Shown: positions 1-64,000 of the stretch, piece by piece
Position numbering within the stretch: the stretch's first letter is position 1
Layout: every line of letters begins with the position of its first letter
Origin: Ardenticatenaceae bacterium
GTDB taxonomy: Bacteria > Chloroflexota > Anaerolineae > Promineifilales > Promineifilaceae
NCBI GenBank assembly: GCA_030065875.1
Contig: JASJCR010000019.1
Coordinates: forward strand, 1-64,000
Direction: 5' to 3'
Length of the DNA: 64,000 nucleotides
Notes under the pieces: model-generated
Databases searched by the model: none
Told to the model about the DNA's origin: nothing
Seen by the model: the letters and a program-made list of their open reading frames with translations, nothing else
Made by a program: the position numbers and the translations under genes

Positions 1-602
1 GTTTTTCTGGCCAGAATCCGTTTGACCTGGCTTGTCTCCTGATCAAACAGGTACGCTCCCAGGCAGCGGCGCGGCTCATAAACCGCCAGCCGGTTGAGAG
101 CATGGTGTGAAGTGGTGATCAAGTCGACGGCCGTATGACCGGTCAACAGCGTGATGTTGGGGTGCGCTTTGATGGTATTGAGCAGAGCAATTTCAATCGC
201 CCGGCCGGTTCGATCTTTGACGTGAATGATCCGCGGCGCTGAATGGGCCGCCTCTTTGATCGCTTCGAGCTGCCCGGCGGCGTTGTGATCAAACGGTACT
301 TTGGCTTTTTGGAGCAGTATCTCTTCAACCAGGCGCGGCCCCTCTTCAGCCAGGATGCTAGCCGCCCGCGGATAGCTGTGGCCTGCTCCGGCGTGCAAAA
401 TATCCTCAACGAGGAGCTCCGGGGAATCCTCGTCGCTGGTGTAAATGATGCCCCCCTGCGCCCACAGGGTGTTGGAATCCTGCGGCTCCCGCGCCCGGGT
501 GACCAGGGTGACCGGCACGCCGGCGTCGGCCAGCTGCAGCGCGGCCGTGCCGCCGGCAATGCCGCTGCCGATGATTAAGACGTTGGTGGTTGTGTGTTCC
601 AT
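1..602 (-). CDS. nadB: L-aspartate oxidase NadB, N-terminal part (cut by window edge)
   Basis: Reading frame open from an ATG at 602 to the window edge, giving the first 200 residues. It oxidises L-aspartate to iminoaspartate with FAD, the first step of de novo NAD synthesis. The start carries a dinucleotide-binding fold (LIIGSGIAGGTAAL, residues 9-22), a segment with SNTLWAQGG near residues 43-51 typical of the succinate dehydrogenase/aspartate oxidase FAD family, and HVKDRTGRAI near residue 128. It lies downstream of nadC and nadA on the same strand, so the three enzymes of the aspartate route are together. A repeat hairpin sits in the 90-base gap before it, and no clear Shine-Dalgarno is visible. 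The identity is firm; the C-terminal half is not in the window. Confidence 0.93.
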   Translation of the reverse strand, partial: MEHTTTNVLIIGSGIAGGTAALQLADAGVPVTLVTRAREPQDSNTLWAQGGIIYTSDEDSPELLVEDILHAGAGHSYPRAASILAEEGPRLVEEILLQKAKVPFDHNAAGQLEAIKEAAHSAPRIIHVKDRTGRAIEIALLNTIKAHPNITLLTGHTAVDLITTSHHALNRLAVYEPRRCLGAYLFDQETSQVKRILARK

Positions 603-692
603 GTTGTTGAGAGATTTCAGACTTCAGACATCAGACCACAGAGGTTTGCTCTGAAACCTCCTCTGCAGTCTGTAGTCTGTGGTCTGTAGTCT
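603..692. repeat. CAGAC-word repeat forming a long hairpin
   Basis: The whole nadA-nadB gap consists of the words CAGACTTCAGACATCAGACCACAG on one side and their complement (CTGTAGTCTGTGGTCTGTAGTC) on the other, so it can fold into a long imperfect hairpin. The same word family recurs at about 11500, 15010, 15278, 15708, 16937, 19447, 20946, 50363 and 51244. It may act as an intercistronic RNA structure, but the sequence gives no proof of function. Confidence 0.8.
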
Positions 693-1736
693 TTATCCTA
701 TGGCGAGCATCCGCTCAACTGCGCCCAAGGCTCTTACCCGAATGTCTTCCGGGACATCCACCACATATTGGGTGTGTTTGAGGGCGTTCAGCGTATCTTC
801 CAGCTGAATTTGATTCATATGGGGGCAGCGCACGCTGCACAGGCGCAGCATTTCGGCGTTGGGATTTTCGGCGGCGATGTTGTCACCCATGGCGCACTCG
901 GTCAGCAGCAGATAGTGGGGGGCCTGAATGTGGCGCACGTAGCGGATCATGGCTGAAGTGCTGCCGGAGAAGTCGGAGGCGGACACCACTTCCGGGCTGC
1001 ATTCCGGGTGGGCCAGAATAACGACTTCCGGGTATTCGGTGCGAATGTTCTCGATATCTTCCACGGTAAATTTGTCGTGGACCTCACACCGGCCGTGCCA
1101 ACCGATTAGCTGGTAATCGAGGGTTGTGTCGGTGGCAACGGTATTTTGGGGATTCATGGTCGGGAAGACGATGTGTTTGCCGGTTTCTTCGGCCACATTG
1201 CGGGCCAGGTACTCATCGGGCAAAAAGATGATCGTGTCGCTGCCAAATGATTCCACCACGGCCGCGGCATTGCCGGATGTGCAGCACACGTCGAGTTCCG
1301 CTTTGACGTCGGCATAGGTGTTGATGTAGCCAACAACCGGCACCCCGGGGTACTGGCGCTTGAGCTGGCGCACGTCTGCGGCCGTGATGCTGGCTGCCAG
1401 TGAACAACCCGCCTTGGAGGAGGGAATCAGCACCGTTTTATCCGGATTTAAGATTTTGGCGGTTTCAGCCATAAACTCGACCCCGCAAAAGACGATGATG
1501 TCTTTATCGGTTTCGGCCGCTTTCCGGCTGAGCTCGAGCGAGTCACCCACAAAATCGGGCACGGAGTGAAAGAGAGCCGGTTCCATGTAATTGTGGCCCA
1601 GAATGACCGCGTTGCGCTCCGCTTTGAGCTCGTTGATTTGGTAAGCGAGCTGTGCTTTGTGCCACAGCTCAAAATCGGCGTTAAAGTTGCCGAGTTTTGC
1701 TTTTAAATGGTCGTAGATTTGCTCTACCGATTGCAT
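693..1736 (-). CDS. nadA: Quinolinate synthase NadA
   Basis: 347 residues. It condenses iminoaspartate with dihydroxyacetone phosphate to give quinolinate, using an oxygen-sensitive [4Fe-4S] cluster. The family pattern is clear: AVILGHNYMEPA near residue 43, VFCGVEFMAETAKIL near 82, SKAGCSLA near 107, CTSGNAA near 152, HPECSPEV near 243 and CSVRCPHMN near the C-terminus, supplying the cysteines expected for the cluster. ATG at 1736 follows a GGAG ribosome site 6-7 bases upstream. The 60-base gap to nadC holds a 7-base inverted repeat (TATTAGC / GCTAATA). It sits between nadC and nadB on the same strand, as expected for a NAD operon. Confidence 0.97.
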   Translation of the reverse strand: MQSVEQIYDHLKAKLGNFNADFELWHKAQLAYQINELKAERNAVILGHNYMEPALFHSVPDFVGDSLELSRKAAETDKDIIVFCGVEFMAETAKILNPDKTVLIPSSKAGCSLAASITAADVRQLKRQYPGVPVVGYINTYADVKAELDVCCTSGNAAAVVESFGSDTIIFLPDEYLARNVAEETGKHIVFPTMNPQNTVATDTTLDYQLIGWHGRCEVHDKFTVEDIENIRTEYPEVVILAHPECSPEVVSASDFSGSTSAMIRYVRHIQAPHYLLLTECAMGDNIAAENPNAEMLRLCSVRCPHMNQIQLEDTLNALKHTQYVVDVPEDIRVRALGAVERMLAIG

Positions 1737-1796
1737 GGGTATCTCCTATATTAGCTAATGAGGCTAATAAATTTCGTATATTGGTATAATGGTTTA

Positions 1797-2636
1797 TTAT
1801 TGATCAAACAACATCGATATATCCAGAGCCTTGACCGAATGGGTCAGGCTGCCGGATGAAATAAAGTCCACGCCGGTTTTGGCGATGGCTCGTACGGTTT
1901 GTAAGGTGACATTGCCGGACGCTTCCAGCGGCGTGCGGCCGTTGGTGATGGCCACCGCCTCGCACATCATCGGCAGGCTCATGTTGTCGAGCATAATACG
2001 GTCGAGGTTGAGATTAAGCGCTTCGCGCAGCTCCTCAAGAGTGGTTACTTCCACTTCGATAGGCACAGCCGATTTTTCTCGAACGCGGTTCACCGCGGCG
2101 GTGATCCCCCCGGCCGCGCGAATGTGATTTTCTTTGATGAGGGCCATATCGTATAGACCCATGCGGTGGTTTTGCCCCCCGCCGAGAACAACGGCGGTTT
2201 TGTCAAAATGGCGCAGACCGGGCACCGTTTTGCGAGTGTCTAAAATGACTGCTCCGGTTCCGGCCACCGCTTCGACGTAATGCCGGGTAAGGGTAGCAAT
2301 GCCAGACATGCGCTGCAAAAAATTAAGGGCGAGCCGCTCACCAGCCAGCAGCCCGCGCACCGGTCCGGCAAAGCGGGCGATTGTGGTGCCTGCTTTGACT
2401 TGCTGCCCATCAGAAATTGCGGGATCAAAGGTAATGGTTGGGTCAACCGCTTGGAAAACCGCTTCAGCCACGGCCAAACCGGCGATGACCCCATCAGCTT
2501 TGGCGGCCAGCCGGCCGCTGGCCTGTTGGGCGGCCGGAAAGATCGAGGTGCTGGTTATATCGCCAGCTCCGATATCTTCTTCTAAAGCCAGACGAATAAG
2601 CGCCCGGTCGAGATTGATTGTATTAGTGTCAAACAT
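1797..2636 (-). CDS. nadC: Nicotinate-nucleotide pyrophosphorylase NadC
   Basis: 279 residues, normal length for quinolinate phosphoribosyltransferase, which converts quinolinate and PRPP to nicotinate mononucleotide. Signature segments are EEDIGAGDITS near residue 19, LDTRKTVPGLR near 130 and the GGGQNHRMGLYD-LIKENH block near 152-172, with EVEVTTLEEL near 195. It is the first gene of the nadC-nadA-nadB set. Its ATG lies six bases after a perfect TATAAT box, so the mRNA is probably leaderless. A 33-base palindrome overlaps the promoter, so transcription of the NAD genes is likely repressed or activated at this site. Confidence 0.97.
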   Translation of the reverse strand: MFDTNTINLDRALIRLALEEDIGAGDITSTSIFPAAQQASGRLAAKADGVIAGLAVAEAVFQAVDPTITFDPAISDGQQVKAGTTIARFAGPVRGLLAGERLALNFLQRMSGIATLTRHYVEAVAGTGAVILDTRKTVPGLRHFDKTAVVLGGGQNHRMGLYDMALIKENHIRAAGGITAAVNRVREKSAVPIEVEVTTLEELREALNLNLDRIMLDNMSLPMMCEAVAITNGRTPLEASGNVTLQTVRAIAKTGVDFISSGSLTHSVKALDISMLFDQ

Positions 2637-2642
2637 ACACTA

Positions 2643-2671
2643 ATTATAGCACAAAAAAGAGTATGTGTCAA
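2643..2671 (-). promoter_or_regulatory. Consensus sigma-70 type promoter of nadC
   Basis: On the minus strand, TTGACA (2671-2666) and TATAAT (2648-2643) both match consensus exactly and are separated by 17 bases. Only six bases lie between TATAAT and the nadC ATG, so the transcript would begin at or next to the start codon. Confidence 0.85.
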
Positions 2672-2688
2672 TCGTACACATACTCTTT
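2656..2688. promoter_or_regulatory. Perfect inverted repeat over the nadC promoter (operator)
   Basis: Thirteen-base arms AAAGAGTATGTGT and ACACATACTCTTT are perfectly complementary around a 7-base spacer, and the palindrome covers the -35 box. Its position is that of a repressor operator. NAD genes in other bacteria are controlled by NiaR, NrtR, NadQ or NadR. Which of these, if any, binds here cannot be told from the window. Confidence 0.7.
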
Positions 2689-2699
2689 GTTAATACGAG

Positions 2700-2927
2700 T
2701 TTAAAAGTCTGAGGAAATTGTCGTGGACGGTGAGCTGAAGACTTTGAACCCTCAGGGGCCACTCATCGTTAGTCTGTTAAAAGAGTTCAAAAGTCTGGCA
2801 AGTATTATCCAATTTACGAGACCCGAAAGACTTTTGAACTCTCAGGGGCCACTCAACGTTAGTCTGTAAAAGAGTTCAAAAGTCTAGCTATCTGGTTTAC
2901 GAGACCCGAAAGACTTTTGAACTCTCA
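2700..2927. repeat. Tandem ~85-base repeats, each an inverted repeat
   Basis: Two good copies and one degenerate copy of a unit running from GGCCACTCA-CGTTAGTCTGT through GAGTTCAAAAGTCT to AGACTTTTGAACTC and CTCAGG. Each unit folds into a hairpin with 14-base arms. The last copy reaches the stop codon of the upstream CBM9 gene. On the minus strand the stem is followed by TTTTA, so it could end that transcript before the nadC promoter. Confidence 0.75.
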
Positions 2928-4184
2928 GGGAGCTAACACCATCGTCCCCCAGGTGGTGGGATCAGCGTATGCTCGGGTTTGGACGTTAGAAATCATCACT
3001 TCCTGGCCGGAAAGCGCGCCAAAATCGTTGTCGTTGGCGTTTAGCGCCGCCCCAATGATCATGTTGGCCTGAGCGGTGGTGCCCAGATCGGACCAGGGAA
3101 TACGGGCTTCCAGGTTATACCCATCACCCGTCTGCACGGCCGCAACAGAAATTTGATGACCGGTGGCGTCGACCATCTGGCCGATGTCATTGCCGCGAAA
3201 ACGATACGCTTCCGGGGCACGGGAGCCAAAATCACCGGGAGACAGAATGATTTGGAAATCATCATAGCTCAAATATTGGCCAAAATCTCCGCGGCGATTG
3301 AGATCCAGCTGCAGCTCAATGCTGTCTCCCCGGAAGGAGAACCGGCCGGTATACGGTTGGTAATGCCGGTCGTCGGTCACCTGGACCGCCACATACAAAT
3401 AGCTGGCGTCCCAACCAACCTGCCAGTCGGCCTGAATATCAGCTGAGCCATCCCAACCGGATCGCGAAAACACCTGATATTGCGATGCCGTGATGCTGGC
3501 GTTTGTCCAATCGGCCAGCTGCCCATCAATGGTTGGTGGGGTGCCTAGGCGGAAAGCCGATACATCGGCCGCCACAGGCGGCACGGCGGTGGCTGTCGGC
3601 AGCGGTGTGGCCGTCGGAAGTGGGGTTGAAGTTGGCAGCTGTGTGGCCGTCGCTGCTGGTGTTGCGGTTGCTTGCTGCGTCGCGGTTGCTGCTGCCGTCG
3701 CCGTGGCCGCTGATGTGGCGGTGGCCGCCGGTGTAGACGTCGCTTCTGGTGTGGCGCTGGGCGCTGACGTGGCGGTTTCCACTGCGGTGGGCTCAGCTGT
3801 GGGCGAGGCCTGCTCCACTGCGGACGTGGCAATCGGCGTAATGGTGGGCGGTCCGATGGGAACCGATTGTGGTGTAATGGTCGGAGGAGAAGAAGGAGCC
3901 GCCGGTTCGGTGACCGTGGGCTCTGGTGTGGCCGTGGATCTTGGACTGACAAATGTGGCGGTTGCTGTCGGCGGAACCTCGGTGGGGGTGGACGTGGGCA
4001 CAACGGCGATTGCGGCCTGAGTGGGCAAAGTAATTTGCCGCGTTGGCGGCCGTTCAATGACGGTCTCACCGTTAAAAGGGAGCCAGCCCATGGCAAAGCC
4101 AATTGCTGTAAAGGCGATCGCGGCTGCGTAGACCAGACCACCTAGTAGAAACCATCGATACTTGAATACTGCTTGAAGATTCAA
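2925..4184 (-). CDS. Membrane-anchored protein with Thr/Pro/Ala linker and CBM9-like domain
   Basis: 419 residues. One N-terminal membrane segment (about residues 10-32), then a low-complexity stretch to about residue 205 rich in T, A and P with repeated TAT and TSTPLPTAT-type words, then a C-terminal domain. That domain resembles family 9 carbohydrate-binding modules or DOMON-like sugar or haem binders: TIDGQLADW near 214, YLYVAVQVTDD near 260, GDSIELQLDLN near 284 and GYNLEARIPWSDL near 350. The start is a TTG (4184), chosen because an AGGTG site lies just upstream. It probably displays a ligand-binding domain outside the cell on a flexible stalk. Its neighbour at 4335-5264 is a paralogue. 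Confidence 0.8.
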   Translation of the reverse strand: MNLQAVFKYRWFLLGGLVYAAAIAFTAIGFAMGWLPFNGETVIERPPTRQITLPTQAAIAVVPTSTPTEVPPTATATFVSPRSTATPEPTVTEPAAPSSPPTITPQSVPIGPPTITPIATSAVEQASPTAEPTAVETATSAPSATPEATSTPAATATSAATATAAATATQQATATPAATATQLPTSTPLPTATPLPTATAVPPVAADVSAFRLGTPPTIDGQLADWTNASITASQYQVFSRSGWDGSADIQADWQVGWDASYLYVAVQVTDDRHYQPYTGRFSFRGDSIELQLDLNRRGDFGQYLSYDDFQIILSPGDFGSRAPEAYRFRGNDIGQMVDATGHQISVAAVQTGDGYNLEARIPWSDLGTTAQANMIIGAALNANDNDFGALSGQEVMISNVQTRAYADPTTWGTMVLAP

Positions 4185-4334
4185 AAGACACCTGCACAGT
4201 TGTGATAGAAAAATGAAAATAAGGCTCGCGGATCGATTTTGCTAACTTTGTTGCAAATCGAATGATGCTCCGCGTACTCTATTGTTGCAGATCAGGTGCC
4301 TTTGCAAGGTAAAAATATAGAAAATAAATTTTAT

Positions 4335-5264
4335 TTACTTTAGTACGATTGTCCCCCAGGTGGTTGGATCGCGAAATGTGCGGGTCGAAACGTTGGATAG
4401 CATGATCTCCTGGCCGGCTGAATCGCCTAGATCGTTATCGTTGGCGTTGAGGCACGCCCCGATTTGCAAACCGGCCTGAGGGGTCAGGGAAAGGTCACGC
4501 CACGGGATGCGTGCTTCCAGCGTATAGCCATCGGCCGTTTGGGCGGCTCCGACGGCAATTTGATGACCGACAAAATCATCCATCTGACCACCGGTTGTGC
4601 CGCGAAAGCGATACGCTTCTGGACTGAGGGTGCTGAAATTTCCGGGAGAGAGCACCAGCTGGAAATCGTCGGGGCTGAGGCTGCGGCCGTAATCCGCGGC
4701 TCGTTCGGTATCAAACTGCATTTCCAGGCTGTCCCCCTGATACGAGGTGCGGCCGGATTCATTTTGGAAGTGAGTATCGTCCTGAATTTCAACGGCCACA
4801 TACAGGTAGGTATCATCCCAAAGCAGGCGATAAGCGGCCGTCAGATCATTGGTGCCGTCCCAGCTGCTGCGGGCAAAAACGCGATGTTCTAACGGTATCG
4901 CCGGGGCTGCACCCCATTCGTTGAGCTGGCCGTCAACTAGTATGTTTCCGGACGCCCGCCCGACTTCAACAGCGGCCGAGCCGCTTAAAACCGGCAGATT
5001 ATTTACTGTGGGAATTGGGGTGACCCCAATAACAGTGGCCACATCGGTCGATAGAGTCACGGTGGGAGCAAGATCTGGCGGTAGGGGAGCGATCTCAACG
5101 GCCGTAGGCGGCGTAGGAATCGTCAACGCCGGCTGTGGGAGTGAAACGGTTTCTCCTGTGAAGTAAACATAGGCAACGCCGCTGGCCAGCGCCAGGCACA
5201 GAAGAGCGACCAGCATACCCAAACAGCCAGCGATCCACCAAAACCAGTCGGGAGATTCTTTCAT
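4335..5264 (-). CDS. Membrane-anchored CBM9-like domain protein, paralogue of the next gene
   Basis: 309 residues. A membrane helix near residues 8-35, a shorter Pro/Thr-rich linker, and a C-terminal CBM9-like domain from about residue 105 (ILVDGQLNEWG, YLYVAVEIQDD, GDSLEMQFD, GYTLEARIPW, LNANDND). The domain aligns along its length with that of the neighbouring 2925-4184 gene, down to the closing PTTWGT, so the two arose by tandem duplication with different linkers. No Shine-Dalgarno is evident, and the sequence before the ATG is AT-rich (TTATAAATTTAGATT). The ligand is unknown; a surface sugar-binding or sensory role is inference from the fold. Confidence 0.78.
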   Translation of the reverse strand: MKESPDWFWWIAGCLGMLVALLCLALASGVAYVYFTGETVSLPQPALTIPTPPTAVEIAPLPPDLAPTVTLSTDVATVIGVTPIPTVNNLPVLSGSAAVEVGRASGNILVDGQLNEWGAAPAIPLEHRVFARSSWDGTNDLTAAYRLLWDDTYLYVAVEIQDDTHFQNESGRTSYQGDSLEMQFDTERAADYGRSLSPDDFQLVLSPGNFSTLSPEAYRFRGTTGGQMDDFVGHQIAVGAAQTADGYTLEARIPWRDLSLTPQAGLQIGACLNANDNDLGDSAGQEIMLSNVSTRTFRDPTTWGTIVLK

Positions 5265-5309
5265 AATCTAAATTTATAACCACAAAAACACAAAAAGCCC
5301 AAAAAACAA

Positions 5310-6236
5310 TTAGCGTAGGTCAAGCCACTTTCTGACCACCGGGGCGATATCGAGCAGGGTGTGAATGCCGGCCGCGATGGCGTCGTGGTTTTGCCCTACC
5401 ACAATCGTTGGCACCGGGTTTTCAGTGTGGGTTCGACGACTTTTGTCTTCGATATTACCGTGATCGCTGGTGATGATCAATAAACCTTCCGGTTCATTTT
5501 GCGGCCAGCCGTCGATGAGTCCGCCTATGACCTTATCGAGCAGTTCGAGATGGGTTCTGGCTTCCACCAGCGTCCCGCGATGACCCAACCGATCGCTGGG
5601 CCAGTGCTCAAAAAAGCTGAAGGTATGGTGACGGGCGATTTCAGCTATCTTTTGACCGGCTGCCCGCGGGGTGTAATGGGGGATGTCTTTGTAGCCAAGG
5701 TAAGTGGTCCACCCTTCGCCGGTAAATCCCGGAGAGACCGCTCGACCGGCGCGCAAATCAGCGGCCGTCATCAGCGACAGGCCGGCCTGTACGGCGGCAT
5801 AGGGAACGGAAGAGTAGAGCCGTTTGCCGCTGTTAATCGCATCGAAGTAACCTTGGGGGTAGGGAGAGAGGAGGGCCGCTGACCGGCCGCTGCTGACGAC
5901 GTCCTGAAAAAGGGTGCCCTTGTTAATTTCATCGCGCACCGCCTGGTTGGGTTTGGGGCCATAATGTTCACCGATCGCCTGGGGCACGTTGCGGCCGGAC
6001 AAAATCACCGCCTGACCGGTGGCGCTTTGCGGCCGGCCGGGGACCCCCAAACCGGCATCGGTTTGGACCAGGGTAGCTCGCTCAGTTGTAATGGGTCCGC
6101 GATTGTTGAGGTACCACTGGGGGCCGAAGAGGGTGTTTAAATTGGGCAGACTGGCGGTGACAAACGGATTAATTTCCGGATCTGGTCCGCCCAGGCCGAC
6201 GCCGTCGAGGAAAAAGATGAGGGAGAAGTTGGACAT
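5310..6236 (-). CDS. Alkaline-phosphatase-superfamily metalloenzyme (phosphopentomutase/iPGM-like)
   Basis: 308 residues. The metal-binding pattern of the alkaline phosphatase superfamily is present: LIFFLDGVGLGG (Asp 11), a nucleophile region SATGQAVILSG near residue 71, EHWPSDRLGHRG near 210, ITSDHGNIED near 255 and THTENPVP near 270. This fits two-metal phosphomutases and phosphodiesterases such as cofactor-independent phosphoglycerate mutase. The protein is much shorter than iPGM (about 510 residues) and lacks an obvious insertion domain, so the substrate cannot be assigned. It is followed 45 bases later by the CBM9 paralogues on the same strand. Confidence 0.8.
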   Translation of the reverse strand: MSNFSLIFFLDGVGLGGPDPEINPFVTASLPNLNTLFGPQWYLNNRGPITTERATLVQTDAGLGVPGRPQSATGQAVILSGRNVPQAIGEHYGPKPNQAVRDEINKGTLFQDVVSSGRSAALLSPYPQGYFDAINSGKRLYSSVPYAAVQAGLSLMTAADLRAGRAVSPGFTGEGWTTYLGYKDIPHYTPRAAGQKIAEIARHHTFSFFEHWPSDRLGHRGTLVEARTHLELLDKVIGGLIDGWPQNEPEGLLIITSDHGNIEDKSRRTHTENPVPTIVVGQNHDAIAAGIHTLLDIAPVVRKWLDLR

Positions 6237-6292
6237 GAAATTTACGATTTTAGATTTTTGATTAGAGATTGCTTTCTGAGTGACACGATTCG

Positions 6293-7129
6293 TTAATCGT
6301 CAATCGTCAATTGCATGGTCCAGTTGATCATTGCTTCGATCACCGCTTCTTTCCCCAGATCATTGTGCATTTCATGATAGTAGTCGGGCCAGCTGCGAAA
6401 GGTCAGCAGCGAATTTGGGGCGGCAGCGGCAAACTGTTTGGAGGCATCAAAAAGCGTCAACTGATCTCCGGTGCCGTGCATCAGCAGGGTAGGGATCGTT
6501 AACTGGTTGGCGTTGGCAATCGCCCAGGCGCCGGCTTTGTTGACCCCCTCAAAGAGATTGTTTGACATGACGCCATGGGTGAGCGGATCTGGTTCAAAGG
6601 CTTTGTCAAATTTCGGGTCGCGGCTTAAGACCCCCCCGCCATAAGGGGCCTGGGTAATGCTGAACTTGTCGTAAACTGCACCGATTATGCGCGAGATGGA
6701 GGTCAACACTGGAGGAGGGGGATTGGTCAGCGCCAGCCAGGGGCTGGAGATAATCGCCCCGTTGAGTGCGGGTTTGGAGCGCAGCACGAAGTTGAGCGAC
6801 ATATTGCCACCCATGCTGTGGCCGTACAGAACAGTGGGCAGGTTGGGAAATTTTTCCCGACTCAATTTTAAAAAAGTGGCGATATCGGCCAGCGACTGCT
6901 GATAAGAGGGGGTGTATCCGCGCGCCCCTTCTGATCGGCCGTGGCCGCGCTGATCGTAGGCGGTCACGGTCAGACCGGCTTTGTTAAAGGCGGTGGCAAC
7001 GTGATCGTAGCGGCCGATATGTTCCCCATAGCCATGAACCAGGCATACGAGCCCTTTGGGGGAGTCGACCGGCCAATCCCGGCCGAACAAAGTCAGGTTG
7101 TCCGAAGTGTGCATGTTAAAAATTGACAT
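6293..7129 (-). CDS. Alpha/beta hydrolase, monoacylglycerol lipase/lysophospholipase family
   Basis: 278 residues, normal for the Hydrolase_4 (serine aminopeptidase S33-like) family. Visible elements are the oxyanion segment VHGYGEHIGRY near residue 32, YDQRGHGRSEG near 60, the nucleophile elbow LYGHSMGGNMSL near 102 (Ser 105), an acid region LLMHGTGDQLT near 218 and the catalytic His in YYHEMHND near 250. It probably cleaves acyl esters of glycerol or lysophospholipids in the cytoplasm. No Shine-Dalgarno is seen before the ATG; the upstream gap is a low-complexity repeat of AACTT words. Same strand as its neighbours, but each gap exceeds 50 bases. Confidence 0.87.
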   Translation of the reverse strand: MSIFNMHTSDNLTLFGRDWPVDSPKGLVCLVHGYGEHIGRYDHVATAFNKAGLTVTAYDQRGHGRSEGARGYTPSYQQSLADIATFLKLSREKFPNLPTVLYGHSMGGNMSLNFVLRSKPALNGAIISSPWLALTNPPPPVLTSISRIIGAVYDKFSITQAPYGGGVLSRDPKFDKAFEPDPLTHGVMSNNLFEGVNKAGAWAIANANQLTIPTLLMHGTGDQLTLFDASKQFAAAAPNSLLTFRSWPDYYHEMHNDLGKEAVIEAMINWTMQLTIDD

Positions 7130-7223
7130 AAAACAAGTGTGAAGTTCTAAGTTAATAGTTTAAAGCGTGCGCATTACGCAATTTCCATAAAAGATTTTAC
7201 CACTCCTTGCGACTTTGTACTTT

Positions 7224-8837
7224 TCACTTTATGTTTTTCTTTTCCGCCACCAGCACGATATTGGTTGGCGGCCATGGATGGGGAATCAACTCGCCTGTTT
7301 TATTTTTAGTAAAGAGAGCAACCGAGCCCTCCCAGCGATTTTTTACGATCCAGGGGTTGGTGTAGACGCGCGATAGGGCCTCCGGCTCGTTTGGATTTTC
7401 CAAAATGCGGAATCCGGCCGCCGCAACCGCCCGTTTCCAGTCGGCAAAGCTCCAGAACGCGAATGCCTCATGCATTTCGCTGTCCCAGCTATCGAGATAA
7501 TCTTTTTTGCTCATAAACTCGGCCGCGGCCTGCAAAGAACAAACCGCATAAGTGTGTTCATTTTCGGTGACGATATCGTACTCAAACGGGTGATGAAAAT
7601 CCCGGGCAAAGCGCAAAAAGCGGCCGTAGGTAGAGAGTGTTTGTAGATAAGGTTCAAGGTCGTCGGCCGTTTCAAATTCAGCCCCAATTTTTTCCTCCAA
7701 TCCATCCGCGCGGTTGAGCCACAACCACACCATTTTTTCCTTGTGGTGTGGACCCACCACGTCGCGAATAATCAGCCGGCCGCCGGGAGCGGTCTGGGCA
7801 AATTTGAGCGCAAAGTAGGCAGCTACCGATTGTTCTCCATCACCATATGAATACAGTTCATGCACGGTAGAGTTGCAGATCGTGGTATTGATGGTGTTGG
7901 GTTCAAAGACCGGCTGCATGATGTTACGCTGATGAAAATAAACAAAAGCCCCCCCAAAGGTGCCTGCCCGCTGCCGTTCGCGAGCGCGAGCCAAAAATTC
8001 ACCGGTGATTTCAATTCCTATCAGGTCCGAATCGGGAAAATCCCGAGCGATCAGCGATAAAAGTGCCCCGTCCGCACATCCCTCATCGACAATTTTGCCC
8101 GGCTGAATTCCATCTTTAATATCGTCATATTTGAGCGACAAAATAAAATGGTTGTTCATCCCCTGAGCGTAGGTGGTGTAATCCCGGTCTGCGGTCAGGC
8201 TGCCGGCGTCATTGAGGAGCGGGTCGCGCCACAGCCGCACGATGCGGCGCGGCACGTGGGGGAAATCCTGCCATAAGTCAAAGGTGGCAGCCGAGAGCCG
8301 ATGTCGCAGTCGCCCGTCAGAGAACCACGTTTCTCCAACATCAACCATGTGTTTGATCAATTCAATGGGGGTTTCCGCATCGCTCTTCAGCTCGGCCGGC
8401 AGGATGGCGAATCCCTGGGCCTGGTACATTTTAATCACCGCCGGGGTCGAGCAGAGCACCACGCAGTTGTCTGGATTCAACACAATTTCCCCTTCCGTTT
8501 GCGCCTCAATTTCCTTGAGCACGTTGTGAGCGAAGCGCGGGGTCGGCCGATAGTGGGGAATACCGATGATGCGATAGCGAATGGCAAAGGTCATTTCTAG
8601 CGGCCGGGCGAAGCGATCCACCCCAATGGCCCGCACGTGAAAGGGGATCGGATTGTAGCGCGAGTGAGCCTGGTTGCTTGACGTGATGGCAAAAATGATT
8701 TGGTCGATGGGATCTGACGCAGCACTCTGGCCGATCAAAGGCAGCTGATCCAGAGGCACGTGCAACACGCGGCGCAAATATTGCTCCTGAAAGGCGGTCG
8801 TGACCAGGTGACGGCCGGGGAAAAGGAGAGTGGTCAT
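7224..8837 (-). CDS. Two-domain protein: nucleotidyltransferase-like N-terminus and SAM methyltransferase
   Basis: 537 residues. The C-terminal half is a class I methyltransferase: KIVDEGCADGALLSL (SAM-binding motif I) near residue 250, IGIEITGEFLARA (motif II) after it, then a long Rossmann-type domain. The N-terminal 230 residues are less clear. The segment TSSNQAHSRYNPIPFHVR near residue 52 resembles the SAQ-SHT-NPF motif of nicotinamide-nucleotide adenylyltransferases and related HIGH-type enzymes, but a clear HxGH is missing, so this domain may be degenerate. The methyl acceptor is unknown. The methyltransferase call is firm; the N-terminal call is inference. Confidence 0.7.
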   Translation of the reverse strand: MTTLLFPGRHLVTTAFQEQYLRRVLHVPLDQLPLIGQSAASDPIDQIIFAITSSNQAHSRYNPIPFHVRAIGVDRFARPLEMTFAIRYRIIGIPHYRPTPRFAHNVLKEIEAQTEGEIVLNPDNCVVLCSTPAVIKMYQAQGFAILPAELKSDAETPIELIKHMVDVGETWFSDGRLRHRLSAATFDLWQDFPHVPRRIVRLWRDPLLNDAGSLTADRDYTTYAQGMNNHFILSLKYDDIKDGIQPGKIVDEGCADGALLSLIARDFPDSDLIGIEITGEFLARARERQRAGTFGGAFVYFHQRNIMQPVFEPNTINTTICNSTVHELYSYGDGEQSVAAYFALKFAQTAPGGRLIIRDVVGPHHKEKMVWLWLNRADGLEEKIGAEFETADDLEPYLQTLSTYGRFLRFARDFHHPFEYDIVTENEHTYAVCSLQAAAEFMSKKDYLDSWDSEMHEAFAFWSFADWKRAVAAAGFRILENPNEPEALSRVYTNPWIVKNRWEGSVALFTKNKTGELIPHPWPPTNIVLVAEKKNIK

Positions 8838-8867
8838 GAGAAGTTAAAAGTGGTAAGTCCTGAGTTT

Positions 8868-9045
8868 AAAGCACGGGCTTGTGGCCCTGTGAGCGAATTA
8901 GCTCGGCGCTGACGCGCCTCTCAGCACGGCCCTCGGGGCCTGTCAGCATTTTAGCTTATAGCTGAAAGAGGCGCAGCCTCGTGCTAAAAGGTGCGCAGCA
9001 CCGTGCTGGTCAGCTAAAAGGGCTACATGGGCGAGCTGACAAGGA
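8868..9045. repeat. GCTAAAAG / GAGCTGAC modular intergenic repeat, copy A
   Basis: The 350-base gap before the small operon is largely this element. It alternates short words such as GCTAAAAG, AGCTCG and CAGCTGAC with small GC hairpins (GGCGCTGACGCGCC, GGCCCTCGGGGCC, GGTGCGCAGCACC). Copies B (10807-10900) and C (11297-11412) share the connecting words but differ in the hairpin cores. No open reading frame is supported inside it. Confidence 0.75.
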
Positions 9046-9092
9046 TATTATAAGTTTGCTGTCAATGGGTAACTTTTAGCGTGATTTGTCGG

Positions 9093-9121
9093 TTGACAGA
9101 AGGGTAGCATTAGGTTATCAT
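9093..9121 (+). promoter_or_regulatory. Promoter of the small two-gene operon
   Basis: TTGACA at 9093-9098 and TATCAT at 9116-9121 are separated by exactly 17 bases. Downstream, before the gene, AACCAT and ATGGTT form an inverted pair and TCTAA words repeat, a possible operator. The nearest start codon is the ATG at 9190. Confidence 0.7.
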
Positions 9122-9189
9122 CTAACCATTAGATGGCAGTCTAATAATTACATGGTTGTCTAACGCTATTGTGGCAAGGAGAGTTAACG

Positions 9190-9369
9190 ATGCACCAGGA
9201 TAACCAACCGTACCAACGCTTGTTGGAAGCGGTCATTTTGATGGCCGAGCAATATGCGGCCGAGGGCCGCTGGCTCGATGCCTTTCGCCTGATTAGTGTA
9301 GGTCTAGAGTTGGCGAACGAAGATTTTGATGAGGTTTCCGGGAATTTGCTTGCCCGGAGCCTCACCTGA
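9190..9369 (+). CDS. Small unknown acidic protein, first gene of a compact operon
   Basis: 59 residues starting MHQDNQPYQRLL. The ATG at 9190 is preceded at good spacing by AAGGAGAG; a longer reading from a TTG at 9169 lacks such a site. The protein is predicted helical (LLEAVILMAEQYAAEGRW, then LDAFRLISVGLELA), with the spacing of a TPR- or SEL1-like helix pair, and is acidic toward its C-terminus. I do not recognise a family. A promoter stands 69 bases upstream, a second small gene begins two bases after the stop, and a strong terminator closes the unit, which argues that this is a real transcript. Confidence 0.6.
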   Translation: MHQDNQPYQRLLEAVILMAEQYAAEGRWLDAFRLISVGLELANEDFDEVSGNLLARSLT

Positions 9370-9371
9370 AG

Positions 9372-9515
9372 ATGGCCTACGCAAACAACAAAATCGCTTT
9401 ATCCCGCGTAAGGTTAATCCAAGCTGATTCATCTGAGCGGTTAAAGAAACGGCTTCGCAAGAAGCCAATTACGGACAAGAATGAACAGGCAGTGATGACG
9501 GTCCGTAAACATTGA
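9372..9515 (+). CDS. Small unknown basic protein, second gene of a compact operon
   Basis: 47 residues from ATG at 9372, two bases after the stop of the preceding gene, to TGA at 9513. It is strongly basic, with RLKKRLRKK near the middle, and ends TVRKH, in contrast to the acidic partner upstream. The intrinsic terminator begins four bases after its stop codon. The charge contrast suggests the two products could bind each other, or this one could bind nucleic acid, but no family is recognised. Coding status rests on operon layout rather than similarity. Confidence 0.5.
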   Translation: MAYANNKIALSRVRLIQADSSERLKKRLRKKPITDKNEQAVMTVRKH

Positions 9516-9518
9516 CTG

Positions 9519-9558
9519 GTGTGTTTGCGCTAGGGGTAGATCGCAAACACACTTTTTT
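9519..9558 (+). terminator. Intrinsic terminator of the small operon
   Basis: GTGTGTTTGCG and CGCAAACACAC form perfect 11-base arms (9519-9529 and 9542-9552) around a 12-base loop, followed directly by six T. This is a textbook rho-independent terminator and the clearest one in the window. Confidence 0.92.
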
Positions 9559-9720
9559 CATTTATAATGGCCTCATGCAAAGCTCAAATATATATTGATT
9601 TGTATAAACTGTAGAGGGGTGTATTGGTTTAATGGTATATTAGTTATTGGTTATTAGTATATTAGTCGAACCGTAAATCATTAAATCAAACCTTTCGTAA
9701 TTCGTATTTCGTAAATCCAC

Positions 9721-10806
9721 ATGACTTCACCACGACTTTCCTGGGATATCGGCACCGCATATGACCTGTTTGTCAGCTTACACACCCTCCATCACCCGGG
9801 GGATTTTGGCTTACGGGGGTCGTGGGCCGTCGGGGTCAGATCCCGCCTGCCGCAGGAAAGCCGGGAATTTTTACAGGAGGCGATGGAATTTGTCGCCTGG
9901 CCGCTTGACTGGGTATACAGCTTACCCGCCCCAAAAAGTTCCCGTGAGGTGTTTGCGGCCCTGAGCGTTTTGCGCCCGGAAGAGCGTCTTCCCCAGCTGT
10001 CCGGGGTGAAGCGAGACAGCGAAGATCCATTAAATCAGATGTTGTGGCGGGTGGCCGACACCGGTCGAGTAACGGCCGATATTGAAGCGGAAGTATTTGA
10101 TGTGATTCGGCAGCGCTATGGGGATAAAAAAATCAAGTCGATGAAAAAAGGGGTCAAGCTGTCGCTGCAGTGGTGGGCCCAACTTGAACGATTTGGTGAT
10201 CAGTTTTTGACCGCTCTTGAAGCGTATTACGATTCATTTTTCCAAGAAGACGAGCGGCGTATTCGGCCGGCAATGGAAGATGCTCTCGAACGGGCGCAAC
10301 ATCTGGCTGAAAATTTGTCGATCGCCGACCTGCTGCAGGAGCTCTCCCAGGGGGTGCAGTTTAACGAACCGCCACAGACCAAAGAGCTGGTGCTGGCTCC
10401 CACATTTTGGGGCAGCCCGCTTCTCCTTCTCGGTCCAACCTGTGAAGATCGACAGATCATCCTCTTTGGCGGCCGGCCGGCCGATGCGTCAATTGTTCCT
10501 GGAGACCCGGTGCCGGACACCCTCTATCAATCTCTCAAAGCGCTGGCTGATCCTACCCGTCTCAAAATATTAAAATACCTGATGGAAGAGCCTTTGACCC
10601 CCAGCGAATTGGCCACCCGCTTGAGGCTACGGCCGCCTACCGTCGTACACCATTTGCAAACCCTGCGGCTGGCCAGGTTGGTCATGGTTACCTATGAAGA
10701 TGAAGGGAAGCGGTACCGTGCCCGTCACGCGGCCGTGCGCGAAACCGCGCGCCTGCTCGATAAATTCCTGGGCGTCAAAGAGCGTGAAGTGGCCACGATA
10801 TTTTAG
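9721..10806 (+). CDS. ArsR-type winged-helix regulator with large N-terminal domain
   Basis: 361 residues. The C-terminal 90 residues are an ArsR-like winged helix: LADPTRLKILKYL near residue 275, LTPSELATRLRLRPPTVVHHLQTL as the recognition unit (described by its ends, residues 290-313), then a wing with YEDEGKRYRAR. The N-terminal 260 residues, beginning SWDIGTAYDLFVSL, are helical and typical of ArsR proteins with an added ligand-sensing domain. No metal-binding cysteine pair is visible in the helix-turn-helix, so it probably does not sense metals. The 160-base upstream gap is AT-rich with TTAGTTATTGGTTATTAG words and no clear promoter. Target genes are unknown; the VOC gene downstream is a candidate. 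Confidence 0.82.
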   Translation: MTSPRLSWDIGTAYDLFVSLHTLHHPGDFGLRGSWAVGVRSRLPQESREFLQEAMEFVAWPLDWVYSLPAPKSSREVFAALSVLRPEERLPQLSGVKRDSEDPLNQMLWRVADTGRVTADIEAEVFDVIRQRYGDKKIKSMKKGVKLSLQWWAQLERFGDQFLTALEAYYDSFFQEDERRIRPAMEDALERAQHLAENLSIADLLQELSQGVQFNEPPQTKELVLAPTFWGSPLLLLGPTCEDRQIILFGGRPADASIVPGDPVPDTLYQSLKALADPTRLKILKYLMEEPLTPSELATRLRLRPPTVVHHLQTLRLARLVMVTYEDEGKRYRARHAAVRETARLLDKFLGVKEREVATIF

Positions 10807-10900
10807 CTGATCAGCGCGGGGCTATGCCCCTGTCAGCTAGCTGCTAAAAGGCGCGTAAGCGCCGAGCTGAGGGCTAAAAGCCACGTAGTGGCGGGCTATA
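10807..10900. repeat. GCTAAAAG / GAGCTGA modular intergenic repeat, copy B
   Basis: Fills the gap between the ArsR gene and the VOC gene. It contains GGGGCTATGCCCC, GGCGCGTAAGCGCC and CCACGTAGTGG hairpin cores joined by GCTAAAAG and GAGCTGA words. Confidence 0.75.
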
Positions 10901-10914
10901 TCAAGGAGTTTTTC

Positions 10915-11295
10915 ATGTCATTTTCCCACGGCCGTCTGGTCGCTTTACACCCGGTTTTACCGGTTCGCGATGTCTCCAAATCGGTCGAATTTTATCAAAA
11001 ATTAGGTTTTGAATCGCTTTTTCAGGACAATCCGCAAGAACCACGCTACGCTGGTCTTCAGCGAGACGGTATCGAACTGCATGTCCAGTGGCATGAGCCG
11101 GAAGGATTTGCCGAAAACGTCGATCGGATTAATTTGCGTATCGTTGTTGAAAACATCGAAACGCTTTTTACTGAGTTTGAGCCAGCAGGTGTTTTCCACG
11201 AGCAAACCGCGCTGCGCGACACCGCCTGGGGGACCCGAGAGTTCGCTTTTTATGATCCGGATGGGAATGGGTTGACCTTTTATCGAGATTTATAA
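10915..11295 (+). CDS. VOC superfamily protein (glyoxalase/bleomycin-resistance-like)
   Basis: 126 residues. Paired beta-alpha-beta-beta-beta modules of the vicinal oxygen chelate fold: LHPVLPVRDVSKSVEFYQKLGF near residue 10 (described by its ends), then the second module ending FAFYDPDGNGLTFY near the C-terminus. The length and the DPDGN-FY ending match bleomycin-resistance-type proteins, which bind hydrophobic ligands or metal. I start it at ATG 10915 because AAGGAG lies six bases upstream; a GTG at 10888 would run from inside the repeat. The substrate cannot be told. Confidence 0.87.
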   Translation: MSFSHGRLVALHPVLPVRDVSKSVEFYQKLGFESLFQDNPQEPRYAGLQRDGIELHVQWHEPEGFAENVDRINLRIVVENIETLFTEFEPAGVFHEQTALRDTAWGTREFAFYDPDGNGLTFYRDL

Positions 11296-11296
11296 A

Positions 11297-11412
11297 GCAT
11301 ATTAGCGCGCCACCTTGTGGCTAATAGCTCGGCGCTGACGCGCCTGTCAGCTTTAAGCTATTAGCTGAAAGGGCCGCAGAACCGAGCTGTAAGGGGCAAA
11401 GCCCCGTGCTAA
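11297..11412. repeat. GCTAAAAG / AGCTCG modular intergenic repeat, copy C
   Basis: Third copy of the modular element, between the VOC gene and dnaE. GGCGCTGACGCGCC recurs as in copy A, with CCACCTTGTGG and GGGGCAAAGCCCC hairpin cores joined by CTATTAGCTG and GAGCTG words. Confidence 0.75.
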
Positions 11413-11453
11413 CAACCTAATCTTAAAATTTCTCCCGTTTTTGGGTGCCCTTG

Positions 11454-11462
11454 TGCTATAAT
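11454..11462 (+). promoter_or_regulatory. Extended -10 promoter upstream of dnaE
   Basis: TGCTATAAT at 11454-11462 is an extended -10 element with a consensus hexamer. The -35 region is poor, as is common for extended -10 promoters. About 100 bases of leader follow, including the CAGAC-type repeat (about 11500-11569) right before the ATG. Confidence 0.6.
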
Positions 11463-11570
11463 CTGAGCCGCGGGATATTACAACAAAACCTATTAGATCA
11501 GAGAGTAGAGACCAGGGACCAGAGAGCGATTCTCAACCTTCTCTCCTGTCTCTGGTCTCCAGTCTTTAAC

Positions 11571-14500
11571 ATGTGTTTAGATCAGCAAAAATTTGTCCAT
11601 CTTCACTGTCACAGCGAATATTCACTTCTTGACGGGTTGAGCCGTATTGATGACCTGGTCGAGCGAGCGGCCGAACTGGGACAGCCGGCCATCGCCCTCA
11701 CCGATCACGGGACGATGTACGGCACCATGCCGTTTTATCGCGCCGCCAAAAAAGCCGGGGTTAAGCCGATTATCGGGGTCGAAACGTACATGGCCGCGCG
11801 CACCATGCACGACAAGGAGCCGCGGCTCGACAAAGACCGCTTTCATTTGCTCCTGCTGGCCCAAAACCAAACCGGCTACCTGAATTTACTGGAAATCGCT
11901 TCCGCTTCCCAACTGGAGGGGTATTACTACAAACCGCGTATCGACCGCGCCTTTTTAGCCCAATACAATGAAGGGCTAATCGCCACTTCCGGCTGTCTGG
12001 CGGCCGAAGTGCCACAGGCGCTCATGCACAACAAACTCGATCAAGCCAAACAGCTGATGGGAGAGTACCTCGATATTTTTGGCAAGGAGCGCTTCTTTAT
12101 CGAGCTGCAGGAACACTCGATTCCCGAATTAACAGACGTCAACAAGAAGCTGATTGAGATGTCGCGTCATTTTGGGCTGGAAAATAATTTTGTCGTTACC
12201 AACGACGTCCACTACACGCTGGCCGAAGATGCTGACCCCCATCAGGTATTGCTCTGTATCCAAACCGGATCGACGATACAAAATCCGAAGATGACTTTTT
12301 CGGATCAGGAGTATTATCTCAAGTCGTATGAAGAGATGGCCACCCTGTTTAAAGAATACCCGGATGATATCGTCAAAAATTCGCTGATGAACAGCGTGCT
12401 CATTGCGGAGAAATGCGATGTCAATCTCGACTCTGAAGGGTATCACTTGCCAATTTTTGAGGTTCCCGAAGGAGAAACCGCCAAAAGCTATCTGCGAAAT
12501 CTGTGTGAGAAAGGGTTGGTTTGGCGATACGGGGCTGGGCGAGCGGCCGGCGATGAGGGGCTGCGCAACCGTCTCAATCACGAATTGGGGATTATCGGCC
12601 GGATGGGGTTTGAAACGTATTTCCTGATTGTTTGGGATTTGTGTGAATGGGCGGTACGTTCGGATGGGTGGTGGGCAGCCAATCAAGATCCTTACCCGTA
12701 CAGCAGCTATGAAGAATGGAAACGCAACGATATCTGGTGGAACGTCCGCGGCTCCGGAGCCGGTTCGGTCGTGGCGTATTCGCTGGGCATCACCAGCATT
12801 GATCCCCTGCGTAACGGCTTGATTTTTGAACGGTTCTTAAACCCCGGCCGCGTTTCGATGCCGGATATCGATCTCGATTATCCGGATGACGTACGCCACT
12901 GGATGGTCGCTTACGCCAAGCGACGCTACGGCCATGAAAAAGTAGCCCAAATCATCACCTTTGGGACGATGGGCGCGCGGGCGGCGATTCGCGACGTCGG
13001 CCGGGCGCTCGATGTGTCTCTGCCGGAAGTAGACGGCCTGGCCCGCCTGATCCCAGCCATTCCCGGCAAGCCGGTCAAAATTCAAAACGTCCTTGATCCC
13101 GAACACGAATTTTACTCAAAAGAGCTCGAAGAGCGATACAAACGGGAACAGGTCGTGCGGCAGATTGTCGACAACGCCCAATCGGTGGAGGGGTTATCAC
13201 GTCACGCTTCCAGCCATGCGGCCGGGGTCATTATTTCCGATGAACCGCTGGTTAAGTATGTGCCCCTCAACCGGCCAACCAGCGGCGAAGAAGGACTGGG
13301 CGGTGTTGACCGGGTCACCCAATGGCCGATGGAAATTGTCGAATCAATCGGCTTGCTCAAGGTCGATTTTCTCGGTTTGAGTACCCTAACCGTCATGCGC
13401 CGGGCGGCCCGTATCATCGAAGAGCGGTATGGCACCCAGTACACGATGGACAACATTCCCTATGATGTCGGGCACGTCGGCCCCGATCCCACCAAAAAGC
13501 CGGAAAAGCTGTTTGACATGCTGGCCAGGGGGCAGGTGGCCGGGGTGTTCCAGGTTGAAGGGGCCGGGATGCGCAAGCTGATGATGGAGATGCGGCCGCA
13601 GCTGTTTGATCACATTATCGCCGCGATTTCCCTTTATCGGCCGGGGCCAATGGAAAATATTCCCGAATATATTCGGCGGATGCACGCATCGATATTTGAT
13701 GATCAGGACATTGTTGAGTATCACCACGACGATCTTGAGCCGATTTTGAACGACACCTACGGTATTTTGGTTTATCAAGAGCAAATTATTCGCATTGCTT
13801 CTGATCTGGCCGGCTATGAACCCGGCGAGGCGGACATGATCCGCAAAGCGGTCTCCAAAAAGAAAAAGAAGCTGATGGAGGAACACCGCATCAAATTCAC
13901 CGATGGGGCGATGGCCCGTGGGTACACTCGTGAGGTGTGTGAAGCGATCTGGGGTGATATTGAGTTTTTTGCTCGCTACGGGTTTAACAAGGCCCACGCG
14001 GCCGATTACGCCAAAGTGACCTGTCAAACCGCTTTTCTCAAAGCCCATTATCCGGTTGAGTATTTAACCGCCATGCTTTCGGTGGAGCGGGACAAAACGG
14101 AAAAGGTGCAGCGCTACTTTGCCGAAGCCAAAAATTTGGGGATTGTGGTTGGTGCCCCCGACATCAACCGGTCTCATCTCGACTTCTCAATTGAAGACGA
14201 TGGTGAGAAGCCGGTCATCCGTTTTGGATTGGGGGCGGTTAAAAATGCCGGGGAGGCAGCCCTCAACCTGATTTTGGCAGAGCGACAGGAAAACGGTCCC
14301 TTTGCCAGCCTGCAGGATCTGGCTGAGCGCGTCGACTTACGCAAAGTGGGGAAGCGGGCAATGGAATACGTCATTAAAGCGGGGGCGATGCGCGAATTTG
14401 GCTCGGTGCCGCAAATGGTCGACGCGATGGAGCGGCTGGTGCAGTTTAGCGGCTCTCACCATCAGGCCGCCTCGGCCGGGCAAATGATGCTTTTTGGTGG

Positions 14501-15650
14501 GGCAATGGCGCCGGTGGCCCTGAGTATCGATCTGCTGCGGCCGGAAGCGGAGTTTGCCAACATCGACTACAAAGAGGTCCTGGCCTGGGAAAAAGAGGCG
14601 CTGGGTGTTTATGTTTCTGAGCATCCCCTTGAGCGACCGCTGGCCTCCCTCAAAAACCTGGTAACCATTTCACTGGAAGATTTAGACGCCAATCACAACG
14701 GCCGGCAAATTAAAATTGCCGGGATGTTGAGCCAGCTGCGGCCGTTAACCACCAAGAAAGGGGATCCGATGGCTTTTGGGGCCCTTGAAGATTTGACCGC
14801 TAAGGTGGATCTGGTCTTTTTCCCCCGGACGTGGGCCGCTCACCGGGCGCAGGCTCATGTCGATCAGGTGATGCTGGTGTACGGCAAGGTTCAGGCGGAT
14901 GACAAAGGGGTTTCGGTGATTGTAGACAGAATTGACATCAACCCCCAAATTGCCCGGGCGGCCAACGAACCGTTGGTGAGTCAAACTTCTTTAAATATCG
15001 TGGCAGATGAGAAGCTACAGACTACAGACCACAGACCACAGGCTACAGACCAGACACCAGAGACCAGAGACCAAAGACGGGAGAAAAATGGCGTGGCTGC
15101 GGCGGCATCTTCTACCCAATCTCAAACACCCAACCCCCATCACCCAACACCTAATACCCAACACCCATCACCCATCACCCATCACCCAACACCCAACACC
15201 CAGCACCCAGCACCCGATGCCGATGGCCCACCTCCACCACCAAACTTTGATGATGAGTGGCTGAATGCCCATGCAGATAAGAGACCAGAGACTGGAGACC
15301 AGAGACAGGAGACAACAGACCACAGACTTCAGACTTCAGCTAGGTCGTCTGATACCCAACACCCAACACCCAACACCCATCACCCACCACCCAGCACCCA
15401 ACACCCACCACCCAGCACCCAACACCCGCCCAAGCAAATCGTGGTGGAGATATCAGAAGAATCACATTGGCAGGCCGCTATACGCCAGGCGCTGGAAATC
15501 GCCAGCCGGTATCAGGGGGTTGATTCGATCACGATGGAGCTGCCGGAGCAAAAGGTGCAGATCGATTTCCCTAACTGTACAACGCGCTATACCAAGGAAC
15601 TCAAAAAGAAGCTTGAAGGATTGGTGGGGGTTCGCGGGGTGCGGGTTTAA
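11571..15650 (+). CDS. dnaE: DNA polymerase III alpha subunit DnaE with repeat-derived linker
   Basis: 1359 residues from ATG 11571; the frame is open further upstream but only through repeat sequence. N-terminal PHP domain (FVHLHCHSEYSLLDG near residue 7, ALTDHGTMYG near 43), then the C-family polymerase core (NVRGSGAGSVVAYSLG near 394, PDIDLDYPDD near 429 with catalytic Asp residues, SSHAAGVIIS near 545, FARYGFNKAHAADYA near 803), a helix-hairpin-helix, and an OB fold (IKIAGMLSQLRPL near 1046). Residues about 1147-1288 are low complexity: QTTDHRPQ-type words and HPTPNTQHP-type words, translated from dispersed repeats. A conserved C-terminal segment resumes after them. It is the replicative polymerase; no Shine-Dalgarno precedes the ATG. 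Confidence 0.96.
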   Translation: MCLDQQKFVHLHCHSEYSLLDGLSRIDDLVERAAELGQPAIALTDHGTMYGTMPFYRAAKKAGVKPIIGVETYMAARTMHDKEPRLDKDRFHLLLLAQNQTGYLNLLEIASASQLEGYYYKPRIDRAFLAQYNEGLIATSGCLAAEVPQALMHNKLDQAKQLMGEYLDIFGKERFFIELQEHSIPELTDVNKKLIEMSRHFGLENNFVVTNDVHYTLAEDADPHQVLLCIQTGSTIQNPKMTFSDQEYYLKSYEEMATLFKEYPDDIVKNSLMNSVLIAEKCDVNLDSEGYHLPIFEVPEGETAKSYLRNLCEKGLVWRYGAGRAAGDEGLRNRLNHELGIIGRMGFETYFLIVWDLCEWAVRSDGWWAANQDPYPYSSYEEWKRNDIWWNVRGSGAGSVVAYSLGITSIDPLRNGLIFERFLNPGRVSMPDIDLDYPDDVRHWMVAYAKRRYGHEKVAQIITFGTMGARAAIRDVGRALDVSLPEVDGLARLIPAIPGKPVKIQNVLDPEHEFYSKELEERYKREQVVRQIVDNAQSVEGLSRHASSHAAGVIISDEPLVKYVPLNRPTSGEEGLGGVDRVTQWPMEIVESIGLLKVDFLGLSTLTVMRRAARIIEERYGTQYTMDNIPYDVGHVGPDPTKKPEKLFDMLARGQVAGVFQVEGAGMRKLMMEMRPQLFDHIIAAISLYRPGPMENIPEYIRRMHASIFDDQDIVEYHHDDLEPILNDTYGILVYQEQIIRIASDLAGYEPGEADMIRKAVSKKKKKLMEEHRIKFTDGAMARGYTREVCEAIWGDIEFFARYGFNKAHAADYAKVTCQTAFLKAHYPVEYLTAMLSVERDKTEKVQRYFAEAKNLGIVVGAPDINRSHLDFSIEDDGEKPVIRFGLGAVKNAGEAALNLILAERQENGPFASLQDLAERVDLRKVGKRAMEYVIKAGAMREFGSVPQMVDAMERLVQFSGSHHQAASAGQMMLFGGAMAPVALSIDLLRPEAEFANIDYKEVLAWEKEALGVYVSEHPLERPLASLKNLVTISLEDLDANHNGRQIKIAGMLSQLRPLTTKKGDPMAFGALEDLTAKVDLVFFPRTWAAHRAQAHVDQVMLVYGKVQADDKGVSVIVDRIDINPQIARAANEPLVSQTSLNIVADEKLQTTDHRPQATDQTPETRDQRREKNGVAAAASSTQSQTPNPHHPTPNTQHPSPITHHPTPNTQHPAPDADGPPPPPNFDDEWLNAHADKRPETGDQRQETTDHRLQTSARSSDTQHPTPNTHHPPPSTQHPPPSTQHPPKQIVVEISEESHWQAAIRQALEIASRYQGVDSITMELPEQKVQIDFPNCTTRYTKELKKKLEGLVGVRGVRV
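15010..15435. repeat. Two dispersed repeat families inside dnaE
   Basis: Within the dnaE frame, CAGAC/GACCAGAGAC words (about 15010-15085 and 15278-15345) and ACCCAACACCCA/CACCCATCACCC words (about 15115-15215 and 15352-15430) alternate, separated by about 60 bases of ordinary coding sequence (DGPPPPPNFDDEW). The frame stays open throughout. The same two families occur side by side inside recD2. Confidence 0.9.
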
Positions 15651-15774
15651 TTTTTAAAGGCCTCACCCAAAAATGCCGCAGAGGAAGGCGCAAATGAAGA
15701 AGAGGGAAGGAGACAGCAAACTTCAGACTACAGCGGCTCGCTCTGTTGTCTGAAGTCTGTTATCTGAGGTCTTT

Positions 15775-16926
15775 CTAAATTCTTTGGGCAGCGCCCAGTG
15801 GGGTTTGCGGTGTTTCGGCCGGGCGACGACCCTGTTCGATCGGCATGGAAACGGTTTTTAGCTGAGGCAGCACATAGCGGCCGAACAGTTCGCACTCGTC
15901 TTTATGGGGGTAGCCGGAGAAGATAAAGGCGCGCAACCCCATGTCGATATACCGCTGGATCTTGTCGCGGATTTGATCGGGGTTGCCCACCAGAGCCATC
16001 CCGCAGCCGGAGCGGGCCCGGCCGATGCCGGTCCACAAATGGTCTTCGATATACCCTTCGCTGTCCGATCTTTCCCGAGCCTGCGACTGCAGCGCTACCC
16101 CAAGCGATTTTGCGTCAAGGGCCCGGTTGCGAATTTCGTCGCCAACATCCGCATCTAATTTTGAGACCAGCTTGTTGGCGGCCGCGCGGGCTTCATCTTC
16201 TGTTTCGCGTACGACCACGTGGATACGCAGTCCGTAGTCGATTTTTCGGCCGTATTTCCTGGCCCGGGCGGTTAAATCTTCCATATGGCCGCGTAAATTC
16301 TCTTCGGTGTCGGGCCACATCAGGTACACATCACAATGCTCAGCGCACAAATCTTTCCCGTCCGGGGAGTACCCCCCAAAATAAAGGAGCGGCCCCCCGT
16401 TTTGCTGGTATGGGCGGACAGGCAGCGTGTTGTTTATTTTGAAATTGTAAAATTGCCCTTCAAAGTCGATACACTCTTGCGTCCAGCCCTGCTTGAGAAT
16501 CTCGATCACCTCTCGCGAACGCTGGTATCGATCTTGAGAGGACATGTTGTCTCCCGGCAGGTTAGATGAAATGATGTTGACCGTTAAGCGACCCTCGAGA
16601 ATGTGATCCAGGGTAGCAATCGCCCGGCCAAGCATCGGAGGGTGAACTTCCCCACAGCGAATGGCGGTCAGCAAATTGATGTTTTGGGTCATGGGAGCCA
16701 CGGCCGAGGCAAACGTCAGCGTATCTTGCCCCACCTGGTAAGAGGACGGGCAGAGAATATTGCGAAAACCCAGCCGATCAGCGGTCAGCAAAACCTCTGA
16801 CGTATTTTTAAATGTCGATTTGTATCGATTATTGGGTACACCAAGATATTCGAAGTCGCCGTTGCACAGGGGAGCAAACCAGGAAACTTCAACACCGTCT
16901 AAGTGGGAGGAGCGAATTTCGATCAT
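15775..16926 (-). CDS. LLM-class flavin-dependent monooxygenase, SsuD-like
   Basis: 383 residues, the length of FMNH2-dependent alkanesulfonate monooxygenases. It has the bacterial luciferase-like barrel: [11 protein letters not shown] near residue 14, [11 protein letters not shown] near 45, [15 protein letters not shown] near 83, [15 protein letters not shown] near 112, then [10 protein letters not shown] near 181 and [17 protein letters not shown] near 315. It would oxidise a sulfonate or related carbon compound using reduced flavin from a partner. That partner is probably the flavin reductase encoded upstream on the same strand, with an aldo/keto reductase between. ATG at 16926 follows AAGGAAT. 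The substrate is not determined by sequence. Confidence 0.87.
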
Positions 16927-16936
16927 GAGATTCCTT

Positions 16937-17008
16937 TGAGACTACAGACCATAGACCTCAGACAACAGAAGCGATCTCTGTTGTCTGAGGTCTGTGGTCT
17001 GTTGTCTT
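16937..17008. repeat. CAGAC-word hairpin between AKR and LLM genes
   Basis: GACTACAGACCATAGACCTCAGACAAC and its near complement GTTGTCTGAGGTCTGTGGTCTGTTGTC flank a short GAAGCGATCTC loop, giving a long stem in the gap between the two genes. A further copy lies at 15708-15775 just downstream of the LLM gene. Confidence 0.8.
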
Positions 17009-17983
17009 TTAGGGGACGGAGTCCCCGCGGGCTGCTTCTAACAATTCATACCATTCGCGGCGGCTGAGGTTGAGGTCATCTGCAGCGCAGGTATGTTTTA
17101 GTCGTTCTGAATTTAAGGTGCCAAGAATCGGCTGAATACCGGCCGGGTGGCGCAGCAGCCAACCAACGGCAACCGCTTCTTTGGTGGTTTGATGTTTTTC
17201 AGCCAGTTGGGCAATGAGAGCGGCCGCCTTTTTGACGTGATCCGGGGCGTTAGACGGGGGATTAAACAACCGCCCACCGGCCACGGAAGACCACGCCTGA
17301 ATGACGATGTCGTTCAGGCGGCAGTAGTCGAGCAAGCCGCTGACGTTGGCATACGGGGTGACCGTCATATTGGCTGTGAGGCCGTCACTAATCAGATAGT
17401 GGTGCAGTAAGCTAAGCTCCAGCTGGTTGACCACCAGCGGCTGATCGACATGCTTTTTGAGCAGTTCGATTTGAGCGGCCGAGTGATTGCTAACCCCGAA
17501 ATAACGCACCTTGCCGCTGCGGTGTAAATCGTCAAAGGCTCGGGCAACTTCTTCGTGTTCGATCAGAGCATCCGGCCGGTGCAGGGCCAGGATGTCAAAA
17601 TGATCGGTGTGCAGCCGCTTGAGGCTGGTTTCCACCGATCCCACGATGTGATCGTAGCTAAAATCATAGCGGCCAGGTGGTCCAAAATCGGGGTCTGCTC
17701 CAACGATGATGCCGCACTTTTGCTGTAAAACCAGCTTCGCCCGCAATCCTGGACTTTGCTGCAGCGCGTGACCGACCACAATATCCGATTTTCCCAGCGT
17801 ATAGATATCCGCCAGATCGATGTGGTTAATGCCCAGATCGATGGCCGTGTTAATCAGCTCAACCGCCCGACTTTTTACTTCATCGGTCGGCGGGGTTTTG
17901 TCCCAGGTACCACCCATGTGCATGGTGCCGTAGACAAGGCGGGAAACTTCAAGATCGGTGTGGGGGATTTTGTATGTTTTCAT
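17009..17983 (-). CDS. Aldo/keto reductase
   Basis: 324 residues from ATG 17983; the longer open frame overlaps the flavin reductase and is not needed. It is a TIM-barrel NADPH oxidoreductase: VSRLVYGTMHMGG near residue 13, INHIDLADIYTLGKSD near 50 (Asp and Tyr of the catalytic tetrad), LVLQQKCG near 80 (Lys), DILALHRPD near 123 (His), VRYFGVSNHS near 155, and AVGWLLRHPAGIQPILGTLN near 270. It starts five bases after the flavin reductase stop, so the two are co-transcribed. It probably reduces an aldehyde or ketone product linked to the LLM monooxygenase in this cluster. Confidence 0.9.
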   Translation of the reverse strand: MKTYKIPHTDLEVSRLVYGTMHMGGTWDKTPPTDEVKSRAVELINTAIDLGINHIDLADIYTLGKSDIVVGHALQQSPGLRAKLVLQQKCGIIVGADPDFGPPGRYDFSYDHIVGSVETSLKRLHTDHFDILALHRPDALIEHEEVARAFDDLHRSGKVRYFGVSNHSAAQIELLKKHVDQPLVVNQLELSLLHHYLISDGLTANMTVTPYANVSGLLDYCRLNDIVIQAWSSVAGGRLFNPPSNAPDHVKKAAALIAQLAEKHQTTKEAVAVGWLLRHPAGIQPILGTLNSERLKHTCAADDLNLSRREWYELLEAARGDSVP

Positions 17984-17988
17984 ACTTT

Positions 17989-18531
17989 TCAGTCGCAAAT
18001 TTTGCGATAGTCGCGGTTCCAGTAAACCAGCGGCTTCAAATCCGGTTCGGGCACGTTGCACGCCTGAACTTCACCAATGTAGATCGTGTGGGTTCCGGCC
18101 GTGTGGCGACTGTAAATCGTGCAATCCAACCACGCCAGGGCATCTTCGAGGACCGGGGCGCCGGTGACAGCTGTCCCCCACTTGCCCAGGGCAAATCGAT
18201 CTTCCTGAGACCAGGCGAAGCGGTTGGACAATTCCTGCTGATCCTCTTTGAGAATATTGACCGCAAAAACGGCGTCGCTGTGCTCCATCATTTCATGACC
18301 GTGATGGCGATGGTCGATGATGACGGAAATCAGAGGAGGGGTGGGTGAAATCGACACAAATGCGGAAACGGTTAATCCGTGAATCTCCCCTCTTGATTTG
18401 ACGGTGACGATGGTTACGCCGGCTGGGAAGTGACGCATCGTATCGCGATATTGATCGGGATTGATCGGCATGGGATCCTCTTTCAAATGAGTTGGTTGAT
18501 CGAACGTAAATGGTTTTGTAGCGGTTGGCAT
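17989..18531 (-). CDS. Flavin reductase family protein (FMN reductase partner)
   Basis: 180 residues. The family pattern is clear: YRDTMRHFPAGVTIVT near residue 28, GLTVSAFVSISPTPPLISV near 52, FAVNILKEDQQELSNRFA near 88 and TIYIGEVQACNV near 148. It reduces FMN with NAD(P)H for a separate monooxygenase, here most likely the LLM enzyme two genes downstream. I keep the start at 18531 because GGAGG lies seven bases before that ATG; a second ATG at 18471 also has AGAGG. It is divergent from the AraC regulator, whose control region it shares. Confidence 0.88.
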   Translation of the reverse strand: MPTATKPFTFDQPTHLKEDPMPINPDQYRDTMRHFPAGVTIVTVKSRGEIHGLTVSAFVSISPTPPLISVIIDHRHHGHEMMEHSDAVFAVNILKEDQQELSNRFAWSQEDRFALGKWGTAVTGAPVLEDALAWLDCTIYSRHTAGTHTIYIGEVQACNVPEPDLKPLVYWNRDYRKICD

Positions 18532-18640
18532 GGAAAGACCTCCAAAATAGGGTGGCCTTACTATAAGCCAACTGCACTCTTAAAAACGTTCACAATTGTT
18601 GAGTGGACTTTTAAAAACAAAGTGTGGCACAATACGCCGG

Positions 18641-19522
18641 ATGTCTAAGCCACAAATTGAACGATATTTTGGGCCCGACTGTTTAATACCTGCCTTAAAG
18701 GCGGTTGGTCAATCTCGTCAGGTAGTGGCCCGCAATGGGTTGGGGCCTCATTTTGAATCGTACTACGAGATTCACCTGATAATGGACGGAACGGTCAACT
18801 GGTGGGTAGAAGACGAAAGTTATATTTTGCCACCGGGGACGGTTTATATCACTAAACCGGGTGAACTGCACGGCGGGTATAAAAATTTGGTTCAGCCCTG
18901 CTCTTTGACCTGGCTGCAGGTTGATGGGGAAGCGCTGGCAGACGCCTCCATGGCGGCCGAGCTGCAGGCCCTCGATTTGCGTCGTTGGGTCGGGGCGCAG
19001 GAGTTAATCGGCTATATTCAGGCGATTTTAGACGAATGTCGCCGGCCGCGGCCGGACAGTTCACGCCTGGTTTCAGCTTATCTGCATCTGTTTTTATCTC
19101 ATTTGCTGCGGCAAACGGCCCGCACCGAAGAAACCCACGCCTACCCACCGCGGTTTGAGCAGCTGCTGCACTACATCGACAGCTGCCTAACTGATGCTTC
19201 ATCGGTGACGGTGAAAGATTTGTGTGAATTTGCCAATCTGAGCCGCAGCCGGATTTTCCAGCTGTTTAATCAATACGTCGGTCAAAGCCCCATATCTTAT
19301 ATTATGTCAAGCAGAATTGACCTTGCGAAGATTAAACTGCAGCAAAGTGAGTTGTCAATTACCGAGGTGGCTTTGGAAATGGGATTTTCTTCCAGTCAAC
19401 ATTTTGCCACGGTTTTTAAACGGATTACGGGGTCAACTCCGACGGAGTACAGACTACAGACCACAGACATCAGACATCAGACCACAGACATCAGACATCA
19501 GACGACAGAAGGTAGACATTAA
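18641..19522 (+). CDS. AraC-family transcriptional regulator with repeat-derived tail
   Basis: 293 residues from ATG 18641. The N-terminal cupin sensor domain has a histidine-bearing SYYEIHLIMDG near residue 40 and PPGTVYITKPGELHGG near 65. Two helix-turn-helix units follow from about residue 187 (VTVKDLCEFANLSRSRIFQLF, then ITEVALEMGFSSSQHFATVFKR, each described by its ends), closing with the family's usual GSTPTEYR. The last 25 residues (RLQTTDIRHQTTDIRHQ...) are a translation of the CAGAC repeat. It is divergent from the flavin reductase operon and precedes a sugar kinase, so it may respond to a sugar or to the monooxygenase substrate. Confidence 0.88.
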   Translation: MSKPQIERYFGPDCLIPALKAVGQSRQVVARNGLGPHFESYYEIHLIMDGTVNWWVEDESYILPPGTVYITKPGELHGGYKNLVQPCSLTWLQVDGEALADASMAAELQALDLRRWVGAQELIGYIQAILDECRRPRPDSSRLVSAYLHLFLSHLLRQTARTEETHAYPPRFEQLLHYIDSCLTDASSVTVKDLCEFANLSRSRIFQLFNQYVGQSPISYIMSSRIDLAKIKLQQSELSITEVALEMGFSSSQHFATVFKRITGSTPTEYRLQTTDIRHQTTDIRHQTTEGRH

Positions 19523-19582
19523 TCGCATGGAGCTACATTTCTCGCGGCAAAATGTGGTCTGTTGTCTGATGTCTGTCGTCTA
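19447..19582. repeat. CAGAC-word repeat spanning the end of the AraC gene
   Basis: CTACAGACCACAGACATCAGACATCAG words make up the 3' end of the AraC gene, and the complementary words GTGGTCTGTTGTCTGATGTCTGTCGTC lie just before the kinase gene, so the two halves can pair across the intergenic segment. Confidence 0.8.
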
Positions 19583-19589
19583 AATATAT

Positions 19590-20750
19590 ATGCTTCAAGA
19601 ACGATTAAACTTTGCAAAATCCATGCTAAACGTGCCTAACTGCCGGGTGGCCGTGGCGCCGTATCGCATCGCCCCGCTGGGGGCGCACGTCGATCATCAG
19701 GGTGGTCTTGTGTTGGGGGCGTCAATCGATGATTACTCGATTTTGGCGTTTGAGCCAGAAGCAAAAAAGGGATTGACTTTGAGAACGGACCGGTTTGAAC
19801 ACGCCGTGACGGCCGACTTTGAATCCCTTGGCTCTCCAATTGGCTGGGGACGGTATGCCAAAGGGGCCATTTACGCTTTGCAGCAGCAGCGGCCGCTTTT
19901 GATTGGCATCCGCGGATTTGTGACCGGAGGGTTGATCGGGGCCGGGTTGAGTTCATCCGCTTCGGTTGGCCTGGCCTATCTGCTGGCCCTGGCGGCCGTC
20001 AACGAGATTTTACTGACGAACGAAGAGCTGGTTGAACTCGATCGGGTCATAGAAAACGAGTATTTAGGGCTTAACAATGGGGTTCAAGATCAAACGATGA
20101 TCACTTATGCCCGAGCTGATTCCCTGGTTTATCAGGATACCGGCCGTCGTCAGGTGACGTATGTCCCACACCCATCAAATTTAAATGAGGCGGCGTGGCT
20201 GGTCGTCTATTCGGGTTTTAACCGCGAGTTAACCGCCAGCGGGTTTAATGACCGGGTGGCTCAATGCAGAGAGGCGGCACGCCTGCTGGATCCGGCCGCG
20301 AAGATTTTGTCCTCGATCCCGGCCGCAGATTTTTTTGCTCGTCGCCAGGAACTGCCCGAGGTTTTGGGCCGACGGGCCGCTCATTATTTTACCGAGGTGG
20401 CCCGCGTGGCTGAAGGAGTAGAGCGTTGGCGAGCGGGGGATTGGCCGGGGTTCGGCCGCCTGATGAATCAATCGTGTCACAGCTCCATCACCCAGTATGA
20501 AAGCGGCAGCCGGCCGATCATCGATTTACACGAGATAACCTCCGCCCAGCCCGGCGTGTGGGGCAGCCGCTTTTGTGGTGGGGGGTATGGCGGCTGCGTT
20601 GTGGCCCTGGTTGAAAGGAATCAGGTGGAAGAAGCTGAAGAGGCGATTCTCGAACGGTTTTTGGCCCAATATCCTGAAACAGAAGGGATTGCCACGGCCA
20701 GGGAGGTTCAGATGGAGGGCGGGCCAAGAATTGTAGAAGGTTCATATTAA
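19590..20750 (+). CDS. GHMP kinase, galactokinase family, galacturonokinase-like
   Basis: 386 residues. Motif 1 reads APYRIAPLGAHVDHQGG near residue 22, closer to plant galacturonokinase (PYR-PLGAH-DHQGG) than to galactokinase (GRVNLIGEHTDYNGG). Motif 2 is GLIGAGLSSSASVGLAYLL near 112 (phosphate loop), and motif 3 is WGSRFCGGGYGGCVVAL near 325. The YLGLNNGVQDQ segment near 154 also fits. It would phosphorylate the anomeric carbon of a sugar or sugar acid with ATP. The nucleotidyltransferase 250 bases downstream could convert the sugar-1-phosphate to a nucleotide sugar. The precise substrate is inference. Confidence 0.8.
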   Translation: MLQERLNFAKSMLNVPNCRVAVAPYRIAPLGAHVDHQGGLVLGASIDDYSILAFEPEAKKGLTLRTDRFEHAVTADFESLGSPIGWGRYAKGAIYALQQQRPLLIGIRGFVTGGLIGAGLSSSASVGLAYLLALAAVNEILLTNEELVELDRVIENEYLGLNNGVQDQTMITYARADSLVYQDTGRRQVTYVPHPSNLNEAAWLVVYSGFNRELTASGFNDRVAQCREAARLLDPAAKILSSIPAADFFARRQELPEVLGRRAAHYFTEVARVAEGVERWRAGDWPGFGRLMNQSCHSSITQYESGSRPIIDLHEITSAQPGVWGSRFCGGGYGGCVVALVERNQVEEAEEAILERFLAQYPETEGIATAREVQMEGGPRIVEGSY

Positions 20751-20796
20751 AACTGTATTACCGTGACTCAGGTGGAAGTATTTCAAGCCAACAAAT

Positions 20797-20984
20797 TCCC
20801 CCTCCCGATTCGGGATGGAGTTAGGGGGTGGGTCTTTTGATTACCCCTCCCCCAGCCCCTCCCCGACGCGGGGAGGGGTGTTTGTCGGTCCGTTTCGGGG
20901 TAAATTTGTTTCCCGCCCGTCCCTCCCCGACGCGGGGAGGGGAGCGTGTCTCCTGTCTCTGGTCTCTCGTCTGTGGTCTGGTTT
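20797..20984. repeat. GC-rich palindromic element, copy 1, plus CAGAC words
   Basis: CCCCCTCCCGATTCGGG, TTAGGGGGTGGGTC and CCCCTCCCCGACGCGGGGAGGGG form an element of paired hairpins, with an extra copy of the last hairpin at 20921-20942. CAGAC-family words (GTCTCTGGTCTCTCGTCTGTGG) follow. The element fills the 250-base kinase-nucleotidyltransferase gap. A frame open through it is not a real gene. Confidence 0.85.
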
Positions 20985-21001
20985 CACCCTATACTTCAAA
21001 C

Positions 21002-21721
21002 ATGTTCACCGCCGTCTTGCTAGCTGCCGGTCGGGGCAGGCGTCTCCGGCCGTATACCGATCATCGACCCAAACCGCTGCTGCCGGTTGGGGATCGTCCT
21101 ACCCTCGATTTTTCTCTCCGGGCCGCTCGTCGGGCGGGGGTGACCCACGTTTGTTTGGTGACGCATTATTTGGAAACCCAAATCCATCAATATGTTGGTG
21201 ATGGGTCTCGCTGGGGGATGCGCGCCCTGTTCGCCCATCAGCCAGAGATGTTGGGGACCGGGCATGCCTTGCAAATGGCGATCCGCGCCCATCCCGATTG
21301 CTTTCCGGCCGGTCAATCATTTTTGCTGGCGGCCACCGATTATCTGCTGCCCGAAGATTATTTAGCGGCGCTGGTGGAGGCTCAACGAGAGTGGGGATGC
21401 GATATCGCCGTCAGCCTCAAACGAGTTCCGGCAGCAGAACTGCACAGCCGTAGTTCCGTACGCTACCGTGGAAACTTTGTCCTGGAAGAAATTGTGGAGA
21501 AACCGCCTCCTGGTGGCGCGCCCAGCCCGTATGCCGCCTCTTTAATTTATCTCTTGCCGGCCGCCGTTAAGCGTTATTTAACCGATCTTGAACCATCAGC
21601 CAAGGGGGAGATTGAAGTTCAGTCGGCCGTCAACATGATGCTGCGCGATGGATTTAGCGGGCGTGGATTGCTGCAGCCCACGCCGCAGGAGTGGCGGCCG
21701 GGGACGAACAAAATCGATTAA
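21002..21721 (+). CDS. Sugar-phosphate nucleotidyltransferase
   Basis: 239 residues from ATG 21002. N-terminal AVLLAAGRGRRLRPYT (nucleotide loop, residues 4-19) and RPKPLLPVGDRPTLDF near 22 are signatures of NDP-sugar pyrophosphorylases, followed by GTGHALQMAI near 82 and LLAATDYLLP near 105. It is shorter than full glucose-1-phosphate thymidylyltransferases (about 290), lacking an extended C-terminus, like the MurU class. Placed after a sugar-1-kinase, it likely forms a nucleotide sugar, a kinase-plus-pyrophosphorylase salvage pair. The base and sugar are not determined. Confidence 0.85.
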   Translation: MFTAVLLAAGRGRRLRPYTDHRPKPLLPVGDRPTLDFSLRAARRAGVTHVCLVTHYLETQIHQYVGDGSRWGMRALFAHQPEMLGTGHALQMAIRAHPDCFPAGQSFLLAATDYLLPEDYLAALVEAQREWGCDIAVSLKRVPAAELHSRSSVRYRGNFVLEEIVEKPPPGGAPSPYAASLIYLLPAAVKRYLTDLEPSAKGEIEVQSAVNMMLRDGFSGRGLLQPTPQEWRPGTNKID

Positions 21722-21810
21722 ACTCAACAGCTAAACAAAATTTAGTCGTTTCTGAAATAACCTCCTCAGCTGCGCTGTCGGGAGGTAAAAAGGGGTTTTG
21801 GGGTCATTAA

Positions 21811-21838
21811 TTGACAGAGTTGAACAGATTCATATAAT
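21811..21838 (+). promoter_or_regulatory. Promoter of the LacI-family regulator
   Basis: TTGACA at 21811-21816 and TATAAT at 21833-21838 match consensus with a 16-base spacer. About 45 bases separate it from the likely start of the regulator. Confidence 0.78.
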
Positions 21839-21866
21839 TTTCTTATCTGGGATTACTTAATTTTAG

Positions 21867-21878
21867 TAAACAAGTTTA
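21867..21878. promoter_or_regulatory. Palindrome TAAACAAGTTTA, candidate autoregulatory operator
   Basis: A perfect 12-base palindrome between the -10 box and the start of the lacI-type gene, where an autorepressor would bind. LacI proteins bind palindromes of similar size, usually with a central CG, which this lacks. Confidence 0.4.
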
Positions 21879-21884
21879 GTTGCG

Positions 21885-22949
21885 TTGTCATTTAAATCAG
21901 AAGTGTATTCTTCAACCCGAACCATCACGATCAAGGATATTGCGGCCGAGGTTGGCGTGTCCAAAAGTGCCGTTTCCCTGGCGCTCAACAACAAGCCGGG
22001 TATTTCAGATGGTTTGCGACAAAAGATATTTGAAACCGCGGCGCTGCTAGGGTATCAACAGCCGGATGTGCGCCTGGTGCAAAAGATTGAGACCCCCAAG
22101 TCGATTACGGCCGTATTTCAATATGGATCGTCCAGCGCGGCCGACGACTATTCCGCGCTGCACAGCATGTCGGTAGAGTGGCTCAAAGGGATGCGGATCT
22201 TCCTGCAAGAGAAAAAAAGTAATTTCACCTTTTTTGAAGGGTACGGCGAAATCAGCTATTTGGGTCAGCAAATTCTCAACGACAAAAATCACCCGCTGGA
22301 CGGACTGATCTTGATGGGGCCTGGCGTTCATCGCCACAGTAAACTGGTGCAGCGGGCTCTCCAGCAGCAAATTCCAATCTCGGTTGTGTGTCGCAGCTGG
22401 CCGGATATACCGATCAACACCGTCGGCCAGAGCTATCGCGAGCAGGCCGCCCTGGCTCTAGACTATTTAATTAATCTGGGGCACCGGCGTATCGCCTTTG
22501 CGGCGCGCACCCATGATCAGGGGTATGAATGGTTTGAAGAGCGGTTGGATGAGTTTAAGACAATGATCAGCACCCAGCTGGGGGTAAACCCCGAACCGTT
22601 TATCTTTGTCGATGAGGAGGAGGCGCAGCTCGTTAAACAAATTGCGGCCGTGTCACCCTCAATCACCGCTGTTTTTGCCCTGCACGACTCTCTGGCGTTT
22701 CGCTTACTGGATAGTTTTGAGGCGCACGGGTTTCGCGTGCCGGATGACTTTTCCATTGTTGGTCAGGATGATACCGTATCGAATGATGATCGTCGTTTGG
22801 GTCTGACCACAATCGGCAACGATCATTTTCAAGTTGGTTACCAGGCGGCCGAGATCCTCTTCAAACAAATAAAAAGTAAAGAGATTGTTTGTTCAAAAAT
22901 CACCCTGCGCAGTTATTTGATTGAGCGGGACTCCTGCCGACCGCTGTAA
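21885..22949 (+). CDS. LacI-family transcriptional regulator
   Basis: 354 residues from a TTG at 21885; a GTG at 21903 is an alternative, and no Shine-Dalgarno decides between them. Helix-turn-helix and hinge are at the N-terminus: TIKDIAAEVGVSKSAVSLALNNKPG (residues 15-39, described by its ends) and LLGYQQPDVRLV near 55. The periplasmic-binding-like ligand domain follows, with HPLDGLILMGPG near 130, RRIAFAARTHD near 200, FSIVGQDDTVSNDD near 290 and a C-terminal LRSYLIERDSC. It precedes the sugar ABC transporter genes and probably controls them in response to the transported sugar. Confidence 0.92.
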   Translation: MSFKSEVYSSTRTITIKDIAAEVGVSKSAVSLALNNKPGISDGLRQKIFETAALLGYQQPDVRLVQKIETPKSITAVFQYGSSSAADDYSALHSMSVEWLKGMRIFLQEKKSNFTFFEGYGEISYLGQQILNDKNHPLDGLILMGPGVHRHSKLVQRALQQQIPISVVCRSWPDIPINTVGQSYREQAALALDYLINLGHRRIAFAARTHDQGYEWFEERLDEFKTMISTQLGVNPEPFIFVDEEEAQLVKQIAAVSPSITAVFALHDSLAFRLLDSFEAHGFRVPDDFSIVGQDDTVSNDDRRLGLTTIGNDHFQVGYQAAEILFKQIKSKEIVCSKITLRSYLIERDSCRPL

Positions 22950-23000
22950 GTCATATCAAGATGGACACTGTTAATTATCCGCAGTGACGCCGATTTTCAC

Positions 23001-23013
23001 TAAAGCGCTGTTT
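23001..23013. promoter_or_regulatory. Possible LacI-type operator upstream of the binding protein
   Basis: TAAAGCGCTGTTT has a central GCGC and partial dyad symmetry of the kind bound by LacI regulators, and lies between the regulator and the transporter it probably controls. Weak evidence from one site. Confidence 0.3.
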
Positions 23014-23090
23014 CTCACAAAAAATGGCAAAAATCTGAGAAAATCCGGATAATCCGCGGCTAAAAAATGTGAAAAAAGGAGAAGAAAACC

Positions 23091-25736
23091 ATGAGATCGC
23101 GATTGTTTTTCATGTTCTGCCTCATGTTGGCCCTAATTGTGGCTGCCTGTGGTGGTTCAACCCCCGAAACGCCGGCTGAAGAGCCGGAAACCTCAACCGA
23201 ATCCACTTCATCTGAGGCTGAAGAGCCTGCAGAGGAAATGGAAGAGGAAGAGATGGCCGAAGAAGAGATGGAAGAGGAATCGATGGACGGCGTGGAAATT
23301 CGCTTTACCTACTATGCCGACGGCAACGAAGCCGACGTCATGCAGGGGTTGGTGGATGCCTTTCATGAGGCGAATTCCGACGTGACGGTTATCCTCGATA
23401 ACGTGCCTTATTCGACGATTGACGAGCAGTTGCCGGTGCAGGTGGAGACCGGAGAAGGTCCGGACATGGCTCGCATCACCAATTTTGGCACGTTCAGTGG
23501 CAACCTGCTGGATATGAGCAGCTACATGGCCGATCCGGATTACGTGCGGGCCAACTTCCCGGCCCCGGTGCTGGATGCGCTAGGTGAGCCGGGCGGCATC
23601 TACGGCTTCCCGGACGGTTTCACGGTGACCGGTCCCTACGTCAACAAGACCCTGTTTGACCAGGCGGGGGTGGATATGCCGGGTGCGGATGCCGGTTGGG
23701 CCGACTGGTCGGCCGCTGCGGCCGAAGTGGCTGAGGCCACCGGGGTACAGTACGCCATCTCCATCGATCGTACCGGTCATCGTTTTGCCGGACCGGCGAT
23801 GTCGAGCGGGGCGACCTTAATCGATGCCGACGGCAACTTCACCGTTGACACCGAAGGGTATCGGGCGTTTGCCGAAGAGCTCAACAGCTGGCACGAAGCG
23901 GGGATCACCCCCAGCGAAGTGTGGCTGGTGGGGGACAGCGTCAACAGCTGTATCGACTTTTTCAAGAGCGGCGACCTGGTGATGTGCATGAGCGGCAGCT
24001 GGCAGATCAACGGGTTGGCGGCCGATGTGGGTGACGCCTTTGACTGGGTGGTGGTACCCAATCCGAGCGGCCCAGGCGGTTCAACCGGCGTGGCCGGTGG
24101 AGCAGCCATCGTGGCTTTTGCCGACACCGAGCATCCGGAAGAAGTGTCTCGCTTTATGGAATTCCTGGCCCAGGCCGAGAATTACGCTCAGTTTTCAGCC
24201 GGAACCTTGATCTTGCCTGCTCATACAGAAGTGGCTTCTGGCGACGTTGAATACGCGACTGAGGATGCTCAGGTATTGGCGGCTTTGGCGGCTTACACGG
24301 CCGAGATTCCGAAGCTGCAGGATCAGGCGGTGCAGTTAAACGTGCATCCGTTCGCCTTTGCGTATTATCGCAACAGCGCCAACCGGATCGCCCAATATCT
24401 GGCTGGTGAGCTGACGATTGACGACGCCCTGGCCGGGCTGCAGGAAGATATCGATGATGCAATTGCTGAAGCGATGGCCTCTGTTCCGGCTGAAGAAGAG
24501 GCCGCCGAAGAAGAAATGGCTGAAGAAATGATGGAGCTTGAAGCGGCTGAGATTCGCTTTACCTACTATGCCGACGGCAACGAAGCTGACGTCATGCAGG
24601 GCCTGATCGATCAATTTAACGATGTTTATCCTCAGATCACCGTCATTCTCGACAACGTACCCTACTCGACGGTTGACGAGCAGCTGCCGGTGCAGGTGGA
24701 GACCGGAGAAGGTCCGGACATGGCTCGCATCACCAATTTTGGCACGTTCAGTGGCAACCTGCTGGATATGAGCGGCTATATGGCGGATCCGGATTACGTG
24801 CGGGCCAACTTCCCGGCACCGGTGCTGGATGCGTTGGGTGAGCCGGGCGGCATCTACGGTTTCCCGGACGGTTTCACGGTGACCGGCCCCTACGTCAACA
24901 AGACCCTGTTTGACCAGGCGGGGGTGGAGATGCCGGGTGCGGATGCCGGCTGGGCCGACTGGTCGGCCGCCGCGGCCGAAGTGGCTGAGGCCACCGGGGT
25001 GCAGTATGCCATCTCCATCGATCGTACCGGTCATCGTTTTGCCGGACCGGCGATGTCGAGCGGGGCCACCTTAATCGATGCCGACGGCAACTTCACCGTT
25101 GACACCGAAGGGTATCGGGCCTTTGCTGAAGAGCTCAACAGCTGGCACGAAGCGGGGATCACCCCCAGCGAAGTGTGGCTGGTGGGGGACAGCGTCAACA
25201 GCTGTATCGACTTTTTCAAGAGCGGCGATCTGGTGATGTGCATGAGCGGCAGCTGGCAGATCAACGGATTGGCGGCCGATGTGGGTGACGCGTTTGACTG
25301 GGTGGTGGTACCCAATCCGAGCGGCCCAGGCGGTTCAACCGGCGTGGCCGGTGGGGCGGCTATCGTGGCTTTTGCCGACACCGAACATCCGGAAGCGGTT
25401 TCCGCATTTATGGAATTCCTGGCCCAGGCCGAGAATTACGCTCAATTCTCAGCTGGAACCCTGATTTTGCCGGCCCACACCGAAGCGGCCGCTGGCGGGA
25501 TCGAATTTGAGACCGAAGATGCCCAGGTGTTAGCGGCTCTCGAAGCTTATACGGCCGAGATTCCGAAGCTGCAGGATCAGGCGGTGCAGTTAAACGTGCA
25601 TCCGTTCGCCTTTGCGTATTATCGCAACAGCGCCAACCGGATCGCCCAATATCTGGCCGGTGAGCTGACGATTGACGACGCCCTGGCCGGTATGCAGGAA
25701 GATATCGACGACGCTATCACCGAAGCTGGTGGCTAA
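23091..25736 (+). CDS. ABC sugar-binding lipoprotein with two fused binding domains
   Basis: 881 residues, about twice the length of a normal family 1 solute-binding protein. A lipoprotein signal ends LIVAACGG (Cys 20). A Glu/Met-rich stalk (EEMEEEEMAEEEMEEE) follows, then a complete binding domain (about 68-465), a second Glu-rich linker (about 470-485) and a second complete domain (about 486-881) nearly identical to the first. Both copies share NVPYST, GEGPDMARI, GGIYGFPDGFTVTGPYVNK and YYRNSANRIAQYLAGE. The gene lies directly upstream of two permeases, so it should feed a carbohydrate importer. AGGAG precedes the ATG. The fusion gives one anchored protein with two ligand sites. Confidence 0.93.
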   Translation: MRSRLFFMFCLMLALIVAACGGSTPETPAEEPETSTESTSSEAEEPAEEMEEEEMAEEEMEEESMDGVEIRFTYYADGNEADVMQGLVDAFHEANSDVTVILDNVPYSTIDEQLPVQVETGEGPDMARITNFGTFSGNLLDMSSYMADPDYVRANFPAPVLDALGEPGGIYGFPDGFTVTGPYVNKTLFDQAGVDMPGADAGWADWSAAAAEVAEATGVQYAISIDRTGHRFAGPAMSSGATLIDADGNFTVDTEGYRAFAEELNSWHEAGITPSEVWLVGDSVNSCIDFFKSGDLVMCMSGSWQINGLAADVGDAFDWVVVPNPSGPGGSTGVAGGAAIVAFADTEHPEEVSRFMEFLAQAENYAQFSAGTLILPAHTEVASGDVEYATEDAQVLAALAAYTAEIPKLQDQAVQLNVHPFAFAYYRNSANRIAQYLAGELTIDDALAGLQEDIDDAIAEAMASVPAEEEAAEEEMAEEMMELEAAEIRFTYYADGNEADVMQGLIDQFNDVYPQITVILDNVPYSTVDEQLPVQVETGEGPDMARITNFGTFSGNLLDMSGYMADPDYVRANFPAPVLDALGEPGGIYGFPDGFTVTGPYVNKTLFDQAGVEMPGADAGWADWSAAAAEVAEATGVQYAISIDRTGHRFAGPAMSSGATLIDADGNFTVDTEGYRAFAEELNSWHEAGITPSEVWLVGDSVNSCIDFFKSGDLVMCMSGSWQINGLAADVGDAFDWVVVPNPSGPGGSTGVAGGAAIVAFADTEHPEAVSAFMEFLAQAENYAQFSAGTLILPAHTEAAAGGIEFETEDAQVLAALEAYTAEIPKLQDQAVQLNVHPFAFAYYRNSANRIAQYLAGELTIDDALAGMQEDIDDAITEAGG
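23301..25736 (+). repeat. 1254-base in-frame direct duplication within the binding-protein gene
   Basis: CGCTTTACCTACTATGCCGA occurs at 23301 and 24555, and the match continues to the end of each domain, a period of 1254 bases or 418 codons. Long stretches (about 23430-24120 against 24684-25374) are almost base-identical, while the flanks differ at many positions, a mosaic pattern. Confidence 0.92.
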
Positions 25737-25827
25737 GTAGTAAAAAGTAAAAAAAGTTAAAAGTGAAAAGGGGGGTCGTCTCAAAGAAGTGATTTTCCTT
25801 TTTACTTTTGACTTTAGACCTTTAACT

Positions 25828-25850
25828 GGGCGACGCTTGCGTCGCCCTTT
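25828..25850 (+). terminator. Hairpin between binding protein and permease genes (attenuator-like)
   Basis: GGGCGACG and CGTCGCCC form 8-base GC-rich arms around CTTG, followed by TTTCC. It lies in the 146-base gap, which otherwise holds AAAGTTAAAAGT-type words. Partial termination here would give more binding protein than permease, as is usual for such operons. Confidence 0.5.
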
Positions 25851-25882
25851 CCCCATCCCACGCTTAATTTTGGAAAAAACTT

Positions 25883-26869
25883 ATGACTCGTGCCGCCTCA
25901 AGAATTTTTTCCCCCATTTACGACATCATAGTCGCCATTTTGGATGTGATCTTTGGCTCGCTGCAGCGGTTGATTGGCATCACCAATATGGCCTATGTGT
26001 TTGTCTTACCCAATTTGCTGATTTTCGGCATCTTTATTCTTTTTCCAGTCATCTTAAATTTTTTCTATGCGTTTACCGGATCGACAGAGTTTTTGTTAGC
26101 GGATCGGCCGTATGTTGGAACGCAAAATTTTGATCAGCTGTTTGACTGCGGCAGCTTTCTTGACCCCAACTCCTGTCGTGAAGACCTCTTTTGGCGGGCG
26201 GTTTTTAACACGGCCGGCTATGTCGTTTTCCAAGTTTCATTAATGGTCATCATCTCGCTGTTTACCGCCTTGATTCTCAACCGCAAGATCAAAGCACGGG
26301 GTTTCTTCCGCAGCGTCTTTTTCTACCCGGTTTTGCTGTCGCCCATCGTGGTGGCCTTGATCTGGAAGTGGATTTTGCAGGAGAACGGGCTGTTTAACGG
26401 TGTTTTAGACGGGTTGGGCTACGACAAAGTTATGTTTCTGACCAACGTTGGCTGGGCCCGATTTTGGGTCATTATTATCAGCGTGTGGGCCTATATGGGG
26501 TTTTATACGCTGATTTTGCTGGCTGGGCTGCAGGCGATTCCAACTACTTTGTATGAAGCCGCTCAAATTGACGGGGCAACCGGCTGGGATGCCTTTCGCA
26601 AAATTACCCTGCCGCTCCTGCGCCCCACGATGCTTGTAGTGATAATTTTGTCATTAATTCGAGCGGTCCAAATCTTCGATATCATTTTCGCCTTTACCCG
26701 CGGCGGTCCCGGTACCGCTACGCTGACCCTGGTGCAATATATCTACGACATCGGATTTGCCAGCCCGGCCCGCCGGTTTGGAACCGCCTCAGCCGCCTCG
26801 ATTTTGATGGCTGGGGTTCTGGTGGTGGCTACCTTAATGCAGCTCTATATCAACCGGGAGGAAAATTAA
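25883..26869 (+). CDS. ABC sugar transporter permease, MalF/UgpA type
   Basis: 328 residues with about six membrane segments, the first at residues 33-58 (NMAYVFVLPNLLIFGIFILF, described by its ends). The cytoplasmic EAA loop that contacts the ATPase reads YEAAQIDGATGWDAFRKITLPLL near residue 225. A cysteine-bearing periplasmic loop (FDCGSFLDPNSC) lies near residue 86. Two bases before the next permease, it forms the inner-membrane channel with it. The ATP-binding subunit is absent from the window and is likely shared (MsmK/UgpC type) and encoded elsewhere. Confidence 0.93.
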   Translation: MTRAASRIFSPIYDIIVAILDVIFGSLQRLIGITNMAYVFVLPNLLIFGIFILFPVILNFFYAFTGSTEFLLADRPYVGTQNFDQLFDCGSFLDPNSCREDLFWRAVFNTAGYVVFQVSLMVIISLFTALILNRKIKARGFFRSVFFYPVLLSPIVVALIWKWILQENGLFNGVLDGLGYDKVMFLTNVGWARFWVIIISVWAYMGFYTLILLAGLQAIPTTLYEAAQIDGATGWDAFRKITLPLLRPTMLVVIILSLIRAVQIFDIIFAFTRGGPGTATLTLVQYIYDIGFASPARRFGTASAASILMAGVLVVATLMQLYINREEN

Positions 26870-26870
26870 C

Positions 26871-27923
26871 ATGTCCGCCGTTTCTAATTATTTAACCCGC
26901 ACCCGTGGAAAAAATAGTCTGCACGTGACCGACATGTTGACTTACCTCTATCTCTCGCTGGGCACAATTATCATGTTTGGCCCGGTATTGTGGCTGATCA
27001 TCAGCTCGTTCAAAAGCTCTGGCGAGGTGGTTAAATTCCCGCCGCGCCTGCTCCCATACCAGCAAGAGATGGTCACGATTGAAGGGTATGACGAGCCGCT
27101 GCCGCTGTTTAACGCCACCCTGGAAGATGGGTCGGTGCGCCAGCTGGCTCAGGTGCGCCGGATCGGTCTGGAATCTCAGCTGGTTGATCCGGCCAACCCG
27201 GAGGAAATTATCAAGGTGCCGATCGATCAGCGAGAGCCGGTCGAACAGGTGGTTTTTAGCCTGGCAAACTACCAGGAGGGCATTCAAAGCTTTAATTTTG
27301 CCCGCTATTTGTGGAACTCGGTGTTTGTGACGGTGATGGCCACCATTTTGACGCTCCTGGTCAACAGCATGGCCGCCTTTGCCCTGAGCAAGTATAAATT
27401 TCGCGGCCGGAACACCATCTTTATCATCATGATCAGCACCCTAATGGTGCCGATTTCGGTTATTCTCGTGCCGATTTTTCTGGTGATTACTCAGGTGGGG
27501 TGGAACAACACCCTCATCGGCATTATTGTGCCAGGGGCAGCCACGCCAACCGGGGTCTTTCTGCTGCGGCAGTACATGCTTACGATTCCTGATGAGCTAA
27601 TCGATTCAGCCCGTATTGACGGGGCCAGCGAATGGCGCATTTATTTGCAGATTATTTTGCCATTGGCCCGGCCGGCGCTGGCGGTGCTGATGATTTTTTC
27701 AATTATGTGGCGCTGGAATGACTTTTTGTGGCCCAAAATCGTCTTGACCCAGAGCGAACTGTTTACCTTGCAGGTGGGGCTGCAGACTTTTCAAAGTGAT
27801 TTGACAATTCAGTGGCATCTTATATTGGCCATGACGGTGTTAACGATGCTGCCCATCACTTTTGTGTTTGCCTTTTTGCAGAAATACATCACTACCGGGA
27901 TCGCCACAACCGGAATGAAGTAA
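26871..27923 (+). CDS. ABC sugar transporter permease, MalG/UgpE type
   Basis: 350 residues. The first membrane segment is near residues 22-45 and a long extracytoplasmic stretch of about 85 residues follows. Five more segments come after it, with the EAA loop DSARIDGASEWRIYLQIILPLA near residue 243 and a C-terminal FAFLQKYITTGIATTGMK, typical of MalG-type subunits. It pairs with the preceding permease, two bases upstream. The extended loop (EGYDEPLPLFNATLEDGS onward) is longer than in E. coli MalG and is seen in other Chloroflexota permeases. It converges with the membrane protein gene that ends six bases downstream. Confidence 0.92.
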   Translation: MSAVSNYLTRTRGKNSLHVTDMLTYLYLSLGTIIMFGPVLWLIISSFKSSGEVVKFPPRLLPYQQEMVTIEGYDEPLPLFNATLEDGSVRQLAQVRRIGLESQLVDPANPEEIIKVPIDQREPVEQVVFSLANYQEGIQSFNFARYLWNSVFVTVMATILTLLVNSMAAFALSKYKFRGRNTIFIIMISTLMVPISVILVPIFLVITQVGWNNTLIGIIVPGAATPTGVFLLRQYMLTIPDELIDSARIDGASEWRIYLQIILPLARPALAVLMIFSIMWRWNDFLWPKIVLTQSELFTLQVGLQTFQSDLTIQWHLILAMTVLTMLPITFVFAFLQKYITTGIATTGMK

Positions 27924-27928
27924 AACGT

Positions 27929-28621
27929 TTATTCTTTTTGCCAAAACAGCAGGGCCAGCGCGGCCGAAATGACGATGACCGCGCTACCCATGCCCAAATT
28001 AATGAGCAGGAACAGCGGGACGATCAGCTCGAATACATAAGCGGCCGCGGACAGCATACAAAATAGGCCGTTGAGCAAAAAGGTAACGCGGATGACCTTC
28101 TCCAGCCGGCCGCCTGAAAAAACCGGGGCCGCAAATAGAGAGGCCGCGCCTAAAAATACCGTCCAGCCGAGCATATTCATGGCGGAAATGGCGGAGTAGG
28201 GATTGGCCTGCACGACCTGCTCCAATCCGGCAAGCGTTCCTTTTATAAGTGCCAGTCTCACCGCACTAATTTGAATAAAGTAGTTTGCGCCCGTCAAAAT
28301 GGCGAACCCCAGGGCAAAGGCCAGGCTGATCCGGGTAAACACTTTCTGTTCGGCCGGGGCCAGATCGTGAATACAGCTAAAGAGAATCACGTACAACACG
28401 CCGATGAGGATAACCATCAGGCGTGCCAAATCCGGGAGCAGTGAAGGGTATTGGTTGGTGTAGACCACATAGTCGGCCAGATTTGTCCACGTAAATAGCG
28501 GATTGATCATCACCAGGGCGATGAAGCAGACGGTGAAAACAATCCAGGCCAGCGTTGCTAGAAGCGCCGACCAATACCCCAGTTTGATGGTGTTGGGATT
28601 GATTTGGGTTTTGGTAAACAC
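27929..28621 (-). CDS. Unknown integral membrane protein, six helices
   Basis: 230 residues of mostly hydrophobic sequence with about six membrane helices: near residues 15-38, 68-84, 97-113, 148-165, 177-197 and 200-225. Short polar loops between them include CIHDLAPAEQKVFTR and FSGGRLEKVIR. There is no catalytic motif I recognise; the layout is like small DUF4386-type membrane proteins, but that is only resemblance. It is convergent with the sugar permease, and its start lies against an AT-rich TTAGTTATTTGTTATTGG repeat with no clear ribosome site. Confidence 0.7.
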   Translation of the reverse strand: MFTKTQINPNTIKLGYWSALLATLAWIVFTVCFIALVMINPLFTWTNLADYVVYTNQYPSLLPDLARLMVILIGVLYVILFSCIHDLAPAEQKVFTRISLAFALGFAILTGANYFIQISAVRLALIKGTLAGLEQVVQANPYSAISAMNMLGWTVFLGAASLFAAPVFSGGRLEKVIRVTFLLNGLFCMLSAAAYVFELIVPLFLLINLGMGSAVIVISAALALLFWQKE

Positions 28622-28633
28622 GGTATTTTTCCT

Positions 28634-28980
28634 TTATTAGTTATTTGTTATTGGTTATTGCTAACCGTGCAACAGATTATTTCTTCGAAAGAGAGAGCCA
28701 GGGGGAGGGGGGTTCAGGGACGGACAATTTGCTTGATCAAGGAGAAAATGCGCTTTTCAGTCCGACATATTCCCCCTCCCGATTCGGGAGGGGGTTAGGG
28801 GGTGGGTCTTGCAGCGTTCTCTCACCCCTCCCCCAGCCCCTCCCCGACGCGGGGAGGGGAGCTTGTTGGACTGAATGAGAACGGAATTTTCACCTGTCCG
28901 CCCCTGAATCAACGCGGTGAAGGGAGCTTACCGGACCGTTTGAGGGCAGAATTTTTACCTGTCTATCCCTGAACCATTGG
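28634..28980. repeat. GC-rich palindromic element, copy 2, with long conserved flanks
   Basis: Core at 28772-28859: CCCCCTCCCGATTCGGGAGGGGG, TTAGGGGGTGGGTC and CCCCTCCCCGACGCGGGGAGGGG. Left flank ACAATTTGCTTGATCAAGGAG and GCGCTTTTCAGTC recurs in reverse orientation after copy 5 near 46190-46230. The right flank ACCGTTTGAGGGCAGAAT recurs after copy 4 near 40060. An AT-rich repeat precedes it at 28634-28666. Confidence 0.8.
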
Positions 28981-28991
28981 GAGAGGGAGAT

Positions 28992-29288
28992 TTAATTCAG
29001 CAGGCAGCAGGAAAGAGGATAGGCCCGATAAGGAACTGCCGATAGGGAAATAAAATAGAATGAAGCCGGTTGGATTGTGCAGGATGTTTCCGCAGGAATT
29101 GAGAGAAATGTGTTTGGAAGGGAGGGCTTCCAGATGTTGCAGAATAGGATGGGGATGCTTAGGAGTTGCCAGAGCAAAATGAGGCCATTATTACCGGAAG
29201 CTGTTTTAGGGTAGCCGCCGCAAGACAAAAAAACCGGTAAGGTCGACAGCGTCAATAGCAAAATGATGAGTTGATCTACATGGATCAT
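28992..29288 (-). CDS. Doubtful small membrane protein
   Basis: 98-codon frame whose N-terminus is a plausible hydrophobic helix (LIILLLTLSTLPVFLSC, residues 7-23), with further hydrophobic stretches and an unusual number of Ser, Pro and Cys. No ribosome site is visible and no family is recognised. It lies in a repeat-rich gap, starts 25 bases from the end of the next gene and has no partner. It may be chance; I list it only because the hydrophobic N-terminus is consistent. Confidence 0.25.
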   Translation of the reverse strand: MIHVDQLIILLLTLSTLPVFLSCGGYPKTASGNNGLILLWQLLSIPILFCNIWKPSLPNTFLSIPAETSCTIQPASFYFISLSAVPYRAYPLSCCLLN

Positions 29289-29312
29289 GCCGTCACTTTA
29301 TCAAAAACGTTC

Positions 29313-30980
29313 TTACTCATTCTGGTCTAACCACCGTTCGAGCCCGTTAAGCATGGACAAGACGGTAATCGCCGGGTAATTAAGCCGCTCAACCAGCTGA
29401 GCGGCAGGGGTTGGCCGCCAGGGGGCAGATTTTCTATAGCGTTTTGGGTCCTGGGTCCCACTGCGCAAGTGGGGAAAAGCGCTGTATAAAACAGCAATAT
29501 CCGGGCCGCCAATCTCTTCGTCAATCACCCGCTGGTTAACGGCCGGGGGGTCACGCTCAATCAGCCGGCTCAATCGTTCAAGAGTGGCATTAATGTCCGA
29601 TAGAATATCTTCTCCATCTCCTTCGTTTGTGACCTGGGACTCAAGCCCACTCGATGATTCAACCCGGTCGAGGTCATCCATTTTGACGCTGGCATAGCGC
29701 ATGTATGGTGCATCGGACGGTAAGTCACTTCCTGAAAGGGTGCCAGGCGTGGCACGCAGCGACTTCCTTTCTCCCGCTTCCCAAAACAGCCAAGGGTCTA
29801 GACCGATGATCGCGTCGCTCACCCGATCTAGCAATGAGTTGTAAGGCACGAGCCAGGGGGCACCATAGCTGGCGGTGGTCAGATAGCGCCACCCGGCGGT
29901 CAACATAGGCGGTTGGCTGATGGGGCCGGCCTGATAAAGGGCGTCTTTCAAACGGCCGGACGCCTGAGGATCGTTTCCCGCATCCTCGACCTTCAATAAT
30001 GCGCCCCACCCGGCCGCCAGGACATCCGGATGTGGTCCAAGCATGCCTGTCAGATTTTCAAACAGATTGATACACCACTCTTGACGGATCTCCCGGCTGT
30101 GTAAATAAAGGTGGAAGCCGTACAAACCCAACATCGGATTTTCAAATTCGGCGTTGAGCAGCCGCTGCAGCTCGCGTTCGCTGATGGCCACGCCACGGGA
30201 GATCGCCTCCAGGGCACGAGTGGCCTGCCCCAGTTCGTCGGAGGCTGGGTCAAAGCCGACACCTGGCCGGACAATCAAAACGGCCATTGAAGAAAAATCA
30301 ACCCGTCTCAGACGGAGATCCTGCATGGCAACAAGAAACACCTGGGTTTGCCACCCTTCACTGAGGTAGAGCATCTGCCGCAGCTCTCGGCCGTCCGCTG
30401 TCTCAACCTGCAGCCAATAGGAACCGGGCTCTAAGTTGAGATGGATGGAAACGGTCCCTGCCGAGGCCCGCCATATCCCGTCAGTTTCAAAATTAAATAC
30501 GAGACGAACCTGGCCGTCTGCGTTAACCTGATGGAGGGTTAGCCCCCGCGCCGGATTTTCGCCCCCTTTCTCCTGGCGAAGCTCACGCACAAAAAGCAGC
30601 AAGTGTGCGCCACCGATGGTCATGTCTGGCAGCATCTGCGGTGAGGACAGGCTGTCGGTGTGGGCCAGATCCCCATGGCTTTCGCGGCTTGTACGCGCCT
30701 GAGTAACCGGTGCGGCGGAGGCAATCTCCAATTTTTGAGTCGGTGTGACTCGTTTGGTTGGCTCATCGGAAATTAGCTTGACGATTTGCGTATCGGTCTC
30801 GCTGCCGGCCGAAAAAACAACTTGATACAATCCAGGTGGTAAATCTACTTCATGGAGACCAATCCCCTGGCCACCTGGGACCAGCTTTAGCTGGTTGTCG
30901 AGAACCGCGACCTGGGTGTAATCGCTATCCGGTTCGAGAATCAGCCGTATATTGCTCTCTGCGGCGTTATTAACTGACAT
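29313..30980 (-). CDS. Unknown protein, third gene of the hydrolase-caspase operon
   Basis: 555 residues from ATG 30980, chosen because GGTGAGG stands six bases upstream; it overlaps the end of the caspase gene by 11 bases. The first 80 residues look like a small beta-sandwich (VDLPPGLYQVVFSAG, as in PEGA-like domains), and a second similar module follows near residues 125-210 (LNLEPGSYWLQVETADGREL), joined by a polar linker. The C-terminal 330 residues are mainly helical, with no catalytic motif I recognise. It may be a scaffold, sensor or protease target. I find no family name for it; translational overlap with the caspase argues for a shared function. Confidence 0.75.
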   Translation of the reverse strand: MSVNNAAESNIRLILEPDSDYTQVAVLDNQLKLVPGGQGIGLHEVDLPPGLYQVVFSAGSETDTQIVKLISDEPTKRVTPTQKLEIASAAPVTQARTSRESHGDLAHTDSLSSPQMLPDMTIGGAHLLLFVRELRQEKGGENPARGLTLHQVNADGQVRLVFNFETDGIWRASAGTVSIHLNLEPGSYWLQVETADGRELRQMLYLSEGWQTQVFLVAMQDLRLRRVDFSSMAVLIVRPGVGFDPASDELGQATRALEAISRGVAISERELQRLLNAEFENPMLGLYGFHLYLHSREIRQEWCINLFENLTGMLGPHPDVLAAGWGALLKVEDAGNDPQASGRLKDALYQAGPISQPPMLTAGWRYLTTASYGAPWLVPYNSLLDRVSDAIIGLDPWLFWEAGERKSLRATPGTLSGSDLPSDAPYMRYASVKMDDLDRVESSSGLESQVTNEGDGEDILSDINATLERLSRLIERDPPAVNQRVIDEEIGGPDIAVLYSAFPHLRSGTQDPKRYRKSAPWRPTPAAQLVERLNYPAITVLSMLNGLERWLDQNE

Positions 30981-32010
30981 GTAATACCTCACCTTCTAGC
31001 ATGGGAGGAATTTTTTTCAAAATCTCTATATGCTCTCCCGTCGCAGTTAGATAAGTAAACTCCACCAGCTGGTTGGGGGCAAGCTGGTAGCGGAAGAGGG
31101 TCTCGGACAGAATCTCTTCGGGCACATTGAGCGGGATAGACCCCGAAGCCAGCCACTGGCGGTTTGTCGTTCCGGGGGGCAGGGTCACCTCTACCGTCGT
31201 TTTTTGAGTTTCATCGAGGGCAACAAAGATGATCTGTTTCCCTTCCGGAGCGTGAACCTGAGCACTTTGAGGCTCTACCTTGTGTTCTTTGGCCAGCTCG
31301 GGCAGCTTCATTTTTATGTAATCACCCAAGGTGTCGGCCGTGATGTTGCCGTTTTGATCTGTTTTGGCCTCTCCCTGTAAACCCCTTAGAAGTACCGTGG
31401 TAAACAGGCCGCTAAACTGGTTAGATGCCGGAGCGCTGTCTAGATCGGCTTCACTCGCCTTCTCTCCCCAGGCGGCGGCAAAGGCGTAGCAGTGTTTGGT
31501 GGGGGTACGCGGGATGGGATCGGGGACGAACAGCGCCATGGGTGGAATTTGACGCCACTGCAGCTGATTGCGACAGCAGTCCATCACCAGGATTACTTCG
31601 TCAAAAAGTGCGGATTCAACCAGCGCCTTTGCGGATTCTTTGCCGGGAATCGAATGGAGGTGATAGTTTGCTGCGGTCGCCTTCGGAAGTAGGAGCCAGG
31701 CTTCTTCCGAATCGTGGGAAATGCCGTGCCCAGAAAAAAACAGGTAAAGACGACGGGCGACCGGCGAGTCCAAAAATTCAGACTTCTCCAGCATAACCTC
31801 TTCGATCTTGTTGGAAATATTGACGGCCGTCAAATCCTCTGATTCTTGAATCAAATGGACATTTTCTTCGGGTAGATTGCCCCCATTGGGATCAATCAGC
31901 CATTTGATAAAATCATTGGCGTCGTTTACCGCACCTTGAAGCGGCCCGATTGTTGCTGGATAGTTGTTGACCCCTAAGACGATCGCGATGTCTCGATCAT
32001 TCTTGGCCAT
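30970..32010 (-). CDS. Caspase-family (C14) cysteine protease, orthocaspase-like
   Basis: 346 residues from ATG 32010; a TTG at 32019 is also possible and would overlap the hydrolase gene. Caspase fold: AIVLGVNNYP near residue 9, LQGAVNDANDF near 24, catalytic His in LFFSGHGIS (residue 95) and catalytic Cys in LVMDCCRNQ (Cys 146, D-x-C pattern). The residues after the Cys are RNQ instead of the metacaspase HSG. The final 120 residues are beta-rich and resemble an added binding domain. No membrane segment is seen, so it acts in the cytoplasm. It lies between a hydrolase and an unknown protein in a tight operon. Confidence 0.88.
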   Translation of the reverse strand: MAKNDRDIAIVLGVNNYPATIGPLQGAVNDANDFIKWLIDPNGGNLPEENVHLIQESEDLTAVNISNKIEEVMLEKSEFLDSPVARRLYLFFSGHGISHDSEEAWLLLPKATAANYHLHSIPGKESAKALVESALFDEVILVMDCCRNQLQWRQIPPMALFVPDPIPRTPTKHCYAFAAAWGEKASEADLDSAPASNQFSGLFTTVLLRGLQGEAKTDQNGNITADTLGDYIKMKLPELAKEHKVEPQSAQVHAPEGKQIIFVALDETQKTTVEVTLPPGTTNRQWLASGSIPLNVPEEILSETLFRYQLAPNQLVEFTYLTATGEHIEILKKIPPMLEGEVLHVS

Positions 32011-32011
32011 C

Positions 32012-33508
32012 TCAAGCAAAACCCCCTTTGACGATATGCACCAGGCTTTCGCGCGTCTTGGCCTCAGTCTGCATCTCGCCGTGTTTTTTGGCGTGGGTTA
32101 TCCGGCCGGGCACCGCACCCGCAGCCGTTGGTCCCCAAACGTGCCGCTCGTCGGTGAGAAACGCACGCAACTCCTGGATATCCGGCCGGTCGAAGCGATC
32201 CCCCTCTTGATAATAGCGAGCCATCCCGATAATAGGCATGTCGATCTCATGCTCTTCAAAACAGCCGGAGACGAGATACAGCAGGGATGCATTGTAGACG
32301 CCCGGGACTTCCCAGTAGCCGCGCTCCTGCTCATCGGTTAAGGCGAAATTTCGCAAGCCTTTGACCCGCCGTTTGAGGGTGTCGAGCCGGTCGTGATAAA
32401 ACGGAAAGGTCGCGGCGGCAGCCAGCAGAATCACGTTAAATTTTGCCTCTGGCGGCAGCAGTTGATCGGCCGCATCGATACATTGTCCAACGTAAATCGA
32501 CCCGGCGCTGTGACCAACCAGGAACACCTCCAAATTGGGATTTTCCTGCCAATAGGCGGCCAGATGTTCGAGCAATTTCCGGCTGCCGGCTTGCGGTTCG
32601 TTTGGATCAAAGGCATCGGCCGTATCGTTCTTTATCAAATTCCAGGCCAGTGTACCCAGCGAATCGACGTAAAGCGTGCGCAGCACCTCCTCGACGATGG
32701 TCGTGTAGAGGGTATGATCGGTGGCGTTATTAAACCGCTTGATGACCTGTCGCGTGATTTTCCACCCGAAGCGGGCGATCGTCAGCCAGACCGCCAGGCC
32801 TTTGGTGCTGGGATCGGTCATTTCATCTTCGATGTCAGTTAAAATCACCTGCGACATGAGGGTTTCGGTGGTTTCGGTTGTGGCCACGCTTTTGGTGCCG
32901 CCGGGGGGGGCCAGCCCCTTTTCTTCTTTAATATGGTTGGCGATTTTTTGGGTTTCACGCTGAATCCGGCCGTCTTTTTCGAGCTCGCGCTGCACCTGCA
33001 GGTCTTGAATATCGCTCAGCGTCTCCATTTCAGAGCCGATCGCTCCGATTTCAGCCTCTTTTTGGCTTAAATACCCCTCTAAATCTTCCAAATTTACGGG
33101 CACCGTGGGCAGAGGTTCTAGAGACAGTTCATCAATCCCTTTTGCTCCCACGCCTGCGGTGACCGTTTCCACCATTTTACCGATGACAAATTGGCCAATC
33201 CGGCGCACGAGCTGTTTGAATACCGGCTCTTGGGCGATTTCGTCCAAATTTTTCGTAATCGCTGTTTCACGCGTGTTCCAGATGGTAAAAATCGGATAGG
33301 CTCCGGCTGCCTCGTAGTCCGGCAACAGTTTCAGGGCAGACGCGTGGCCGGAATCGCGCGATACCAAGCCGCCATGAAAATGGAGAACGATTTTTTGTGC
33401 TTGTTCTTTTCTAATTTCGGCAAAAATTTGGGCTAAATCGGCCGCGGTGGTTTGGGCAAACTTGCCGTCTTCTAAATCAATGTGGTGTAATTTGCTGACC
33501 TTGGTCAT
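32012..33508 (-). CDS. Alpha/beta-hydrolase-like protein, first gene of the caspase operon
   Basis: 498 residues from ATG 33508, nine bases after GGAGG. N-terminal IVLHFHGGLVSRDSG near residue 41 fits an oxyanion loop, and the nucleophile elbow is FLVGHSAGSIYVG (Ser about 333), so the fold is lipase- or esterase-like. Between them lies a long helical insertion, about residues 120-290, with charged heptad-like stretches (EKDGRIQRETQKIANHIKEE). Catalytic Asp and His are not obvious. One base separates its stop from the caspase ATG. Possible roles are a lipid-attacking effector held inactive by the insertion, or a protease substrate; both are inference. Confidence 0.78.
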   Translation of the reverse strand: MTKVSKLHHIDLEDGKFAQTTAADLAQIFAEIRKEQAQKIVLHFHGGLVSRDSGHASALKLLPDYEAAGAYPIFTIWNTRETAITKNLDEIAQEPVFKQLVRRIGQFVIGKMVETVTAGVGAKGIDELSLEPLPTVPVNLEDLEGYLSQKEAEIGAIGSEMETLSDIQDLQVQRELEKDGRIQRETQKIANHIKEEKGLAPPGGTKSVATTETTETLMSQVILTDIEDEMTDPSTKGLAVWLTIARFGWKITRQVIKRFNNATDHTLYTTIVEEVLRTLYVDSLGTLAWNLIKNDTADAFDPNEPQAGSRKLLEHLAAYWQENPNLEVFLVGHSAGSIYVGQCIDAADQLLPPEAKFNVILLAAAATFPFYHDRLDTLKRRVKGLRNFALTDEQERGYWEVPGVYNASLLYLVSGCFEEHEIDMPIIGMARYYQEGDRFDRPDIQELRAFLTDERHVWGPTAAGAVPGRITHAKKHGEMQTEAKTRESLVHIVKGGFA

Positions 33509-33798
33509 TTCCAATTCCCTCCGGTTTTGGAATTAACAAAGGCTCCAGGACGATAACAGTGAAATGAACGTTGACCTTGTGCAGTTTGGATATATCCTTT
33601 AAGTGCTCTTTTTGTTGCGTAACCAACTCGAGATAAAGATATCATGAGGGAAAGCTGACCGGATGTCAACCCTCACCTTGCCCCCCCTTATTAGACTCAG
33701 CAAGTTGCCGGAAGTTTGAATCAAGAGATTATGAGTGGATGGGCACCTCCTCGGCCTGAAAATGTTGCAAGATGACGACCTCGCCGGTGAAACTCACT

Positions 33799-33917
33799 TT
33801 AAGTAGTTTACAAAAAGAATTGTTAAAAAAAGGCCACAGATTAACACGGATTTTCACAGATTGCTTTCTTGCCCCTGTGGAGCTCTGGGAAAACCTGCGG
33901 CCATCTGTGGCTGGTTT
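33799..33917. repeat. GGATTAACACGGATTTTCACAGATT repeat, copy 1
   Basis: AAGTAGTTTACAAAAAGAATTGTTAAAAAAAG followed by CCACAGATTAACACGG, ending in the inverted GCGGCCATCTGTGG. Copy 2 at 44055-44165 is nearly identical over about 110 bases. The remaining part of the 33509-33798 gap shows no gene or clear promoter. Confidence 0.85.
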
Positions 33918-33927
33918 CTACCATTAT

Positions 33928-36051
33928 TTACCAGTTGGCCGAGGTGCTGCCCGTGCCGCTGGCGGGGACGCTATACGTGTGGTTGCCGCCGCTTTGCCAG
34001 ATCACGCTGCTGCCCTGTTTGACGATAAACTTGTACTCAATCGATTGACCGGCGCTTGAAGTAAAGAGTACCGGCCCGCTCCACGTGTCACTGTCCTGCC
34101 AGGTTAAAGGCACCGCATTGGCGGTGTTCCAATTCCCCAGCTCGGGTGTGCTGCCGACCACATACATCGCCTGACCGGGTTGAGTGACATACCCGTTGAC
34201 CGTAAAGGTCACCGTTGCACTATTGTTTGTCGGCCCGTTCAGGGTGACGACATAAGCGCCGCTGGACTCGGTATATTGAACGGTGTAAGTGCCCGCTCCC
34301 TGAGTGATGTAAATATCGCCGCCAAAGAGATCAACAAACCCGTCGCCGTTGCTGTCACCATAATTGGTGCTCCAATCGCCAAACACATCAAATTTAAAGC
34401 GATCGCTGCTGCTGCCGCTGAAGGTGATTTGCTCTTCCCAGGTGCAGACACCACTGTCGACCAGATTCATCGCTTCAGTGCCCCAGCCATTAAAGGTGCC
34501 GCGCAGGTACATTTGACCGGAGCAGCTGCTGCCTGGTCCGGTAACCGCGCCGATGTGTATGGCGGCCGCACTCATGCCGTTGAGCGAGATGTTAGCCCAG
34601 CCGCTGCCATCAACGGAAATCGTGCTGCCGGAGCAGGTCCCGGCCGCTTCATTAAAGTCGCCGCTGATGATGTTACAGTAGGTCCCGGCCGGCAATCCGG
34701 TCTGAAACGACTGATTCAGCCCGTACCCCTCCCGATTAATGACTACAAACCCGGCGCCACCACTTGCCCCGCTGCGGGTAAAGGCGATCTGATTGCCGCC
34801 GTTGTCCCACCAGTTGGTGACGGTGTAAGCGCCGGCCGCGGCCGCATGATTGCGGAAGGCCACCATATTGGCGATCGGCTGCCAGCGATGTTCACATTTC
34901 CAATCGTTGCCAAAACAGTTCAGCGAGCCATTCCCGTTGTAAACGCTTTTGGTGCTGCCCGACCCATCATGAGGGGGCCCCTGACTATCATTGACGCCGC
35001 CCCACTCGTAACTGGACATCACCTTCGGATAGCCATAGGGCCAGGCCAGCATGTAAATATTGGCCAGATCGTATAAGGTGCCGCTGCGATGGGTAACCTG
35101 GGCGGCCATCCCGTGCCCGCGCTGATTGTCGTGGTTGTCCACAAAGACCACGGCCGAGGTGGTGCCGACGAAGCCCCACGGCTCACCAAAATTGCTCAGC
35201 CAGCTCAACTGCCCGGTAGCAAACGTCTCCCCGATCTTTTGGCTGTATTTAAACTCAGTGACGTCGTGATACGGGGTGTACTCGCTGGAGCTAATTGATT
35301 GGCCGCCGGGGTCGATCACCTCCAGGAACACATAGTAATTTCCGGTAACCCCGGCAAAAATCGCGTTGATGTCAGCCACTTCCATATGTTTGGCGGCATC
35401 AACCCGAAATCCGGCCACCCCAATATCAACCAAATCCTGCAAATACGCTTGAATTTGACCGCGCACATAAGAGGACCCTTGATCGAGATCGGGTAACCCG
35501 GACAGCTGGCAGTGGCGCACGCGCCAGGCGTTGTTGTTGTAATCGCTCCCCTGGATGTTGGGTGGCGAACAGCTGTTGAAGTCAAGGTTGGAGTAGGTGG
35601 GATAGCTGAGCGCCGGCCGGTTAAACGTAGAGCCGGCGACGCCAACACCGACCTGGTCTGCCATATGGTTGATGACCGCATCGACATAGATATCAACCCC
35701 GTGCGTCTTGCAGGTGTTGACCATGTTGATAAACTGCTGCCGGGTGCCGCTGCGGCTTTCTAATTGATAGGTAACCGGCTGATAGCGGGCCCACCAGGCA
35801 TAATCATTAACCTGGGTATGATCGATGTGTTCGTTGGGAGGGGAGACCTGCACGGCCGCAAACCCTTTGGGTCCCAGAAAGTTGACGCATTCCTGTTCGA
35901 TATCGGTCCACTTCCATTCAAATAGATGCACAAAGACGGTGCGCGGCGGTGGGTTGGCGGCTGCCGGAGACGGTGCGGCAGCGACGGACAACAAAAAAAC
36001 CGTGGCAAATAGAAGGGCTCCCAACATAATCCAGCGTGAAGAGTGACGCAT
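33928..36051 (-). CDS. Secreted alpha-amylase, GH13, with C-terminal CBM20
   Basis: 707 residues. A signal peptide (about 1-32, ending SPAAA) is followed by a GH13 barrel. Asp nucleophile in AGFRVDAAKH near 215, Glu acid/base in FLEVIDPGG near 243 and Asp stabiliser in FVDNHDNQRGHG near 303 mark the active site. The HLFEWKWTDIEQEC start and chloride-type residues point to the animal-like GH13_24/32 group. A beta domain lies near 425-490, a segment near 500-590 (YLRGTFNGWG) resembles a starch-binding or X25-type module, and the last 100 residues are CBM20 (STPELGNWNTANAVPL). AAGGAG precedes the ATG by eight bases. It degrades extracellular starch or glycogen and faces a STAND regulator. Confidence 0.95.
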   Translation of the reverse strand: MRHSSRWIMLGALLFATVFLLSVAAAPSPAAANPPPRTVFVHLFEWKWTDIEQECVNFLGPKGFAAVQVSPPNEHIDHTQVNDYAWWARYQPVTYQLESRSGTRQQFINMVNTCKTHGVDIYVDAVINHMADQVGVGVAGSTFNRPALSYPTYSNLDFNSCSPPNIQGSDYNNNAWRVRHCQLSGLPDLDQGSSYVRGQIQAYLQDLVDIGVAGFRVDAAKHMEVADINAIFAGVTGNYYVFLEVIDPGGQSISSSEYTPYHDVTEFKYSQKIGETFATGQLSWLSNFGEPWGFVGTTSAVVFVDNHDNQRGHGMAAQVTHRSGTLYDLANIYMLAWPYGYPKVMSSYEWGGVNDSQGPPHDGSGSTKSVYNGNGSLNCFGNDWKCEHRWQPIANMVAFRNHAAAAGAYTVTNWWDNGGNQIAFTRSGASGGAGFVVINREGYGLNQSFQTGLPAGTYCNIISGDFNEAAGTCSGSTISVDGSGWANISLNGMSAAAIHIGAVTGPGSSCSGQMYLRGTFNGWGTEAMNLVDSGVCTWEEQITFSGSSSDRFKFDVFGDWSTNYGDSNGDGFVDLFGGDIYITQGAGTYTVQYTESSGAYVVTLNGPTNNSATVTFTVNGYVTQPGQAMYVVGSTPELGNWNTANAVPLTWQDSDTWSGPVLFTSSAGQSIEYKFIVKQGSSVIWQSGGNHTYSVPASGTGSTSANW

Positions 36052-36147
36052 GATACTACTCCTTTGCTAAAAACCTGAAGTGCTTGTCATCTTTACTTGA
36101 TGAATAAAGAAATCTAAAAAATCAAAGCCGTGATGAACCGAACCCCT

Positions 36148-36283
36148 TGTCATTCCGAACGTCAGCGAGGAATCTCGCCAAGCTGCCCGACGACCTGGAT
36201 GGCTATAAAAGGCTCGCGTCATGTTTGGCGAAGGTTTATGTTAGTGAAAATCGGTGGGATTCTTCGCTTCGCTCAGAATGACA
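36148..36283. repeat. TTCTTCGCTTCGCTCAGAATGACA inverted-repeat element
   Basis: CTTGTCATTCCGAACGTCAGCGAGGAATC at the left and GATTCTTCGCTTCGCTCAGAATGACAGG at the right form the ends of an element of about 135 bases. A partial copy is at 48638-48664. This word pair is known from many bacterial intergenic regions. The rest of the 36052-36638 gap is AT-rich; a TATAAT at 36477-36482 could serve the STAND gene. Confidence 0.75.
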
Positions 36284-36638
36284 GGTGGTTCGTGAAGATA
36301 ATTTGATTCGATATCCAAATTTTTTAATTTCTACTATCTGGCAGCGCGTGAAATTTTGAATTTTTGATTCAAATATCACTAAAATTGCGCCCGACCAACC
36401 GCATTTTAAGGCAGCCTGTTGGCTTGCCCTGCTGCAAAGCTGCACAAAAACTGTAGAATAGCTTCCGGACAATTTGTATAATCCTTTGATTGTCAATGGG
36501 TAAATTATCTGTTTTCCAGCTCACATCGATTGTGTAATTTGCCTCGCTGGATGACGATGCTCAGCCGATAAAGTAAAACCATATGCAGTATCAACCCGAT
36601 TTTATGAGCGGATTCCGGCAAAGTTGTTGGAGTGACGC

Positions 36639-39605
36639 GTGAAAACAGCGCTATTTCAGCGTCAGACCATCCGATCGGCCCTGAAGGGATGGAGTAACCT
36701 GGCAAAACTGGGAGATCACCCTTTGACAGGTCTGCGGCTTGTAGCCAACCGCCGAACCGCGGCCGGTCATGCCGATACCGCATCGGGGCGGGGGATCGCC
36801 CTGCGCGCCGTCCTGCAGGAGGCGATCAACCGGCTGCGGCCGGAGGGGGAAACCCAACCCGACTTTACCCATCCCGGCTGGCGCAGCTACTTCATTTTGC
36901 AGGAGCAGTTTATCAAGGGCAGGCGCGCCCGCGATTTGCGAAAGGTGATGGGGCTTTCGGAGAGCGGTTACTTTGCCGATCAGCGACGGGCGCTGGATGC
37001 TGTTGCCGATATGCTCCGCGAGCAGGAGATTTCGTCTGCGATACCTGAACCAGGGCTGGGCACCCCATCGATCTCAACTCAGAAGACGACGGGTCACCAT
37101 TTGCCCCATCCTTCGACCCAGTTTGTCGGTCGCGTGGAGGAACAAAAAAAAATCCGTCATCTGCTTTCCCAGGATGAGTGCCGCTTAATTAGTCTGATTG
37201 GGCCGGGCGGCATGGGGAAAACCCGACTGGCTGTTGAGGCCGCCCGTCAACAAAGCACCTTGTCGGCTTATTTTGTACCGCTCGAAGCGGTGGAGACGGC
37301 CGAACAGTTAGTTGTTTCCATTGCCCAGGCCGTTCACTTTGAGTTTGATTCGTTTGAAGCAAACGACCGCAGCGTCAATGATCCACCCCAGGCGCAGCTC
37401 CTCAACTTCTTGCGAGGGAAGCATCTCCTGCTGCTGCTCGATAATTTTGAGCACCTGACGCAGGCCGGGTCACAGCTGGTGACGGCCCTCATGCACCATG
37501 CGCCTCACCTTAAACTGCTGGTCACTTCAAGGGCGCGGTTGAATGTTCGCGGGGAGTGGTTAATTGATTTGAGGGGGCTGGATCTTCCGCCGGCCGATGC
37601 GGAGGGGCCGGATCCGCAATCGTACAGCGCGGGTGAGCTGTTTGTGCAAACGCTGGTGCGCGTGCGAGCCGGCCGCCCTTTGGCAGCTAAGGAACGGCCG
37701 GCAGTGGGGGAGATTTGCCGTCTGGTGGAGGGGATGCCTTTGGGTTTGGAATTGGCCGCCAGCTGGGGGAATATGCTGACCTGTCCGGAAATTGCGGCCG
37801 AGATTCGCCATAATCTGGATTTTTTGCAGGGCACGTTTAGCGATTTGCCTCAGCGACACCGCAGTCTGCGGGCGGTTTTTTCCCATTCGTGGGAGCTGTT
37901 GACCGCGCCAGAGAAAAAGGTTTTTCTGTCATTGACGGTTTTTCGCGGCGGGTTTGACCGCGCCGCGGCCGTCGCCGTGGCTCAGGCCACTTTGCCAATT
38001 CTGCACGGGCTGGCCGGGAATTCGCTGCTGCAAATTAATGAGATCGGCCGCTTTGAGATTCACGAGCTGGTGCAGCAGTTTGCGGCCGAAAAGCTGCACC
38101 ACAATCAGCCGGCATGGAATGAAGCTCACGCCCGTCACGGCCGCTACTTTGCCGAATTTTTACGCCAGCGGGCGCCTCATTTTAAAAGCGGAAAGAAGCA
38201 AAAAGAGGCGCTGAGGCAGACGGAATTAGAATTGGAAAATATTCGTCAGGCGTGGCGGTGGGCTTTAAAAAATGGGCAAGAACAAACCTTGATCGATTCA
38301 ATCGAGGCGATTTACCTCTTTTTTTCAATGACCAATCGGCCACGTGAGGGGCACGATATCCTTCATCTGGTCATTGCGCATTTAGATAATCTGCGGCCGC
38401 TAAACGGGCGGCAAAATCGCCTTTTGGGCCTGGCTCACGGGATTTTGGGACGATTTTTGACGTTGATGGGGCGGCGTAAAGAAGCGCAGGTCGTTTTTAA
38501 AGAAGCATTATTGCTGCTCGCTGAGCACGGCAAAGCGAACGAGCGGGCTTTAATCGAAATGTTGGCCATCGCGGCCGATTTATCTGAGGCGGAAATCCGG
38601 CCGGAGGCGCTGTACGAGCGGAGTTTGGCCCATTTTGAGGGGGAGCAGGATCATTGGGGGATTGCCAACTGTCACTTAAAACTGGTTGGACAGTGGCGCA
38701 TTGGCGGATCACCCGGCAACCACGCCCAGCAGAAAGCGGTGCTCCAGCTGAGTCTGGAGAATTGGCAAAAAATTGGAGATCGGCGGGGGATCGCCAACAC
38801 TTTAAATTACCTCTGTGATGTGGCGTATGAGCAGGGTGAATATGCGGATGCACAGCAGTTTGCTACCCGCAGCCTGGCTATTCACGAGGGTTTGGGCAAT
38901 ACGATCGGCATGGCTCACTCTCTTAATCATCTGGGCCAGGTGGCGGGCACCATCGGCCGATATCGGGACGCACAGCGTTATTATCAGCAAAGTCTGGCGA
39001 TTTTGCGCGATTACGGCAATTTGCGAGAGGTGGCCGTGTGCCTCGACTGCGTGGGCTATGTTAGTTACCTGCTGGCTGATTACAAAACAGCCCGTCAATG
39101 TTATGAGGAAAGCTTGACGATCTCGCGCGATCTGGACGACGTGCCGGGGATCGCCTGGTCGCTGCACAATTTGGGTGATTTGGCTCGGGCGGATAATCGC
39201 TTTATCGAGGCGAAACGGCTCTATTTTGAAAGTATTCGGCTGCACAAAACAAAAGATCCTCTCAGCTGGGGTGGGGTGGTTGCCCTGGACAAGCTGGGGC
39301 GGGTTACCATGGCTTTGGGTGAGCGGGAAGAGGCTGAAAAATTTTTTTTAGAGGCGTTATCCATTGCCAACACCACCGGCCGAGGGAGAGAAACGCTGGA
39401 CGCGCTGTTTAACCTGGGGCGCATTTGTCTGGCGCGCGGGGAGGTGAGGCGAGCGGGTGAAATTCTGGCCGCGGTCGTCACTCATCCGGCCGTGGCGAAA
39501 GAGACCCAGGATGCGGCCATAGAGCTGCAGGCCCAAATCAAGGGGGATCAGCTTAACGGGAAGCCCCGCCGGATTGCTGACCTGAGCGCGGAGCTGTTGG
39601 GCTAA
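36639..39605 (+). CDS. STAND-ATPase regulator with TPR repeats (AfsR/MalT-like)
   Basis: 988 residues from a GTG at 36639, with GGAG six bases upstream. The N-terminal 140 residues are helical and include DLRKVMGLSESGYFADQRRALDAV, which could be a DNA-binding helix-turn-helix. The nucleotide-binding core has LIGPGGMGKTRLA near residue 188 (Walker A), HLLLLLDNFEHL near 263 (Walker B), LLVTSRARLNVRGEW near 288 and EGMPLGLELAASW near 366. The second half (about 540-960) is a series of TPR-like units with LGDLARADNRFIEAKRLYFES-type spacing. Such proteins bind an inducer and oligomerise to act as switches. It is divergent from the alpha-amylase, so control of starch use, as by MalT, is a reasonable guess. 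Confidence 0.85.
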   Translation: MKTALFQRQTIRSALKGWSNLAKLGDHPLTGLRLVANRRTAAGHADTASGRGIALRAVLQEAINRLRPEGETQPDFTHPGWRSYFILQEQFIKGRRARDLRKVMGLSESGYFADQRRALDAVADMLREQEISSAIPEPGLGTPSISTQKTTGHHLPHPSTQFVGRVEEQKKIRHLLSQDECRLISLIGPGGMGKTRLAVEAARQQSTLSAYFVPLEAVETAEQLVVSIAQAVHFEFDSFEANDRSVNDPPQAQLLNFLRGKHLLLLLDNFEHLTQAGSQLVTALMHHAPHLKLLVTSRARLNVRGEWLIDLRGLDLPPADAEGPDPQSYSAGELFVQTLVRVRAGRPLAAKERPAVGEICRLVEGMPLGLELAASWGNMLTCPEIAAEIRHNLDFLQGTFSDLPQRHRSLRAVFSHSWELLTAPEKKVFLSLTVFRGGFDRAAAVAVAQATLPILHGLAGNSLLQINEIGRFEIHELVQQFAAEKLHHNQPAWNEAHARHGRYFAEFLRQRAPHFKSGKKQKEALRQTELELENIRQAWRWALKNGQEQTLIDSIEAIYLFFSMTNRPREGHDILHLVIAHLDNLRPLNGRQNRLLGLAHGILGRFLTLMGRRKEAQVVFKEALLLLAEHGKANERALIEMLAIAADLSEAEIRPEALYERSLAHFEGEQDHWGIANCHLKLVGQWRIGGSPGNHAQQKAVLQLSLENWQKIGDRRGIANTLNYLCDVAYEQGEYADAQQFATRSLAIHEGLGNTIGMAHSLNHLGQVAGTIGRYRDAQRYYQQSLAILRDYGNLREVAVCLDCVGYVSYLLADYKTARQCYEESLTISRDLDDVPGIAWSLHNLGDLARADNRFIEAKRLYFESIRLHKTKDPLSWGGVVALDKLGRVTMALGEREEAEKFFLEALSIANTTGRGRETLDALFNLGRICLARGEVRRAGEILAAVVTHPAVAKETQDAAIELQAQIKGDQLNGKPRRIADLSAELLG

Positions 39606-39664
39606 TCCCTTTTCGTTCAAGGTGTTTCGGGGAACAGGGGGTTACTTACTTCAGTCCAACAAGC

Positions 39665-40110
39665 TCCCCTCCCCAATTCGGGGAGGGGCTGGGGGAGGGG
39701 TAAGAAGACCCGCTAAGACCCACCCCCTAACCCCCTCCCGACGCGGGAGGGGGCATGTTTTGCCTGAGAACTTTTGCCAGCTCTCGTTTTCCAGGCGTAA
39801 CTCTTTGACCAACAATAATGTTTTTCATAAGTACAAACTCCCTTAATCTATAAAGATGTAAAAAAAGAATACACGCCTAATGAAAGTAATTCAACCACGG
39901 CAATTTTTACTGGTTTCGTCGCCCAAGCAATAGCCCCATTCAGAAGCAGACCGACAAACTCTCCTCCCCGATTCGGGGAGGGGCCGGGGGAAGGGTGAGA
40001 GGACGCGGCAAGACCCACCCCCTAACCCCCTCCCGACGCGGGAGGGGGAATTTGTCGGACCGTTTAAGGGCAGAATATTTACCTGGTCACCCTTGAACGG
40101 AGCCGGAAGG
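39665..40110. repeat. GC-rich palindromic element, copies 3 and 4
   Basis: Copy 3 (39665-39753) and copy 4 (39961-40048) are in the opposite orientation to copies 1 and 2: CCCCTCCCCAATTCGGGGAGGGG, CTGGGGGAGGGGT, AAGACCCACCCCCTAA and CCCCTCCCGACGCGGGAGGGGG. Copy 4 is followed by GACCGTTTAAGGGCAGAAT. No gene is supported in the 716-base stretch from 39606 to 40321. Confidence 0.85.
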
Positions 40111-40213
40111 CGTTTGCCTGTTTCTTTGGTGCAAAATAAAATTGATGGCAGAAGAGGTTGGCTTTTTGGGTTAGACTACTAGGAAAATTCGCCCACCCAC
40201 GATGTAAAATTTG

Positions 40214-40251
40214 GGCGATATTCACGCCAAAGATCGGTCCTTAGTACCGAT
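40214..40251 (+). other. Two short hairpins in the leader of the PhnD-like gene
   Basis: GGCG-ATATTCA-CGCC and ATCGGT-CCTTAGT-ACCGAT stand next to each other, each with a seven-base loop, about 75 bases before the start. They could be a structured leader or a protein-binding site. No known riboswitch family is recognised. Confidence 0.35.
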
Positions 40252-40321
40252 ACCTTATTGTTATTTCAGAGGGAAAAACTATCATGACATTATTTCCTGT
40301 CCAATCTTGTTGGAGGCATTT

Positions 40322-41275
40322 ATGATCCATAAAACTCTATTCCCAACATTTCTGCTTGCTTTGGTGCTGGCTATCGCAGGCTGTACGACGACTATCCCAA
40401 ACGAAGAGACGGTTGACACCTCATCGGAACCAAATGAGGTGGTTGAAGCTGCCGGTTTGATCGTCATCGGCGACATTTCCGATGAACCGATCAAAAAAAT
40501 TGAGCGTCACCAGCCTCTGGCTGACTATCTGGCGGCCAATTTGAGCGAATATGGGATTGGCAAAGCTGAGGTCAAAATTGCCCAAGATATGGAAACCATG
40601 ATCCAGTGGATCGAGGATGGTGAGGTTGACATTTATATGGACAGCCTCTATCCGGCCATGATCATTGCTGATGCGACCGGCGCCACGCCTATTTTGCGAC
40701 GCTGGAAAAAAGACGTGGCTGAATACCACACCGTCTTTTTTACCCGGGCCGACAGCGAATTAGCTGCTCTGGAAGATTTGACCGGCCAGATTGTGGCCTT
40801 TGAGGAGCCTAATTCAACCTCCGGCTATATGCTCCCTCACGCTTTCCTTATAGAAGCTGACCTGAATCCCCTGGAAGTGGCCAGCATTAGTTCAGCCGTT
40901 TCTGACGACGCGGTTGGCTATGCGTTTTCTGGTGAAGATCAGAATACCCTGCAGTGGGTCATCAGCGGTGAAGCTGCGGCCGGGGCAACTGATAACTACA
41001 GTTATGAAGAGGTGGTTGAAGAGAGCGAGGTCGAATTAAAAGTTCTTGCCCAAACGGAAGATGTTCCTCGTGGTGTCGTTATTGCCCGGGGGGATTTGGG
41101 CGATGAGGTAATTAGCAAAATTTCAAGCCTCATGATGGGTCTGGTTGAAACGGATGAAGGTCTGGAAATCCTGGACACCAACAAGACCGGTCAGTTTGAT
41201 GAGTTTCCCGACGGATTAGATCTGGCATTTGAACGCATGCGCGAGCTGTATGCCATGATCGAAACAGCCCAATGA
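40322..41275 (+). CDS. PhnD-like phosphate/phosphonate-binding lipoprotein
   Basis: 317 residues from ATG 40322, six bases after GGAGG; the longer open frame begins in the leader. Lipoprotein signal LALVLAIAGCTTT (Cys 20). The fold is the PhnD/phosphonate-binding type: IGDISDEPIKKIERHQPLADYL near residue 43, DGEVDIYMDSLYPAMI near 99, VAFEEPNSTSGYMLPHAF near 157 and the closing MGLVETDEGLEIL-GQFDEFPDG. No ABC permease or ATPase is nearby. Instead its stop overlaps the next lipoprotein (ATGA), which overlaps a histidine kinase, so it probably feeds a sensor rather than a transporter. The ligand (phosphate, phosphite or phosphonate) is inference. Confidence 0.85.
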   Translation: MIHKTLFPTFLLALVLAIAGCTTTIPNEETVDTSSEPNEVVEAAGLIVIGDISDEPIKKIERHQPLADYLAANLSEYGIGKAEVKIAQDMETMIQWIEDGEVDIYMDSLYPAMIIADATGATPILRRWKKDVAEYHTVFFTRADSELAALEDLTGQIVAFEEPNSTSGYMLPHAFLIEADLNPLEVASISSAVSDDAVGYAFSGEDQNTLQWVISGEAAAGATDNYSYEEVVEESEVELKVLAQTEDVPRGVVIARGDLGDEVISKISSLMMGLVETDEGLEILDTNKTGQFDEFPDGLDLAFERMRELYAMIETAQ

Positions 41276-42117
41276 TTCGACTTTTTTTTAGATCAGCGGT
41301 CGTGGGGAGTTTGGGGATCCTGGCCCTTTTGGGGGCCGGATGCGCCACCACGGCCGTTGAGCTTCCAGCGGAACAGCTGGTTAATGACAATTGGTCAGAC
41401 AGCTTGACGCAGGTTACTTTCCCTGAACCGTCCGGCATCGTTTACCATAGCCAGCGAAAAACCCTGTTTGTGGTTGGGGATGAAGGCGATCTCGGAGAAA
41501 TCACGATGGACGGGGAGATTGTGGCTCGGCAGCGAGTCAAGCCGGCCGATTTTGAGGGAATAACCTATGACCCGGCCACCGGTCTGCTGTATGTGATCGT
41601 TGAAGGGGATAACCAGATCGTGGAAATCGATCCGTTGGACTTGACGATTCAGCGCACGTTTGACGTCGATCTGGAATTTGAGGGTCAAATCATTCCAGCT
41701 TCATCTAAAGACGGTCTTGAGGGGATCACTTTTGTGCCAGATGAGTTTCATCCGGAAGGCGGATTCTTTTATCTGGTGAATCAGAGTTTTGATTTGAACC
41801 TGCCTAACAGCTCGGTCCTAATGACGGTAAACGTTCCTTTAAAGAGCGATCCAGCCGGTGAACAGCCCGCAAAAATTGAAAAAATAATGGCGCTGGGGGT
41901 TGTGGATCTGGCCGGACTATACTATGATTCCCAGATTGACATGGTTTATGTCATCAGCGATACGGAAAATAAATTGTTCAGAATCTCTGCAAATGGGGAA
42001 AAGGTGGCCGTTTTGGGGTTACCGGGACGGGACCAGGAAGGTATTGTTAGAGACGCTGACGGAAATTGGTATATCGCCCAGGATTTTGGCGCGGTTATAA
42101 AAGCGCATGGAGAATAA
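41272..42117 (+). CDS. SdiA-regulated-like beta-propeller lipoprotein
   Basis: 281 residues. Lipoprotein signal ILALLGAGCATT (Cys about 24), then repeats of propeller type: PEPSGIVYHSQRKTLFVVGDEG near residue 52, ADFEGITYDPATGLLYVIVEGDNQIVEID near 92, EGITFVPDEF near 150 and VDLAGLYYDSQIDMVYVISDTENKLFRI near 208 (described by their ends). These match the SdiA-regulated domain family, related to phytase-like and esterase-like propellers. Its ATG overlaps the PhnD-like stop by four bases and its own end overlaps the kinase start by 11. An exported ligand-binding or sensing partner is likely; catalytic activity cannot be excluded. Confidence 0.8.
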   Translation: MIRLFFRSAVVGSLGILALLGAGCATTAVELPAEQLVNDNWSDSLTQVTFPEPSGIVYHSQRKTLFVVGDEGDLGEITMDGEIVARQRVKPADFEGITYDPATGLLYVIVEGDNQIVEIDPLDLTIQRTFDVDLEFEGQIIPASSKDGLEGITFVPDEFHPEGGFFYLVNQSFDLNLPNSSVLMTVNVPLKSDPAGEQPAKIEKIMALGVVDLAGLYYDSQIDMVYVISDTENKLFRISANGEKVAVLGLPGRDQEGIVRDADGNWYIAQDFGAVIKAHGE

Positions 42118-43663
42118 CCGCCGGATGTTTCGCTTCAGCTGGCAGCATTTATCGCTCGCAACCAAGCTCAATATTCTCATGATGTTTCTCATCGTGGCCA
42201 CCGCCTCGGCAATTACCTTCCTGTCAATTCGCCGCGAGCAGCAAGCTTTTCAGGCGGAGCTTCAGGCCCAGGCACAGTTGACGCTTGACCTTCTGGAAGA
42301 AACGATCGAGGATGAGCTTTACCTGCTTGACGTAGACGATATCTCCGATGTCCTGGAGAAAATGGGGGAGCAGGAAGGGGTTTTTACCTCCGGACGGGTC
42401 TATGATCCCGATGGCCGGGTGCTGGCCGACGCGTTTGATGAGGGAGTGACTTTTCAGGAAACCGCTGATCCTTTTGCCCTGCGTTTGCTCGAAAGTGATT
42501 CGATTGTATTTGAATGGCAGGAAGACCAGCTGCTGACCGGCCAGCCGGTCCGCGTTGCGTCTTTAACTTTGGGAGCGATCAGCATTGGCTTACCCACATC
42601 CGAATTAGACGAAAAGGTGGTCGCAACCCGCAATCAGGGGATATTTGCGGCCGCTTTTGCCGTGATCGTAGGTGGGCTGGCCGTCATAATCTTCAGCCGC
42701 TCGATCAGCAAACCGATCCAGAATCTCGTTACCAATACGGAGCGTATTGCTCAAGGCGATTTGTCCTCTCCGCTAAATGCCGATCGGAAAGACGAGATCG
42801 GCCGGTTGGCCGAGGCGATGGAGCGGATGCGCCAGCAGCTCTTCCTGCTCTACCAGGATCTGGAGGGGCAGGTTGATGCCCGCACTAACGAGCTGATTCT
42901 GGCCCGCGACGAAGCGCTGCGCGCCAGCCAGTTCAAGAGCGAACTGTTGGGCAAGGTCAGCCACGAATTACGTACCCCAATTGGGGCTATTCTAGGGTAT
43001 ACGCAGCTTTTACAAGCCGGTTCTTACGGGCCTCTTCTAGACGACCAGATCGAGGTGACTGAAAAGGTCATTGAAAGCACAAATTATTTAACCACGATTG
43101 TGCGCGAGCTGTTAGATCAGGCTCGCCTCGATTCCGGCCGGGTTGAGCTGCATATTGAACCGTTTGATATCGCAGAACTTGTTGAAGAAATCGAGAATCA
43201 ACATCGCATTTTTGCCCGTAATAAAGGGATCGATTTTGAGGTCGAAACCACATTTGATCTTGGGACAACGATGTACGGGGATCGTCAGCGGATTCAGCAG
43301 TGCGTCATCAATTTACTCTCTAACGCCATCAAATTTACGGATGAGGGGTTTGTGCGCCTGGAGGTGTATCACGCGGATCCCGCATGGTGGGCAATACGCG
43401 TCACCGACACCGGTCCAGGAATTCCTGAAGAGGCTAGAGATCGCATTTTTGAGCCTTTTGGCCAGGTTGATGGCTCCATTACCAGGCGCTATGGTGGCAC
43501 CGGTTTGGGTTTGGCCATTGTAAAAAACTTTATCGAATTGATGGGTGGAGAAATCAAGCTTGAAAGTGAAGTGGGGGGAGGCAGCACGTTTATTATTATC
43601 CTGCCCGTCACCCCTGAAGAGAATCCAGACGGTATGGTCGCAGAAGCTGCGCCTATCAGTTAG
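42107..43663 (+). CDS. Sensor histidine kinase with HAMP domain
   Basis: 518 residues. Membrane segments are near 22-42 and 180-200, enclosing a sensor region of about 140 residues. A HAMP domain (SRSISKPIQNLVTNTERIAQGDL, near 203-225) is followed by a short coiled coil. The HisKA domain has KVSHELRTPIGAILGYTQ (phosphorylated His about 286), and the HATPase has NLLSNAIKFTDEG near 402, VTDTGPGIPEEARDRIFEPFGQ near 430 and GGTGLGLAIVKNFIELMGG near 465. It starts inside the preceding propeller gene (11-base overlap). It phosphorylates the response regulator encoded 12 bases later. Confidence 0.95.
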   Translation: MENNRRMFRFSWQHLSLATKLNILMMFLIVATASAITFLSIRREQQAFQAELQAQAQLTLDLLEETIEDELYLLDVDDISDVLEKMGEQEGVFTSGRVYDPDGRVLADAFDEGVTFQETADPFALRLLESDSIVFEWQEDQLLTGQPVRVASLTLGAISIGLPTSELDEKVVATRNQGIFAAAFAVIVGGLAVIIFSRSISKPIQNLVTNTERIAQGDLSSPLNADRKDEIGRLAEAMERMRQQLFLLYQDLEGQVDARTNELILARDEALRASQFKSELLGKVSHELRTPIGAILGYTQLLQAGSYGPLLDDQIEVTEKVIESTNYLTTIVRELLDQARLDSGRVELHIEPFDIAELVEEIENQHRIFARNKGIDFEVETTFDLGTTMYGDRQRIQQCVINLLSNAIKFTDEGFVRLEVYHADPAWWAIRVTDTGPGIPEEARDRIFEPFGQVDGSITRRYGGTGLGLAIVKNFIELMGGEIKLESEVGGGSTFIIILPVTPEENPDGMVAEAAPIS

Positions 43664-43675
43664 TAGTAAATCCAG

Positions 43676-44041
43676 ATGAATTTAACCGCATTAATCATTG
43701 AAGACGAACCGCATTTGGCTGAGTTGTTCTCCCGAGCATTGGGAGAGGTCGGGTATCAGACAGAAGTTGTCGCTGATGGGCTGGCTGCTGCCCAGCGCAT
43801 AAAAGAAGAAACGGTCCCGGATTTGGTTATTTTGGATTTGCATTTACCTACCGTATCTGGGGATGAACTGCTTAATCAGATTAAGAGCAACGAGCGATAC
43901 AATGATACCAAAGTGATCTTGGCCACGGCTGACGGCCTTTTGGGAGATCGATTGCGGACGCAGGCCAATCTGGTCATGATTAAGCCGATTGACATTTTTC
44001 AGCTGCAGCGGTTGGCCAATCGACTTAAGCCTTCAGAGTAG
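43676..44041 (+). CDS. Single-domain response regulator
   Basis: 121 residues, a receiver domain only, with no DNA-binding or output domain. Acidic pocket IIEDEP near residue 8, phosphorylated Asp 54 in LVILDLHLPTVSGDE, conserved Thr in ATADG near 83 and Lys in MIKPIDIFQL near 104. It closes the PhnD-like/propeller/kinase operon, 12 bases after the kinase stop, so it is the direct partner. Without an output domain it probably acts by binding another protein or as a phosphorelay carrier. Confidence 0.93.
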   Translation: MNLTALIIEDEPHLAELFSRALGEVGYQTEVVADGLAAAQRIKEETVPDLVILDLHLPTVSGDELLNQIKSNERYNDTKVILATADGLLGDRLRTQANLVMIKPIDIFQLQRLANRLKPSE

Positions 44042-44054
44042 ATACTTTCAAAAC

Positions 44055-44165
44055 TTCAAGTAGTTTACAAAAAGAATTGTTAAAAAAAGCCACGGATTAA
44101 CACGGATTTTCACAGATTTCTCTCTTGCTCCTGCGGAGCTCTGCGAAAATCCGTGGTTTCCAGTT
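44055..44165. repeat. GGATTAACACGGATTTTCACAGATT repeat, copy 2
   Basis: Near-identical to copy 1 at 33799-33917 across AAGTAGTTTACAAAAAGAATTG, CCACGGATTAACACGG and TCTTGCTCCTGCGGAGCTCTG; the ends CCACGGATT and AATCCGTGG pair. It lies between the response regulator and the WYL regulator. Confidence 0.88.
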
Positions 44166-44225
44166 CCATTTGTAAAATACATCAAGCAAGATTTCACGAA
44201 TTTTTCCGAAAAAAAGGGCCTAGTT

Positions 44226-45251
44226 TCAAAAAGAATCTGCTTTCTTTGTACTTTTAACTTGAAACTTTAAACTGTTAGAGCCTTCACCCCGATAAAGATT
44301 GACAATCTGCTCTGCGTAATCAAGCACGCTGCGGCGCAGCGCCTCCGGCCGCACAATTTCGACCCCCCGACCAAAACTCAGCAGGCGATCTCTGGCCGCT
44401 TCAAATGACTCAAACGCCAGCTCAAGCTGAATCCATCCTTCCTGGTCTGGCTGACCGCTGCGGTCGATTTTGTGGCGGACCATATGGCCGAAATAATGGG
44501 GAAGCACGGCTATAAATTGAGGGGCGACGCGTATGGTCACATGGAAATCAGACAGATATCCTTGATATTCAGCACACCAGTCAGCCCAAAAGGTGGGCAG
44601 ATCAAAATCGGCCGGATGAGCAAAAGTTTCTTCCAGAAGTTGAGCATCCAGCAGGTTGGCGACGCGCACTACCCGCTCCACATCACGCCGGGCGTAAACC
44701 AGATACCAGATACCCGCTTTGGCGACCAGTCCATAGGGATTTACGGTTTGCTCAATTTGCGTCCCTGCGATGGTGCGGATCGCCACGCGCAGCCGGCGAT
44801 CATGCCAAACCGCCTGGTGAATCATTTTCAGGTGGGGGACCTGCTCCCCATGCGGCTGCCACCTGGTTGGGTCGATGTGGATGCGCTGGCGGACACGCTC
44901 TTCATCCTGACGGCGAACATCGGGCAAAGAGGCGGAAAGTTTCAGCAGGGCGGACCGCAGATCCTGGCTAGAGCCAAGATCGGTAAATGGTGAGGGGATA
45001 GTGAGCATGAAAAGCGCCCGTACTTCTCCATCTGTGAGCCCGGTGAGATCGGTGCGATAACGATCGACCAGGGCGAAACCACCGTTATGGCCGGATTCGC
45101 TGTAAACCGGAACCCCGGCCGTGCTCAGGGCATCGATATCCCGGTAGATGGTTCGTTCGGAGACTTCAAGCTCATGTGCCAGCTGGCGGGCGGTCATGCG
45201 CCCACGAGCCTGGAGGAGCATCAGCAGGGCCATTAATCGATCAGCACGCAT
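44226..45251 (-). CDS. WYL-domain transcriptional regulator, YafY/DeoR type
   Basis: 341 residues. N-terminal helix-turn-helix: RMTARQLAHELEVSERTIYRDIDAL (residues 18-42, described by its ends), then VPVYSESGHNGGFAL near 47, typical of the YafY family. The WYL domain spans about 140-225 (VNPYGLVAKAGIWYLVYARRD), followed by the WCX-type C-terminal region. GGAGG lies before the ATG. A 12-base-arm inverted repeat sits in its promoter region. The last ten residues or so (LKFQVKSTKKADSF) are encoded by a dispersed AAGTTTAAAGTTTCAAG-type repeat. The GyrI-like gene is divergent from it, a pairing seen in other genomes; WYL regulators often respond to nucleotides or DNA. Confidence 0.92.
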   Translation of the reverse strand: MRADRLMALLMLLQARGRMTARQLAHELEVSERTIYRDIDALSTAGVPVYSESGHNGGFALVDRYRTDLTGLTDGEVRALFMLTIPSPFTDLGSSQDLRSALLKLSASLPDVRRQDEERVRQRIHIDPTRWQPHGEQVPHLKMIHQAVWHDRRLRVAIRTIAGTQIEQTVNPYGLVAKAGIWYLVYARRDVERVVRVANLLDAQLLEETFAHPADFDLPTFWADWCAEYQGYLSDFHVTIRVAPQFIAVLPHYFGHMVRHKIDRSGQPDQEGWIQLELAFESFEAARDRLLSFGRGVEIVRPEALRRSVLDYAEQIVNLYRGEGSNSLKFQVKSTKKADSF

Positions 45252-45281
45252 CGTTTTCCTCCTTTTTTCACATTATGCCAC

Positions 45282-45310
45282 ACTTCCTTGACAGAGGTTG
45301 TCAGGGAAGT
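45282..45310. promoter_or_regulatory. Near-perfect inverted repeat, operator of the WYL regulator
   Basis: ACTTCCTTGACA and TGTCAGGGAAGT pair at 11 of 12 positions around GAGGT. It lies just upstream of a minus-strand CATAAT (45277-45272), the probable -10 box of the regulator gene, so it likely mediates autoregulation and possibly control of the divergent GyrI-like gene. Confidence 0.65.
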
Positions 45311-45329
45311 GGCGGTATCGTAGGGGTAG

Positions 45330-45505
45330 TTAAAAGGGCAAAGTTAAAAGGTCAAAGTTCAAAGATGGAGATGCTGTGTGAGGCGTTTCCTCTTTAAACT
45401 TTGCACCGCGTGACAGTTGTTTTTTTAACAGGATGACACGAATTAAAAGGATTTTCTCTTGAAAATGGGCAAATTCGTGTCATTCGTGAAATCCTGATAT
45501 TAATG
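45330..45505. repeat. AAAGTTAAAAGG words and GGATGACACGAATTAAAAGGATT hairpin
   Basis: AGTTAAAAGGGCAAAGTTAAAAGGTCAAAG pairs with TTTAAACTTTGC downstream. The second part, AGGATGACACGAATT and AATTCGTGTCATTCGTGAAATCCTG, forms an inverted pair related in style to the GGATTAACACGG family. Confidence 0.65.
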
Positions 45506-45531
45506 AGCAAAAAATAAAAGGAGGCTATCGT

Positions 45532-46005
45532 ATGAGTAAGCTGGACGTGCGAATCATCGAGCTGGAGCGGCTGCGAGTGGCCAGTGTATGGGGATTTGGA
45601 GAGAGCCCTGAAGCAGAGGCGTGGGCGAAGCTTGAAGCGTGGGCCCGGCCGAAAGGGTTGCTGGATCGCCCTGAGCAGCACCCGATTTACGGCTTTAACA
45701 ACCCGAACCCATCGGCCGGCAGCCCGAATTACGGGTATGAGCTGTGGATCGCTGTGGGGGAGGACGCCGAGCCGGAAGGGGACACGCGTGTTGTTGACTT
45801 CAACGGCGGTCTTTATGCCGTGACCCGCTGTGAAGTGCCACAAGGAGACCCTAATGTAATTGGGGAGACCTGGAAGCAGATGGTGAACTGGCTTGAGGAG
45901 AGCCGCTACCGGCATGCTGGTCATCAGTGGCTGGAAAAAAGCGTGCCGGCCGAGATCCCGGGGATAGAGTTTGTGCTCGACCTGTACCTGCCGATTGCAG
46001 CGTAA
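45532..46005 (+). CDS. GyrI-like small-molecule-binding domain protein
   Basis: 157 residues with GGAGG seven bases before the ATG. It has the SOUL/GyrI-like effector-binding fold: LDVRIIELERLRVASVWGFGESPE at the start, YGYELWIAVGEDAEPEGDTRV near residue 68, GLYAVTRCEV near 95 and the closing FVLDLYLPI. The same domain forms the effector-binding part of AraC/Rob and MerR-type regulators; alone it binds xenobiotics or inhibits gyrase in GyrI. Divergent from the WYL regulator, whose operator lies between them, so it is a probable regulatory target. Confidence 0.87.
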   Translation: MSKLDVRIIELERLRVASVWGFGESPEAEAWAKLEAWARPKGLLDRPEQHPIYGFNNPNPSAGSPNYGYELWIAVGEDAEPEGDTRVVDFNGGLYAVTRCEVPQGDPNVIGETWKQMVNWLEESRYRHAGHQWLEKSVPAEIPGIEFVLDLYLPIAA

Positions 46006-46105
46006 TAAAGATCAGACCTCTCTCCGGTTTTAGGGATGGATAGGTCACAAATCCATCTGAAGACAGGCTGCATAACACCCTTCCACCTCATACAGTCCGA
46101 GACGC

Positions 46106-46260
46106 TCCCCTCCCCGTGTCGGGGAGGGGTAAGTTGTGCGCCAAAAGACCCACCCCCTAACCCCCTCCCGACGCGGGAGGGGGAATTTGTCAGAGTGAAA
46201 AGCGCATTTTCTCATTAATCAAGCGAACGATCCGCCCCCGAAACCGATTTGGGCAGGGGA
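46106..46260. repeat. GC-rich palindromic element, copy 5, with conserved flank
   Basis: CCCCTCCCCGTGTCGGGGAGGGG, then AAAGACCCACCCCCTAACC and CTCCCGACGCGGGAGGGGG. The flank GTGAAAAGCGCATTTTCTC and AATCAAGCGAACGATCCG matches the flank of copy 2 in reverse orientation. It fills most of the gap before the cyclase-fold gene. Confidence 0.85.
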
Positions 46261-46287
46261 AGTATTTTGGTGAACAGCCGCTTATCG

Positions 46288-47211
46288 CTAAAGATCAAAA
46301 TGATTCAGCACCCGCAGGGCGCGGAGCGTATTCCAGCGGCTTGGCCGGCCGGTTTGCTCCATATCAAAATGGGTTTGACCGGCATGTTTGGCCTGTACTG
46401 GCCAGGTATTGTCCTTGCGCCGCTTGTGGAGCAGTACGTCAAGAGCGGGCTGCATGCGGGAGTCAAAGAGGATACCGGCCGCCTGAAAGTAATCAAGCGC
46501 GCGTAAAATGTCGTAGCGCCAGCGCGACGGAAACGAGAGCATCAGGAACCGCTTGTCGATAATCTCCCCGGTCCGATCAGAAAGAAAGAGCTGATGCTGC
46601 AGGATAAATTCACGTGCTGCCGCGGCCATCTCCTCCAGTTTGTCGAGGCGATAGGTATACCCGCGGATTTTATATTCCCAAATCCCCTCCAAAACGGAAA
46701 TCGTCGTGTGCAGAGAGCTGTGCACCGCACCGCTGCGGTTTGAGCGACAGTTAAAGCCGCCGTCCGGCATGTGCTGAGTGATCAAGAAGTCTACAATTGA
46801 ATGAAGCGGCTCCTGAGGGACGCCAAAGTAGCAGCCGTAGTTGAGAACCATGCCGTTGATGCACACATCGCTGTGTTCAATTGAGCGAGCAGGGTTGATG
46901 CCGCCGTCTTCGGATTTGTTCTCACGTAAAATAATACTGATTGATTCAGCAGGAAGAGGATGATCGGCCGGTAGACAGAGGTGCCTCAAATCGAGAAGGG
47001 AGTAGTGAGTTGAGATCCATTTGGGTTGATAAAACCCCCGTCCCCAGTGGCCGTTGGGCTGACGGGCCTGCAAAAATCTGGCCCCCCACCCCTCGGTGGC
47101 GATGCGCTGCTGGAGGTCCGGCCGTTCAGAGCCAAGCAAATCGCGCTGGACCTGATATTGAATGGCTACGTCTCCTTCGAGAAGCCAGTTGAGTCGTTGA
47201 TCTTCGTTCAT
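46288..47211 (-). CDS. Alpha/alpha-toroid protein, squalene-cyclase/prenyltransferase-like fold
   Basis: 307 residues. Repeated helical units carry QW-like motifs: LQARQPNGHWGRGFYQPKW near residue 47, ITQHMPDGGFNCRSNRSG near 142 and LLHKRRKDNTWPVQAKHAG near 259. This is the pattern of terpenoid cyclase or prenyltransferase toroids. The DxDD or DCTAE catalytic motif of true squalene-hopene cyclases is absent and the length is half, so a cyclase activity is unlikely. Function unknown. It shares the strand with the zinc-ribbon and DUF1349 genes upstream (22-base gap), but no common pathway is evident. Confidence 0.7.
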   Translation of the reverse strand: MNEDQRLNWLLEGDVAIQYQVQRDLLGSERPDLQQRIATEGWGARFLQARQPNGHWGRGFYQPKWISTHYSLLDLRHLCLPADHPLPAESISIILRENKSEDGGINPARSIEHSDVCINGMVLNYGCYFGVPQEPLHSIVDFLITQHMPDGGFNCRSNRSGAVHSSLHTTISVLEGIWEYKIRGYTYRLDKLEEMAAAAREFILQHQLFLSDRTGEIIDKRFLMLSFPSRWRYDILRALDYFQAAGILFDSRMQPALDVLLHKRRKDNTWPVQAKHAGQTHFDMEQTGRPSRWNTLRALRVLNHFDL

Positions 47212-47232
47212 GATGTGTTTTTTCCAAGGTCA

Positions 47233-47643
47233 TTAATTGAAACTGCTGATAAATTCGAATATCCACCCGATTCCATCAAGCCCGGCCAGGGGATCTTTTC
47301 GCTGATTGGAATCTTGATTAAACCCCAGATGCTTACGAATTAAGTCCAGCTCGCCGGCATCGAGCCAGACATGGCCGCTGTCGGGACAAATGTCGAGCTT
47401 CACGCCATGGAACAAATAACGCTCCATTAGCTGGCCGGTAACAGGTGAGCGGATTTTTCGCTCCTCCGTGTTGGTTAGGGGGCCTGGGGCATCTTCACCG
47501 GCAATGTTGTCCGGTGCAAGCTTCGCCCTTTCCAGCTCGCCTAGCTCAACTAAAATCCCGCCGCATTTTTCACATGCGGAAAACTGGATGTTGCGGTAAT
47601 GTTTTTCGCGTAACAGCCTCTGATCTCGTGGGCACCTCATCAT
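47233..47643 (-). CDS. TFIIB-type zinc ribbon protein
   Basis: 136 residues. Two zinc-ribbon units: CPRDQRLL with CEKCGGILVELGEL near the N-terminus (residues 4-32), and LDICPDSGHVWLDAGELDLI near 77-97, where the second unit has kept only part of its ligands. This matches zf-TFIIB family proteins, small cytosolic proteins of unknown role. It lies six bases downstream of the DUF1349 gene stop and 22 bases before the toroid gene, all on the minus strand, so the three may form one transcript. Confidence 0.8.
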   Translation of the reverse strand: MMRCPRDQRLLREKHYRNIQFSACEKCGGILVELGELERAKLAPDNIAGEDAPGPLTNTEERKIRSPVTGQLMERYLFHGVKLDICPDSGHVWLDAGELDLIRKHLGFNQDSNQRKDPLAGLDGIGWIFEFISSFN

Positions 47644-47649
47644 GATTAA

Positions 47650-48285
47650 TTAAGCTCCTTCGTGCGGTTTCCAAATACTCTTCTCCAATTTAAAGTTCGA
47701 GAAGTGAGCGGAAAATGAGGAGTGACCCGGGCTGCAGGCGTAGAGACCGAAGTTTATCGGTTTGGCGGGCGGATCAGGGGGGAAATTTTGACCCATGGCG
47801 GCCGTGGTTTCTCCCAGCAGATGCAGATGAAAAATGCGCATTTGCCTGAAGGTTTGCCCATCGGCCGAAACTTCGATCAGAAAATCAGGCCCCCTGCGGC
47901 TCAAACGATACCACATCGAGTTCACGGTTTCGATGTCGGTTGTGGCCCAGTCGGAATACCCCAGGTTGGTCACCACGCTGCCCAACCGGGAAAAGGCGCT
48001 GTTTTCGTATTCGATCGACGCCTTGAACCAATTTTCACTGTCGATGTAAATAATCACCCCACACTGATCAAACTGGGTCGTATAGATAAATTCAGCTCGC
48101 ACGGAGAAAGTAAAATTTTCCATGCTTTCAACGAGGATGGCCGGGGCGTTGTCGTTGCGAAAGCCGTAGTAGCTTCTCTGCCAGAAATCGGTGCCGGGCT
48201 CGGTGACGATCTCGACTGATTCAGGAGCGACCCGGCTTTGCGGCGGCCGGTTGATCCAATTTCCACGGGTAAAATCAATGGTCAT
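47650..48285 (-). CDS. DUF1349 concanavalin-like beta-sandwich protein
   Basis: 211 residues from ATG 48285, chosen because GGAG lies six bases upstream; the longer frame overlaps the transporter remnant. Pattern of the DUF1349 family: PGTDFWQRSYYGFRND near residue 30, FTFSVRAEFIYTTQFDQCGVIIYID near 60 (described by its ends), WFKASIEYEN near 87, WYRLSRRGPDFLIEVSADGQ near 124 and the closing FGLYACSPGHSSFSAHFSNF. These are often annotated as regulation of enolase protein 1-like, but no activity is firmly known; a carbohydrate-binding role is possible. It begins three bases after the remnant's stop. Confidence 0.85.
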   Translation of the reverse strand: MTIDFTRGNWINRPPQSRVAPESVEIVTEPGTDFWQRSYYGFRNDNAPAILVESMENFTFSVRAEFIYTTQFDQCGVIIYIDSENWFKASIEYENSAFSRLGSVVTNLGYSDWATTDIETVNSMWYRLSRRGPDFLIEVSADGQTFRQMRIFHLHLLGETTAAMGQNFPPDPPAKPINFGLYACSPGHSSFSAHFSNFKLEKSIWKPHEGA

Positions 48286-48287
48286 GG

Positions 48288-48458
48288 TTATCTCCGGCCG
48301 CTGACCGCCACCCCGGCTCCTAAAGCGAGATAGGTTACGCCGGTGATCCACCGCTGCCCCTGGCGAATGCGACTGTGGCGGCGAAGCCGGTCACCCAGGA
48401 AGCCCGCAAACAGAGTGATGATTGTGTAAACCACAAGGATGGTTTGAGTTGTTGGCAT
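48288..48458 (-). pseudogene. LysE-family transporter, C-terminal remnant
   Basis: 56 codons (MPTTQTILVVYTIITLFAGF at the start, described by its ends, then LGDRLRRHSRIRQGQRWITGVTYLALGAG in outline) match only the last quarter of LysE/RhtB amino-acid exporters: one helix, a basic loop and the final Gly-rich helix. The upstream 200 bases carry no remaining coding sequence but instead AATGGTCAATGATCATTTGGC-type words, so the 5' part was lost or replaced by repeat sequence. It may still be translated with the DUF1349 gene that follows three bases later. Confidence 0.6.
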
Positions 48459-48465
48459 AAAGAAA

Positions 48466-48664
48466 TTATCAATGGTCAATGATCATTTGGCAATAGTCAA
48501 TTGATGGTCCCAAGTTGGCCTTAATTTCTTTCCTATGTACCTCTGCATTTTTGAATCAGTTGGTTTGAGCCGGCTCAATTTTTGAGATTTAGATCACCGG
48601 TCAACGTCTTAATAGCCTTGTTTGCCTCGATGTGGCTTGGCGAGATTCTTCGCTTCGCTCAGAA
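48466..48664. repeat. CAATGGTCAATGATCA words and a partial TTCGCTTCGCTCAGAATGACA element
   Basis: AT-rich words at 48466-48512 (ATCAATGGTCAATGATCATTTGGC) recur inverted at 48862-48903 (TTGACCATTGATTATTGATCATTGGC), so they bracket the 400-base gap. A one-sided copy of the AATGACA element lies at 48638-48664. Between them only the small frame at 48679-48858 is seen. Confidence 0.65.
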
Positions 48665-48678
48665 TGACAAGGAAAAAG

Positions 48679-48858
48679 TTACAAGAGTGCATAAGTTCGC
48701 AACTGTTTTTTAGGATCTTTCCTGGGTCTTGCGCTGAACCTCGTTAATAATTTATCCGTTTTCCGCAACAGTTGTTTGGCCGCGTCATAAGACCGTAACC
48801 AAGGCCAATCAGTTTGTAAAAGGGCGATCAACATTAAGCACCAGATGACCAACAACAT
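48679..48858 (-). CDS. Possible small membrane protein
   Basis: 59 codons from ATG 48858 to TAA. The first half is a hydrophobic helix (MLLVIWCLMLIALLQTDW), the second is basic (RKTDKLLTRFSARPRKDPKKQLR), an arrangement typical of small single-span membrane proteins with a cytosolic basic tail. There is no ribosome site or family match, and it lies inside a repeat-bounded gap just downstream of recD2. I rate it as possible only. Confidence 0.35.
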   Translation of the reverse strand: MLLVIWCLMLIALLQTDWPWLRSYDAAKQLLRKTDKLLTRFSARPRKDPKKQLRTYALL

Positions 48859-48896
48859 GGGCTATTGACCATTGATTATTGATCATTGGCAATTGA

Positions 48897-51236
<2,340 letters not shown>

Positions 51237-51243
51237 GAAAAAG

Positions 51244-51304
51244 TCCAGAGACGAGAGACGAGAGACGAGAGACGAGAGACCACAGACCACAGACATCAGA
51301 CATT
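51244..51304. repeat. CAGAC-word repeat upstream of recD2
   Basis: GAGACGAGAGACGAGAGACGAG followed by ACCACAGACCACAGACATCAGAC. It is directly upstream of the recD2 start. About 50-100 bases further is the ACCCATTACCCAACACC family (51349-51400), which runs into the 3' end of the cyclase gene. Confidence 0.85.
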
Positions 51305-51388
51305 AGAAACATCACCATAATCGATACTTTACCTTAAAACTTTCCTACACCTTCCACCCATTACCCAACACCTATCACCTAACACCCA

Positions 51389-52480
51389 TTACCCATCTCC
51401 TTTCGTTCCTGTGAGAAAATACGTCTGCATCTGCCCGCGTCCTTTGATCCACATCGGTTCACGAGCGGCAAATTGATAATTGTCTTTCAGCAGGGCATAG
51501 GTTTCTTCAGTGACGTGGATTTGCCCTTCGAGCCCCTGCTCTTCCAAGCGCTTGGCGATGTTTACCGTGTCTCCCCAAAAGTCATAGCTAAATTTGTAGC
51601 GGCCAATGACCCCGGCAATGACCGGGCCGCTGTTGATGCCAATACGCATTGAAAACCGGGTACCATTCGGGCTGGTAAAATTGCCGATCGCCTGCTGGAT
51701 GGCCAGCGCCAGCTGAGCAATGGAACGGGCGTGATTGGGGGAATGAATGGGAGCGCCCCCAACGGCCATGTACCCATCACCGATCGTTTTGACTTTTTCT
51801 ACCCCTAACTCTTCAGCCAGCTGGTCAAATCGGGAAAAAATGTCGTTGAGCAGGGTGACCAGCTCGATGGGGGGCATACCGTGAGCCAGCTGGGTAAAGT
51901 TGACGATATCGGCGAACAGCACGGTGACATTTTCAAAGCTGTCGGCAATCGTTTCTTCTCCCATTTTGAGGCGTTCGGCAACCGCATAAGGCAAGATATT
52001 TTGCAGCAGCTGCTCGCTGCGCAGTCGCTCAATCTCCAGCTGTTTGAGGTAAATTTTTTCTTGATCGGTGCGCCGCTTTTTTTGCATCGCCGCGTCAACA
52101 CGGGCCCTTAAAATGGTGTTGGTGATCGGCTTGCTAATATAATCGGTGGCGCCCAAATTGATCGATTTGATGACGCTCTCCAAATCGGTGAGGGCGGAGA
52201 TGATCAACACCGGAAGATCTTTAAACCGGGGTTGCCCTTTAAGCTCTTCTAAAACGTCAAATCCGGACATTTCCGGCATCATCAGGTCCAGCAATATTAG
52301 GTCAAACGGCTGGCGATACAGTTTTTCTAATCCCTCTCGCCCTCGATTGGCCACGTCAACCTTGTAGCCAAATGATTTGAGCTGAGTGGCTAATACCAGA
52401 CTGTTGACCTCACTGTCATCGATAATCAATATCGACACATCATCGGTTTGACTCTTAGCATTATTTTCTCTGTTTGTCAC
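51389..52480 (-). CDS. Receiver domain fused to class III adenylate cyclase
   Basis: 363 residues from a GTG at 52480. Receiver at the N-terminus: ILIIDDSEVN near residue 17, phosphorylated Asp in LILLDLMMPEMSGFD near 62 and ISKPIT near 113. A coiled-coil linker of about 40 residues follows. The class III cyclase catalytic domain spans about 180-345: VLFADIVNFTQLA (first metal Asp), VEKVKTIGDGYMAVGG (second metal region and adenine-specifying Lys) and FWGDTVNIAKRLE (adenine Asp and transition-state residues). It would make cAMP under control of a partner kinase that is not in the window. The GTG is flanked by TGTCAC and GTGACA, an inverted pair. The last codons lie in the ACCCA repeat. Confidence 0.93.
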   Translation of the reverse strand: MTNRENNAKSQTDDVSILIIDDSEVNSLVLATQLKSFGYKVDVANRGREGLEKLYRQPFDLILLDLMMPEMSGFDVLEELKGQPRFKDLPVLIISALTDLESVIKSINLGATDYISKPITNTILRARVDAAMQKKRRTDQEKIYLKQLEIERLRSEQLLQNILPYAVAERLKMGEETIADSFENVTVLFADIVNFTQLAHGMPPIELVTLLNDIFSRFDQLAEELGVEKVKTIGDGYMAVGGAPIHSPNHARSIAQLALAIQQAIGNFTSPNGTRFSMRIGINSGPVIAGVIGRYKFSYDFWGDTVNIAKRLEEQGLEGQIHVTEETYALLKDNYQFAAREPMWIKGRGQMQTYFLTGTKGDG

Positions 52481-52677
52481 GCCATGTATTGTGACACAAC
52501 AACCGCTATTTGACGAAATATTTGGGATAAAAATTTGGGAGCTTATAGAGGTGGAAAACGGCGGCAGAGCACAAAAAAATTTAAATCAGAAAAGAATGGA
52601 ACGAAAACACTTGCGAAAAAATTCACAAACGGACATAATAGCGCACAAATTTTGCCCCACTGCTGATCATTATCATT

Positions 52678-52729
52678 TTGATACAATTTTGCTGTTTGTG
52701 ATAAAATGTTCGATGTTTGAAAAACATCG
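52678..52729 (+). promoter_or_regulatory. Promoter and leader hairpin of the nuo operon
   Basis: TTGATA (52678-52683) and TAAAAT (52702-52707) with an 18-base spacer form a reasonable promoter. The transcript would start near a perfect hairpin CGATGTTT-GAA-AAACATCG (52711-52729), then TTTATT, which could stabilise or attenuate the long complex I message. nuoA starts 32 bases after it. Confidence 0.5.
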
Positions 52730-52761
52730 TTTATTACCCTGGTACCTACCGAAGTGAATCA

Positions 52762-53130
52762 ATGAATGTAGATTATTTGATGCCTTATGTGCCTGTGGCG
52801 GTCTTGTTGGGGATTGCTCTGTTCCTGGCGCTCTTGCTGCCCATTTTGTCCGTTTCTCTGGGTCCAAAACGGCCGCATTTCCGTAAAATGCAGCCATACG
52901 AATCGGGTATGACGGCCGTGGGCAAGGCGCAGCGTCGTTATCCCGTCAAATTTTACCGCGTAGCGGTCTTGTTTATCTTGTTTGATATCGACATTATCCT
53001 AATCATGCCCTGGGCGGTTGCTTTGCGTGATTTAGGATTATTTGGCCTGGGTGCGGTGATGATTTTTATTGCCATATTTATCATCGGCGACTTATGGGCC
53101 TGGAAAAAGGGGTTGCTTGAATGGGATTAG
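52762..53130 (+). CDS. nuoA: NADH-quinone oxidoreductase subunit A
   Basis: 122 residues from ATG 52762. Three membrane helices, near residues 9-30, 60-80 and 90-108. The conserved QPYESGM segment near residue 42 and [22 protein letters not shown] near 63 (described by its ends) are the subunit A signature. It is a membrane-arm subunit near the quinone site of complex I. It opens an operon that follows the standard order A to L; its end overlaps the nuoB start by ten bases. Confidence 0.96.
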
Positions 53131-53603
53131 AACAAAAAGCTGGTGATTTGGGCATTGTGACCCATCGTCTTGAAGATTTGGTAAATTGGGGGCGGACCAA
53201 TGCCATGTGGCCGCTGCTGTTTGGTTTGGCCTGCTGTGCCATTGAAATGATGGCTTCTCAGGCGGCCCATTATGACGCCTCTCGTTTTGGGATGGAGCTA
53301 AATCGGCCGGCGCCCCGTCAGGCCGACCTGATGATTGTGGCCGGCCGCGTCTCGCGCAAAATGGCCCCGGTTGTCCGCCGCCTCTATGATCAAATGCCGG
53401 AACCGAAATGGGTGATTGCCATGGGAGACTGTGCGTCCTGTGGGGGGATATTTAACAACTACGCCATCGTCCAGGGGGTTGATGAAATTATCCCGGTTGA
53501 TATTTACGTGGCTGGCTGCCCACCGCGGCCGGAGGCGCTGATCGACGGCATTATGACCCTTCACGAAAGCATCCGGCAAGAATCATTTAAGGATTGGGCA
53601 TAA
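53121..53603 (+). CDS. nuoB: NADH-quinone oxidoreductase subunit B
   Basis: 160 residues. It holds the N2 cluster next to the quinone: the tandem cysteines in LACCAIEMM near residue 36, [10 protein letters not shown] near 102 and [15 protein letters not shown] near 132. The length and motif spacing are those of the NuoB/PSST family. It begins inside nuoA (ten-base overlap) and is followed by an 85-base gap of AT-rich repeat before nuoC. Confidence 0.97.
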
Positions 53604-53606
53604 TTG

Positions 53607-53668
53607 GGAAAATTATCAATTGTCAATAGCCAATTATCAATAGCTAATAACCAATAACCAGTAACCAA
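53607..53668. repeat. AT-rich CAATAGCTAATAACC words between nuoB and nuoC
   Basis: TTATCAATTGTCAATAGCC and AATAGCTAATAACCAATAACC are short-word repeats of the TTAGTTATTGGTTATTAG family also seen at 9620-9670, 28634-28666 and 55548-55650. No coding content. Confidence 0.7.
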
Positions 53669-53688
53669 TTATTACAAGTCAAAAACAC

Positions 53689-54240
53689 ATGAGTAACAAC
53701 TTCGACGAACTGGTTCTAGAAAAAATCAAGGCTGCCTTTCCCGAGGCTGTCGAAGAGGTCATCGATTTTCGCGAGGAACGGACGATTGTGGTGGAGATGG
53801 ACAAGCTCCATGCGATCTGCAAAATGCTGCGCGAAGATCCAAAGCTAAATTACGACTTCCTGACCGATGTGGTTGCCGACGACATGCTTCCAGCATATCC
53901 GCGCTTTGCGGTCAACTATCATTTGCGGTCGATGTCCAACGCCCACGACTTTCGCCTGCGGACGTTTGTTGAAGACCCGGATGAAGGGCCGCAAACGGTC
54001 GGAGATATCTGGAACGTCGGGACGTGGCTGGAAATGGAAGTTTATGACCTGATGGGTATTCAGTTTGCCGGAAACGGCAGCCTGCGTCGCCTCTTTTTGC
54101 CGGAGGATTGGGTTGGTTTCCCCCTGCGCAAAGATTATCCGCTGGGCTACGAAGAAGTTCAGTTTTCGTTTAACTGGGAAGCGATTGAGGCGAAGAAGCC
54201 TTATGCCGGCCGCACGATGGTGCCGGATGAGAATAAATAA
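53689..54240 (+). CDS. nuoC: NADH-quinone oxidoreductase subunit C
   Basis: 183 residues, the single (non-fused) form. The conserved region reads FAVNYHLRSM near residue 83, VGDIWNVGTWLEMEVYDLMGIQFAGN near 104 (described by its ends) and RRLFLPEDWVGFPLRKDYPLGYEEVQF near 128, the signature of the 30 kDa subunit. It is a peripheral-arm subunit linking NuoB and NuoD. No Shine-Dalgarno is seen upstream; the gap is repeat sequence. A 42-base spacer with a small ATCCGT-TTA-ACGGAT stem leads to nuoD. Confidence 0.96.
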   Translation: MSNNFDELVLEKIKAAFPEAVEEVIDFREERTIVVEMDKLHAICKMLREDPKLNYDFLTDVVADDMLPAYPRFAVNYHLRSMSNAHDFRLRTFVEDPDEGPQTVGDIWNVGTWLEMEVYDLMGIQFAGNGSLRRLFLPEDWVGFPLRKDYPLGYEEVQFSFNWEAIEAKKPYAGRTMVPDENK

Positions 54241-54282
54241 ATCCGTTTAACGGATTCCGTCAGAGAGACAAAAGAGGCCAAT

Positions 54283-55545
54283 ATGACGATCTTTATCCCT
54301 GGTCAACAAGGAGATTCGGTTCAAGAATTAACCGTCGAAGAGCTGCGCAACAAGATCGGGACGGGGATGGAAATTGAGAGCGAAGACAACATGCTTCTGA
54401 GCATGGGACCGCAACATCCCAGCACCCACGGTGTTTTGCGTTTGCTGGTGGAGCTCGATGGGGAACGCGTGGTCAACCTGGCTCCGGATATCGGATTTTT
54501 GCATACCGGTATCGAAAAAAATATGGAAGCCAAGACGTACACCAAGGCGTTGGTCATGACCGACCGGATGGATTATCTGTCGCCGATGTCAAACAACCTG
54601 GGGTACATCCTGGCGATTGAAAAGCTGTTGGGGATCGAAGCGCCGCCCCGAGCGCAGGCGATTCGCACAATTTTGGTCGAATTGGCTCGTATCGGCAGTC
54701 ATCTCGTATGGCTGGGCACTCACGCGCTCGACCTGGCCGCCATGACCGTGTTCCTCTACTGTTTCCGCGAGCGGGAATACATTCTCGACATCTTTGAGAT
54801 GGTCTCCGGCCAGCGTATGATGGTCAGCTACTTCCGACCGGGCGGCGTCTGGCGCGACGTACCGGCCGAATTTGAGCCGCAAATGCGCAAATTCCTCAAA
54901 TTTATGCCTTCGCGGATCGCTGATTACGAAGGGCTTCTCAAAAAGAACCCGATCTTTATGAAGCGCACCAAAGAGGTGGGCTATATCTCCGGTGAAGACG
55001 CGATTTCCTGGGGGCTGACCGGCCCGAGTTTGCGTGGCTCAGGTGTGGATTGGGATATTCGCAAAGTGTACCCCTACCTTCTATACGATCAACTGGATTT
55101 TGACGTGCCCGTCTATAACGAAGGGGACGTTTACGCGCGTTATCTCTGCCGTATGGACGAGATGAGAGAAAGTCTGCGGATTATTCAGCAGGTCATGGAC
55201 AATATGCCGGACGGCCCGGTTAACTCCGATGACCGCAAGGTGGTCCCTCCGCCTCGGGCTGAACTCGGCCGCAGCATGGAAGCGGTCATTCACCACTTCA
55301 AATTGTGGACCGAAGGGTTTAAAGCACCGGAAGGGTTTGTCAAGGTGAGCATTGAATCTCCGCGTGGTGAATTTATGACCTATCTGCGTGGCGATGGTGG
55401 TCCCAAACCGGCACGCGTTCACTTCCGCACCCCTTCTTATGTCAACCTGGCTGCCCTGCCCACCATGTCGAAAGACCTTTACGTGGCTGATCTTGTCTCA
55501 ATTATTGGATCGATTGATATTGTTTTGGGAGAGATTGATCGATAA
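54283..55545 (+). CDS. nuoD: NADH-quinone oxidoreductase subunit D
   Basis: 420 residues; AGAGG lies six bases before the ATG. The first 35 residues are an extension, then the 49 kDa subunit begins: LLSMGPQHPSTHGVLRLL near residue 40, IGFLHTGIEKNMEAKTY near 70, the conserved LTGPSLRGSGVDWDIRK near 245 and RVHFRTPSYVNL near 384. It carries the quinone-binding His/Tyr with NuoB. A repeat-filled gap of 130 bases follows before nuoE. Confidence 0.97.
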   Translation: MTIFIPGQQGDSVQELTVEELRNKIGTGMEIESEDNMLLSMGPQHPSTHGVLRLLVELDGERVVNLAPDIGFLHTGIEKNMEAKTYTKALVMTDRMDYLSPMSNNLGYILAIEKLLGIEAPPRAQAIRTILVELARIGSHLVWLGTHALDLAAMTVFLYCFREREYILDIFEMVSGQRMMVSYFRPGGVWRDVPAEFEPQMRKFLKFMPSRIADYEGLLKKNPIFMKRTKEVGYISGEDAISWGLTGPSLRGSGVDWDIRKVYPYLLYDQLDFDVPVYNEGDVYARYLCRMDEMRESLRIIQQVMDNMPDGPVNSDDRKVVPPPRAELGRSMEAVIHHFKLWTEGFKAPEGFVKVSIESPRGEFMTYLRGDGGPKPARVHFRTPSYVNLAALPTMSKDLYVADLVSIIGSIDIVLGEIDR

Positions 55546-55547
55546 AA

Positions 55548-55650
55548 AATTAGTTTATTTGTGTATTAGTTTATTCGCATATTGGTAAATTGAGTTGCCT
55601 GTTAATCAGATTTACCAATAAACAAATATACCAATAAACTAATATCTAAA
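55548..55650. repeat. AT-rich inverted repeat between nuoD and nuoE
   Basis: TTAGTTTATTTGTGTATTAG and ATTCGCATATTGGTAAAT pair with ATTTACCAATAAACAAATATACC and AATAAACTAAT, so nearly the whole gap folds into a long AT-rich stem. Confidence 0.75.
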
Positions 55651-55675
55651 TCCTGTCGATTAGTGGACTGTTTTT

Positions 55676-56215
55676 ATGCTAAAAGAAAAATACGCCAAAG
55701 AAATCGAAAGCCTCCTGGCTCGCTATCCAGAAGACAAAAAAGTGTCGGCCATTCTGTCGCTGATGCACATCGCCCAAAAAGAGTATGGCTATATGTCTCA
55801 GGAGGCGAAAGAAGAAGTGGCCGATATTTTGGGGATTGACCCCACCCATGTGCTCTCCATCACCGGATTTTACTCCCTTTACTATGAAGAGCCGGTGGGG
55901 GAGTACGTCCTCGAAATTTGCAACGACCTCGCCTGTGCCCTGCGCGGTGCCGATGAATTTATCGACATGGCCTGCCAGAAGCTGGGCGTCCAAAAAGATG
56001 AAATAACCCCAGACGGCCTCTTTTCCATCAAAAACGTCATGTGTCTGGGCGCTTGCGATCGCGCACCAATGCTGCAGTGCAACCTGAAATTCCACGAACA
56101 CCTGGATGAAGAGAAGTTTGATCAATTAATCGACCATTATCGCCAGCGGGCGGCCGAAGGTGATGATCGAGCCCATGAGGTTGTGGACAAAATTTTGATT
56201 GAAACCCACCATTAA
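55676..56215 (+). CDS. nuoE: NADH-quinone oxidoreductase subunit E
   Basis: 179 residues, the 24 kDa subunit with the N1a [2Fe-2S] cluster. Ligand pattern EICNDLACALRG near residue 80 and VMCLGACDRAP near 121 gives the four cysteines. The N-terminal helical part (AILSLMHIAQKEYGYMSQEAKEEVADIL near 22-50, described by its ends) also fits. It lies in the NADH-oxidising module with NuoF and NuoG. No ribosome site is obvious before the ATG. Confidence 0.96.
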   Translation: MLKEKYAKEIESLLARYPEDKKVSAILSLMHIAQKEYGYMSQEAKEEVADILGIDPTHVLSITGFYSLYYEEPVGEYVLEICNDLACALRGADEFIDMACQKLGVQKDEITPDGLFSIKNVMCLGACDRAPMLQCNLKFHEHLDEEKFDQLIDHYRQRAAEGDDRAHEVVDKILIETHH

Positions 56216-56312
56216 GGTTTGCAAAGTACCAAGGTTTATCTCCTCAGAGTGAATTACCTTTTTTTGCCCTTTTAATTTTGAAGTGTAAGTTGTTGAAGCA
56301 TAAGGAATCAAA

Positions 56313-57587
56313 TTGGCTATGACCCATATCATTCTCCGCCATCACGATGTTGAGAACATCCACGAACTGTCTGTTTATCAGGCCAACGGCGGCTATGAAG
56401 GATTAAAAAAAGCGTTTAGCCTCGGGCCAAAAGCGGTCATCGACGAGGTCAAAAAAGCGGTCGTGCGCGGCCGTGGTGGGGCCGGCTTCCCGGCTGGGCT
56501 CAAGTGGGGATTTATCCCCGGTGGCGATATGCAAAAATATATCGTCATCAACACCGACGAATCGGAAACCGGCACCTTTAAAGATCGCGAAATTCTGGAG
56601 AAGAACCCTCATCAGGTGATCGAAGGGGCGCTCATCGCCGCATATGCCGTCGGAGCGACTAAAATTTACAACTATTGGCGTGGCGAATATATGGATGCCG
56701 CCTACGCCTGTGAGAAAGCGATCAAAGATTGTTACGCCAGCGGGCTGCTGGGCGAAAATATCCTTGGCTCTGGCTTCTCCTGTGACTTCTACAATCATTT
56801 TGGGGCCGGGGCGTATATCTGCGGTGAAGAGACTGCGCTGCTTAATTCCCTGATGGGTGATCTGGGCCAGCCGTGGTCGAAACCGCCATTTCCCGCCCAG
56901 GAAGGGCTGTATGGCAAGCCAACCGTCGTCAACAACGTCGAAACCCTGGCCAACATTGCCCCAATCCTGGTGAACGGTGCCGACTGGTATGTCGGTTTGG
57001 GGACCGATCAGAGCAACGGGATCAAGGTTGTTTGCCTGAGCGGCCACGTCAACCGGCCGGGCAATTACGAAATCGAGATGGGCAAAGTGACCTATCACCA
57101 GTTAATTTACGGAGAGGAGTACGGCCAGGGGATGCGCGACGATAAAGGGTTTAAAGCGCTCCTGCCTTCCGGTGGTTCCGGACCGGTTGTCACTGCCGAC
57201 GCGCTTGATGCGGACGTTTCTTTTGAAGGACTCAATCCGTTTGGGTCGATGATGGGCTCCGCTTCGATTATCGTCATGGATGAGGATACCGACATGGTGT
57301 GGGCCACTGAAAAAATGACCCACTTCTTCAAGCATGAATCGTGTGGCAAGTGTACCCCCTGCCGGGAAGGAACGTTCTGGCTGGAAAAACTTCTCATCAA
57401 AATCAACAAAGGTCGCGGTACTCAGGAAGACATTCAAAAACTGGAGCGGGTTGCCACTCAAATCCAGGGTAAATGTTTGTGCGCCCTCGGTGAATTTGCC
57501 ACAAGCCCGGTTTTGTCAACTATCAAACACTTCATGGATGAGTACAAGGCCAAAGTAAATACGGCCGTGCCGGTTCCGGCCGATTAA
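56313..57587 (+). CDS. nuoF: NADH-quinone oxidoreductase subunit F
   Basis: 424 residues, the NADH-binding 51 kDa subunit. FMN/NADH site GRGGAGFPAGLKWGF near residue 51, NTDESETGTFKDRE near 80, GAGAYICGEETALLNSL near 167, and the N3 cluster ligands ESCGKCTPCREG near 345 with a later Cys in GKCLCALGEFA. I take the TTG at 56313 as start because AAGGA is six bases before it; the ATG at 56319 would be 12 bases away. It is co-transcribed with the nuoE and nuoG genes. Confidence 0.96.
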   Translation: MAMTHIILRHHDVENIHELSVYQANGGYEGLKKAFSLGPKAVIDEVKKAVVRGRGGAGFPAGLKWGFIPGGDMQKYIVINTDESETGTFKDREILEKNPHQVIEGALIAAYAVGATKIYNYWRGEYMDAAYACEKAIKDCYASGLLGENILGSGFSCDFYNHFGAGAYICGEETALLNSLMGDLGQPWSKPPFPAQEGLYGKPTVVNNVETLANIAPILVNGADWYVGLGTDQSNGIKVVCLSGHVNRPGNYEIEMGKVTYHQLIYGEEYGQGMRDDKGFKALLPSGGSGPVVTADALDADVSFEGLNPFGSMMGSASIIVMDEDTDMVWATEKMTHFFKHESCGKCTPCREGTFWLEKLLIKINKGRGTQEDIQKLERVATQIQGKCLCALGEFATSPVLSTIKHFMDEYKAKVNTAVPVPAD

Positions 57588-57595
57588 ATTGTCAA

Positions 57596-57668
57596 ACCTG
57601 TCACGGATTAGCATAGATTAACCCGGATTTTGAACTCCATCTGTGCCGATTCGTGTTAATCCGTAGCC
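57596..57668. repeat. CACGGATTAGCATAGATTAACCCGGATT repeat between nuoF and nuoG
   Basis: CACGGATTAGCATAGATTAACC and ATTCGTGTTAATCCG pair across a short loop. It belongs to the same word family as the copies at 33799 and 44055, but is a shortened variant. Confidence 0.7.
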
Positions 57669-57687
57669 AAAATATTTGAAAAACATT

Positions 57688-60237
57688 ATGAGCGATTTGG
57701 TCACCATATTTGTAGATGGAATTGAACTTCAAGTTGAACAGGGCGCAACCGTTGTCGACGCTTCCAAGCGAGTAGACGTTGATATTCCGGTATTCTGCCA
57801 TCATCCTAAACTCGAGCCGGTCGGCATGTGCCGCATGTGTCTGGTCGAAATCGGAATGCCCATGCGCGATCGCGCTACCGGTGAACCGGTCTTGGAAGAA
57901 GATGGTTCACCCCAAATCAACTGGGGGCGCGGCCTGCAAACCGGCTGTACCGTCCGCGTTGCTGACGGGATGCGCGTGCGCACCACCACCGATGTGGTCG
58001 ACGAGGCGCGTGAAAACGTCATCGAATTTTTACTGACCAGTCATCCGCTCGACTGCCCGATTTGCGACAAGGGTGGGGAGTGTCCGCTGCAAAACCTGAC
58101 GATGGCCCACGGTTTGGGTGAAAGTGCCTTTGACTTTGACAGCAAGATGCAAAACGAAAAGCACGTTCCTCTGGGAGAATTGATTTTCCTCGATCGCGAG
58201 CGGTGTATTCAGTGTGCTCGCTGCACCCGTTTTCAGGACGAAATAGCTGATGATCCGGTTATCGGGTTTCACAATCGCGGCCGGGCGCTAGAGATCGTTA
58301 CCCTTTCTGATCCCGGTTTTGACAGCTACTGGAGCGGCAATACCACAGACATTTGTCCGGTAGGGGCCCTCACCACCGCTGATTTTCGCTTTGGTGCCCG
58401 TCCCTGGGAGTTAATCCCGGTCGCCAGCATCTCTCCTCACGGCCCGGAAGGGGCCAACATCACCATGAGCACCCGCCAGGAAGCCAAATCAGGCGGCCGG
58501 GTGGTCATTAAGCGCATCATGCCCCGTCAGAATGAGCTGGTTAACGAAATTTGGATTTCCGATCACACCCGCTTTGTTCACCACTTTGCTGATGCGGCCG
58601 ATCGCCTGACCAAGCCGCTCATCCGCAAGGGTGGGGTTTTGGTTGAAACCGACTGGGATACCGCCTTGACCACCGTGGCTGAAAAATTGCAGGCGGCCGG
58701 CAGCAGCGCGGCCGGGTTGAGCGGCGACCGGCCGAGCAACGAAGATTTATTTGCCTTTCAAAAACTTTTCCGTCAGGGGTTGAAGAGTCACCATATCGAT
58801 TTGGCCGCCAGCCGCATCGCCGGTGGGGACGTGACCGCCCAGGTGGGGATTGCCTCCGGCAGCAACTTGCTAGATCTTGGTCGTGGAGACGTGATTGTCG
58901 TCGTGGCCAGCGACCTCCATGAAGAAGCCCCGATTTGGTGGCTGCGGGTGAAGCAGGCGGCCGAGCGCGGGGCGCAGCTGGTCGTACTCAACGTGCGGCC
59001 GACCCGACTCGATAAATTTGCTACCCACCTCGTTCATTACCCGGTTGGTGAAGCGGTGGCCACCGTGCGCCAGCTGCTCGGGGCCGCTCAAATCTCTGAT
59101 GGCGCGTCCGATCAAATCGGTAAAATTGCTGAGGCAATCGTTGGAGCGACCAACGTGGTGGCCTTTTACGGATATGAAGGGCTTACTTATGCTGAAACAG
59201 ATGTTTTAGCCAAGAGCCTGGCCAATCTGCTGCAGGTCAAAAACAGCGATGGGCACAGCCACGTCGGTCGGGTCAACAACGGGTTAATCGCCGTTTGGCC
59301 GCACAATAATACGCAGGGGGCGTGGGATATGGGGATTCATCCCGCATTGGCTCCTGGATATCAATCTGTCGATCAGCCCGGGCGTTCGGCCGCCGAGATT
59401 TACAGCGGAGTGCAGGACGGCACGGTCCAAACCTTGTTTGTTATGGCGGCAGACCCGGTGGGGGACGGCCTGATGAACGGCCGTGGGCTCCTTGATTTCC
59501 TGGTCGTGCAGGAGCTGTTCCTGACCGAAACCGCCAAAGTGGCTGATGTGGTCCTGCCAGCTCAAAGCTGGGCCGAGCGAGATGGCACCTTCACCAATGG
59601 TGAGCGGCGCGTACAGCGCTACTACCCGGCGATCCAGCCGGTCGGTGAAAGCCGGCCGGATTGGCAAATTATCGAGCAGATCGGTCACAAGATGGGCTTG
59701 GATAAACCTCACTTTGCCGCCAGCCTCGTCTTCAAAAAAGGGATTGCGGCCGGTGTGCCCCAATATAGCGACATGGATTATCGCTCGATTGCCAAAGTTG
59801 AAAAGCAGTACCCGGATGTAGGTGGAGAAGATCTTTACTACGGCGGGACTTCGTACGAAAATAAACATGGCCTGGGTCAACAGTGGACCTCAGCCGCAGA
59901 AAGTGGCGATGTGGCCATGTTTACCGTTCCAGACGTGACCCCGTCTGCCGCAGGCGCACTGCCTGTCATTCGGACGGCCGCGCTATACACTCCTGGCACG
60001 TTGATCAACCGCTCAGACGTTTTGTCTCCGCGAATGGCTCAACCCACCCTGCATCTGCATGCGGCCGATGCAGATCGTCTGAGTATCGCCACCGGGGATG
60101 CGGTTATCGTGTCGGTGAATGGCCAGTCGCTGCAGCTTTCCGCCCACGTCAATGGGGCCGCTCCTCAGGGACTGGCGCTCATCAATGGGGTATCATATGC
60201 GGCCGGCGTGCTCGATGCCAAAATTGAAACAGCCTGA
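57688..60237 (+). CDS. nuoG: NADH-quinone oxidoreductase subunit G
   Basis: 849 residues from ATG 57688. N-terminal [2Fe-2S] ferredoxin domain (VFCHHPKLEPVGMCRMCLVE near residue 34 in outline), the His-Cys3 [4Fe-4S] motif HPLDCPICDKGGECPLQ near 117, then CIQCARCTRFQDEI near 172 and the fourth cysteine in DICPVGALT near 222. The following 600 residues are a molybdopterin oxidoreductase-like domain that in complex I carries no metal, ending with a beta-barrel lobe (VIVSVNGQSLQL). It is the largest subunit of the peripheral arm. Confidence 0.96.
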   Translation: MSDLVTIFVDGIELQVEQGATVVDASKRVDVDIPVFCHHPKLEPVGMCRMCLVEIGMPMRDRATGEPVLEEDGSPQINWGRGLQTGCTVRVADGMRVRTTTDVVDEARENVIEFLLTSHPLDCPICDKGGECPLQNLTMAHGLGESAFDFDSKMQNEKHVPLGELIFLDRERCIQCARCTRFQDEIADDPVIGFHNRGRALEIVTLSDPGFDSYWSGNTTDICPVGALTTADFRFGARPWELIPVASISPHGPEGANITMSTRQEAKSGGRVVIKRIMPRQNELVNEIWISDHTRFVHHFADAADRLTKPLIRKGGVLVETDWDTALTTVAEKLQAAGSSAAGLSGDRPSNEDLFAFQKLFRQGLKSHHIDLAASRIAGGDVTAQVGIASGSNLLDLGRGDVIVVVASDLHEEAPIWWLRVKQAAERGAQLVVLNVRPTRLDKFATHLVHYPVGEAVATVRQLLGAAQISDGASDQIGKIAEAIVGATNVVAFYGYEGLTYAETDVLAKSLANLLQVKNSDGHSHVGRVNNGLIAVWPHNNTQGAWDMGIHPALAPGYQSVDQPGRSAAEIYSGVQDGTVQTLFVMAADPVGDGLMNGRGLLDFLVVQELFLTETAKVADVVLPAQSWAERDGTFTNGERRVQRYYPAIQPVGESRPDWQIIEQIGHKMGLDKPHFAASLVFKKGIAAGVPQYSDMDYRSIAKVEKQYPDVGGEDLYYGGTSYENKHGLGQQWTSAAESGDVAMFTVPDVTPSAAGALPVIRTAALYTPGTLINRSDVLSPRMAQPTLHLHAADADRLSIATGDAVIVSVNGQSLQLSAHVNGAAPQGLALINGVSYAAGVLDAKIETA

Positions 60238-60247
60238 TTAAAAATTT

Positions 60248-60300
60248 AGCCGCGGATAACACAGGTTTCTTCTCTGTGAAAATCTACGGATAAAAAAACG
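60248..60300. repeat. GCCGCGGATAACACAGG repeat between nuoG and nuoH
   Basis: CCGCGGATAACACAGGTTTC and CTGTGAAAATCTACGGAT are a short, imperfect member of the GGATTAACACGG family with inverted ends. It fills the 82-base gap. Confidence 0.6.
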
Positions 60301-60319
60301 CAACAGTAGAGAAATATTT

Positions 60320-61468
60320 ATGAATGCAGAATCAGCAGGACAATTAGCCTGGATTACGCTGGTTGTGGGCGGGATCATTACCTTTGCCGTCATTACCGGC
60401 TTTGCCTACACCACGCTGCTGGAGCGCAAGGTGCTGGCCCGGTTGCAGCATCGGGTTGGCCCCAACCGAGCGGGATATGTGCCCATTCCGCGCCGCGGCA
60501 AAAAAGAACGGCGTCTCCTGGGCGGGTTTATGCAGCCTGCGGCCGATGCGGTCAAGCTGTTCATGAAGGAAGACATCACCCCGATTTACGTTGACAACGT
60601 GGTCTATAACCTGGCCCCCATGTTGACCGTCATGCCGGTGATTTTGACCTTGGCGGTGATACCGTGGGCCTCATCGGTGACCCTGTTTGGCATCGATTAC
60701 CCCTATCTGGCCATCGCTCCCGGCTTAAATGTGGCTCTGCTTTTTGTGCTGGCGATCACCTCCATTGAGGTGTATGGTGTTGTGCTGGCGGGCTGGTCAT
60801 CGAACAGTAAATACGCGGTTTTGGGCGGGATTCGCTCGACTGCGCAGATGATCAGCTACGAGTTAGCGTTGGGTTTGACGCTGCTGGTTCCGGTCATGAT
60901 TGCCGGTTCCTTAAACTTGAACGATATTATTGTCTCCCAGCAGGAGACGGCGTGGTTTACGATTTTGCAGCTGCCGGCCTCTATTGTCTTTTTTGTGGCC
61001 GCTCTGGCCGAAATGCAGCGGGCCCCCTTCGACCTATTAGAGGCGGAACAGGAATTGTCGTCCGGGTATAACGTCGAGTATGCCGGAATGCGATTTGCCA
61101 TGTTTTTTATGGCCGAATATATGAAGATGATCGTTTTTAGCGCCCTGTGGGTTGTTTTGTTCCTGGGCGGTTACGATATTCCGTTTATCAATGAAGCGGC
61201 TATTGTCAGCAGCGCCGATTCAACGGTGGTTACCATCCTGATCGCGGCCGGTCAGGTGTTATCGATAATCTTAAAAATCGTTTTCAGCCTTTTCCTAATG
61301 ATCTGGATTCGGGCTTCCTGGCCCCGGCTTCGCTACGATCAGCTGATGGACCTGGGCTGGAAAACGCTGCTGCCCATTTCGCTGTTGAACGTGATTGTTA
61401 CCGGTGTGATGATCGTTTTGGCTGAAGAAGGGGTGTTTAACTCCCTAATTTCGGCCTTTGGCGGATAA
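60320..61468 (+). CDS. nuoH: NADH-quinone oxidoreductase subunit H
   Basis: 382 residues, eight or nine membrane helices. Signature segments: [20 protein letters not shown] near residue 33 in outline, [14 protein letters not shown] near 76, [22 protein letters not shown] near 160 and [23 protein letters not shown] near 234 in outline. It joins the membrane and peripheral arms at the quinone tunnel. The insert [13 protein letters not shown] near 53 between the first two conserved blocks is slightly longer than in E. coli NuoH. Confidence 0.97.
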
Positions 61469-61527
61469 ATAAATACCGAAAGCGCAGCGGTTTCATTTTT
61501 TGCTGCCGCTTTCGTGGAGAAGAGAGC

Positions 61528-62037
61528 ATGATTGATGGAATTGTTGAACTGCTGCGGGGGATGGGCATCACGCTCAGCCACCTCTTTAAAAAACCGGTAA
61601 CCTACCAGTATCCAGAAGAGAAGCGGCCGGTGCGCTATCGTTTTAAAGGGCGTCACGAGCTCAAGCGGTACGATAACGGCCTGGAAAAATGTATCGGTTG
61701 TTCGCTGTGCGCGGCCGCCTGCCCGGCCGACGCCATTTTTGTGGAAGCATCGGAAAATACAGATGCCGAGCGTTTCTCTCCCGGTGAACGATACGCCAGC
61801 ACGTACGAAATCAACATGCTGCGCTGCATCTTCTGCGGCTTCTGCGAAGATGCCTGCCCCACCGAAGCAATCGTGCTGGAAGACAAGTACGAACTCTCGT
61901 TTTACGATCGGGCCAGCGCCATTTACACCAAAGAAATGTTAATTGTGCCGGTGCCAGAAGGCGGCCAAGACACGCCGCAGATTACCGAACCGGGCATGTT
62001 CGATCGCTCGATCCCGGATATGGAGAATCCAAAGTAA
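61528..62037 (+). CDS. nuoI: NADH-quinone oxidoreductase subunit I
   Basis: 169 residues. Two [4Fe-4S] ferredoxin motifs of the 23 kDa subunit: [16 protein letters not shown] near residue 52 and [16 protein letters not shown] near 98 carry clusters N6a and N6b. The N-terminal amphipathic region ([19 protein letters not shown]) is typical. GGAGAAGAGAG precedes the ATG. It passes electrons from NuoG to NuoB. Confidence 0.97.
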
Positions 62038-62041
62038 TCTT

Positions 62042-62545
62042 ATGGGAAATGCAATTCTTTTTTTGATTCTGGCGGTCATCGCTATCGGCGCGGCCATCCT
62101 CATGTTGGTTAGCAAAAACGCCGTTCACAGCGCGCTGTATTTGATTCTCAACTTTGCCGTTATCGCCGTTTATTACATCTTGCTCAACGCTCCTTTCCTG
62201 GCTATGGTGCAGATCACCGTTTATGCCGGGGCGATTATGGTGCTTTTCCTGTTCGTGATCATGCTTCTGGGAGCAGAGGAGTCGTCTGGGGTGTTGGGGA
62301 CCCGTCGAGGACAGTTAACGACCGCCCTTTTGCTGGGCGCGGTTTTGATTGGCTCCTTTGTGGCGGCCCTCGGTCAAATCGGAGGGTCCGCTGCCAGCTC
62401 CTCTGTGGCCGATACCACGCCGCGAAATCTGGCGATTATTTTATTTGAAAGCTATGTCTTTCCATTTGAAGTCACCGGCGTTCTGCTCCTGGTGGCGGTT
62501 GTCGGCCTGTACGTCATGAGCAGCCGGCTGGTTAAAAAGGATTAA
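62042..62545 (+). CDS. nuoJ: NADH-quinone oxidoreductase subunit J
   Basis: 167 residues from ATG 62042, four bases after the nuoI stop; the longer open frame overlaps nuoI. Five membrane helices. The conserved segments are [19 protein letters not shown] near residue 18 in outline and [25 protein letters not shown] near 56 in outline, both characteristic of subunit J, which helps couple quinone reduction to the proton channels. Confidence 0.95.
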
Positions 62546-62549
62546 CCGC

Positions 62550-62855
62550 ATGCAAGTAACAATCGAATGGTACATCGCCTTAAGCACCATCCTATTTACC
62601 ATCGGTGCCCTTGGCGTGCTGGTGCGCCGTAACGCGATCATAATCTTTATGTCGGTCGAGCTCATGCTGAATTCGGCCAATTTACTGCTTGTCGCCTTCG
62701 CCCAACAGTTGGCTGATGCGCATGGACAGGTGTTGGTCTTTTTTGTCATGACCGTCGCCGCCGCTGAGGTGGCGATCGGGCTGGCCTTGATTGTGGTCAT
62801 CTTCCGCACCAAGAACACGATCGACATCGGGGAAATCAACTTACTGAAAGGGTAA
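62550..62855 (+). CDS. nuoK: NADH-quinone oxidoreductase subunit K
   Basis: 101 residues, the usual length, three membrane helices. Conserved acidic residues in the membrane: the Glu in [17 protein letters not shown] near residue 36 and [17 protein letters not shown] near 71. AGGA lies eight bases upstream of the ATG and four bases separate it from the nuoJ stop. It is a small antiporter-like subunit between NuoJ and NuoN. Confidence 0.96.
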
Positions 62856-62897
62856 AGCTGCCGCTAGCCTGGCTAGCCACAGCCCAAGTTCTCGCTT

Positions 62898-64000
62898 ATG
62901 AATGCTTTTGGACTCGCACCTCTCTTGCTCATACTGCCGATCATCGGCGTTTTATTCAACGGCATCGTCGGCCGCTACTTTCTGGATGCCGATCGCTCCA
63001 CCGGGGAAAAATGGAGCGGCTGGTTTGGCACGGCCATGGCCGTTGGAACGTTTATTGTTTCGGTCCTGATCTTTTTCTCGCTGGGGGCAAACGACCACCA
63101 CGCGGAAATTGTGCACCTCTTTAACTGGTTTAATATCCCCTCCGGGAACTTCACCATTCCGTGGGCGATGCAGCTCGACACCCTCTCCTCGGTGATGACC
63201 CTGGTGGTAACCGGCGTCGGCTCGCTGATTCACATCTACGCCATCGGCTACATGCACGGCGATAGGGATTTCCACCGCTTTTTCACCTATCTCAACCTCT
63301 TTTTGTTCTTCATGCTTATCCTGGTGACCGGCAGCAGCTATCTAATGCTGTTTGTCGGTTGGGAAGGGGTTGGTCTCTGCTCATTCTTGCTCATCGGCTT
63401 CTGGTTTGACAAGCCAAAGGGAGAAGGGATCCTCAACGGGGATGCCGCCCGCAAGGCGTTTGTGGCCAACCGCGTTGGTGACTTTGCCATGATTCTGGGG
63501 ATGATTCTCACCTTCTGGGCGTTTGGTTCGATGGAGTACGAGGTAGTCTTTGAAAGCGCCCTCGACCTCTATACCACAACCGAAACGGTCTTTATTGCCG
63601 GCATTGAATTCACGATTCCCCAGGTTTTGACCGGCATCACGGTGCTGTTCCTGATCGGGGCCACCGGTAAGTCGGCCCAGATTCCGCTGTTTATGTGGCT
63701 GCCCGACGCCATGGCCGGCCCAACCCCGGTTTCCGCGCTGATCCACGCGGCCACGATGGTTACCTCCGGTATTTACCTGATCGTGCGCAGCAACGTATTA
63801 TTTGAAATTGTGCGCGACAGCGGTCACCAACTTTTTGGCATCGTTTCTGCACCAGATCTGGTGGCGATTGCCGGTGCGGTCACGGCCGTCTATGCCGGGC
63901 TCGTGGCCTTTACCCAGTTTGACATCAAAAAGGTGCTGGCTTATTCAACGGTCAGCCAGCTGGGCTTTATGATCGCGGCCGTGGGCATGGGCGCCTACGT
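62898..64000 (+). CDS. nuoL: NADH-quinone oxidoreductase subunit L, N-terminal part (cut by window edge)
   Basis: The frame is open from ATG 62898 to the window end, giving 367 residues of a protein usually over 600. Proton-pumping antiporter-like subunit: LDTLSSVMTLVVTGVGSLIHIYAIGYM near residue 95 in outline, LFVGWEGVGLCSFLLIGFW near 152 in outline, KAFVANRVGDFAMILG near 190, and the conserved KSAQIPLFMWLPDAMAGPTPVSALIHAATMV block near 258-288 in outline. The N-terminal Glu of GWEGVGL and Lys of GKSAQ are the proton-channel residues. A GCTAGC-CTG-GCTAGC stem (62863-62877) lies in the preceding gap. Confidence 0.95.
   Translation, partial: MNAFGLAPLLLILPIIGVLFNGIVGRYFLDADRSTGEKWSGWFGTAMAVGTFIVSVLIFFSLGANDHHAEIVHLFNWFNIPSGNFTIPWAMQLDTLSSVMTLVVTGVGSLIHIYAIGYMHGDRDFHRFFTYLNLFLFFMLILVTGSSYLMLFVGWEGVGLCSFLLIGFWFDKPKGEGILNGDAARKAFVANRVGDFAMILGMILTFWAFGSMEYEVVFESALDLYTTTETVFIAGIEFTIPQVLTGITVLFLIGATGKSAQIPLFMWLPDAMAGPTPVSALIHAATMVTSGIYLIVRSNVLFEIVRDSGHQLFGIVSAPDLVAIAGAVTAVYAGLVAFTQFDIKKVLAYSTVSQLGFMIAAVGMGAY

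Follow-up and report, generated by a model that had tools for sequence, protein, structure and literature searches.

How the gene for an essential replicative polymerase can carry non-coding repeats within its reading frame is the question raised by dnaE in the 64,000 nt stretch of Ardenticatenaceae DNA analysed here (the window). The gene (11571–15650, plus strand) encodes a 1359 aa DNA polymerase III alpha subunit that scores above the cut-off of NCBIfam PRK05673. The Pfam domains PHP, DNA_pol3_alpha, finger, HHH_6 and OB were all found, and the polymerase core is intact, as the initial annotation had stated. The protein has the PHP, polymerase core, HHH, OB and C-terminal domains that characterize a replicative DnaE, and the nearest solved structures are those of bacterial alpha subunits. 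A second, diverged DnaE with 33% identity is encoded elsewhere in the same genome (C145:5261–8050).

The repeats lie on the plus strand between the OB fold (14709–14936; Pfam PF01336, residues 1047–1122) and the C-terminal domain (15432–15647; residues 1288–1359), which is conserved in relatives. Four blocks of degenerate heptanucleotide units, each unit with five fixed bases and two free positions, fall within 15005–15433: A1 (15005–15087) consists of (C/G)AGAC+NN words, A2 (15122–15215, with the detector segment extending to 15224) of ACCCA+NN words, B1 (about 15280–15340) of (G/C)AGAC+NN words and B2 (about 15353–15432) of ACCCA+NN words, on which a higher-order period of 21 bp is superimposed (3.5 copies, 92%), the boundaries of B1 and B2 being read from the sequence. 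Between the two pairs of blocks is a native motif, DADGPPPPPNFDDEWLNAHADK (15216–15279), whose PPPPPNF(E/D)D is conserved in relatives and in which P201–P204 of the fragment are nearly invariant or invariant. The linker is largely array-coded, as had been claimed for about 140 residues, but the repeat translation is not continuous, because the four blocks surround DADGPPPPPNFDDEWLNAHADK. The lag-7 signal of the linker was 27/28, a value reached by none of 1000 codon shuffles. Across 15005–15433, a single one of the three forward frames is open and all three reverse frames are closed; the DnaE ORF reads through the repeats in that frame without a stop, in agreement with the first description.

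The earlier reading of the site as a domain linker is consistent with structure prediction. In an AlphaFold2 model of the 339-residue end of the protein, with 30 relatives in the alignment, the linker had pLDDT values of 38–63 and no secondary structure, between an OB fold at 89–98 and a C-terminal domain at 91–97. A fold search with the OB and C-terminal fragment ranked one DnaE first, followed by OB-fold tRNA synthetases, and was uninformative on the C-terminal domain. An intein was considered and rejected, as the Pfam scan contained no intein family and the arrays are in a linker outside the catalytic domains.

The same words are spread throughout the genome, which is 7.4 Mb in 198 contigs. 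Named relatives retrieved with its DnaE are MAGs of the Chloroflexota (Anaerolineae, Ardenticatenia, Promineifilum), so that the genome is itself most likely metagenome-assembled and from this group. Three-unit matches numbered 502 for CAGAC (247 forward, 255 reverse) and 516 for ACCCA, bearing out the proposal that both are dispersed families. An array survey of ~1.37 Mb, sampled in stretches with a slight bias toward contigs with repeat matches, identified 208 heptad arrays (152 per Mb, about 1% of the sequence) versus 28 at lag 8 and none at lag 11. These divided into 141 intergenic, 48 edge and 19 mid-gene arrays; with only 19 situated well within ORFs across the whole sample, heptads in any given gene are rare. 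With their tandem 7-bp units and their dispersal over both strands, mainly between genes, the arrays belong to the heptanucleotide tandem repeats (SSR/STRR class). The ACCCA family presents a GGG run every seven bases on the complement, whereas the CAGAC family has no such run. Counts across 52 family genomes showed that the words are lineage-limited: CAGACNN had 502 matches in the window genome and at most 47 in others, and ACCCANN had 516 and at most 13. Conversely, ACCGATN was absent from the window genome and had 80–259 matches in G002–G006, and ACGAATN, also absent, had 188, 163, 88 and 47 in G033, G036, G039 and G034, respectively. AATTCAC and GCAGTKA were likewise confined to particular lineages.

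DnaE and RecD2 were chosen for comparison since both carry arrays in the window; the remaining genomes played no part in that selection. Heptad arrays in the DnaE linker, called by a codon-shuffle test at p≤0.005, were present in 19 of 45 family genomes belonging to seven genera, including two weak passing calls (G008 and G040); the linkers of the other 26 contained no detectable array. Linker words differ by lineage: AGTNNGA-like in the same-genus G049, GCAGTGA or CGGTNAT in genus g2, ACCGAT-like in g12, ACGAAT in g17 and ACAATTC in G044. Each of six linker words that we counted also has matches at other loci of the genomes in which it is found in DnaE. Within g17, DnaE contains ACGAAT arrays in five genomes (G033–G036 and G039), which hold 5–188 matches genome-wide; G037, G038 and G040, which have no ACGAAT array in DnaE, hold 0–1. 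Mapping onto a polymerase-core tree required no fewer than 10 binary changes of array presence and no fewer than 13 of word, on a quick tree in which gain and loss are not separable. Judged from these sequences, occupation of the DnaE linker is recurrent across genera and is no single-genome curiosity.

The comparison with relatives also altered our view of how the repeats came to be in the window gene. DnaE linkers of relatives range from 65 to 222 aa and are hypervariable except for the PPPPPNF(E/D)D motif, indicating that a linker between the OB fold and the C-terminal domain is ancestral in the family. In both same-genus genomes with the region, the linker is longer than the 147 aa of the window genome (which lie between the end of the OB fold, at about residue 1122, and residue 1288), at 192 aa in G048 and 222 aa in G049, and lacks the CAGAC and ACCCA words. 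Repeats have therefore replaced linker sequence here with no net lengthening. Given the native motif between the blocks and the older linker, the array material is better described as lying in an existing linker than as one insert, and the simple repeat insertion of the initial annotation is not upheld. Arrays are present in some relatives and absent from others, and linker length varies; the same residues were not found encoded by non-repetitive DNA in relatives, whose low-complexity linkers differ in sequence. The observation of repeats in DnaE is real, with these corrections. No empty site in a very close relative was seen for the window genome, the nearest DnaE being 71% identical overall, and so the insertion step itself was not observed.

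A second in-frame case is provided by the recD2 helicase gene (48897–51296, minus strand; above the cut-off of NCBIfam TIGR01448, with Pfam HHH_RecD2 and AAA_19). Here, an array of CAGAC then ACCCA words (50225–50406, minus strand; 21-bp period, 6.1 copies, 96%) occupies the linker between the HHH and AAA domains. This linker is 54 aa in the window genome versus 19–21 aa in the same-genus G048 and G050, a real net gain, and arrays were found at the RecD2 linker in 17–18 of 30 genomes. A further array, at 51245–51294, spans the start codon called for recD2; translation probably begins at the following ATG (residue 21), which would leave that array in the 5′ leader.

Coding arrays might be expected to change length by whole codons. 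G005 and G006 are about 88–90% identical at these loci. A single clean 21-bp block distinguishes their recD2 arrays, their dnaE arrays show a net difference of 21 bp (three units), and non-coding arrays next to the two genes vary by 7, 14 or 21 bp. Indel sizes were taken only from separately re-aligned pairs, as automatic sizing split gaps in pairwise BLAST. The 21-bp coding differences are consistent with a reading-frame filter on length; since coding arrays as a group showed no significant excess of 21-bp periodicity relative to intergenic ones (p=0.21), the filter rests on few cases. Orientation is subject to a simple codon logic: CAGACNN read forward contains no stop in any frame, whereas on the complement many choices of NN produce TGA or TAG. 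The coding strand carries CAGAC/GAGAC or ACCCA words in DnaE, RecD2, a kinase (L104), a polyketide synthase (L176), a LuxR protein (L095) and a TMEM260-like protein (L117), a count of about six domain-supported genes, whereas CAGAC matches over the whole genome divide 247 to 255 between the strands. The opposite orientation was seen in L084, which has a Polysacc_synt domain and an array near the N-terminus, and in L090, L123 and L148, ORFs in which domains were not tested or not found. The intragenic array of L168 contains neither word.

Intergenic arrays frequently form hairpins, with inverted heptad runs as arms: 34 of the 141 in the window genome sample did so, whereas a set of 28 intragenic arrays from three genomes contained no hairpin. 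Such hairpins flank dnaE on both sides, at 11495–11568 just upstream of the start codon (plus strand; RNA fold –32.5 kcal/mol) and at 15705–15775 downstream (plus strand; –26.7 kcal/mol). Another, between two minus-strand genes (16939–17001), has CAGAC/GTCTG arms and a 7-base loop followed by TTT (–49.3 kcal/mol for 16938–17005). Intergenic hairpins are often long with variable loops, some being followed by a T run, and it is possible that they are terminators or REP-like elements. Downstream of recD2 (L206, L211), one intergenic hairpin of G004 exceeds its G006 counterpart by 21 bp in each arm, as though the two arms had changed together.

We also observed a composite element in eight copies, with a core, TTGACATAAAGTGAGTGATGATTTATCCTG, of promoter-like TTGACA-N17-TATCCT layout flanked by (GGTGATR)n on one side and (CACCCAA)n on the other. 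The copies are L228 (G000:C13:66946–66977) and L229–L235, on contigs C62, C77, C102, C146, C150, C156 and C159; in L235, the array stops just before an ATG. Eight copies of a flanked core indicate that some arrays travel with a fixed sequence.

We consider it likely that these findings reflect a genome-wide heptad system from which selection leaves arrays as neutral filler in disordered linkers. The family carries degenerate heptanucleotide tandem repeats (five fixed and two free bases, or similar) throughout the genome, with words particular to each lineage at dozens to hundreds of sites, mostly intergenic and partly hairpins. Under this model, arrays would arise, grow and shrink in 7-bp steps, and the same word would seed new arrays elsewhere through a copying process, which we infer because words are shared between loci. 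An array falling in a gene would usually destroy it; survival would require a disordered linker, an orientation that is stop-free in the frame used and a frame-restoring length, so that net changes of 21 bp are expected. The DnaE OB-to-C-terminal and RecD2 linkers would be permissive sites, occupied, lost and re-occupied many times, and the repeat-coded residues most likely serve just as a flexible tether.

Local slippage, functional retention and assembly error are rival explanations that are not fully exclusive. Low-complexity linker codons might have grown arrays in place by replication slippage, without copying between loci. The linkers are rich in Pro, Asn and Gly and are repetitive even without heptads (NGNGNGR; a 21-bp GRQNGNG-coding repeat in G003), and heptanucleotide repeats have been proposed to favour polymerase slippage, according to work cited in PMC4679880. 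Independent slippage starting at random seeds does not, however, predict that linker words should be the genome-specific words found at tens to hundreds of loci, nor that the unrelated words CAGAC and ACCCA should lie side by side, and we regard a local origin as unlikely. As for an assembler having joined repeats inside dnaE, several contigs of this genome (C2, C4 and C150) do start or finish in ACCCA arrays, so that arrays interrupt the assembly and their lengths in it may be wrong. Such an artefact is hardly credible as the source of the arrays themselves, given that the frame is held through four arrays and a conserved native motif, and likewise in recD2, and that 18 other independent assemblies have arrays at the same linker, including that of G033, which has only three contigs.

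It could also be argued that the dnaE and recD2 arrays, together with the hairpins on either side of dnaE, are functional, through regulation by a G-quadruplex or hairpin in DNA or mRNA or through tuning of tether length. That two DNA-metabolism genes are affected recurrently across genera would fit this idea, as would the GGGTGTT repeats with their apparent G-quadruplex-like layout, the eight copies of the promoter-like core with flanking arrays and the quadruplexes that similar G-rich heptads make in vitro (PMC4692102). Set against it are the 26 of 45 DnaE linkers with no detectable array, words that are wholly different between lineages, widely varying lengths and coding arrays that lack the hairpin found in intergenic arrays; a function of this kind is very unlikely. 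Quite unlikely too, in our estimation, is an active, hitherto unrecognized process of repeat writing or copying that switches between lineage-specific words and for which the DnaE and RecD2 linkers are preferred landing sites, not merely tolerant ones; such a preference could possibly arise from these proteins meeting the repeats during replication. The reading that we favour remains neutral filler left by selection in permissive linkers.

Dispersed heptanucleotides are known from other bacteria, namely GGGANTN in Xanthomonas, GGGGA(C/T)T in Nostoc and heptanucleotides in Calothrix (PMC4692102). The arrays described here resemble these in their seven-base unit, degenerate positions, presence on both strands and mostly intergenic location with an intragenic minority, but differ in that each genome has several unrelated words, the vocabulary changes from genus to genus within one family and arrays have returned to the same linkers in two genes. 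The TAACTGA repeats of Beggiatoaceae (PMC4679880) and the (GATAGRA)n satellites of Chloroflexus aurantiacus, another member of the Chloroflexota (PMC6749651), are similarly lineage-specific dispersed heptamers for which no mechanism of spread is known; they have been described as direct repeats between genes or as satellites, and the passages of these two papers covered here do not mention recurrent occupation of replication-protein linkers. Rickettsia palindromic elements (RPEs) are dispersed and occur in frame within unrelated genes, at positions compatible with the fold (reviewed in PMC10969869). DnaE and RecD2 share this in-frame presence inside genes, whereas an RPE is a discrete element, about 150 bp long, from a family that encodes a conserved peptide, and the intragenic heptad arrays have no palindrome, fixed length or conserved peptide. 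With no hairpin in any of the 28 intragenic arrays, and with lengths and words that vary, the arrays are not RPEs. As regards a MITE or IS-derived element, which would have terminal inverted repeats and a target-site duplication, the intragenic arrays showed no hairpin. The DnaE and RecD2 case combines known heptamer repeats with RPE-like in-frame occupation, and adds repeated re-occupation with changing words. Our literature search returned no paper on heptads in this Chloroflexota family and no report of the same linkers being re-occupied with changing heptad words.

In two enzymes of genome maintenance, including an essential replicative polymerase, non-coding repeats have repeatedly been turned into protein sequence. 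The same linker in many genomes, with different words, offers a natural series in which one can measure how repeats give rise to disordered protein sequence, how the three-unit frame filter operates and how heptad words spread. In practice, heptad stretches should be masked before DnaE or RecD2 proteins are compared.

Several other arrays of the window genome deserve mention. Five compound arrays were found, all with CAGAC-type followed by ACCCA words in one polarity (window 15281–15421, 50245–50391 and 51248–51395; L117:656–807; L121:7902–8042). We dropped this arrangement as a coding signature, as the L121 case lies upstream of an apparent GMC-type oxidoreductase start. In the polyketide-synthase-like protein of L176 (9286–14484), the acyltransferase domain is followed by three in-frame CAGAC/GAGAC arrays. 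Finally, an array at 19439–19521 of the window lies across the 3′ end of a gene for an AraC-type regulator (18596–19522), where it encodes the last residues past the HTH domain and pairs with an inverted arm beyond the stop codon.
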